DNA of 33,751 nucleotides from Victivallales bacterium (lineage in GTDB: Bacteria; Verrucomicrobiota; Lentisphaeria; Oligosphaerales; Oligosphaeraceae): contig JAGCSE010000200.1 of NCBI GenBank assembly GCA_017964325.1, positions 1 through 33,751 on the forward strand, read 5' to 3'. Below the pieces are notes generated by a model that ran no database searches, was not told the origin of the DNA, and saw only the letters and a program-made list of their open reading frames with translations. A program made the translations under genes and the position numbers. Below are positions 1 through 33,751 of this stretch, piece after piece (position 1 is the stretch's first letter; each line of letters begins with the position of its first letter).

Positions 1-386
1 CCGAACTGATGGCCGCCGCCCATGAACGTGTCCGGAGCGCAACCGACATGCAATCCTTTCCTTTTCGCCGTCTCCATGACCTTCAGGCCGGATGCCAGAT
101 CCAGCCCGAGAGGCTTTTCGGAATAGACGTGCTTTCCGTTTTCCAATGCACGCAACTCAATGTCCGTGTGGGACTTGGGCGTTGTCAGATTCAGGATGAT
201 GTCGATATCCGGATCGGTGAAAAGATCATCGAGCGGCACGGCTTGGATTCCAAATTCGTCCGCCTTCGCCTGGGCGCGTTCGGGATGGCGGTCCGTGCAT
301 TTCGTAATCTGCAAATGCTCAAACGCCCGCGCATTCTTCAGATAGGACGCGCAGATGTTGCCGCAGCCGATGATTCCTGCCTTCAT
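1..386 (-). CDS. Gfo/Idh/MocA-family NAD(P)-dependent oxidoreductase, C-terminally truncated by window edge
   Basis: Reading the minus strand from the ATG at 386 gives about 128 residues before the window edge. They start MKAGIIGCGNICASYL, a dinucleotide-binding GxGxxxxxY segment. Residues further on include a sugar-dehydrogenase type DPDIDIILNLTTPKSH strand-helix and the family signature EKPLGLDL, in which Lys of the EKP motif is the usual catalytic lysine. Members oxidise or reduce sugars, inositols or related polyols in the cytoplasm using NAD(P)H; the substrate cannot be told from this half. An AGGAG ribosome-binding site lies just before the start and overlaps the stop codon of the DUF805 gene upstream, only 9 bases away, so the two are probably co-transcribed. 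The fold assignment is secure; the specific reaction is unknown. Confidence 0.9.
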   Translation of the reverse strand, partial: MKAGIIGCGNICASYLKNARAFEHLQITKCTDRHPERAQAKADEFGIQAVPLDDLFTDPDIDIILNLTTPKSHTDIELRALENGKHVYSEKPLGLDLASGLKVMETAKRKGLHVGCAPDTFMGGGHQF

Positions 387-395
387 GATGCACTC

Positions 396-677
396 CTATC
401 GTTTGCTCGGGAAAACGCATAAAATCAATAAAACGGGAAAAATAAAAAATGTCAATAACAGAAGGACATGCAGCCCTGCGTCACGCAGACGGCGTGCGCT
501 AATCGACAAGAACGGTATCAGAATGGCCAGTCCCCAAATATAGGACAAATTGGGAGCAAATTTGGCAATGACAATGCCAATGATGAAATTAATCAGAAAT
601 GTCAGCCAATAATCCTTCAATCCAGTCTTTCCTGAAAAGTTTACATAGTTCTTCCAGAAATCAATGTAAAATCCCAT
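396..677 (-). CDS. DUF805-family small inner-membrane protein
   Basis: This 93-residue protein starts with an aromatic, amphipathic segment (MGFYIDFWKNYVNFSGKT) followed by hydrophobic helices. The WLTFLINFIIGIVI stretch, a second around residues 45-58 and a third around residues 70-90 are likely membrane spans. The RRLRDAG motif after the second span is characteristic of DUF805 proteins, where it is written as ARRLHDxG. The length is slightly short for the family (usually 100-130 residues). The ATG at 677 has a strong AAAGGAG site upstream. Function of DUF805 proteins is not known. Here it lies immediately before the oxidoreductase gene, whose ribosome-binding site overlaps its stop, indicating one transcript. 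A short inverted repeat (TATAGA/TCTATA at 693-710) lies just upstream. Confidence 0.8.
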   Translation of the reverse strand: MGFYIDFWKNYVNFSGKTGLKDYWLTFLINFIIGIVIAKFAPNLSYIWGLAILIPFLSISARRLRDAGLHVLLLLTFFIFPVLLILCVFPSKR

Positions 678-692
678 AGTTGCTCCTTTGTG

Positions 693-710
693 TATAGATG
701 GCTTTCTATA
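693..710. promoter_or_regulatory. Short perfect inverted repeat upstream of the DUF805 gene
   Basis: TATAGA at 693-698 and TCTATA at 705-710 form a perfect 6-bp inverted repeat with a 6-base spacer, located between the end of the large secreted-protein gene and the ribosome-binding site of the DUF805 gene (minus strand). It could be an operator or chance in AT-rich DNA. I see no convincing promoter in the roughly 100-base gap. Confidence 0.2.
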
Positions 711-779
711 TGACTGTTACCCATGAAAATCCAGTATTTCCAAACTATTTAATTAATGTATCTTCAATCATTAAAAAAA

Positions 780-3700
780 CTAATACAACGCTTCAATTAA
801 ATTTTCCCCCTTGTGCAACGGGACTTGCACCGTCTCCTCCAAAATGCCGACATGATGTCCGTCCACTGTCAATGATTTTGGCGCAACTAGTTCCAATTCA
901 GTTTGTTCCGTCGCTTCAATCCGCATGCTCAGACGTCGTTTCTCCATATCGAACATCATTTCCTTCACATTTGCATCCTTGCAGACGGTCACCATCGGCC
1001 CCTCCGTTTTCCGCCACATCGCCAGCGCCAGCGGATACGCCGCCGTCATGCCTGGCCAATCCGATGTCCATGATTTCCGTTTGTGTTCGATGACATCGTT
1101 CGTCCATTTCTCCAATTGCATGGCAGGAGTCATAAAATACGAAATGGCTTGAATATAGCGTCCATTCGTCCGAAAACCGTCCTTTCCGGCCAACGCAGGC
1201 AGTGACGCCATTTCCATGTACGACTGGACTTCCGCCAACGCGTATTTCATGTACAGACGGAAAAGGCTGCCGGGCGCCCCCTGCGAGAAATCGAACAAAT
1301 CCATCGCCGCCAATACGTTGCTGTTGACTTGCAATGGCTTGGGATACGTTTTCGCACCATATTCGCCAAAGCCAGTCACAAGAGAAATCGTGCGTTTTGC
1401 ATCCGTTATGTCATCAGGCTCGCCGAGATATTTATGATAGCGCAAACGCATCAACGTCGGAACCATGCGTTTGGCCGCGCGATACAATGCGTCGTCCTCC
1501 TCCGCTTCATCGCCCATCAGAGCCGCCAGCCGCGCATGGCTGACCATGCCCGCGTATTCACCGTTCAGCATGTCGATCCATGCTCCCGCACCGTTTTCAC
1601 GGCAGGATCCCGCGTGGTAGGCCCAGTCATCCATCACCTTCTGGTGCAATACATTATATTTATAGAACGGCCAGTTGGCTTGAATCAGCGATTTCATGCC
1701 GAAGCGGTTCGCAAGAAGCTCTCCGACCCATGTCTCAAGGATGCTTGCCTCATTGCAGTCGCCATAGTTGAATTTTGTCCCTTCGCCTTCCGCATAATTC
1801 ACGCCCATGGCATAGATGCTACGGAACATGACGGGATACGCCAGTCCAGAGAACGGTTCCATGCGGTGTCGCGCAAATGCCTTGTACTGATACTGTTCCA
1901 ATGCTTCTACGTAGCGATGGTTCACCCGTTCGCGCAATTTGGCGCGGTTATCCGCGTTCAGCATGAAATAGCCTTGCAGAGCCGTTGACAATCCGTAATG
2001 CCATCCGAATGGATTCATGTTGTCACCGCCACGATAGGCGTTCGGCGCGTCATAACGCATGATTTCATATTTGGCGCCGCCGCCCCACGACCATTTCACG
2101 CCGCCGGCGAACGCATCGTCCGCTTCCTTGATCCATGCGTCATCCGATTGAAAGCCAGATGTCATGATATCGGCATCAACATTCGGCAAATCAATGGAAT
2201 ACGTCAATGTCGAACGCCCCAATACAGCCGCCATCGGGCCAAATCGCGTCGGCGTCTGAAGATTAACAAGAACACCTGTTGCAGGTACATCGGTATCTGC
2301 CAAAAAACGTGAAACCAGCACGCCTTCGTCTTCCGCAAACGCCATCAGCGGCGGCATGACACCGTATTCCAGCTTCGGGATGTCCCATTCGTTCCGTTGC
2401 CAACGATGATGCGTCCTCTGCACAATCCGCACCTGCTTCGCCGCACGATCGATTTTGTAGATTTCGCCGCAGGCTGACGGATAACTCAACGCCATCTGGG
2501 CCATTAAGTCCAAACGTGTTATGACTTTGTCAGGCAAACCGTGAACCCAATTCGACGTATCGATGGGACGGCTTCCGAAAGGCCATCCGCACAGCAGGAA
2601 ACCGCTCTCACGACCACACGTGAAACGAATGCCTGTCACGCTTCCATCTTCCACCCGCGCTGTCATCTGCAACGGAGACGAATCAAACACTATCAAAAGA
2701 GGACATTGCTCTCCTGGACGATACAATAGCACCCACGGGTTTTTCAACCTGCTATCACCACCTTCCTTACAAATATAAAAGGAAGGCTTGTCCGCCAGAC
2801 GGACTTGACGAATTCCATCATCAGCCATCGTCTGAAAAACGGCGTATTCCGCCACGTTCTCCAATGTCAAATCCATCGTGCGAGGCATAAGATCATAACG
2901 CACAAATGGCGACATCAACGACACTTCCATGCAATATTCATATCCGCTGTTGGATAATTTCATCCGCTTGCCCGTCCAACTGACACTCTCCATCTCCAAC
3001 TCGGCCGGCGGCGCATCCGCCTTCACCATCGGCGACGGCACATCCACACGGAATGCCTGCGCGCCGTTACCCACGCCCAGATCCTTCCGCAGCGAACAGC
3101 ACAGCAACCCCTCCCCAACGCCGTATCCAAAACGGCCGAAATTCCTGTGGGACATACCCATACGCCATGTGCCAAACAGACTTTCCGGAGTGGATATCTT
3201 CGTGTGCTCCACATATTTTTCAATTTTCTGACGTTCATATTCCTCCAATGCCGCCTTCGTCTCATCCATTTGCGCAAAGCTCCTTTCGCGTCCAGCCAGA
3301 TAGAGAATCGCCTTCAGCAGAAAACGGTCATAGTAGAACGAGTCCGGAAGCAGTTGTGTTCCAAGCCCCGTCGCTGCATAGATGACGCCTTTGCGCTCCA
3401 CCACGCATGGCTTTCCGTCTTCGAAATCAAGAATGCGTTTCGCTCCGGATTTCAGCTTCAGATCGTAATACACGCCGAATGCGGCTTCGCTGATCGACTC
3501 TTTCTCGAAAATCGGATGCTTCTTGGCGAGCTTCACGCGTTTTCGCGCCGCATAGTCATGTGCATCCAGATACGTCAGTTCAACTGGCAATGCCGCCTTC
3601 ACGTCATCGTCCGCAACATGGCCGAATACAATCATTTTCTTGTCTGGCAGAACATGTTTTACGTTCGTATCCGCCTTCGCACGAGAATAGACGATGACAT

Positions 3701-4535
3701 CTGCATCTTCCGCTTTGTCAACCAATTCCATCAGATGGCTTTCATTCGGCAACAGAACATCAAGCCCCACCGTGCCCTGCCCGCGATACCGGTTGTCCAT
3801 CCCTCGCATGAGCAGCCCGCGGAAACCGCCGTCCATGTTCCGTTCATGATAGACGTCCTTCATATTTTTCAGCGGAATGAACGCCTCCATGTCTTCGTTG
3901 TCCAGATCGAAATAGACCGCAACAGGCTTCTGAAGCACTTGATCAGACGTATAGACAGGATGCTGCATCGCCCTTTTCAGCCGCCGATTCATCTTCACCG
4001 TATAGTTAACACCTTCCGGACCAAGCTCTTCCGCACCGACAAAACGGATGTCCTTCACTTCGATCTCCGAATAGATGTTCGGATTCTTGTCGCCGTGCAG
4101 ATGGAATTTCACCTGCACGACCTTCCATGTCGCGTCAGCCAGATGGAAATCGCTGTCCAGCCCCATCACGACCGTCCGCCAGTCCGGCGAGTCGCCGGAA
4201 AATTCACCAGCCCGATGCGTCACCCATGGCTTGCCGTCGCCTGGATCCGTCAGGATATGGACGGCTATCCGCGTGTTCCGATTGAGCCTCCCGCCACGAA
4301 ACTTGAATGCAAGTTTATATTGTGCAGGGACTTGGACATCCGGGGTGCTGCCGATGGCAATCGTGTAGTTCTGTGTTCCTGCCGTCTTCCGCATGGACAG
4401 CTTGAAGCGGTTGCCATCCTGTTCTATTTCCCCTTTCGGCAATTGAGGCGATTGCCATACAGTGAAATGATATCCCTGCAACACATTCACAACCAGCAGC
4501 AAACCGATTACGCTCCGAAACAACCATGTTTTCAT
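780..4535 (-). CDS. Very large exported protein of unknown function (about 1251 aa)
   Basis: I do not recognise a named family. The start is ambiguous: an ATG at 4553 gives 1257 aa, but the in-frame ATG at 4535 gives MKTWLFRSVIGLLLVVNVLQG, a clean signal peptide, preceded by GGAG, and is preferred. The N-terminal 170 residues look like a beta-sandwich (carbohydrate-binding-like, with many aromatic and Gly/Asn residues). Residues about 200-430 resemble a flavodoxin/GATase-like region often found in surface glycan-related proteins. A beta-rich section follows, and the last 450 residues are helical and rich in Trp/Tyr, reminiscent of an alpha/alpha-barrel hydrolase or lyase. A short C-terminal beta domain ends the protein. 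It sits directly downstream of a Tat-exported phosphoesterase (2-base gap to the long start), so the two are probably co-expressed. A polysaccharide-degrading role is an inference from architecture and context only. Confidence 0.75.
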   Translation of the reverse strand: MKTWLFRSVIGLLLVVNVLQGYHFTVWQSPQLPKGEIEQDGNRFKLSMRKTAGTQNYTIAIGSTPDVQVPAQYKLAFKFRGGRLNRNTRIAVHILTDPGDGKPWVTHRAGEFSGDSPDWRTVVMGLDSDFHLADATWKVVQVKFHLHGDKNPNIYSEIEVKDIRFVGAEELGPEGVNYTVKMNRRLKRAMQHPVYTSDQVLQKPVAVYFDLDNEDMEAFIPLKNMKDVYHERNMDGGFRGLLMRGMDNRYRGQGTVGLDVLLPNESHLMELVDKAEDADVIVYSRAKADTNVKHVLPDKKMIVFGHVADDDVKAALPVELTYLDAHDYAARKRVKLAKKHPIFEKESISEAAFGVYYDLKLKSGAKRILDFEDGKPCVVERKGVIYAATGLGTQLLPDSFYYDRFLLKAILYLAGRERSFAQMDETKAALEEYERQKIEKYVEHTKISTPESLFGTWRMGMSHRNFGRFGYGVGEGLLCCSLRKDLGVGNGAQAFRVDVPSPMVKADAPPAELEMESVSWTGKRMKLSNSGYEYCMEVSLMSPFVRYDLMPRTMDLTLENVAEYAVFQTMADDGIRQVRLADKPSFYICKEGGDSRLKNPWVLLYRPGEQCPLLIVFDSSPLQMTARVEDGSVTGIRFTCGRESGFLLCGWPFGSRPIDTSNWVHGLPDKVITRLDLMAQMALSYPSACGEIYKIDRAAKQVRIVQRTHHRWQRNEWDIPKLEYGVMPPLMAFAEDEGVLVSRFLADTDVPATGVLVNLQTPTRFGPMAAVLGRSTLTYSIDLPNVDADIMTSGFQSDDAWIKEADDAFAGGVKWSWGGGAKYEIMRYDAPNAYRGGDNMNPFGWHYGLSTALQGYFMLNADNRAKLRERVNHRYVEALEQYQYKAFARHRMEPFSGLAYPVMFRSIYAMGVNYAEGEGTKFNYGDCNEASILETWVGELLANRFGMKSLIQANWPFYKYNVLHQKVMDDWAYHAGSCRENGAGAWIDMLNGEYAGMVSHARLAALMGDEAEEDDALYRAAKRMVPTLMRLRYHKYLGEPDDITDAKRTISLVTGFGEYGAKTYPKPLQVNSNVLAAMDLFDFSQGAPGSLFRLYMKYALAEVQSYMEMASLPALAGKDGFRTNGRYIQAISYFMTPAMQLEKWTNDVIEHKRKSWTSDWPGMTAAYPLALAMWRKTEGPMVTVCKDANVKEMMFDMEKRRLSMRIEATEQTELELVAPKSLTVDGHHVGILEETVQVPLHKGENLIEALY

Positions 4536-4556
4536 ATCTGATTTGCACTCCATTGC

Positions 4557-5435
4557 TTACAACGCTCCCAACGGAATGATAACTTCGCTTCCGTCCTTTT
4601 GCCGAATCCGCTCCAGCCAGTCAGCACGCGGCGGCTCCTTGGGCGATGGGTAATAATAGTCAATCATCGTCAATTTCACTCTCGCCTTGTCAGCCCGTTG
4701 CGTCAGAACAACATAGCCTATGTCTCCCCATTGCCCTGTCGAAGGCGCGGAGATGATTGGGAGCCCCTTTTTCGACTCCGATGAACGCCAATTGTGCAGA
4801 TGGCCGTGCAAATATCCCGCAACGCATGGATTTTGCTCCATAAGAGTCAGCAGTTTCGTATCATACAGCGAATGATGGGCGCAGATGAACACGGGCTTCG
4901 TCCGCTTCGCGAGATGCGATTTAAGCCAATTTCGCTGCGGACTGTTGATTTCACCGCTCACTTTTCCGTCTTTCAGAGAATCCAGCAGAATGAAATCCGA
5001 AAGCGGCGTCTTGACAATTGTCACCAGACGGCCAGCGACCAACGTGCGCCTCCGCTCCTCGAAAACTGAAAAAAACGCATCTCGCGAATCATGGTTGCCC
5101 ATCATCGGATGCCACGGGATGCCCGCCGCATCCAACGGCGACAGCATTTCCTTCAACAGCCGATAGTCCTCCACATCCCCCTGCGAATATGCCAAATCCC
5201 CCAATATCAACACACAAGAGGGTAGTGGATTCATCGCAAGAATCGATGACACACGCCCCGACAGGCCGTCACGCTGCCATTGCCCCGATTGTACACCGAC
5301 ATGCAGGTCCGACAGTATCACGACTTTGTTCGCATCACGTTTCCGACTCCTTTCAACGGCCTTCTCCTCTCCGCGCATTCCCGTCGGAGCGAGCATTCCG
5401 CCGAACAGCAGCTTCAAAAATGTGCGTCTTTCCAT
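4557..5435 (-). CDS. Tat-exported calcineurin-like metallophosphoesterase
   Basis: The upstream ATG at 5468 extends the frame, but the ATG at 5435 is preceded by AAGGA and begins MERRTFLKLLFGGMLAPTG, a twin-arginine RRxFLK leader, so it is taken as the start (292 aa). The metallophosphoesterase motifs occur in order: SDLHVG (D and H ligands), LILGDLAYS, MGNHDS, a later CAHHS and GHLHNW. Together they supply the two-metal site of the CpdA/Icc-like calcineurin superfamily. Such enzymes hydrolyse phosphomonoesters or phosphodiesters; export through Tat implies that the metallated enzyme works in the periplasm. Its stop is 2 bases from the long start of the large secreted protein, which points to a shared operon. 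Substrate is unknown. Confidence 0.88.
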   Translation of the reverse strand: MERRTFLKLLFGGMLAPTGMRGEEKAVERSRKRDANKVVILSDLHVGVQSGQWQRDGLSGRVSSILAMNPLPSCVLILGDLAYSQGDVEDYRLLKEMLSPLDAAGIPWHPMMGNHDSRDAFFSVFEERRRTLVAGRLVTIVKTPLSDFILLDSLKDGKVSGEINSPQRNWLKSHLAKRTKPVFICAHHSLYDTKLLTLMEQNPCVAGYLHGHLHNWRSSESKKGLPIISAPSTGQWGDIGYVVLTQRADKARVKLTMIDYYYPSPKEPPRADWLERIRQKDGSEVIIPLGAL

Positions 5436-5534
5436 TTTTATTCCTTGCGATGACTGGTCAAATTCCATTTTACCAATATAATTATAAATTTACATGAAAT
5501 CCAGTAAAATCGGAATAAACTTCAGGAGTCAACC

Positions 5535-6239
5535 ATGAAATCATCCGCCATATTCTTTGTCTGCATAGTCGTCGCCACGTTCACAGCACAAGCCTTCGAC
5601 ATAAAGGACGATACGAAAATCTGCGGTGTCTGCAGTCAACCCGTTCATGTAAAAATCGCCATAAGTATCCAAACAGTAGGCAGTAGGGACCTTGATCTCC
5701 GCCCAGCCCCCGAACTGCGCGACACGCTGAAATACCAAATTCAGTACTGCCCGAAATGCGGCTATTGCTGGCCGGACATCGCAAAGGAACGCAAACGCGA
5801 GAAAATCGACCATATCCTGAACCAGCCAATCCAGTATGATGATATCGCCGCCCTTTTCGCCCGCGCCGCCGCAATCGAAATCGCCGACAACGCCCCATCC
5901 TTCGCCTCCTTCATGCTTTTCCTGAAGGCCGCATGGGTCTGTGACGACCTCAAAAACAAACGGAAATCAGACGATTACAGACGCCTCGCATCACACCAGA
6001 TGGACCTCTATATGGAACGCGACGCCATCGCCCGCACGACTGGCGACAACTACTTGACGCAAGTGGACGTCGTCCGCCGAATCGGCGATTTCGACAAAGC
6101 ACGTCGCCTCCTTGCCATTGCCGACCTCTATGCCAAGGAGAGCATCCTGCCGTTGATCCTCGCCTTCCAGAAGAAGCTCGTGGAAAACAAGGACACAGGC
6201 CGATACACAGTAGCAGACGTGCTAACACTCCAACAATAG
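5535..6239 (+). CDS. Exported Cys-rich DUF2225-like protein
   Basis: The ATG at 5535 follows CAGGAG and yields a 234-residue protein with a signal peptide (MKSSAIFFVCIVVATFTAQA, cleavage near AQA-FD). The mature N-terminus holds a CxxC pair (CGVC) and, about 45 residues later, CPKCGYCW, which together look like a zinc-binding knuckle. The CPxCGY(xW) piece is the hallmark of DUF2225-type proteins, in which tetratricopeptide-like helices follow. Here the helical remainder (residues about 90-225) has Ala-rich repeats compatible with TPR-like packing. Family function is not established. It is transcribed divergently from the phosphoesterase gene across a 99-base gap that must hold both promoters. 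The family call is moderate; the export and metal-knuckle reading is firm. Confidence 0.7.
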   Translation: MKSSAIFFVCIVVATFTAQAFDIKDDTKICGVCSQPVHVKIAISIQTVGSRDLDLRPAPELRDTLKYQIQYCPKCGYCWPDIAKERKREKIDHILNQPIQYDDIAALFARAAAIEIADNAPSFASFMLFLKAAWVCDDLKNKRKSDDYRRLASHQMDLYMERDAIARTTGDNYLTQVDVVRRIGDFDKARRLLAIADLYAKESILPLILAFQKKLVENKDTGRYTVADVLTLQQ

Positions 6240-6423
6240 GTGATTTACATCCATCGTCTTACCGTCTCCATCACCCATGAATCCTTGTTTTATTTCAAAT
6301 CATTAAAAATTATATTATAAATATTTAATATTATAATTTTAAAATAGTATCGATATATATAACACACGTAGTAAACGTGAATAAATTCCATAAAGCCACC
6401 TAATTCAACACAAGGAAAAAACG
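6240..6423. other. AT-rich intergenic stretch with a 9-bp palindrome
   Basis: This gap is almost pure A/T between 6295 and 6365. AAAATTATA at 6306-6314 is mirrored by TATAATTTT at 6332-6340. It probably carries the promoter of the downstream flavoprotein and acetyltransferase pair, but several TATAAT-like hexamers make the exact site undecidable by eye. Confidence 0.3.
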
Positions 6424-6900
6424 ATGTTCAGACCGATGAGGCGATTCAAGCAGCAGCTCTCCGACGAGGAGGCGGTGGAGGTTCTGAAATACGCGAAGCG
6501 TGGCGTACTGTCGGTGACTGGCGACGACGGCTGGCCATACGGCATTTGGCTGAATCCGTATTACCGCGAGGCAGACGGTCGCATCTATTTCCATGGTGCA
6601 AAAGAAGGACACAAGATTGACGCCCTGCGCAAAGACTGCCGCGCCTCATTTACAGTCATCGACGATGGCGTCCGCGATGATGGTGGTTGGGCTTACACTT
6701 TCCGCAGCGTTGTCGTATTCGGGCGTGTTGAATTTGTGGAAGACCACACCTTTGCATTGGAACTGTGCCGCGAACTGGCGCGTCGCTTCAATCCCAGCAA
6801 GGAAGACATCGAGAAGGAAATCCAAATGGCGGGAGCGCGTGTACAGATGCTATGTCTTGTCCCAGAACATATTACGGGAAAACGCATCCACGAGGCGTAG
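6424..6900 (+). CDS. Pyridoxamine 5'-phosphate oxidase-fold flavoprotein, Nim-like
   Basis: A 158-residue protein of the split-barrel FMN-binding family. Diagnostic pieces are GVLSVTGDDGWPYGIWLNPY (first strands of the barrel), IYFHGAKEGHKIDALRKD (FMN-phosphate contact region, nearly identical in pattern to NimA-type proteins) and ASFTVIDD. The C-terminal part holds the helix LELCRELARRFNPS and a last strand. NimA-type relatives reduce or sequester 5-nitroimidazoles and other small aromatics; many others have unknown substrates. A ribosome-binding site (AAGGAAAA) precedes the ATG, and the next gene starts 3 bases after the stop. Fold confidence is high; nitroimidazole reduction is only suggested by family resemblance. 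Confidence 0.87.
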   Translation: MFRPMRRFKQQLSDEEAVEVLKYAKRGVLSVTGDDGWPYGIWLNPYYREADGRIYFHGAKEGHKIDALRKDCRASFTVIDDGVRDDGGWAYTFRSVVVFGRVEFVEDHTFALELCRELARRFNPSKEDIEKEIQMAGARVQMLCLVPEHITGKRIHEA

Positions 6901-6903
6901 AAA

Positions 6904-7437
6904 ATGGCTGAAACATCTCCCATAGTCATTCGTGATGCTATGTTGGCGGATGCGGAGGCCATGCTGGCCATCTACGCACCATACGTCGTGAAAACCGCCA
7001 TCACATTCGAGGTGGAAATTCCGTCGATAGAAGATTTTAGAGAACGCATCCACCATACATTGGAAAAATATCCATGGCTGGTGGCTGAACAGGAAGGAGA
7101 ACTTTTTGGCTACGCCTATCTTGGCGAGTTCAAGAAGCGGGCGGCATACGCGCATTCGGCCGAGACTTCCATTTATGTCAAGATGGATGCGCATGGCAGG
7201 GGGATCGGTCGTGAGCTATACGGTGGCTTGGAGGAAAAGGCGCATGGCATAGGCATTCTGAACTTGAATGCCTGCATCGCCTATACGGAAACGGCGGATG
7301 AATATTTGACCGATGCCAGCGTCCGCTTCCATGAGAGGATGGGCTATGTCCGCTGCGCCCATTTCCACCAGTGTGCACGCAAATTCGGGCATTGGTATGA
7401 CATGATCTGGATGGAAAAGCTTTTTGAAAGAAGATGA
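6904..7437 (+). CDS. GNAT acetyltransferase, phosphinothricin N-acetyltransferase-like
   Basis: This 177-residue protein matches the Pat/Bar/MnaT group of GNAT enzymes: IRDAMLADAEAMLAIYAPYV at the N-terminus, the family-typical TFEVEIPSIEDFRERI, then AEQEGELFGYAYLGEF, SIYVKMDAHGRGIGREL (the acetyl-CoA pyrophosphate loop, RGxGxxL pattern) and SVRFHERMGYV near the C-terminus. Family members N-acetylate phosphinothricin, methionine sulfoximine/sulfone or related amino acids in the cytoplasm. The last part (FHQCARKFGHWYDMIWMEK) agrees with the typical Trp-Tyr-D ending. It starts 3 bases after the Nim-like gene and is probably translated with it, so the pair may act together in small-molecule detoxification (inference). 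Confidence 0.88.
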   Translation: MAETSPIVIRDAMLADAEAMLAIYAPYVVKTAITFEVEIPSIEDFRERIHHTLEKYPWLVAEQEGELFGYAYLGEFKKRAAYAHSAETSIYVKMDAHGRGIGRELYGGLEEKAHGIGILNLNACIAYTETADEYLTDASVRFHERMGYVRCAHFHQCARKFGHWYDMIWMEKLFERR

Positions 7438-7466
7438 TTTTCGATGACTTCTTTGCCGCATTGTGT

Positions 7467-7495
7467 TTGACATACCATTCCTTAATTATTACATT
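7467..7495 (+). promoter_or_regulatory. Sigma70-type promoter for the feoAB gene
   Basis: A perfect TTGACA -35 hexamer at 7467-7472 is followed after exactly 17 bases by TACATT (7490-7495, four of six matches to TATAAT). It lies about 120 bases upstream of the fused feoAB start. I looked for a Fur-type 19-bp palindrome around it and found none that is convincing. Confidence 0.5.
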
Positions 7496-7614
7496 AAAGA
7501 GGATGAATGTTTCATTCAACCAGTGGAAACGGTGGGCGGCGACGGCCAAACTCTCTCGCGGCATGGATGCGGCGACAGGCTGGCAAGTAAGATAAATGTC
7601 TGAACAAGAAGGTC

Positions 7615-10395
7615 ATGAGAACTCTAAAAGAGGTGAATATAGGCGAGACGGTCACCGTCGTGAAAGTCACTGGCGAAGGCCCTGTCAAACGCCGCATCAT
7701 GGACATGGGCATCACGAAGGGGACGGACATCTATGTCCGCAAGGTCGCGCCGTTGGGCGATCCAATCGAAGTGATGGTCCGTGGATATGAACTGAGTCTC
7801 CGCAAGGCGGATGTCGAGATGATCCAAGTGGAGAAGCAATCCCTTGCAGCCGCGCATCGTGAAACGCCAGATGTGAAAGATGACAAGGCGGCAACCGTCT
7901 TGAAAAGCAACAAGCCGATACGCATCGCCCTCGCGGGCAATCCGAACAGCGGCAAGACGACGCTGTTCAACGCATTGACCGGCTCCAACCAATTCGTCGG
8001 CAACTGGCCCGGCGTGACGGTCGAAAAGAAAGAAGGCAAGCTCAAGAAACGCGACGATGTCATCGTCACGGACCTGCCCGGCATCTACTCGCTGTCGCCC
8101 TACACGCTGGAGGAAGTCGTTGCAAGAAAATATCTTTTGGACGAAGAACCCGAAGCGATTCTGAACATCATCGACGGCACGAATCTTGAGTGCAACCTCT
8201 ATTTGACGACGCAGTTGGCGGAGCTGGGCATCCCCATGGTCATCGCCGTAAACATGATGGACATCGTCCGGAAAAACGGCGACAGAATAGACTTTGAGGA
8301 GCTGTCGCGCGAACTCGGCTGCAAGGTCATGGAGATTTCCGCTCTGAACAATGACGGCGTCATGGCGGCTGCAGAGGAAGCCATCAAGGCGGCCAAACAT
8401 TCGCATCCGCTTCCAATGCACACATTTTCGGGCCCTGTGGAACACGCGATCGCCCACATCGAAGAAGCCGTGCTGCACGATATGCCGTCCGAACGGCAAC
8501 GTTGGTATGCCATCAAGATTTTCGAACGCGACGAAAAAGTTCTCACCAAGCTCGGCATTCCAGCCGACAAGCTGCAACATATTGAACAGGATATTCTTGC
8601 AGCAGAAAAGGAGCTGGATGACGATGCGGAATCCCTTATCATCAGCGAACGTTACAATTACATCGCAGAACTGCTCAAAGGCAGCTATTGGAAGGCGAAC
8701 GCAGGAGGGCTGACGACATCGGATAAAATTGATAAGATTGTAACCAGCCGTGTCTTAGGACTTCCGATTTTGGCGGTCATCATGTTTTTGGTATATTACA
8801 TTGCAATGGTGACGGTTGGTCAAAAGGCGAGTGACTGGGCCAATGAAGGTCTCTTCGGCGACGGATTCCATCTGTTCGGCGTCGGTTCCTCAAAGTACGA
8901 AGCGAAGATGGATGAATTCGTAGATGCACGAAACGCCATCAAGGCTTTTGTGACGGCGACAAACGCTCCCGATGTCGCGGCGAAACTGGATTCGGAAGCG
9001 GACGGTTTCAATGCGCAGGCTGCGGAAACGGCTCTGGTGGACTATGTCGCAACAGTCCCAAACGATGCAAAAGCGGCGTTGGAAATTGAAAATGAAGAAG
9101 ATCTGTCCACCACGGTTGCCGAATTCACAGGCGAAAATCTGAAAAACGCCGTTCCCGTCATGGCAAAATACGGCTTTGCGGAGCCCAATCCAGCGACCGA
9201 TGGCTGGTGGATTCCAGGCGTCCCAGTTGTCATCGGCGATATGTTGACAAAGATGAACTGCGCAAAATGGCTGCATGGACTGATCATCGGCGGCATTGTG
9301 GCGGGCGTCGGCGCGGTTCTCGGCTTCGTACCGCAGATATTCGTGCTGTTCCTGCTGCTGGCATTTTTGGAGGCGTGCGGCTACATGGCGCGAATCGCAT
9401 TTGTGCTCGACCGGCTGTTCCGCAAGTTCGGCCTTTCCGGCAAGAGCTTCATTCCGATTCTCGTCGGCACTGGCTGCGGCGTGCCAGGCATCATGGCCTC
9501 CCGCACGATTGAAAGCGAACGCGACCGCCGCATGACGATCATCACGACGACGTTCATCCCCTGCGGCGCGAAGACGCCGTTCATCGCACTAATCGCGGGT
9601 GCGATTTTCGGCGGTTCGCCGTGGATTGCAACCAGCGCCTATTTTCTTGGACTTGCCTGCATCGTCCTTTCAGGCATCATTCTGAAGAAGACGAAGATGT
9701 TCGCAGGTGAACCATCTCCGTTCGTCATGGAATTGCCACCCTATCATTTGCCGTTGATGTCCAATGTCTTGCGTTCCATGTGGGACCGTGGCTGGAGCTT
9801 CATCAAGAAAGCCGGAACGATCATCCTGCTTTGCACGGTGCTCGTCTGGCTCATGACGTATTTCGGTTTCACGGAAAGCGGATTCCGTATGCTGGGCGAC
9901 AATGAAATCGACCGCTCGCTTCTCGCCAAGCTCGGCAAAGGCATCGCGTGGATTTTCGCGCCGCTCGGCTGGGGGCATTGGCAGACGGCAGTGGCCTCCA
10001 TCACGGGGCTTGTCGCGAAGGAGAATATCGTCGGTACATTGGGCATCCTTTATAAGAACGGTACGACATCGAACGCCCGCGCCAATTTGGCTCTTGCGCT
10101 CAACGGCTGGGGGGGGTATTCCTTCTTGGCTTTCAATCTGCTCTGCGCACCGTGCGCCGCAGCCATGTCCGCCATTCGGCGTGAGATGAACAGTGCCCGT
10201 TGGACGGCGTTCGCCATTGGCTATCAATGCCTTCTGGCATACGTCGTTTCGCTGACCATCTATCAGATCGGCTCGGCCATCCATGGCCAGACGCATATCG
10301 TGGGACTCGTGGTGACGGTCGTCGTTGATGCGGTAGCGCTCTATATGCTGTTCCGCCCATACAAGGAACCGACGAAGCTGACCACAGTGAATTAA
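7615..10395 (+). CDS. feoB: Fused FeoA-FeoB ferrous iron transporter
   Basis: One 926-residue protein carries a FeoA-like SH3 domain (residues 1-73; RRIMDMGITKGTDIYV and a final VEMIQVE strand), a linker, and FeoB. The G domain begins at about 102: G1 GNPNSGKT (108-115), the FeoB signature NQFVGNWPGVTVEKKEG, G3 DLPG (153-156) and G4 NMMD (213-216). A helical GDI-like domain follows to about 370, then the membrane core with GTGCGVPGIMASRT (618-631) and the IPCGAKTPF repeat. Between the first membrane helix (about 383-401) and the next (about 552-575) lies about 150 residues of charged sequence, much longer than the loop in the classic proteobacterial protein. It imports Fe2+ at the inner membrane. 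No in-frame start exists upstream of the ATG at 7615 (stop at 7588). Confidence 0.96.
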   Translation: MRTLKEVNIGETVTVVKVTGEGPVKRRIMDMGITKGTDIYVRKVAPLGDPIEVMVRGYELSLRKADVEMIQVEKQSLAAAHRETPDVKDDKAATVLKSNKPIRIALAGNPNSGKTTLFNALTGSNQFVGNWPGVTVEKKEGKLKKRDDVIVTDLPGIYSLSPYTLEEVVARKYLLDEEPEAILNIIDGTNLECNLYLTTQLAELGIPMVIAVNMMDIVRKNGDRIDFEELSRELGCKVMEISALNNDGVMAAAEEAIKAAKHSHPLPMHTFSGPVEHAIAHIEEAVLHDMPSERQRWYAIKIFERDEKVLTKLGIPADKLQHIEQDILAAEKELDDDAESLIISERYNYIAELLKGSYWKANAGGLTTSDKIDKIVTSRVLGLPILAVIMFLVYYIAMVTVGQKASDWANEGLFGDGFHLFGVGSSKYEAKMDEFVDARNAIKAFVTATNAPDVAAKLDSEADGFNAQAAETALVDYVATVPNDAKAALEIENEEDLSTTVAEFTGENLKNAVPVMAKYGFAEPNPATDGWWIPGVPVVIGDMLTKMNCAKWLHGLIIGGIVAGVGAVLGFVPQIFVLFLLLAFLEACGYMARIAFVLDRLFRKFGLSGKSFIPILVGTGCGVPGIMASRTIESERDRRMTIITTTFIPCGAKTPFIALIAGAIFGGSPWIATSAYFLGLACIVLSGIILKKTKMFAGEPSPFVMELPPYHLPLMSNVLRSMWDRGWSFIKKAGTIILLCTVLVWLMTYFGFTESGFRMLGDNEIDRSLLAKLGKGIAWIFAPLGWGHWQTAVASITGLVAKENIVGTLGILYKNGTTSNARANLALALNGWGGYSFLAFNLLCAPCAAAMSAIRREMNSARWTAFAIGYQCLLAYVVSLTIYQIGSAIHGQTHIVGLVVTVVVDAVALYMLFRPYKEPTKLTTVN

Positions 10396-10410
10396 TCGGA
10401 GACAACTGCA

Positions 10411-10569
10411 ATGGAATGGCTAAGCGCAAACTGGGGGAATCTGCTCGTGGGAGCTGTGCTTTTGGCGATTGTCATTGGGATTGTCATCAATTTGATACGC
10501 AGAAAGCGTAACGGCTGCGACTGCGGATGCGGATGCGGATGTGCTGACTGCCCATCCCATAAAAAATGA
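10411..10569 (+). CDS. FeoB-associated Cys-rich membrane protein (52 aa)
   Basis: This gene of 52 codons starts 15 bases after feoAB, preceded by CGGAGA. It encodes one membrane helix (about residues 10-29, LLVGAVLLAIVIGIVINLI) followed by a basic RRKR stop-transfer and a short cytoplasmic tail with six cysteines at 36, 38, 40, 42, 44 and 47 (CDCGCGCGCADC). This is the usual architecture of the FeoB-associated Cys-rich membrane proteins that occupy the FeoC position in many anaerobes. They are thought to assist or sense iron at the transporter, though no mechanism is established. The tail could bind Fe2+ or an Fe-S cluster (inference). Confidence 0.88.
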   Translation: MEWLSANWGNLLVGAVLLAIVIGIVINLIRRKRNGCDCGCGCGCADCPSHKK

Positions 10570-10923
10570 CACTCCTTTAAAAAAACGGTCATGAAGACTC
10601 GTATGATTTTTGATGACTGCCTATAAAGACATTATGACTTTTTATGAGTCAGAGTATTCCTTTACTTGCAAAATTGAATAATATTGAACGATGAATTTTT
10701 TTCTTTACCATAACTATTTGATTTTTAGTTAAGGAATCGAAAAACGAAAAATTTTTTATAAAAAAAACACATCTAGGGTGTTTGCGTAAAGTGAATGAGC
10801 ATATATAGTGTTTGTATTGACAAACACAGCTATGGAGACGTTTGTCTCTGAAGCTGTTCATCCTTTACGCCCTCAAACAGGCGTTTTATCATCATTGTTC
10901 ATCAGAAGCATCAGAGGAAAAAC
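10570..10923. other. 354-bp non-coding region upstream of nrdD
   Basis: No credible gene is present. The left half is AT-rich and contains a small palindrome, TGACT (10635-10639)/AGTCA (10647-10651). The right half holds the regulatory repeats described separately at 10765-10827 and ends in a GAGGAAAA ribosome-binding site before the nrdD start. A possible promoter is TTGCGT at 10782-10787 with TATAGT at 10804-10809 (16-base spacer), which would overlap those repeats. Confidence 0.45.
10765..10827 (+). promoter_or_regulatory. Candidate NrdR-type operator pair and an adjacent perfect inverted repeat
   Basis: AAACAC (10765-10770) faces GTGTTT (10778-10783). Thirty bases further on, ATATATAGTGT (10801-10811) matches the right half of the known NrdR-box consensus (ACACWATATATWGTGT) exactly, while its left half is degenerate. 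NrdR boxes usually occur as pairs about three helical turns apart upstream of nrd operons, which fits. Overlapping the second site is a perfect inverted repeat, GTGTTTG (10808-10814) and CAAACAC (10821-10827) with a 6-base spacer. The position directly upstream of nrdD supports a regulatory role, but no nrdR gene is in the window. Confidence 0.4.
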
Positions 10924-13608
10924 ATGGCAACACAGGGTAACAGCTGCCCGTTCCAGTACTTTAGAAAGCGGGACGGCTTATTGGTCCCGTTCAGGGAGGA
11001 GAAGATAGCAAACGCCATCTTCAAAGCGGGAGAGGCGGCGAGCCGTCAAGGCGGCACGACGTTCCAGAGGGAGACGGCAGACCGTATCGCCCATGAAGTC
11101 GTGATGCAATTGGACAACCCGAACTGCGAATACTACACGCTGCCGGATGCGGACGGCAACCGCATCCCGAAACTGGAGGACGTGCAGGACATGGTCGAAA
11201 TCACGCTGGCGGAAAACAAACTGTCGGGCACCGTCGCGGCATACAAGCGCTACCGCAAGATTCGCGAACGCGCCCGCGCCGCCATTCATGTCCGTTCCAA
11301 CCAGTCTGATAGCAAAGAAGAGGCGGATTTGACGGATCAGAGCCTCCTGCTCGTGAAATCCGCTACGGCGGGAATGCTGCTGACGTGGGACCGCAGCCGC
11401 ATCGTCCACAAGCTCGTTGACAAGCTGAATATGGATGAAGAGACGGCGAACAGCATCGCGAAGGAAGTCGAGAACCAGATCATCAGCAGCAACATCAAGA
11501 CGGTCGGCACGGAGCTGATTCGCGAACTGGTCAATAACATCTTGGTAGAGCGCGGTTTCCGTGGCAAGCTGGAGGATTTGTCGCTGTATCACATCTCCCG
11601 CGAGTTCCTCGAAGATTTGATGAACAAGAAATCGAAGGAGAACAGTAACATCGTTTCGAACAATCCCGAAGCCGTGAACTTGAGCATTGCGGAATTGATT
11701 CTGAAGCAGTGGGGCCTTGAGACCATCTTCTCGCCGGACGTGAAACACGCCCATGACACGGGTGCCATCCACCTCCACGACCTCGGCTACCCGCATCGTG
11801 TCTATTGCTCCTCCCATTCCATTGAATATATAAAGAAATACGGTCTGCGCGATTTGTCGAATCTGAACACTGAGTCGAATCCCGCCCGCAGCGCGTCGGT
11901 TTTGACGGGCCATTTGAACACGTTCCTTGCGTCCATGCAGGCCAACTACGCGGGTGCGCTCGGCATCGCGTACATCAACATCTTCTACGCGCCGTATTTG
12001 GTCGGCAAGAATGAACGGCAGATGCATCAAGTGGCGCAGGAATTGATTTTCAACGGCTCGCAGAACGCCTTCTCGCGCGGTGGCCAGACGCTTTTCTTGG
12101 ATTTCAACATCCATACAGGCGTTCCGACCTATTTGAAGACCGTTCCCGCCATCGGTCCGGGCGGCTGCTATATGCTGCGCAAGGCGGATGGCACGATCAT
12201 CCCACTGAAAGAGCAGCTCCGCAACGACACGGACAACAACGGCAACCACTTAATGGACCTCTTCGCGGAGGAGAACGGCGAGTCGCGTCTCGTCCTCTCT
12301 GAACAGTATGAGGAGAAAGTCGGCCTCCACTATGATCCCGTCATCCAGAAGACGTTGGAAGACAACGGTGAACACATCATGGTCTATGGTGACTACATCA
12401 AGGAGGCGCAAGCCTTTACGTCCGCCCTCCTGAAAGTCTGGGGCGAAGGCGACCGCTGTGGCCGTGTGTTCGAGTTCCCGAAATGCGATTTCCACATCAG
12501 CGCCGAAACATTCTCCGATCCCGATCAATACAAAATCTACCAGGAAGCCTGTGAGCTCTCCTCCAAGAACGGTTCTACGTATTTCATATTCGATCGTGAC
12601 GAAGTCACGCTGTCGGCCTGCTGCCGTCTGCGCACGACGATTGACGACAACCGTATGCTCCGCCATCCGGAATGCATGCGCTTCTGCGGCTTCCAAAACG
12701 TCACCATCAACATCCCGCAGGCCGCTTTCCGCGCCGCCCGTCGCGGCAAGAAGACGTATGAAGGCCTGTTGGAGGAAATTGACGCGACGATGAACATCGC
12801 CGTGAAGGCTCACCTGCAGAAGAAGGCGAAAATCGCCGAAATGTTGTCCGGCCCAGGCCGTCCGTTGTGGCAGATCGGCAGGACGGCGTGCGACGGCCGC
12901 CCCTATGTCGAACTGGACAAAGCGACGTACATCATCGGCATCATCGGCTTGAACGATGCGTGCAAGTTCTTGTACGGTAAGGAATTGCACGAGGACAAAG
13001 AGGTCTTCAAGCTCGGTCTGAAGATCATCGCCCACATGTATCTGAACGCGAAGGAATACGCCAAGAAATACAATTTGAAATTCACGTTGGAGGAAAGTCC
13101 TGCGGAGAGCGCGGCGCGCCGTCTGGCCCAGACCGATCTGCGTTTCTTCCACGCGGAGGCGAAGGATGTCGTGAAAGGCGCGAACGAAGACGTCGCCTAC
13201 TACACGAACTCCATCCATCTTGCGGCGGAAGCTCCTGTTTGCCTTGTCGAACGCATCGAAAAACAGGCGATGTTCCACAGCATCATCGAATCCGGCGCCA
13301 TCACCCATGCGTTCATCGGCGAAGAGCATCCGTCGGCGGAAGCCATCGGTTCGCTGATCCGCGAAGTCTTCTATCGCACGCAGTCTGCGCAGGTGACGTT
13401 CTCACCGGAGTTTACGTACTGCCAGAAATGCGGCCACAAGTCCCGCGGCTTGCAGGAAACATGCGAACAGTGCGGCTCGAAGGATGTCGTCGGCGAAACG
13501 CGTGTTGTCGGATATTTCAGCAAGATTCAGAACTGGAACAAGTCGAAGCGATACGGCGAACTGGTTGCCCGCCAGAAAGGCCGCTACTCCGTGATGTCCG
13601 CAGAATGA
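10924..13608 (+). CDS. nrdD: Anaerobic (class III) ribonucleoside-triphosphate reductase
   Basis: An 894-residue glycyl-radical enzyme that makes dNTPs under anoxia. Residues about 10-110 form an ATP-cone (FRKRDGLLVPFREEKIANAI then KLEDVQDMVEITL), an allosteric nucleotide-binding module. The barrel follows with NrdD-typical segments such as GAIHLHDLGYPHRVYC, NAFSRGGQTLFLDFN and GRVFEFPKCDFH. The C-terminus has a four-Cys zinc site (Cys 833, 836, 847, 850) and RVVGYFSKIQNWN, in which Gly863 is the expected radical residue. The protein is longer than the roughly 700-residue enterobacterial enzyme. It is followed by a thioredoxin-fold gene and nrdG, a logical reductant and activase. The ATG at 10924 has a GAGGAAAA site. 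Confidence 0.96.
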   Translation: MATQGNSCPFQYFRKRDGLLVPFREEKIANAIFKAGEAASRQGGTTFQRETADRIAHEVVMQLDNPNCEYYTLPDADGNRIPKLEDVQDMVEITLAENKLSGTVAAYKRYRKIRERARAAIHVRSNQSDSKEEADLTDQSLLLVKSATAGMLLTWDRSRIVHKLVDKLNMDEETANSIAKEVENQIISSNIKTVGTELIRELVNNILVERGFRGKLEDLSLYHISREFLEDLMNKKSKENSNIVSNNPEAVNLSIAELILKQWGLETIFSPDVKHAHDTGAIHLHDLGYPHRVYCSSHSIEYIKKYGLRDLSNLNTESNPARSASVLTGHLNTFLASMQANYAGALGIAYINIFYAPYLVGKNERQMHQVAQELIFNGSQNAFSRGGQTLFLDFNIHTGVPTYLKTVPAIGPGGCYMLRKADGTIIPLKEQLRNDTDNNGNHLMDLFAEENGESRLVLSEQYEEKVGLHYDPVIQKTLEDNGEHIMVYGDYIKEAQAFTSALLKVWGEGDRCGRVFEFPKCDFHISAETFSDPDQYKIYQEACELSSKNGSTYFIFDRDEVTLSACCRLRTTIDDNRMLRHPECMRFCGFQNVTINIPQAAFRAARRGKKTYEGLLEEIDATMNIAVKAHLQKKAKIAEMLSGPGRPLWQIGRTACDGRPYVELDKATYIIGIIGLNDACKFLYGKELHEDKEVFKLGLKIIAHMYLNAKEYAKKYNLKFTLEESPAESAARRLAQTDLRFFHAEAKDVVKGANEDVAYYTNSIHLAAEAPVCLVERIEKQAMFHSIIESGAITHAFIGEEHPSAEAIGSLIREVFYRTQSAQVTFSPEFTYCQKCGHKSRGLQETCEQCGSKDVVGETRVVGYFSKIQNWNKSKRYGELVARQKGRYSVMSAE

Positions 13609-13614
13609 GATTAT

Positions 13615-13639
13615 TTTTCTAGGATTCTATTCTAGAAAA
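13615..13639 (+). terminator. Hairpin between nrdD and the CxxC protein gene
   Basis: TTTTCTAG (13615-13622) and CTAGAAAA (13632-13639) form a perfect 8-bp stem with a 9-base loop just after the nrdD stop. No T-tract follows, so this is more likely an RNA-processing or stabilising hairpin, or a partial attenuator, than a true terminator. Confidence 0.35.
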
Positions 13640-13680
13640 CCACTGAATCCACTACCCTCTTTGATAAAAGGTTTAAAAAT

Positions 13681-14064
13681 ATGTCAAAACAATATATCGT
13701 CCATGTCTTCGGCAAGGAAGGCTGTGCAAAATGCACCATGCTGAACCGCCGACTCGACACGCTTCTCGCCACGGATAAATACAAGGATAAATTCGTGAAG
13801 GAATATGACAATCTCTTCACGGAAGACGGCCTCATGTATTTCTGCCTCGCGCAATGCGTGAATCCCAACCGCGTCCCCGCCATGGTCATTTCGGACACGG
13901 AAGGCAATTTCCTCGAAAATCCCACGCCAGGCGCGACGGATGAAATCTGCCGCCGCTCGAAGCTGTACCAATATCTGGGCCTCCAGACGGACTACAGCGA
14001 CGAAGGCAAAGGCATTATCACACCCGAAATGATTGAAAGCATCCTCAAGTCCGTGGAAGACTGA
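13681..14064 (+). CDS. Small thioredoxin/glutaredoxin-fold protein with CxxC, nrd-associated
   Basis: This 127-residue protein begins with a strand (KQYIVHVFGKEG) followed at once by Cys15-Ala-Lys-Cys18, the position of a redox-active CxxC. Next come a helix and, at about residue 60, a conserved-looking segment NRVPAMVISDTEGNFLENP, in which the Val-Pro would be the cis-Pro of the thioredoxin fold. It lies between nrdD and nrdG in the same direction, preceded by AAAAGG. Class III reductases usually take electrons from formate, but a subset uses a thioredoxin or NrdH-like reductant. The location suggests it serves this reductase (inference). It is longer than NrdH (about 75 aa), so I leave the gene unnamed. 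Confidence 0.75.
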   Translation: MSKQYIVHVFGKEGCAKCTMLNRRLDTLLATDKYKDKFVKEYDNLFTEDGLMYFCLAQCVNPNRVPAMVISDTEGNFLENPTPGATDEICRRSKLYQYLGLQTDYSDEGKGIITPEMIESILKSVED

Positions 14065-14087
14065 ATTTTAGGAAAGGTTTGAATCAT

Positions 14088-14119
14088 GCCTGGACGGATT
14101 TCCGCCCAGGCGTTTTATT
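14088..14119 (+). terminator. Rho-independent terminator after the CxxC protein gene
   Basis: GCCTGG (14088-14093), one mismatch, CGG (14095-14097), loop ATTT, CCG (14102-14104), mismatch, CCAGGC (14106-14111), then GTTTTATT. The stem is GC-rich and followed by a T-rich run. Because nrdG starts only 15 bases later with no space for its own promoter, it may be a partial terminator that lowers nrdG relative to nrdD. Confidence 0.75.
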
Positions 14120-14134
14120 ATCATTAGGTATTAT

Positions 14135-14845
14135 ATGAAATCTGTCATCAACAGCGTCATGCAGCAGGCGACCATGGTCGATTATCCAGGCCGCCTGTCT
14201 GGCCTCATGTTCACAAGCGGCTGCAATTTCCATTGCGGATTCTGCCACAACGCAGCGTTGCTCCACGGAGAAGCAGATGCTGAAACGTATGACTACGAGA
14301 AACTTGACGAAATTCTCAAAGGCTTCAAACGGCAGTGGACAAACGCCATAACCATCACGGGCGGCGAACCCACCATCCATGAAAAACTGCCCGAAACATT
14401 GGAGTTCATCAAGAGGCGCGGCTTTCTTATCAAGTTGGATTCCAATGGTTCCAATCCAGACATGCTCCGCCGATGCCTTCCGTTTCTCGACTACATCGCC
14501 ATGGACATCAAATGCCCGCTAGAACGCTACGAAGAACTTGTCGGCTTCGCGGATACCGACAAGATTTCGGAGTCCATCAACCTAATCATGACCTGCGGCA
14601 AGCAGTACGAATTCCGCACGACGATGGTGGAGACGTATTTCTTCGAAGAGGACATCCACACATGCGGCAAGATGGTGCTGGGAGCGGATTTATATGTTGT
14701 GCAACCGTTCATTCCGCATGAGGACCTGCCTTCTCCCGCATTGCGGAAACTGCATCGGACACGACCGTCCTTTCTGCACAATGCGGCGGAAATCCTACGG
14801 GCGTATGTGAAAAAGGCTGTCGTGCGCGGCGAACAGGCCGTCTAA
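14135..14845 (+). CDS. nrdG: Anaerobic ribonucleotide reductase activating protein (radical SAM)
   Basis: This 236-residue radical SAM enzyme carries the cluster motif CNFHCGFC (Cys30, Cys34, Cys37; CX3CX2C), preceded by VDYPGRLSGLMFTSG, which is typical of NrdG-type activases (DYPG). The SAM-binding ITGGEPTIHEKLPE and the LDSNGSNP strand follow. It would use S-adenosylmethionine and a [4Fe-4S] cluster to place the radical on Gly863 of the upstream reductase. Its length matches the longer group of NrdG proteins (about 230 aa) rather than the 150-residue E. coli type. The gene follows the terminator-like hairpin and is followed after 18 bases by the PHP gene, whose GAGGAG site lies in that gap. 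Confidence 0.9.
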   Translation: MKSVINSVMQQATMVDYPGRLSGLMFTSGCNFHCGFCHNAALLHGEADAETYDYEKLDEILKGFKRQWTNAITITGGEPTIHEKLPETLEFIKRRGFLIKLDSNGSNPDMLRRCLPFLDYIAMDIKCPLERYEELVGFADTDKISESINLIMTCGKQYEFRTTMVETYFFEEDIHTCGKMVLGADLYVVQPFIPHEDLPSPALRKLHRTRPSFLHNAAEILRAYVKKAVVRGEQAV

Positions 14846-14863
14846 AAAGAGGAGTTTGGAAAA

Positions 14864-15727
14864 ATGTTGGATTTGCATTGCCACAGTACGGCGTCGGATG
14901 GAACAGTACCACCATCGGAACTGCCCGCAATGGCGCGTAAAATTGGCCTGAAAGCGTTGGCGTTGACAGATCACGACACGATTGATGGCGTAGAAATGTT
15001 CATGACTGCTGCGGAAGCCGTGCCAGAACTACGTTGCATTCCAGGCATCGAACTGGCCTGTCGATTGGAGAATGGATATCATTGCCACATCGTCGGGCTG
15101 TTTGTGGATTGGAAGAACGAGGCGTTGCAACAACTTTGCAAACAGATTCTGATATGGCGCAAAGAACGTAATATTAATATATTAAAGAAATTGGCTGACT
15201 TGGGAATGCCATTGGATTTTGAGACATTGAAAGCGCAGGCGGGCGGAATTGGCGACGATGTGGTGGGCCGTCCGCACATCGCGGCCGCATTGGTACGCGA
15301 AGGTTATTGCAAAAAAGAGAAAGACGCATTTGAGAAATACATCGGACGCGGCCGCCCCGCCTATTGTATGCGGGAAGTTGCAGATGTTCCCATGAGCATT
15401 CGTGCCATCCATGATGCAGGCGGCCTGGCGATTTTGGCGCATCCATTTACAAGCTTTGACAATTCAAAAGTCGAAGCTGTCGCCGTCGAATTGCAGAAAA
15501 GCGGGCTAGACGGAATGGAGGCGTATTATTCGGAATACAGCATCACGCAACAGAATACGGCCATTCAAATCGCGGGCAAGCTTGGACTGGCGTTGAGCGG
15601 CGGTTCGGATTTCCATGGAGCCCATCATCAAAATATCATGATGGGAACGGGTTATGGCGGTCTTTGTGTTCCCGACAAGCTGTTGGTGGAATTGGATAGA
15701 CGGCATTCGTCGCGCATTGGCAAATGA
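14864..15727 (+). CDS. PHP-domain phosphoesterase, nucleoside 3',5'-bisphosphate phosphatase / RNase AM-like
   Basis: A 287-residue PHP enzyme. The first metal-binding motif is DLHCHSTASDGT (His5, His7, Asp12), followed by LTDHDTIDG (His37, Asp38), PGIEL, and near the C-terminus SGGSDFHG. The middle has VGRPHIAAALVREGY and AILAHPF, both typical of the TrpH/YciV group. Members hydrolyse nucleoside 3',5'-bisphosphates (pAp) or act as 5'-3' exonucleases on short RNA ends with a multi-metal centre in the cytoplasm. Length agrees with the family (about 280-290). A GAGGAG site precedes the ATG. The end overlaps a potential ATGA start of the next frame, but that gene probably starts at 15787. Confidence 0.88.
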   Translation: MLDLHCHSTASDGTVPPSELPAMARKIGLKALALTDHDTIDGVEMFMTAAEAVPELRCIPGIELACRLENGYHCHIVGLFVDWKNEALQQLCKQILIWRKERNINILKKLADLGMPLDFETLKAQAGGIGDDVVGRPHIAAALVREGYCKKEKDAFEKYIGRGRPAYCMREVADVPMSIRAIHDAGGLAILAHPFTSFDNSKVEAVAVELQKSGLDGMEAYYSEYSITQQNTAIQIAGKLGLALSGGSDFHGAHHQNIMMGTGYGGLCVPDKLLVELDRRHSSRIGK

Positions 15728-15786
15728 AGCCAATCTTGCGTCTTGAATTCCTTTTATCGCTTGTTGACAATCACTTGGAGCAATTT

Positions 15787-17739
15787 ATGAAAATTAGTCG
15801 TTTGTGGATGCTGGCGTTAGGTGCGGCGGCGTTGATGGCGCAGGACGGCGATGCGCTGCTGCACGAACGGCTGGAACGAAATCCTGCTTGGAAACGCGCA
15901 CAGCAAACACCTGCATACGATAAACTTGCGCCATCTGGTTTTGTATTGGACGAAGCGGAAAAAGCATCTCAACGCAGTGCTGGCGAAGAACTGAAAAAGC
16001 AGGTCGCCGCCGCCATCGCAGAAGGACGGAAAGAATTCCGAATGACTCCTGGCCAGTATCGTTTCGCAGACAACAGCGGCTGGCATTTCGACCGTGTGCA
16101 GGATTTTACATTGGACGGACAGGGCAGTACGCTGTGGTTCGAACGCCCCATGTCCAAGTTGGCAGACAATCCGCAAAGTTTGCTATTCACAAACTGCAAC
16201 GGCATGGTACTGAAGAATTTCCAGATTGATTTTGACCTGCCTGTCTATATCCAGGGAACGATTCTTTCCATTGCTGATAATCTGTCAGGTCTGGAGATGC
16301 AGATTGACAGCGACTGGCCAAAATCAAGTATGGGAGGCGGTCAGTTCACGCTCTATACTCCTGATGGCGAATACATTCCGCAATATACCCTCATGCACGA
16401 CGGTGCGACGTTGCATGACGGCGACAAGCTGACCGTGAAATTGAATCCGTCACAGCTTGCACCATATTTTACGAAAAATGCACAGACAGAAGCTCGCGGA
16501 ATGTATGGCAAAGTATCTGCGGGAACGTTGATTGCACTGAATTTTCGCCGTGGTTTTACCATTCATGTGAATGGTTGTGAAAACATGACGTTCGATAGCA
16601 TCGACGTCTGGCAGTCACAAGGCATGGGCATTTTGGAAAATGGTGGAAACGGCGGCAATAAGTTCCTGAACATGAGGCTAATGCGCAAACCTGGAACACG
16701 TCGTGTCCATTACGGCACGGCTGACCATTTTCATTCCAATTGCGTGACACGCGGTGCATTGGTGGAGAATTGCGAGTTCGCCCATACGTCGGATGACAAT
16801 TTGAATCTGCACGGCAATTGGCGATATTGCTGGAGGCAGTTGTCGCCGACAACGATCATCGTCGGAGCCCCGAAGCCGCCTGTCGCTGGCATGGAGTTCA
16901 GTCTGTATCGCATCGGAAGGCTACAGCAGGTTTCGTTTTCAAAGGTCGTTGATGTCAAGCCATTAGAAGATGAAACGTTATTGAAGGAAATCGCAGACAT
17001 GAAACCGCAGGCGAATGAGCGGATTGCATGGCGCAGAAAAGGGCAATTGTATGTTGTCGAACTTGGCGAAGCGGTCGATCTGCCTTCCGAGCAACTGCTG
17101 GTGGATACGCATACCGATAATTCCAAGGGATTTGTGATTCGCGGTTGCTATTTCCACGATTCGCGTTCACGCGGGGCGTTGCTGACCGGCGTAGGCGGCG
17201 GCTTGTTGGAGAACAATGTCTGGAAGGACGTGTATTCAGGCATCAACGTCTATGAAGAGTCGTGGGGCTATGCGGAAGGCGCGATTCCACACGATGTGAA
17301 AATCGTCGGCAACACATTGATCCGCTGCGGTGGCATTGAGACAGGCCTTGTACCACGCGATACAGCGCAAGGCGTATGGGATGATTGTATCATCCGTGAC
17401 GTGGAAATTCGTGACAACTTGATTGTGGAAGGCGGTTATATTCACATCATGTATGTATATGGTGCAACTGTTTGTGGCAACGTATTTTGGAATCCGTTGC
17501 CATACGAACGCCAAACAGGCAATTTTTCAGGAACGAAAAATATGTATGGTCATCCGCAGTATTTAGGAATAGAGCGCCATGGCGCTGTTTTTGTGACGGC
17601 CAGCAAATACGTTGACGTGACGGGAAATAAAATATATCTTGTTACGCCTGGAGACTTGGATACTTTCCAACTTGGCAAGTATGCTGATGAAAAGACGATA
17701 CGATGTCAGGACAATACCGTGATCAAAGTCAAAAAATAA
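15787..17739 (+). CDS. Exported right-handed parallel beta-helix repeat protein
   Basis: The open frame begins at 15724 (ATGA overlap with the PHP gene), but the ATG at 15787 has GGAG upstream and gives a signal peptide MKISRLWMLALGAAALMAQ, so 650 residues are predicted. The mature part has the rungs of a parallel beta-helix: recurring short strands of the form FxLDGQGSTLWF, LLFTNCNGMVLKNFQIDF, GCENMTFDSIDVWQSQGMGI, ALVENCEFAHTSDDNLN and FVIRGCYFHDSRSRGALL. The HTSDDNLN segment resembles the paired aspartates seen in glycoside-hydrolase-28/110-like helices, so a glycan lyase or hydrolase is possible. It would act in the periplasm or outside the cell. Substrate is unknown. Confidence 0.85.
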   Translation: MKISRLWMLALGAAALMAQDGDALLHERLERNPAWKRAQQTPAYDKLAPSGFVLDEAEKASQRSAGEELKKQVAAAIAEGRKEFRMTPGQYRFADNSGWHFDRVQDFTLDGQGSTLWFERPMSKLADNPQSLLFTNCNGMVLKNFQIDFDLPVYIQGTILSIADNLSGLEMQIDSDWPKSSMGGGQFTLYTPDGEYIPQYTLMHDGATLHDGDKLTVKLNPSQLAPYFTKNAQTEARGMYGKVSAGTLIALNFRRGFTIHVNGCENMTFDSIDVWQSQGMGILENGGNGGNKFLNMRLMRKPGTRRVHYGTADHFHSNCVTRGALVENCEFAHTSDDNLNLHGNWRYCWRQLSPTTIIVGAPKPPVAGMEFSLYRIGRLQQVSFSKVVDVKPLEDETLLKEIADMKPQANERIAWRRKGQLYVVELGEAVDLPSEQLLVDTHTDNSKGFVIRGCYFHDSRSRGALLTGVGGGLLENNVWKDVYSGINVYEESWGYAEGAIPHDVKIVGNTLIRCGGIETGLVPRDTAQGVWDDCIIRDVEIRDNLIVEGGYIHIMYVYGATVCGNVFWNPLPYERQTGNFSGTKNMYGHPQYLGIERHGAVFVTASKYVDVTGNKIYLVTPGDLDTFQLGKYADEKTIRCQDNTVIKVKK

Positions 17740-17781
17740 CAATGGTTTAATTTGACCCGAGAGGAAAATGACTATCAAATC

Positions 17782-18273
17782 ATGAAAATCAAGAGCGAAC
17801 GATTGCTACTTTATCCGATTAGTGATAAGGAGATGGAACAATTAATTGAGAATGAAGAAGATGTGAATTTAAAACAGGCATATTCGGAGATGCTGCAAGG
17901 CTGCATCAACGAGCCGGAAAAAAGAGTGTGGCATGCCGTGTGGTTCATGGAACTGAAAAAACAACCAGGGACTATTGTCGGCGATTTATCCTTTAAAGGA
18001 CTTGCCGCAGACGGCATGGTCGAACTCGGATATGGCTTGTGGGAAGGCTATTGCGGACATGGCTATATGACGGAAGCCGTCAAGGCGATTTCCGAATGGG
18101 CGATTGCGCAAAAAGGCGTGACAAGAATCGAAGCCGAAACAGCTCCAGATAATACTGCTTCCCAGAGAGTTCTGAAAAATGCAGGTTTCGTTCCGACAGG
18201 AAAAAACGGAGAAGAAGGGCCTAGATTCCTGTATAAAAATAGGATAAGCGAATGTGTACAAGCATTGTCGTAA
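17782..18273 (+). CDS. GNAT-family N-acetyltransferase (RimJ/RimL-like)
   Basis: The frame can be extended to a TTG at 17752, but the ATG at 17782 gives MKIKSERLLLYPIS, the standard start of the RimJ/RimL acetyltransferase branch, so 163 residues are annotated. Key segments are GTIVGDLSFKG (central beta strand), VELGYGLWEGYCGHGYMTEAV (acetyl-CoA loop in the QxxGxG/A-like place, here CGHGYM) and TAPDNTASQRVLKNAGFV, the hallmark N-x-A-S-x-x-x-L-x-x-x-GF motif. Substrates in this branch range from ribosomal protein N-termini to antibiotics. The ribosome-binding site is weak: GAGAGG is about 17 bases from the ATG. The gene overlaps the next one by 22 bases. Confidence 0.85.
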   Translation: MKIKSERLLLYPISDKEMEQLIENEEDVNLKQAYSEMLQGCINEPEKRVWHAVWFMELKKQPGTIVGDLSFKGLAADGMVELGYGLWEGYCGHGYMTEAVKAISEWAIAQKGVTRIEAETAPDNTASQRVLKNAGFVPTGKNGEEGPRFLYKNRISECVQALS

Positions 18274-18956
18274 ACAAACGGAAAACCATTGTCGGATGGA
18301 ATCTTGACATTCTGGATTTCCGTTGGCGTGTCCGAACGGCGGTGGACGGCGTTTACATTGAAATCGACGACCCGAAGGAAGGCTGGCTTCCGCTGTTCGG
18401 CGCAAATTCCAGAGGCGATTTCGTGGGGATGCCGACCTGCTGGCCGTTTGATGAACGAAGCAATCCTGCGAGTGAAGGCGAAAATATCATCATGCTGGAC
18501 ATCGATCTTTTGATGCAAAAGAAAACATTGCAGGAAATTCGTGAAATCGTCAGCAAACGACCGGTCTATAGTGTTCCAGGCCTTACCTTTATGTCGGCTC
18601 TGTCGGATGCGGAAGGTAATGTCCTGCATATCATTCCAGGCCAAGGCAATTTGTATTTCGAAAAACCAGAATACAAGATTCTGACCAATTTCTCACCATT
18701 CAAGCAGGATTCTGAAAAGCATCCATGGATGGGTTGGGACAGATATCGGAAAGCAGAGGCCATGTTGCAAGTCGCGACGGACGATTTTGATGTGAAGGAC
18801 TGCTTCGATGTCTTGCGAGCGGTGTCGCAGGAAATCTGCCCAACCGTCGTATCCATGGTGTTCGATGTGCAGGAAAGAACGGTATGTTGGTGCGAGAACA
18901 GAGTTTGGGATGTGATTCAGACAGTAAAACTTGCAAATTCCAAGGAGATGCAATAA
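18252..18956 (+). CDS. Ntn-hydrolase (Cys2 nucleophile), linear amide C-N hydrolase-like
   Basis: The 234-residue protein begins MCTSIVVNKRKTIVGWNLDI. After removal of Met1 the N-terminal Cys2 would be the nucleophile, as in choloylglycine hydrolase, penicillin V acylase and C45-type acyltransferases, where MCT and a later GRNxD/GWNLDI-like segment are typical. Further family-like pieces are GANSRGDFVGMPTCWPFDE and a C-terminal DVQERTVCWCEN strand pair. The protein is shorter than choloylglycine hydrolases (about 320-340 aa) and lacks a signal peptide, so it is probably cytoplasmic and cleaves or transfers a small acyl-amide. It starts inside the end of the acetyltransferase gene and shares one base with the next start, so the three are a tight unit. 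Confidence 0.75.
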   Translation: MCTSIVVNKRKTIVGWNLDILDFRWRVRTAVDGVYIEIDDPKEGWLPLFGANSRGDFVGMPTCWPFDERSNPASEGENIIMLDIDLLMQKKTLQEIREIVSKRPVYSVPGLTFMSALSDAEGNVLHIIPGQGNLYFEKPEYKILTNFSPFKQDSEKHPWMGWDRYRKAEAMLQVATDDFDVKDCFDVLRAVSQEICPTVVSMVFDVQERTVCWCENRVWDVIQTVKLANSKEMQ

Positions 18957-19393
18957 TGTGTACGATATGCGGTGCAGAATGCAATGGATGCCAGTTTAGT
19001 GCAAATTGTCGCGGCTGTGAAGCGACCTGCGGGAAGCCCTTTGGCGGGACTTGCGTCGCAGCGGAATACATCAAATCTAATGGGAAGGAAAAGTATGCAG
19101 AATTCAAGCAGAACTTGTTGGCTGAAGTCAACGCTCTGTTAAAAGCAAACAATATACCGCCAGCGGGTGCGCTTTATGAATTGCCAGGCTCGTTTGTCAA
19201 TCTCCCCTATCCTCTTCCAAGCGGTGAAACAGTAAAGTTTCTGGACAACACAAAAATGTATCTTGGCACACAAATTGAAAACACAAATTCGAATGTCTGC
19301 TACGGCGTTGTCGTCGATATGAATTTTATTCTTGTTTGTAGCTATGGTATAAATGGTTCAAATCCAAAACTCATGATATATAAATCAAGATAA
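18956..19393 (+). CDS. DUF3795-like Cys-rich protein
   Basis: The start at 18956 overlaps the previous stop (TAATG) and is preceded by AAGGAG at 18942-18947; longer in-frame extensions lie inside the previous gene and are rejected. The 145-residue protein opens MCTICGAECNGCQFSANCRGC, with further cysteines at CGKPFGGTC, eight in the first 40 residues. This matches the C-x-x-x-C-x-x-C-rich N-terminus of DUF3795 proteins and suggests a metal or Fe-S site. The C-terminal half (about residues 65-145) is a separate small alpha/beta region with little Cys. Function is unknown. It belongs to the acetyltransferase and Ntn-hydrolase unit. Confidence 0.65.
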   Translation: MCTICGAECNGCQFSANCRGCEATCGKPFGGTCVAAEYIKSNGKEKYAEFKQNLLAEVNALLKANNIPPAGALYELPGSFVNLPYPLPSGETVKFLDNTKMYLGTQIENTNSNVCYGVVVDMNFILVCSYGINGSNPKLMIYKSR

Positions 19394-19430
19394 CATTTTA
19401 GAAAACAATGGCTTCTATATGAAATAAAAT

Positions 19431-19445
19431 ATGATGTTCCATCAT
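19431..19445. terminator. Weak bidirectional hairpin between convergent genes
   Basis: ATGATG (19431-19436) and CATCAT (19440-19445) form a 6-bp stem with a 3-base loop. T-rich runs follow on both strands (GTCTATTTTATT on plus, ATTTTATTTC on minus). The plus-strand DUF3795-like gene and the minus-strand ATPase gene converge here, so a shared terminator is expected, but the stem is AT-rich and short. The rest of the 213-base gap shows nothing I can name. Confidence 0.3.
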
Positions 19446-19606
19446 GTCTATTTTATTAGAGAAATGGCATAAGCCGATAAATCGATGATGGTGAAGCTTC
19501 TTGCAAAAAAGGCTTTTAAAGTCTGAATCGCTTTTCATCTTCGCTCATTCCATCTTAAAAACATATTAGAAACTTTTGGGCATCGACCATTGTTAATGAT
19601 GGATTT

Positions 19607-21187
19607 TCAAATGAGATGCGTCACTTTGATTTTCTTGTATTTTTTTCCGATGTCAAGCAGAAATGCGTTTTGATCCTTGATGATGAGTTCGCCTTTTTGA
19701 AGTCCTGCGATTTCCGTCCGTATCTCCTGCAATTCCTTTCCGCTGACACCAAACAAATCCTTTATGACAGAGTCCGAAATGGTCTGTTGCTTCATAATCA
19801 GCGGATACTGCGCATTGGCGTAGAAGTCAAAATGCTTGCTCTTGAAGCTTTCCATGTTCTGTGTTGCCAAAATGATGCTCAGCCCTTTGTTTCTTCCAAC
19901 CGCAATCAAGTTCCTCAACGGGCGGTTGTCGAAATCCAGCATATAGTGGGCTTCGTCGATGATGGTGAAATGGCGGATTTGCACAAGATTTTCCTCTTTG
20001 GCCTGCTGCGGGAGGTTCTCGTACAGAATATTGAGTTTGGAAACGATAAAATAGACGATTGCCTTGGCAATAGGACCGTCCTTGGGGAACGAGTCCATCT
20101 TGACAATGAAGCATTGATCGACTAAATTCACCTTGTCTTCCTTATCAAATAAGTTGTTGCGGACCAATTGTTTCAATACCGAAGTAACACTGTCGTCGTT
20201 TTCTGGATTTGTCATTTTGCCTTGGTATTGCGTCAGAATCAAATCAAACGTGACAGGAAGGCCATTCGTCTGCTTGTAGGCATCAACAATCGCCTCGCTC
20301 AGACGGTTGCTCATCTTGGCGCTGATGTTGGCCTTGTCAATTGCACAGAGAGCATTCGCCATATCTGTGGAATAAAGGTTGATTTCATTTATGGACTTGC
20401 CTGAGAAATTCTTGAACGGTGTAAAAGGCAAAGGCTTCTGGACCGGATCAAGGATGCTGGTGCGTCCAACGTCAAAGTATGTCAGCCAATTGTCATTGGC
20501 TGGATCGGAGAATTCGCCTTTATAATCGAACAGGAGGAAATTGACCGGATAGGCAGTTTCGGTAGAAAGCGTTCTCAATTGGTTAATTAGCACTGCCAGC
20601 AAGTTGGTCTTTCCTGAACCGGTGGAGCCTGCGATGAGAATTTGCGTATTAGGAATGCTGGTGTCATTGATGGGCAGGACGGCTTCCATCTCTCCGTCAT
20701 CATAATTGCCAATCAGAAGATTCAATACAGGAATAGAATGAGAAGTGCCGTGCACCGCAGTCACGGTAAACAGGAAATTGTTGAGATTGTTGTCGTCCAT
20801 CAAATGCTTTAGCCCCCGACGCATTTCCGAGGCAATAATCCGCGAAACTTTCGGGCTGTCGCTCCAGTCAACTTGGCAGTCCTTGTAGCGCAGTTTCAGG
20901 ACGGCCTCAAAAATGGTGTGCATTTGATTCAGCGTGAAGAAACTGCTCCAGATTTTCGTTTTGCTAGAAAGCTGGATGTTCTCAAAGTCCTCGCTTTTCC
21001 GCTGATCACACATGGTCAGACCTGCAATCAGGCAAATGCGCATGATCTTGTTGCCTGTCAGCGTGACTCTTTTCTCATTGCCGACAGTTTGCGAAAGATT
21101 GATTTTCTCTTCGATTTTAGTCTTCAAAGGCGTTAGCTCGTCAAGAATGCCTTCGGCCTGCCGTATGTTGTCAAAACTGATAGCCAT
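19607..21187 (-). CDS. HerA/DUF87-like DNA-translocase ATPase with DndE-like N-terminus
   Basis: 526 residues. The ATPase core has Walker A AGSTGSGKTN (186-195), the HerA/FtsK-type LLFDYKGEFSD strand (218-228, equivalent to DPHGEY/DPKGE), Walker B FTIIDEAHYML with DEAH at 411-414, and a sensor segment LATQNMESFKSKHFD. HerA relatives form hexameric DNA pumps and pair with nucleases in defence systems (DptH in Dnd restriction, HerA-SIR2/NurA pairs). Residues about 28-135 (INLSQTVGN, TGNKIMRICLIAGLTMCD, FTLNQMHTIFEAVLKLRYKD, IASEMRRGLKHLM) follow the layout of DndE, the small DNA-binding Dnd protein. That similarity is from memory and remote. GGAGG precedes the ATG, 14 bases after the DndD-like stop. 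It is the last gene of the operon. Confidence 0.85.
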   Translation of the reverse strand: MAISFDNIRQAEGILDELTPLKTKIEEKINLSQTVGNEKRVTLTGNKIMRICLIAGLTMCDQRKSEDFENIQLSSKTKIWSSFFTLNQMHTIFEAVLKLRYKDCQVDWSDSPKVSRIIASEMRRGLKHLMDDNNLNNFLFTVTAVHGTSHSIPVLNLLIGNYDDGEMEAVLPINDTSIPNTQILIAGSTGSGKTNLLAVLINQLRTLSTETAYPVNFLLFDYKGEFSDPANDNWLTYFDVGRTSILDPVQKPLPFTPFKNFSGKSINEINLYSTDMANALCAIDKANISAKMSNRLSEAIVDAYKQTNGLPVTFDLILTQYQGKMTNPENDDSVTSVLKQLVRNNLFDKEDKVNLVDQCFIVKMDSFPKDGPIAKAIVYFIVSKLNILYENLPQQAKEENLVQIRHFTIIDEAHYMLDFDNRPLRNLIAVGRNKGLSIILATQNMESFKSKHFDFYANAQYPLIMKQQTISDSVIKDLFGVSGKELQEIRTEIAGLQKGELIIKDQNAFLLDIGKKYKKIKVTHLI

Positions 21188-21201
21188 TACGCATTCCTCC
21201 G

Positions 21202-23205
21202 TCAGTCATTGTTCAGTTGGATTCCGAAATAACCATCCACCACGTCGGTGCGCTGATTTGCAACATCACGCTTCAAGGTATAGGTTCTGGAGATAAATGG
21301 CTCAAGCTTGATGTAGTCAGAATCTTTGCGGATTTCCGAAGTCGTGCAGAGGAGGATGGTCTGTTCCGCCAATTGCGGGAAATATTCCTCCATCAAGGCG
21401 TCGCGGCTTTCATTGTCCAATACGCCCATCACCGTGTCGATCATCACAGGAGGATTGTAGTCTCCAAGATTTCGCAGGACCTTCAGCAGAACCTGTATGA
21501 ATATTTGCTTTGAAGCGGCATTCAATTGATTCAATGAAATCTCATTTCCTGCCTGATGGTACATTTTGATGGTGAAATTTTCAAGGGAATCGCTGAGGCA
21601 TACCTTTGAAATCACGCCTTTGTAGGACACCAGCAGCTTGTTAAGCTGTTCACACATCTCGGTTTCTATCAGCTCACGCTTGCGTTTCAGCAATGCGTCC
21701 GCGACTTCTTCAAAGAACGGTTTCAGTTTCACCAAAGTGTCGAATTTGACGTCTGGCTCCTGCTGGATGGCGATGTCAAATTGGTGTATCTTCTTTTCCA
21801 ATGCCTTGCGTTTGTCCAAGAGAACGCTTTCCTCATCCTGCAATTTTTGCAGCTCTTTTTCCTTGCTTTCGTATTGCGCGATGAGTTCATCGTTGCCGCC
21901 AATCAACTGCCGTTCAAAAGTCTGCTTCTGCAACTGCAAATCCGAAAAGCCCGCCATCTTGGCCTCGCAAGCCTGTCGGGTCTCATTAAGCCTCGCAAAG
22001 TTGTTGCTGCCACCGATGTTGACCAAGGCAGCCAAAGCATTGACATCCGCTTCGTCAAGAAAATCATATGTTGACGATTCTCCATTCCTCTCTTGCGTCA
22101 GCATGATATATGAGACCACGCTTTCTTCGTCAATATCGCTGGTCAGCACCGCCATATCCTTCAGATACGCGAATATCTTCTTGGCGATTTCACGGACCTT
22201 CTCCTCCGAATATGTCTCCACTCCATTCTGACGATTCTTCTCCCTTTCACGCAATATGCCCTCCACTTCGGGGGCGATTTCAGATGCAAGTCGGGGAAGG
22301 AAGATATTTGCCTCCAAACTCTCCACCATCGCCTTCAGATCATCTGAATAATCGGCGGCGCTTTTAATGACATCGGCAATACGGGCCTCCAAATCGGCGA
22401 CTTTCTGCCTGGTGGCCGCCAGATTGCGCTCCCCCGCCTTGGCATTGTCATAGTCATCTTTCACAGATTGCAGGAATTTACTGATTCCATCTTGTTGGGC
22501 GGCATTCTCCTTCAGTTTTTCGTCTATCTCATCCTTTGCCTTGCAAAGTCGGTCATATTCAGCCTTTTCCTGTTCAGCCGCAAGACGTTCTGAAGCCTTT
22601 TCCTGCTGGAGCTTCTCAGCCGCCTTCCGCAACAGGACATATTTGTTGAAGCCCATCACATTCTCAAAATTCTCACGGATGATTTGCGCGAACACGCCGT
22701 CCTTGAGCAGATCGCTGGACTGCATGGCGTCAAACAGAAAGTATTTGCTCAGCTCCTGCGGCAGATTGGCCTTGATGATTTTGTTGACCTGCTGTTCACT
22801 CTTGATCCGTTGCGCGGCTGGCGTGGAAGTACCGTAGGCAAAAGCATTTCCATCCATGCTCAGATAGACGTTCTCCAACGGCTTGCCTTCTGGATTGAGC
22901 ATGTAGGTTCGTCGAAGAATATATTTCTGTTCTCTGGTTAGAACCTGTCCGGAAAATGTGACTTCCAGTTCAATGGATGGCTTCACCTTTCCTAGAGCAC
23001 CGTTGTTCAGCAATTCATCAAAGTGTGCTTTATCCTTGATTTTCAGGCCGTACAACGCACCATAGATGGCTTCGAACAGCGTCGTCTTGCCTCCCCCGTT
23101 CGCGCCCCCGATGAGAATGATCGGACGGTCCTCCGCCACCGACAAATCCAAATCAAGTGACAGGTATGTCTTGTAATTGCTAATCTTTACTCTTTTGATT
23201 ATCAT
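21202..23205 (-). CDS. DndD-like SMC-family ATPase
   Basis: 667 residues, close to DndD's usual 650-670. The N-terminus, MIIKRVKISNYKTY, is the RecF/SMC/DndD type, with Walker A GGANGGGKTT (33-42) and the DndD-like ALYG(L) that follows. Residues about 190-530 are charged and heptad-like, predicting a long coiled coil. The C-terminal half-ATPase has LNQLNAASKQIF in place of the ABC signature, then PPVMIDTVMGVLDNESRD, matching the Walker B and D-loop of DndD (IDTPLGRLD) although the usual catalytic Glu after the Asp is absent (Thr). In Dnd systems DndD helps DndC/E modify DNA; here no dndC is present. It overlaps the 76-aa gene by ATGA, so it is translationally coupled. Confidence 0.88.
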   Translation of the reverse strand: MIIKRVKISNYKTYLSLDLDLSVAEDRPIILIGGANGGGKTTLFEAIYGALYGLKIKDKAHFDELLNNGALGKVKPSIELEVTFSGQVLTREQKYILRRTYMLNPEGKPLENVYLSMDGNAFAYGTSTPAAQRIKSEQQVNKIIKANLPQELSKYFLFDAMQSSDLLKDGVFAQIIRENFENVMGFNKYVLLRKAAEKLQQEKASERLAAEQEKAEYDRLCKAKDEIDEKLKENAAQQDGISKFLQSVKDDYDNAKAGERNLAATRQKVADLEARIADVIKSAADYSDDLKAMVESLEANIFLPRLASEIAPEVEGILREREKNRQNGVETYSEEKVREIAKKIFAYLKDMAVLTSDIDEESVVSYIMLTQERNGESSTYDFLDEADVNALAALVNIGGSNNFARLNETRQACEAKMAGFSDLQLQKQTFERQLIGGNDELIAQYESKEKELQKLQDEESVLLDKRKALEKKIHQFDIAIQQEPDVKFDTLVKLKPFFEEVADALLKRKRELIETEMCEQLNKLLVSYKGVISKVCLSDSLENFTIKMYHQAGNEISLNQLNAASKQIFIQVLLKVLRNLGDYNPPVMIDTVMGVLDNESRDALMEEYFPQLAEQTILLCTTSEIRKDSDYIKLEPFISRTYTLKRDVANQRTDVVDGYFGIQLNND

Positions 23206-23432
23206 AGCTTGTTCGCCACAAGTTGTTGGATTGCATTGTTTACAACCTGTTCCACATCACCGCTGGACATCTCGATGGTATTGACCTTGCGCTCATGGTA
23301 CGCCTTCAGCAGCTGTTCCTCAACCCATTCCCTGTCCAGTTCATACTTGTCGCACAGGCTTTCGATGATTTCCAAATCGCCTCTTCGGATGCCGTAGTGC
23401 AGGAATTTGCCGTCCAATCCTTTGTTGTTCAT
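23202..23432 (-). CDS. Small helical protein associated with DNA-modification operon (76 aa)
   Basis: A GTG at 23438 opens the frame, but the ATG at 23432 has GAGG at 7-base spacing, while GAGG touches the GTG, so ATG is preferred. The 76 residues are predicted all-helical: FLHYGIRRGDLEIIESLCDKY, then LDREWVEEQLLKAYHERK, then SSGDVEQVVNNAIQQLV. The I-R-R/K-G-D-L-E and W-x-E-E-x-L-L-K-x-Y patterns are shared, as I recall, with small proteins that sit beside Mod/Res/DndD-like genes and are named only as modification-system-associated small proteins. No catalytic motif is visible. It begins 9 bases after the helicase stop and overlaps the DndD-like start by four bases. It may be a structural adaptor for the helicase or the SMC-like ATPase (inference). 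Confidence 0.75.
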   Translation of the reverse strand: MNNKGLDGKFLHYGIRRGDLEIIESLCDKYELDREWVEEQLLKAYHERKVNTIEMSSGDVEQVVNNAIQQLVANKL

Positions 23433-23441
23433 GATCACGCC

Positions 23442-25823
23442 TCACTTCTCATATTGGTCGGGTTGGAAGGCATCCCAATTCGTTATGTCGTCTGTATTCT
23501 CAATCGGCAATGGACTATAACGCCAATTCTCCTCCTGTTGGATGATGACACCGCCCATCAAATGCAAATGAGCATTTTCGCTGTCTTTCATATAGGCCAG
23601 CAACGCATTGTGCTTCGCGGGAGCGTCGATGTCGCTTGCCTGCGATTTTGTGTCAAAGAGAAAAACCTGCCCATTCTTCATTCGGATGATGAAATCCACA
23701 TAGAAAAGACTGCGCTCTCCTGTTTGGGCTTTTGTATAGCCGACGGCGTAGTCCTGCTTGCCGCTTTCGCCGTTCTTGTACCACCAGTCGATATAGTCCC
23801 GATTGGCTTCCAGAAATGCCTCGAAGCGCTGTTCCGGCATCGAGGCTCCATTCTGGCGGATGAACGGCACCAATGCGTGAATATGGGCGGGCACTTCCTT
23901 ATTGGTGCTTTCATTGTATTCCCTAAATTCCGGTATAAGCCAATGATATAGCTTGAAACTCCTGTTCTTCGCTTTGGCGCGACGTTCGTTCACTTTCTTC
24001 GTATAGGCATCAATCGCCTTTTTGAACAAATCCACGAAATGCGACCGATTTTTATTGTATAGGATGATTTTTGGGGCATCAACTTCAAACACGCCCAGCA
24101 TTTCCTCCATGAACGTATAGATATAGCCGCGCATCGACACCGCGCTTTGGCTCTCATAGCCATTCAGCAATTTTTTGCAGAATTTCGTCAAAGCCCACTC
24201 CAGCTCAGCCTGTGTTCTTGCATATTTGATGACCTTCCCTTGTTCAACTTGAAATTCACCTGCTTCGCCAGTGATATCCATATCGACGGGAATCCCTTCT
24301 GTCTGGATGCGGTGGCCGATGAAGTCGATCCCCAACGCCTCCGCTTTTTCACGGTTGTCGGCGATTTTTTCATCGTCTAATTTTGACAATCCCGGAAGAT
24401 AACCTCCTGAATTGTTAGCAGGTTTTGTTTTCTCCCCCTCTTCTGAGAAATCGAACTGCATTTGAATTTTGTGGCTAAACCATAGTGAGTTGGCTGTATT
24501 GGCCAGTACTTTTCCAAAATCCGCGCCGATGCGGTTGCGGTCGGCGCTGAGCCGTTCGCTGTATTCCGCGGGCAGCTCGACATTGGTAAGATTCTCCCTC
24601 CGTTCCGCCTTCAATGGTTTGCTGATGTAGTTCAAATCCTCCGTCTTGATGACCACCATTGTACTTTCCAGATTGGTATAGACCCAGCCACGGTTCAACA
24701 GGTCGTTCGGGTAGTATTTCTGCTCTGGCATCCGCAGAATGCGTCCAACAGTCTGGACACCGAATGTCGTGCTTTGGATATCCCTGAAAATCAATAGCAC
24801 CGCCGCGCGCGGGCAATCCCACCCCAGCGCGATGGCCTGCTTGAACAAAAGGACTTCGGCAACATTGTTAGGCTCCTCCAATCCATCCAGATTGGTTTTC
24901 TCGTTGGAGAGCCAGACAGCCAGCTTCCCATTGCCCGCCGTGATTTCATATTCCTTTTCCAGACGTGACTTGATTTCTTCAATAAGCAACGTTTCATCGG
25001 CATTCAGCTTGTCACTGTCGTCATTCGGCAGTTGTATCAGCAGCAACGGATTGATGCGGACACCCAATGCCTCGTATGCCTTTTTGATTTCGTTTCGTCT
25101 GCCCAATGCCTTGTCAAGCAATATCTCGTTCTCATTCAGACCTTCCTGGACTTCCGTAATCTTCGGGTTGATGGTGATGCCGTTCTTGATCATCTGCGCC
25201 TTGATGACTTTTTCACGGCTGACCGCCACCATCGCATCCGGAGCAGTAGTAATCGGCGTGGCGGAAATGCGGATTTCCAGTTTTGGCTGAATGTTCGCCA
25301 GAACTTTTTCTGACTGTGTCGCAGCTTTGCTGGTGAACATATGTTCTTCATCGATGACGACAATAATAGGCAGGTTGTGGTCTTCCTGCGTCCGTCTGGT
25401 CAAGTCATAGAGGGAAGAGGAGTTTTCCGTATCCCGCACCATTACGTTGGTGTCTTTGTTGATGCTTTCCCAGTTGACGAAGAAGATTTCGCCCGGCTTG
25501 ATGTAGCCGCCAATGGAATGGTCCAGTTCATCATACATCACAGGCGACAACGCACGCGTTTCCGAAAAGTAGTTTTTCATCCGGAAATAGCTCTGCTGAT
25601 GAAGCTTGTTCGGGGCGATCCAGATGATGGCGACTTCCTGCCCGTCCTGTTCCAACTCCGTGGTCAGTTCGTCCAGCATCTTGCTGGCCATCACGGTCTT
25701 GCCGGAACCGGTCGGCGCCTTGAAGACCAGTTTCTTCCTCGTGCCATTCTCCTCCAAAAGCTCGAGCGTCTTTTTAACAAGCTCTTTGACAGCCTCCACT
25801 TGATATTGGACATCTTTTATCAT
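23442..25823 (-). CDS. Res-like DEAD/DEAH helicase with C-terminal PD-(D/E)xK-type nuclease
   Basis: 793 residues of superfamily-2 helicase with type III restriction subunit (Res) character. Walker A is APTGSGKT (36-43), Walker B is VVIDEEH (DEEH 158-161) and motif III is ISATP (187-190). The second RecA lobe has WDCPRAAVLLIFRD and TVGRILRMPEQK, the Res-type motif VI (QxxGRxxR equivalent). Near the C-terminus FYVDFIIRMKNGQVFLFDTK places Asp710, Asp724 and Lys726 as a D-x13-D-x-K metal site, a variant of PD-(D/E)xK with Asp in the second position. It would translocate or loop DNA and cut it. An AGGAGG site precedes the ATG, which overlaps the methyltransferase stop (ATGA), as in many mod-res pairs. 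Confidence 0.9.
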   Translation of the reverse strand: MIKDVQYQVEAVKELVKKTLELLEENGTRKKLVFKAPTGSGKTVMASKMLDELTTELEQDGQEVAIIWIAPNKLHQQSYFRMKNYFSETRALSPVMYDELDHSIGGYIKPGEIFFVNWESINKDTNVMVRDTENSSSLYDLTRRTQEDHNLPIIVVIDEEHMFTSKAATQSEKVLANIQPKLEIRISATPITTAPDAMVAVSREKVIKAQMIKNGITINPKITEVQEGLNENEILLDKALGRRNEIKKAYEALGVRINPLLLIQLPNDDSDKLNADETLLIEEIKSRLEKEYEITAGNGKLAVWLSNEKTNLDGLEEPNNVAEVLLFKQAIALGWDCPRAAVLLIFRDIQSTTFGVQTVGRILRMPEQKYYPNDLLNRGWVYTNLESTMVVIKTEDLNYISKPLKAERRENLTNVELPAEYSERLSADRNRIGADFGKVLANTANSLWFSHKIQMQFDFSEEGEKTKPANNSGGYLPGLSKLDDEKIADNREKAEALGIDFIGHRIQTEGIPVDMDITGEAGEFQVEQGKVIKYARTQAELEWALTKFCKKLLNGYESQSAVSMRGYIYTFMEEMLGVFEVDAPKIILYNKNRSHFVDLFKKAIDAYTKKVNERRAKAKNRSFKLYHWLIPEFREYNESTNKEVPAHIHALVPFIRQNGASMPEQRFEAFLEANRDYIDWWYKNGESGKQDYAVGYTKAQTGERSLFYVDFIIRMKNGQVFLFDTKSQASDIDAPAKHNALLAYMKDSENAHLHLMGGVIIQQEENWRYSPLPIENTDDITNWDAFQPDQYEK

Positions 25824-27601
25824 TGCGCGTCCTCCTCGCTGGAATTGGCAGCTTCGCTTTCATTTTGACCTTCAACATCTTCGGCAGTTTTATTTTGCGG
25901 CAGCACATTCTTGTATGCCTTGTAGATGGCGTCTGGCAGCGCGCACAACTCCACTTTGTCCATAACCTCCTCGAAATCATCATCGTAGGCGTAGTTGTCA
26001 TTGGAAAAAACATAGACCAGAATCTTGCCTTCCACCTCCATGTCCAGAAGCAAATCCACGAACTTGGAGATGGCCGCTTCTATATAGATGACCAGCATTC
26101 TCGTCTTGCCGTCATCAAAATAACGGGCGACTTTTGGATGCAGTTTCACACCTCCGAATTCACCGATTTCTTGATAGACATTGTTCTTGATGCAAAGCAA
26201 ATCGGTGGCGGCTACTGTCAAGGCACGCTTGTTCGCCATTGTCTTCACACGTGGTACGAAAGTTGTTTTGTAATAACGCAAGTTATTGGAATGCAAACCT
26301 TCAACTGCTTCGCCTTTTGGAATTGTGTAGCCTTGAATAACTCGGCGGTTGCGATCGTAGGTGATTTCCTCACAGATATTGTTCTCATTGTTCGTGATTA
26401 GAATGCACTGTCGATGTCCACCGTCATCTGCATTCAATTGCATGGTGGCTTGCAAAGTCGTGCCACTACCAGCGAAGAAGTCGAGGATAATACCATTGGG
26501 ACAATTACTCATAAAGCATATATCATAAATGAGCTCTACAGGTTTAGCAAAATCAAAAACTGACATAAGAGTGCCATATATTCTCTTTAAGGCTTCGCTG
26601 CCACGTGAATTGACATAATTATCAGCAAACCAAGTTGTAAATTGTTTATTTTTATTTTTTAACCCCCTTACTTTTTCATAAACTATGTATGTCCCATTCT
26701 CTCTCTTTTCAAAAATAACTTCATCTTCAGATACAGCCTTGAGCATTTTTTTCTTTCCCCAGCGCCAACGCCCGTCACTGCCATCGTTTCGAATAGGATA
26801 TACATCTTCACCATTAGGTCCGGGGATTGCAAACCACATTGTTGGGGAATCTTCTCTTCGAGAACCGGCTCCCCATTTGTTTAATTCACGCCCCTTAGTA
26901 TAAGCCCCTTTGTTGTCTGTTAACTCTAGATCCAACTCATCTTTTTCATAGCCTGTGAATTTTTGCATAATCTCAATAGACTTGGCAAAAATATGAACAT
27001 AATCGTGTACAGTACGAATATTATCAGAACGACTACCTCCTTTTATGGCTTGCCTACAAATAGTTGCTATATAATTCTTTTCTCCAAATACTTCATTGCA
27101 AAGAAGTTTCAACTGAGCTTGTTCATTATCGTCAATAGAGATAAATATCACACCTTTTTCAGAAAGTAATTCTTTGGTTATTTCCAATCGTTTTCTCATA
27201 AACGAAAGCCATTTGGAATGGCGATAGGAATCCTCTTTGTCAACCCAATCATCATTATATTTGAAATCATTTTTCTTGCCTGTATTATACGGCGGGTCAA
27301 TATAGATTACGTCAATTCTTCCTGCATGGGTATAAGAAAGGGCAGTTAATGCATGGAGATTGTCGCCCTCAATGAGAATATGGTTCGGGGCGTCCGCATC
27401 TTCGGAGAGGATGGCGCGTTCCTTGACTTCTGTCAAGACAGGAAGCTCATCTTTCAACTGCGTTTCAACATCTTCTGGCTTGTCCTCCCAGACAATTCCG
27501 TATTTCTTCCGCTCATGAAGCAATTCCAGCAAGGCGGATTTCTCATCATTCGACAGGCCGTCCAATGCCTTTATCTTTTGGGCAAGCGCTCTTTTGTCCA
27601 T
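25820..27601 (-). CDS. Site-specific DNA adenine methyltransferase, type III Mod-like (beta class)
   Basis: 593 residues. Motif IV, IDPPYNTGKKNDF with DPPY at 102-105, comes before motif I, LDFFAGSGTT (376-382). This is the beta order of type III Mod and related N6-adenine (or N4-cytosine) methyltransferases. EGDNLHALTAL (78-88) upstream and SEKGVIFISIDDNEQAQL (about 147-164) are also Mod hallmarks. Residues about 200-365 between the motifs form the target-recognition region. The last 200 residues are an unassigned region ending in an acidic tail. The gene opens the operon, with GGAAGGG about 10 bases before the ATG. The DNA from about 26510 to 27330 is only about 25-40% GC, against about 50% in the flanks, which suggests exchange of that part. 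Confidence 0.92.
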   Translation of the reverse strand: MDKRALAQKIKALDGLSNDEKSALLELLHERKKYGIVWEDKPEDVETQLKDELPVLTEVKERAILSEDADAPNHILIEGDNLHALTALSYTHAGRIDVIYIDPPYNTGKKNDFKYNDDWVDKEDSYRHSKWLSFMRKRLEITKELLSEKGVIFISIDDNEQAQLKLLCNEVFGEKNYIATICRQAIKGGSRSDNIRTVHDYVHIFAKSIEIMQKFTGYEKDELDLELTDNKGAYTKGRELNKWGAGSRREDSPTMWFAIPGPNGEDVYPIRNDGSDGRWRWGKKKMLKAVSEDEVIFEKRENGTYIVYEKVRGLKNKNKQFTTWFADNYVNSRGSEALKRIYGTLMSVFDFAKPVELIYDICFMSNCPNGIILDFFAGSGTTLQATMQLNADDGGHRQCILITNNENNICEEITYDRNRRVIQGYTIPKGEAVEGLHSNNLRYYKTTFVPRVKTMANKRALTVAATDLLCIKNNVYQEIGEFGGVKLHPKVARYFDDGKTRMLVIYIEAAISKFVDLLLDMEVEGKILVYVFSNDNYAYDDDFEEVMDKVELCALPDAIYKAYKNVLPQNKTAEDVEGQNESEAANSSEEDAQ

Positions 27602-27637
27602 GGTTTGTTTTCCCTTCCGTTCTTGATTTTTCGCACA

Positions 27638-27843
27638 AAAAAGAGCGTCTCCATTTTCATGGCCTGCTGAGGTTTTCCTACGACCTGCACAAATACACGA
27701 AAAGGGACGCTCAAGGTATGAGCGTGCCTAAACATGCGATTTGTGCGGTATTTTTGAATGTAGGAAATTTCAGCAGGCCGCAAAAGCACAAATATCGACG
27801 GCATGATCGCCGACTATGTCAGAAGAGAAAAGACGCTGTTTTT
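27638..27843. repeat. Nested inverted-repeat element directly upstream of the methyltransferase
   Basis: Four arms are nested around one centre. The outermost is AAAAAGAGCGTCT (27638-27650) against its complement at 27831-27843 (12 of 13). Next is 27661-27681 (GGCCTGCTGA...TTCCTAC) against 27760-27779, with one indel and few mismatches. Inside this GCACAAAT (27687-27694) faces ATTTGTGC (27739-27746), and the centre is ACGCTCA (27707-27713)/TGAGCGT (27719-27725). On the right arm is a further hairpin CGGC/GCCG at 27799-27812 and an extra direct copy of GCACAAATA at 27786-27794. This could be a MITE-like element, a structured leader or a small RNA. No protein-coding reading is convincing. Confidence 0.6.
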
Positions 27844-27878
27844 AGTGGATGTTGACTCCTTGGTTGATGATGGTTGAA

Positions 27879-27896
27879 CCGCCCCTGGCAGGGCGG
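27879..27896. repeat. GC-rich 6-bp hairpin
   Basis: CCGCCC (27879-27884) and GGGCGG (27891-27896) pair perfectly around a 6-base loop. No T-run follows on either strand, so it is not a standard terminator. Its right arm shares CAGGGCGG with 28061-28068. Confidence 0.4.
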
Positions 27897-27998
27897 GATG
27901 ACATGAAAACACAATACTTTAAGCCATTATATGGCATTTGCAAACATGAATCGGAAAAATCTTTTTTCAAGCTTTCATAAAGGCTTGCAAACGGGAAC

Positions 27999-28164
27999 GG
28001 GAGGGGCGCACTCTGTGCGGCCGATTGCACATTTCGTGCAATCAACATCAGATGCCTTGACAGGGCGGAACTTTCCACATAAACCATTATTGACACGATT
28101 CCCGCGCAAAGAAATACGCCTTTGACATGCGGGATGACGCAGTTGCACAGAAAGCGCCCCTCCC
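27999..28164. repeat. 166-bp inverted-repeat unit with internal hairpins
   Basis: The ends GGGAGGGGCGC (27999-28009) and GCGCCCCTCCC (28154-28164) are perfect 11-bp inverted repeats, and the match continues inward to CTGTGC with two mismatches (18 of 20 overall). Inside are three hairpins: CGCAC/GTGCG (28007-28019), GATTGCAC/GTGCAATC (28023-28043, 8 bp, 5-base loop), and a double stem CCCGC-CAAAG against CTTTG-GCGGG (28101-28133). The layout fits a MITE-like non-autonomous element or a folded RNA. No transposase or clear target duplication is visible. Confidence 0.5.
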
Positions 28165-28366
28165 TCCTTTCCCTCTTGAATTATTGTATTTTCAATATGG
28201 ATAGGATAAATGAAAGATGATTTATTTAGAAAACATTGTATATTATCCTTTATTTTGGATTAAATAGGCGTTGTAAGGCAAAATGACCGATGGAAATCAA
28301 CATGCCGTCATGGGCATGACATAGTATTTATTAGGTCAAGTTGCTTATTTCAAAGGATATAGAAGA

Positions 28367-31021
28367 ATGAGCATCAAAGGGCAAAACAAGATGTTGTTCG
28401 CCGCCATGGCGGGCGGAATCGCCGTGGCGTTGATTCTGGTCATTGGTACGGCATGGATGGGACGAAGCGCATCGCAAGGTACGGTGAAAGCGGTGCGTTC
28501 CGTCAGCCTGCTGTATCTTGATGAGTTGGCAGGAAGGCGGAAACGCGTCGTGGAGGACGCTTTAAAATCCAATATTTCGAAAATCAAAATTGCGACCAGT
28601 CTGCTGGAAGAGAACGACTTGAAGGATGTTGAGCACTTAAAGGCGTTCCAAAGCAAGATGAAACAACTTTTCGGTCTGGAGAAATTCGCATTTGTGGATA
28701 CCGAGGGCTTGATATACACGTCGTTGGGAATACAGACGGACATTTCACGTTACCGGTTCAACCACAAGACCCTCAGCGGGCCTGAAATATCCCTTAAGGA
28801 TTTGGGGAACAAGGAACGAAAGGCGATCATAGCCGTACCGGTGGATATTCCGTTCAACGGTGGAAAGTTGACGATTTGTTTCATGGAGATAGATATGAAT
28901 CGGCTGCTTGCAAACCTGTCCATGATATCGCAGAAGGACAATGTGACATTTACAAATATCTACTCACGTGATGGATACTCCCTGAGCAACCAGGTGCTGG
29001 GCGGGCAGGCGATCGAGCACAGCCTTTTCGATGCAATGCGTAAAGCGACATTGGCAAAAGGCTATGAGATTGATACAATCATGCAGGATTTCTCTTCGCA
29101 GAAAAAAGGTGTCGTGTCGTTGACGTATGACGATGTGGAGGAGACATTGTACTATGTCCCGATTGAAGGGACAGACTGGATGCTGACTTATCTGATCCAG
29201 GAAAACGTCATCGGCAACATAATTTCGGATGTTTACAGGAAAGTCATACGGCGCAGCACTTTACTGTCGGTGCTAAGCGCCTTGATCCTCCTTGGCATTT
29301 TCAGCTACATCTTGAAGCAAAACAAAGAAAATACGCGTCTTATGCTGGCCAAGGAGACAGCTGACGCGGAACTGAGGGGAAAGCAGGCGGAATTAAGCGA
29401 ACGCATCGCATTGCAGGAAAAGCTGGTCCAGCAGAGCCAGGCGTTGAGCGACGCGTTGACGGCCGCGGAAGAGGCGAACAAGGCGAAGACGGCATTCCTC
29501 TCCAATATGTCCCATGAAATCCGCACGCCCATGAACGCCATCATCGGACTTGACAACATCGCCTTGAACGACCCTGGAACGCCGCCGAAAATCAAAGGTT
29601 ACTTGTCTAAAATCGGCGACAGCGCCCACCATCTGCTCGACCTCATCAACGACATTCTGGATATGTCCCGCATCGAATCTGGCAGGTTGATTCTAAAGAA
29701 CGAAGAATTCCCGTTCGCCAAGCTGATCGAGAACATCAACACCATCTTCAGCAGTCAATGTCAGGAGAAAGGACTTGATTACCAATGCCATGTCAACGGC
29801 CACATCGACGACTACTACATCGGCGACAATATGAAATTGCGGCAGGTCCTCATCAATATTTTGGGCAATGCAGTAAAGTTCACGCCGCAAGGCGGTAAGG
29901 TGGAATTGAAAGTCGAAAGAACGGCGGTTCTTGACGACAAATCGACGTTGCGTTTCACGATCGAAGACACGGGTATCGGCATGAACAAGGATTTCCTCCC
30001 GCACATTTTCGATGCTTTTTCGCAGGAGGATTCTTCGACGACGAATAAATACGGAAGCTCGGGATTGGGGCTGGCGATTACCAAGAACATCGTCGAGATG
30101 ATGAACGGCAACATCCAAGTTGATAGTACGAAAGGGAAAGGGTCGGTCTTCACCGTGACGGTGACGTTGATGAACTCGCAGAGAAACAGTTCGGAGGAGG
30201 ATGTCAAAATCAATCCGCAGGAGATGAGCGTGTTGATTGTGGATGACGATACAATCGCCATTCAGCACGCCACGCTGGTGCTTGAGAAGATAGGCATCGC
30301 GGCCGAAAGCGCCTCTTCGGGACAGGAGGCAATTGAAATGGTGAAGCTGCGCCACGCAAGACGGCAGCCCTACAATCTGATTCTGGTTGACTGGCAGATG
30401 CCTGAAATGGACGGCGTGGAGACGACACGACAGATACGGGCCATTGTCGGCCACGAATCGGCCATCATCATTCTGACCGCGTATCGGTGGGACGACATTT
30501 TGGAGGAAGCGATTGAGGCGGGCATCGACAGTTTCATTTCCAAGCCGCTGTTCGCCTCGGCCTTGATGGACGAGTTCCAAACCGCCTTGAAAAAGAAAAA
30601 GGCGATGTTTGACAACAACGTCACGAAGGCTGATTTGAAAGGTCGCAGGATTCTTCTGGCGGAAGACGTGGAAATCAACGCGGAAATCATGATCATGGTC
30701 TTGGAAACGCGTGAGATGGAAGCGGATCTCGCCAAGAACGGAAAGATTGCCGTCGAGATGTTCGAGTCGCATCCGGAAGGGTATTACGACGCCATTTTGA
30801 TGGATATGCGAATGCCTGAAATGGATGGTTTGACTGCGACAAAGATCATCCGTGCGATGGACCGCGCGGACGCGAAGGAGATTCCCATCATCGCTCTGAC
30901 GGCTAACGCGTTTGACGAAGATGTCCAGCGGAGCATGCAGGCGGGTCTCAACGCCCATTTGAGCAAGCCCGTGGAACCGGAAAACTTGTACGAAACGCTT
31001 GAAAGTCTCATAAAAAGCTAA
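28367..31021 (+). CDS. Hybrid sensor histidine kinase with two receiver domains
   Basis: 884 residues. A first membrane helix (about 9-31) and a second (about 299-318) flank a periplasmic sensor of about 265 residues, probably a dCache-type ligand domain. A coiled coil (about 320-375) leads to HisKA with FLSNMSHEIRTPMN, where His383 is the phosphorylation site. The HATPase domain shows the N box MKLRQVLINILGNAVKFTP, DTGIGM and the G2 loop SSGLGLAI. Receiver 1 (about 620-745) has VDDD and phosphoacceptor Asp675 in LVDWQMPEMDG. Receiver 2 (about 760-880) has AED and Asp813 in LMDMRMPEMDG. No separate output regulator is adjacent, so the partner is unknown. The start has AAAGGA upstream and is transcribed away from the defence operon. 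Confidence 0.93.
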   Translation: MSIKGQNKMLFAAMAGGIAVALILVIGTAWMGRSASQGTVKAVRSVSLLYLDELAGRRKRVVEDALKSNISKIKIATSLLEENDLKDVEHLKAFQSKMKQLFGLEKFAFVDTEGLIYTSLGIQTDISRYRFNHKTLSGPEISLKDLGNKERKAIIAVPVDIPFNGGKLTICFMEIDMNRLLANLSMISQKDNVTFTNIYSRDGYSLSNQVLGGQAIEHSLFDAMRKATLAKGYEIDTIMQDFSSQKKGVVSLTYDDVEETLYYVPIEGTDWMLTYLIQENVIGNIISDVYRKVIRRSTLLSVLSALILLGIFSYILKQNKENTRLMLAKETADAELRGKQAELSERIALQEKLVQQSQALSDALTAAEEANKAKTAFLSNMSHEIRTPMNAIIGLDNIALNDPGTPPKIKGYLSKIGDSAHHLLDLINDILDMSRIESGRLILKNEEFPFAKLIENINTIFSSQCQEKGLDYQCHVNGHIDDYYIGDNMKLRQVLINILGNAVKFTPQGGKVELKVERTAVLDDKSTLRFTIEDTGIGMNKDFLPHIFDAFSQEDSSTTNKYGSSGLGLAITKNIVEMMNGNIQVDSTKGKGSVFTVTVTLMNSQRNSSEEDVKINPQEMSVLIVDDDTIAIQHATLVLEKIGIAAESASSGQEAIEMVKLRHARRQPYNLILVDWQMPEMDGVETTRQIRAIVGHESAIIILTAYRWDDILEEAIEAGIDSFISKPLFASALMDEFQTALKKKKAMFDNNVTKADLKGRRILLAEDVEINAEIMIMVLETREMEADLAKNGKIAVEMFESHPEGYYDAILMDMRMPEMDGLTATKIIRAMDRADAKEIPIIALTANAFDEDVQRSMQAGLNAHLSKPVEPENLYETLESLIKS

Positions 31022-31037
31022 AAAAGGAGCAGGAAAA

Positions 31038-31712
31038 ATGCAGTACATTATTGATGGCGGGAATCTGCCGGTGCTTAAAGTTCGCCTGGAAGCGGGTGAG
31101 CAAATCCAATGTGAAGCGGGCGCCATGTCGTGGATGGACGAAGGTATCGAAATGCAGACGACGGCGGGCGGTTTGGGCAAGATGCTTGGCCGCATGTTAA
31201 CAAATGAAAACGCTTTCATGAACACATACATCGCCAATTATGGCGGTGAGATTGCGTTTTCATCCAGATTTCCAGGCTCCATAAGAGCTGTGGAAATAAC
31301 GCCTGGAAATGGACTTATCATTCAGAAAGGCGCATATTTGGCGTCTGCCGGAAATCTGACGAATGAAGTGTTCTTCCAGAAACGCCTCAGCACGGGCTTC
31401 TTCGGCGGGGAAGGTTTTCTCATGCGAAAATTCAGCGGAACTGGAATTGTCTTTCTGGAAATAGACGGTTCCGCGCATGAGTATGATATACCGGCAGGAA
31501 GTTGTAAGATTATCGATACCGGTTACTTGGCAGCCATGAGTGAAAGCTGTACCATGGAAATCCGTTCTGTCAAAGGCATCAAGAATATGCTGTTCGGTGG
31601 AGAAGGATTCTTTAATACTGCCGTGAAAGGGCCTGGCAGAATCATACTTCAAAGCATGCCCATCAGCTCCACGGCAATGGTATTGTATCAGTTCATGCCT
31701 CATTCACGCTGA
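31038..31712 (+). CDS. AIM24/TIGR00266-family protein
   Basis: A 224-residue beta-rich protein of the AIM24 (TIGR00266) family, which also includes a mitochondrial biogenesis factor. Features include the early MQYIIDGGNLPVLKVRLEAG, the family-characteristic CEAGAMSWMDEGIEMQTTAGG, the GGEIAFSSRFPGSIRAVEI strands, and repeated FFGGEGFLMRKFSGTGIVFLE and MLFGGEGFFNTAVKGPGRI near the C-terminus, where the two GGEGFF motifs mark a duplicated double-psi-like barrel. Bacterial function is unknown; no signal peptide is present. It starts 16 bases after the kinase, with AGGAG upstream (spacing about 7), so it may share its transcript. Full length for the family. Confidence 0.9.
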   Translation: MQYIIDGGNLPVLKVRLEAGEQIQCEAGAMSWMDEGIEMQTTAGGLGKMLGRMLTNENAFMNTYIANYGGEIAFSSRFPGSIRAVEITPGNGLIIQKGAYLASAGNLTNEVFFQKRLSTGFFGGEGFLMRKFSGTGIVFLEIDGSAHEYDIPAGSCKIIDTGYLAAMSESCTMEIRSVKGIKNMLFGGEGFFNTAVKGPGRIILQSMPISSTAMVLYQFMPHSR

Positions 31713-31724
31713 CAAGGCGATTGT

Positions 31725-32459
31725 ATGCAGAACATCTACGACAACGAGACGTTCTTCGCCGGATACAGCAAAATCCGTGAAAACAAGAACAGCGCAAACG
31801 AGCTGTTCGAGAAACCGGCATTGTTTTCGCTGTTGCCGCCGCTGGATGGAAAAGCCGTCATTGATTTGGGCTGCGGCTACGGCGAACATTGCATGGAATA
31901 TGTCAAAAGAGGCGCTGCAAATGTCGTAGGAATCGATATTTCTGAAAAGATGCTGGCCATTGCAAAAGCAAAGAACAACCATCCGAAAATCATCTATCTC
32001 CATTTGCCGATGGAGGAGATTTCGTCTATTGAAGGAAAATTCGATGTGGCGGCCAGTTCGCTGGCCATCCATTATGTAGAAGACTATCAAGCACTTGTGC
32101 GTGGCATCCATAAGAAGCTGAATGACAATGGCATATTTGTCTTTTCGCAGGAGCATCCCATGAACACGTGCTTTTCGGATGGCGACCGCTGGACGCGGGA
32201 TGAAAACGGTCGCAAATTGTTTGCCAACATCGCGAACTACGGTGTCGAAAAGGAGGTGGAATCGACGTGGTTCATCGAACATATAAAGAAATACCACAGG
32301 ATGTTTTCCACTGTCATCAACACGTTGATAGACAACGGCTTCGTTATTGAAAAGATTGTCGAGCCAATACCCACGGCAGAATTGCTGAAAGCACATCCCG
32401 AACAATATGACCTGCTCCACAAGCCCGATTTTTTGCTGGTGAAGGCCAGAAAAGTCTAA
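31725..32459 (+). CDS. Class I SAM-dependent methyltransferase
   Basis: A 244-residue Rossmann-fold methyltransferase. Motif I is AVIDLGCGYGEHC, followed by VVGIDISEKMLAIAKAKN (motif II acidic residue Asp in GIDIS), MEEISSIEGKFDVAASSLAIHYVEDYQ (motif IV) and LNDNGIFVFSQEHPMNTC (motif VI region). The HYVEDY and FSQEHPM pieces are typical of small-molecule or ubiquinone/menaquinone-type methyltransferases (Methyltransf_11/25). The exact acceptor is unknown. It lies 12 bases after the AIM24-like gene, which suggests one transcript. Confidence 0.88.
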   Translation: MQNIYDNETFFAGYSKIRENKNSANELFEKPALFSLLPPLDGKAVIDLGCGYGEHCMEYVKRGAANVVGIDISEKMLAIAKAKNNHPKIIYLHLPMEEISSIEGKFDVAASSLAIHYVEDYQALVRGIHKKLNDNGIFVFSQEHPMNTCFSDGDRWTRDENGRKLFANIANYGVEKEVESTWFIEHIKKYHRMFSTVINTLIDNGFVIEKIVEPIPTAELLKAHPEQYDLLHKPDFLLVKARKV

Positions 32460-32574
32460 ACAGGAGCCAACGTCAACCGAAAATCACAAAAATAGCAGTC
32501 CTGTGGTAAAAAGTGGCAATATAGTATAAGGATGAACAGAATCTCAACCAATTGTGGATGAAAGGGCAAACATC
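32460..32574. other. 115-bp spacer before the radical SAM gene
   Basis: No gene or strong terminator is visible. It ends with AAAGG at 32561-32565, which serves the GTG start at 32575. Confidence 0.3.
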
Positions 32575-33751
32575 GTGTCGGCTTTGGATAAATATTTGAA
32601 ACAGTGTAACGAAGTGTATCACACGACGTTGGATCCGTGCAAGTTCGGGTGTGTGCGGATTCATCTCGTGCCGCCGCGAAAGGCGGAGTTCGGCACGCCG
32701 TGGGCCGTTATCCTCAATGGCTACCATGTGCTGCCAGTCCAGACGTCGTGGGCCATTTTGTTAAAGGAATTCATCGAATGCCTCAACAAGACGAATGGCC
32801 GGAGCCTGACGGACGCGGATGTCATCAAACTGGTCAATGAAGTCGTGGAAAACGTCAGGAAATTGTTCAAAAAGGCGAAGGAGACGGACATTCGCGCGGA
32901 TTTGCTGGATATCGTAAATACTTTGAAGGCAGTAGCATACGGAGAAGAGCCGCCTGTTGAAATCGGTCATCTGACATTGGCGGAGTATTCGGACTGCATG
33001 AAGGCGCCGCATCGAGTCGATCTATTGGTCTCCGCCATGGAAAAAGGCAATGTCTGGAATTGCAACCAGCGGTGTCTGCACTGTTATGCCTGCGGCGAAC
33101 GGCTGGCCAGCGCTCCTGAACTGCCCACAAAAGACTGGTTGGCCATCATCGACAAGCTGAAAAAAGCCTGCGTGCCCGCTATTACATTTACAGGCGGTGA
33201 GCCGACGATGCGTGACGATCTAGTTGAAATGATTGATCATGCCCGCTGGTTCGTGACACGGCTGAATACCAACGGCATTTTGCTGAACAAAGAATTGTGC
33301 AAGAAGCTCTATGCGGCATCGTTGGACAGCGTACAGGTGACGTTCTATTCCAGCGACAAGGAAATTCACAACAAATTGGTCGGCGGCGATCATTTCGACG
33401 CGACGGTGGAAGGCATCAAAAACGCCTTGGAAGCAGGGCTGGACGTCAGCGTCAACACGCCATTATGCTCTGTCAATCAAGACTATACGGAGACATTGCA
33501 TTATCTGAAGCGGCTCGGTGTGCATTATTTCTCCTGCTCGGGGCTGATACCAAGCGGCAATGCGCTACGCGGGCCATCGTCAATTACACGATTGGGGCAG
33601 GAGGAAATCACGGCGGTGGTGCAGAAAGCGTGGAAGTATTGCACGGAGCACGAATTGGAGCTGTCGTTCACGTCGCCAGGCTGGATAGCGGAGCATGAGC
33701 TGCTGCGGATGAAAATGGTCGTGCCGTCATGCGGAGCCTGCCTGTCGAACA
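32575..33751 (+). CDS. Radical SAM/SPASM-type protein with possible PqqD-like N-terminus, truncated by window edge
   Basis: Translation from GTG at 32575 (AAAGG 9 bases upstream; in-frame stop at 32533) gives 392 residues before the edge. Radical SAM Cys163, Cys167 and Cys170 form CX3CX2C in NCNQRCLHCYACGE, followed by FTGGEPTMRDDL (207-216), the LNTNGILLNKELC strand and SVNTPLCSVNQDY. The last visible residues, SCGACLSN with Cys386 and Cys389, look like the start of a SPASM or twitch auxiliary-cluster region. Residues about 40-95 (WAVILNGYHVLPVQTSWAIL, then LTDADVIKLVNEVVENV) resemble the winged-helix PqqD/RRE fold that binds precursor peptides. The role, such as peptide maturation, cannot be settled without the following genes. 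Confidence 0.85.
   Translation, partial: MSALDKYLKQCNEVYHTTLDPCKFGCVRIHLVPPRKAEFGTPWAVILNGYHVLPVQTSWAILLKEFIECLNKTNGRSLTDADVIKLVNEVVENVRKLFKKAKETDIRADLLDIVNTLKAVAYGEEPPVEIGHLTLAEYSDCMKAPHRVDLLVSAMEKGNVWNCNQRCLHCYACGERLASAPELPTKDWLAIIDKLKKACVPAITFTGGEPTMRDDLVEMIDHARWFVTRLNTNGILLNKELCKKLYAASLDSVQVTFYSSDKEIHNKLVGGDHFDATVEGIKNALEAGLDVSVNTPLCSVNQDYTETLHYLKRLGVHYFSCSGLIPSGNALRGPSSITRLGQEEITAVVQKAWKYCTEHELELSFTSPGWIAEHELLRMKMVVPSCGACLSN

Follow-up and report, generated by a model that had tools for sequence, protein, structure and literature searches.

A probable defence operon combining a type III Mod-Res pair with Sp-DndD, a DndD-clade ATPase and a putative DndE-HerA fusion

Type III restriction is an ATP-dependent cleavage that requires two unmethylated sites. 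In most accounts, DndD and DndE appear as proteins of sulfur modification. In the passages of Rakesh et al. 2024 (PMC10853773) that deal with them, the two are said to make up the core of modification systems, the DndE-HerA fusion is placed in phosphorothioation systems, a small protein is proposed as negative regulator, and cytosine methylases are named with systems of a CxC ABC ATPase and DndE. For PbeABCD, the relevant sections of another report (PMC6459918) describe a halt of viral DNA replication without cleavage, a PbeA without PD-(D/E)XK-like motif, and base-modifying genes at most 10 kb from 155 of 320 solitary PbeAC. Here, relatives of DndD and DndE were found tied to a methylating restriction pair; a description of this exact five-gene set was not found in the literature searched, supplements aside.

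The operon comes from a Victivallales bacterium, in whose contig JAGCSE010000200.1 a stretch of 33,751 nucleotides was analysed, called the window in the following. Five ORFs were confirmed on its minus strand at 19607..27601, encoding in this order a methyltransferase, Mod (593 aa), a helicase-nuclease, Res (793 aa), a small protein, SP (78 aa), a DndD-like ATPase (667 aa) and a DndE.HerA fusion (526 aa), with junctions of -4, +3, -4 and +14 bases. A preliminary description of this DNA had already given the five-gene order on the minus strand, with ATGA overlaps or gaps of 14 bases or less; ORF positions, family matches and junctions bear this out. What it had called a DndE/HerA-type gene indeed has a HerA-like part, but is to be corrected to a single DndE-HerA fusion protein. 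As it had also noted, dndA, dndB and dndC are absent from the window: a scan of 19 further ORFs of the window gave no Pfam match (E<=0.001) to the DndA, DndB or DndC family. Mod, Res, DndD and HerA all carry their motifs, and the operon probably serves defence.

Mod (25820..27601) is a type III DNA methyltransferase (MTase_III, 2.9e-90; N6_N4_Mtase, 1e-31) and matches three solved Mod subunits, including that of EcoP15I, at 4.2e-47 to 3.8e-37. With DPPY at residues 102-105, FAGSGT at residues 376-381 and an inserted recognition domain, it has the build of a type III amino-methyltransferase (DPPY, FxGxG), and it is predicted from its family to be of the adenine-N6 class. The target-recognition stretch (residues 176-348, limits chosen by us; 26558..27076) is hypervariable among relatives, with a mean pairwise identity of 16.9% versus 66.0% and 48.8% in the flanks. 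The identity comparison comprised 22 loci and the window, after removal of loci lacking any of the five genes and of L010, whose Mod is cut by the contig end. Of 16 locus pairs whose HerA domains share 85% identity or more, 13 have no more than 23% identity in this stretch, and DndE identity reaches 97% between L001 and L002, 100% between L019 and L020 and 98% between L022 and L025. This means that the Mod recognition domain has been swapped between close relatives, while DndE stayed nearly constant. Some identity figures are lowered because ORFs are pieces or have long starts (Res of L019; DndD of L024, L030 and L031; fusion of L031); alignment A5 has 16 rows, L024 having been dropped.

Res (23442..25823) is an SF2 helicase-nuclease (ResIII, 1.9e-16), the motor expected in a type III system. 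The top row of Foldseek was EcoP15I Res (4zcf_C) with an E value of 9.7e-12 but a TM score of 0.29-0.36, and EcoP15I Res is one among many SF2 motors with similar Z. The C-terminal region at about residues 660-790 (23454..23846) is PD-(D/E)XK-like, with E664, D710 and D724-x-K726 invariant in all 20 aligned Res; the putative nuclease domain is assigned from this motif. The models of PbeA match only the helicase part (residues 4-197).

The small protein SP (23202..23438) belongs to the Sp-DndD family PF20306 (1.7e-05), scoring 25.2 bits under a cut-off of 27.2, and the aligned SPs of relatives all match this family at E<=0.01 (21/21, best 4.5e-12). Its 78 residues are counted from a GTG; an ATG two codons later gives 76 aa. 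The following ABC ATPase (21202..23205) is of the DndD clade, its DndD match (4.6e-60) ranking before PbeC (2.1e-54); against TIGR03185 it reaches 8.7e-50 and 169.8 bits, under the cut-off of 245.85. In the fusion (19607..21187), residues 150-526 (19610..20740) form a HerA/FtsK-class ATPase domain resembling the end of DndH (1e-30) and DUF87 (3.8e-08). Residues 1-140 (20768..21187) are predicted to fold as strand-helix-helix twice, with an end helix. This putative DndE domain was assigned by fold because sequence comparisons gave no support: Pfam DndE did not match the N-terminal domain, and its profile showed no similarity to those of one DndE and one PbeD-like protein. The term triad will be used for SP, DndD and the fusion together. 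The clade-3 HerA/FtsK systems, as outlined in the part of PMC10853773 devoted to them, likewise have at their core a DndE-HerA fusion next to a DndD-related ABC ATPase; the resemblance to this clade is one of architecture, and our operon differs by adding the type III Mod-Res pair and Sp-DndD.

We consider it fairly probable that the five genes form one anti-invader restriction system, which marks self by base methylation and not by sulfur. Self-marking by methylation together with a DndD-HerA arm had been put forward in the preliminary description, and gains support from the recognition swaps, from a Res clade linked with the triad and from the absence of DndC matches in 22 of 23 carrier genomes. 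Mod would methylate adenines within a short site, which its exchangeable recognition domain would determine, as family knowledge and the swaps suggest, and Mod-Res might inspect DNA as type III restriction does. The triad may form a second ATP-driven complex, in which DndD-DndE would clamp or loop DNA, HerA would pump it, and SP would regulate or bridge. Such a complex presumably does not set the methylation site, because the recognition domain swaps while DndE hardly changes. Triad and Res could then act together so that an unmarked site, once recognised, leads to cleavage of the invader or to blocked replication. We infer the role of the DndD-HerA arm, be it in restriction or in recruitment, as well as any activity; the physical complex, the order of events and the outcome for a phage are likewise presumed.

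Of 22 Bacteroidota loci extending 7.2 kb or more upstream of the HerA gene, 21 have these five genes in identical order, so the grouping is more than chance, and the random separation that the preliminary description had weighed against its proposal was not seen. Three further full sets were reached by other routes (L049, L103 and L105); the one in L049, a phage-record match (H29), has a relaxase and an integrase as neighbours. Cultured carriers include Flavobacterium granuli DSM 19729, with L014, and Mediterranea sp. An20, with L002. Other genes are inserted within the operon at some loci. The two halves are usually together, yet they are reshuffled like cassettes: between L014 and L026, SP, DndD, DndE and HerA are 97-99% identical versus 44% for Res, and congruence was rejected (p-AU 6.4e-05).

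Reassortment of this kind would suit two independent defence systems, a self-sufficient type III pair and SP-DndD-DndE.HerA, that are neighbours and co-travel in islands. The same holds for genomes G306 and G298, where SP, DndD and the fusion are present with no Res match, and for the type III Mod-Res pairs that exist without the triad. We nevertheless regard this as unlikely, in view of the short junctions, the order fixed in 21 of 22 loci, and a Res tree in which the Res of triad loci are one clade rather than a random selection from the sampled type III Res. All 25 triad-linked Res fall into that clade (support 100/100), together with L104 and the contig-cut L106, and nine further type III Res are placed outside it, a small sample in which eight were shown to be without local triad and the ninth (L045) is cut by a contig end. 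The tree left out triad loci L003, L015, L016, L019 and L049 and the contig-cut L107 and L112, the latter counted as cut and not as triad-less since its contig stops where the Res frame does; L113 and L110 have long branches, and L106 and L024 an odd composition. The possibility raised in the preliminary description of a plain type III RM locus with unrelated neighbours is weakened, as the type III Res sampled that have no triad lie outside the clade with the exception of L104, a Mod-Res pair whose genome has a triad elsewhere. The reassorting halves, G306 and G298, L104 and the genes inserted at some loci all speak against the preferred single system as a strict unit. In one family, DndD is kept in five genomes, the fusion in four and SP in both tested; because Res is unmatched in three of those five DndD genomes and weak in two, the triad may have some function independent of Res.

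The order helicase, small protein, ABC ATPase, DndE-like protein is shared with PbeABCD/CxC systems as portrayed in the pertinent parts of PMC6459918 and PMC10853773, and equals that of L062, a locus with restriction helicase, small protein, ABC ATPase and DndE-like protein that we assigned to Pbe and in which CxC was spotted by eye. A Pbe-like suicide or replication block, with Res sparing phage DNA and SP as a fuse that releases the effector, would agree with the reported block of viral replication by PbeABCD (PMC6459918) and the negative regulation proposed for the small protein (PMC10853773), but we judge it unlikely. The invariant PD-(D/E)XK-like motif of Res is reported to be lacking in PbeA (PMC6459918, in the section on this protein), the nuclease fused to the SF2 helicase of Pbe systems being of the PLD/HKD type; a sequence relation of SP to the one PbeB-like protein compared was not found. 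Besides, HerA is fused to DndE, the window DndD has neither CxC nor CxxC, any CxC, the mark of Pbe systems, occurs in 1 of 16 aligned proteins, and Mod is probably of the adenine class, whereas PMC10853773 names cytosine methylases where it treats CxC systems.

That the triad serves modification, DndD-DndE scanning DNA and delivering the methyltransferase like DndCDE in sulfur systems, appears improbable, even though DndD and DndE are presented as a modification core in the passages cited above (PMC10853773). The Mod recognition domain varies and DndE hardly does, and the pair of L104 has its triad only elsewhere in the genome. To our knowledge, type III Mod enzymes methylate without helpers, which also speaks against such a role.

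The Dnd pair of DndD ABC ATPase and DndE is present, DndE by fold only and DndD under the NCBI cut-off, but DndC was unmatched in 22 of 23 relatives' carrier genomes, most of them drafts and the window's own being outside this set; the search took 23 of 31 loci, and in its control 5 of 14 well-known genomes matched, none over the cut-off. The sole carrier with a match has a separate dndC-dndD locus on another contig. A phosphorothioation system with dndC (and dndA) elsewhere in the genome is thus highly improbable, although DndE-HerA fusions do occur with DndC-like genes, both in the clade-3 systems sketched in PMC10853773, from which our operon differs in this respect, and in L058, where a PAPS-reductase gene, a DndD-like ATPase, DndB and a DndE-HerA fusion stand together.

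Compared with type III RM systems such as EcoP15I and Mbo45V, the operon shares the families of Mod and Res, the order of their genes, a recognition domain that is hypervariable and an SF2 motor with PD-(D/E)XK-like motif, and differs in its three extra genes and in a Res clade apart from the nine others sampled. DndFGH/DptFGH systems, recognised by DndF, DndG and DndH with methylase-like and REase domains, are not represented: the five-gene operon, in which every gene already has another assignment, has no room for DndF and DndG, and the 526-aa fusion matches only the end of the DndH models (1389-1715 positions). The PADLOC models for Hma, DISARM and MADS yielded mad8 and mad3 on the HerA protein among the matches listed (for Mod and DndD, the best 25).

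More tentatively, the single restriction system preferred here could represent a distinct RM type, whose specificity-free, ATP-driven SP-DndD-DndE.HerA arm is usable by any Mod-Res of one compatible clade, even in trans. A single cell could then combine several methylation specificities with one shared restriction motor. A natural example of a triad shared in trans would be G532, in which two Mod-Res pairs differing in recognition domain and, so far, one triad have been seen. Because DndD-DndE/HerA is tied here to a methylating pair with a swapped recognition domain, its function can be tested without sulfur chemistry. The association also points to restriction motors that may be shared, portable parts.

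Among mobile elements, 183 stretches of viral contigs matched a pattern, none being a relative; three phage records matched, and eight plasmid records did so in the HerA part only, at 21-25% identity. Plasmid records H21, H23 and H25, in which a cytosine methyltransferase gene neighbours a much larger ATPase gene, were taken as another kind of system. The DndD genes of G306 and G498 lie near an NMN-transporter gene. A core-genome role of the triad was considered but is not shown, since DndD occurs in 5 of 61 genomes from the order, and the fusion in 4 of 10 from the family.

The five open reading frames of the preliminary description were borne out in place and on the minus strand (19607..27601), in the order Mod, Res, a small Sp-DndD-family protein (SP), a DndD-like ABC ATPase, and a HerA-like protein, the latter being a DndE.HerA fusion; its tight junctions, given as ATGA overlaps or gaps of 14 bases or less, measured -4, +3, -4, and +14 bases. 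Family profile and comparison with solved structures both identified Mod as a type III methyltransferase. A type III helicase domain was present in Res according to profile search, and EcoP15I Res was the first Foldseek row for its predicted structure, but with a TM of 0.29-0.36, and structure comparison placed the model among many SF2 motors of similar Z. Its residues E664, D710, and D724-x-K726 did not vary in any of the 20 aligned Res. The SP of the window matched Pfam Sp-DndD slightly below the cut-off, and all 21 aligned SPs matched at E ≤ 0.01. For the ABC ATPase, DndD was the top-scoring model, with PbeC behind; the protein falls below the NCBI cut-off for DndD of sulfur systems, and a search of its sequence for a CxC motif revealed none.

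When species genomes were scanned for the fusion protein, 31 loci were recovered, all from Bacteroidota by record title. Where loci extended at least 7.2 kb upstream, all five genes were found in the same order in 21 of 22 cases; in the sole exception, L008, a 92-codon end of dndD is left, adjoining the fusion gene, and the set (9720-11581) is degraded or interrupted. In a phylum-wide sample of 395 genomes, three encoded the fusion protein, among them the centre genome. Some sets harbor additional genes, namely a YhcG-type nuclease gene (L001, 4320-5402) or, judged by eye, a RhuM-like frame (L103) between Mod and Res, and a RhuM gene (L026, 6776-7759) or a Fic gene (L022, 6498-7595) between Res and SP. 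Locus L049 (MT835906.1), deposited as unverified Bacteriophage sp., carries a relaxase, an integrase, and then the whole five-gene set, and probably represents a mobilizable element instead of a phage.

Among 23 sets (the 22 loci and the window), the target-recognition stretch of Mod (residues 176-348) showed a mean pairwise identity of 17%, with 66 and 49% in its flanks, 45% in Res, 43% in SP, 46% in DndD, 40% in DndE, and 70% in HerA, the DndE domain evolving faster than the HerA domain. In 13 of 16 pairs with HerA domains at least 85% identical, the recognition stretch was at most 23% identical (40, 65, and 100% in the remaining three). At the DNA level, identity falls to 31-51% per 100 bases in the middle of mod, with flanks mostly at 70-99%; in the locus pairs L001/L002 and L030/L031 the sequence upstream of mod diverges too, and in L001/L002 divergence downstream of mod is due to the inserted gene. 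The pairs L001/L002, L019/L020, and L022/L025 share 97-100% identity in the DndE domain and 14-23% in the recognition stretch, so the methylation site can change with DndE staying nearly constant. These sequence comparisons argue against DndE as the chooser of the methylation site.

Pairwise identities correlated at 0.85 between the C-terminal flank of Mod and Res and at 0.80-0.93 within SP, DndD, DndE, and HerA, and lower across these two modules (0.32-0.51 for Res and 0.35-0.57 for the Mod flank versus parts of the triad of SP, DndD, and fusion protein), the pairs not being independent of one another. In the Res tree (36 rows), 25 triad-linked rows, together with L104 and the contig-cut L106, formed one clade with a support of 100/100. 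Nine other type III Res fall outside; eight of these have no triad in the fetched stretch, and the ninth, L045, sister to L044 in this tree, stops at a contig end. Nine rows that cluster by Res (with L104, 99/97) do not stay together in the fusion-protein tree, where forcing them into one group was rejected (p-AU 6.4e-05, lnL difference 362), and the triad parts of L014 and L026 are 97-99% identical versus 44% for Res. Judged from these phylogenies, Res and triad reassort within the triad-linked clade. L104 belongs to this clade as a Mod-Res pair, and the roughly 9 kb downstream of it contain no triad; its genome, G532, also has a full set at another place, L103, and the recognition stretches of the two are 13% identical. 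G532 thus has two Mod-Res pairs that differ in their recognition domains, and so far a single triad has been observed in it.

A Res match was found in 5 of 395 genomes of the phylum (the triad accompanied Res in one and was absent from the fetched stretch in three, and one, G130, was cut by a contig end) and in 11 of 393 genomes of the order. Three of the latter had the full set, one of them also carrying L104; three were cut by contig ends (L106, L107, L112), and five lacked the triad in the fetched stretches, which in L109 covered just 1.8 kb beyond Res. The fusion protein was detected in 4 of 10 genomes of the family of genome G306 and, among 61 genomes sampled from the order, DndD in those four fusion carriers and in G492. 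SP, DndD, and fusion each lie on a different contig in G306 and G298, and the DndD and fusion genes adjoin in G498. The Res search (positive control G001) left G306, G298, and G492 unmatched and gave weak matches in G498 and G506 (2.3e-9, 1.2e-15). Mod relatives, sought in four of these DndD carriers, were absent from G298 and distant in G306 and G498; G506 has a close one with one stop, and as its contig ends 254 bases later, the assembly may have failed to capture a Res. It therefore seems that the triad can be maintained in the absence of this Res. In this family, one of the Bacteroidota, DndD and DndE.HerA were scattered or paired at chromosomal sites (L056, L072, L068; L046; L065, L066) with no strong Res relative, SP also being kept where tested, and in L056 and L072 DndD lies near an NMN-transporter gene.

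DndC, sought in 23 carrier genomes, had no match at E ≤ 0.001 in 22 of them; in the controls of this search 5 of 14 genomes matched, none above the cut-off. The one carrier with a match, G014, has it on contig C8, next to a separate DndD and, judging by position, an ORF of DndE size, apart from the five-gene set on C35. The sulfur counterpart of the fusion in the window is locus L058 (G306, contig C83, 2723-9512), which encodes a DndC-like PAPS-reductase, a DndD-like ATPase, an unassigned 164-aa ORF, DndB, and a DndE-HerA fusion; with a methyltransferase in the window, the fusion architecture is therefore found in both settings.

The evidence best fits a restriction system marked by methylation, in which Mod would set the site and the triad would serve as a generic ATP-driven arm. 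The steps after recognition would follow type III, Pbe, and DndFGH systems, nickase and translocase activity having been ascribed to DndFGH (PMC11662687). A DndE-HerA fusion next to a DndD-type ATPase, and cytosine methylases with CxC-DndE systems, are already in print (PMC10853773), as is the suggestion that methylation is employed by solitary Pbe systems (PMC6459918). In PMC10853773, “type III” occurs in the reference list only, apart from a “Type-I/III-like” comparison; its reference 24 may describe the five-gene set, which we do not claim to be unpublished.

The anaerobic ribonucleotide reductase NrdD of the window (10924-13608) has relatives pointing to Lentisphaerota (Victivallales/Oligosphaeraceae): among the best 120 of 1999, identity was 83 and 74% for Victivallales, 79% for Oligosphaeraceae, and 67-69% for further Lentisphaeria; a few relatives under other labels came to 67-68%, and few matches were named. 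Judging from this gene, the host is therefore probably a Lentisphaerota bacterium, unlike the Bacteroidota carriers. The nearest named five-gene sets are from Bacteroidota (fusion protein 75%), which is likely explained by transfer between phyla. Besides the taxonomically named relatives, others of 91-92% exist.
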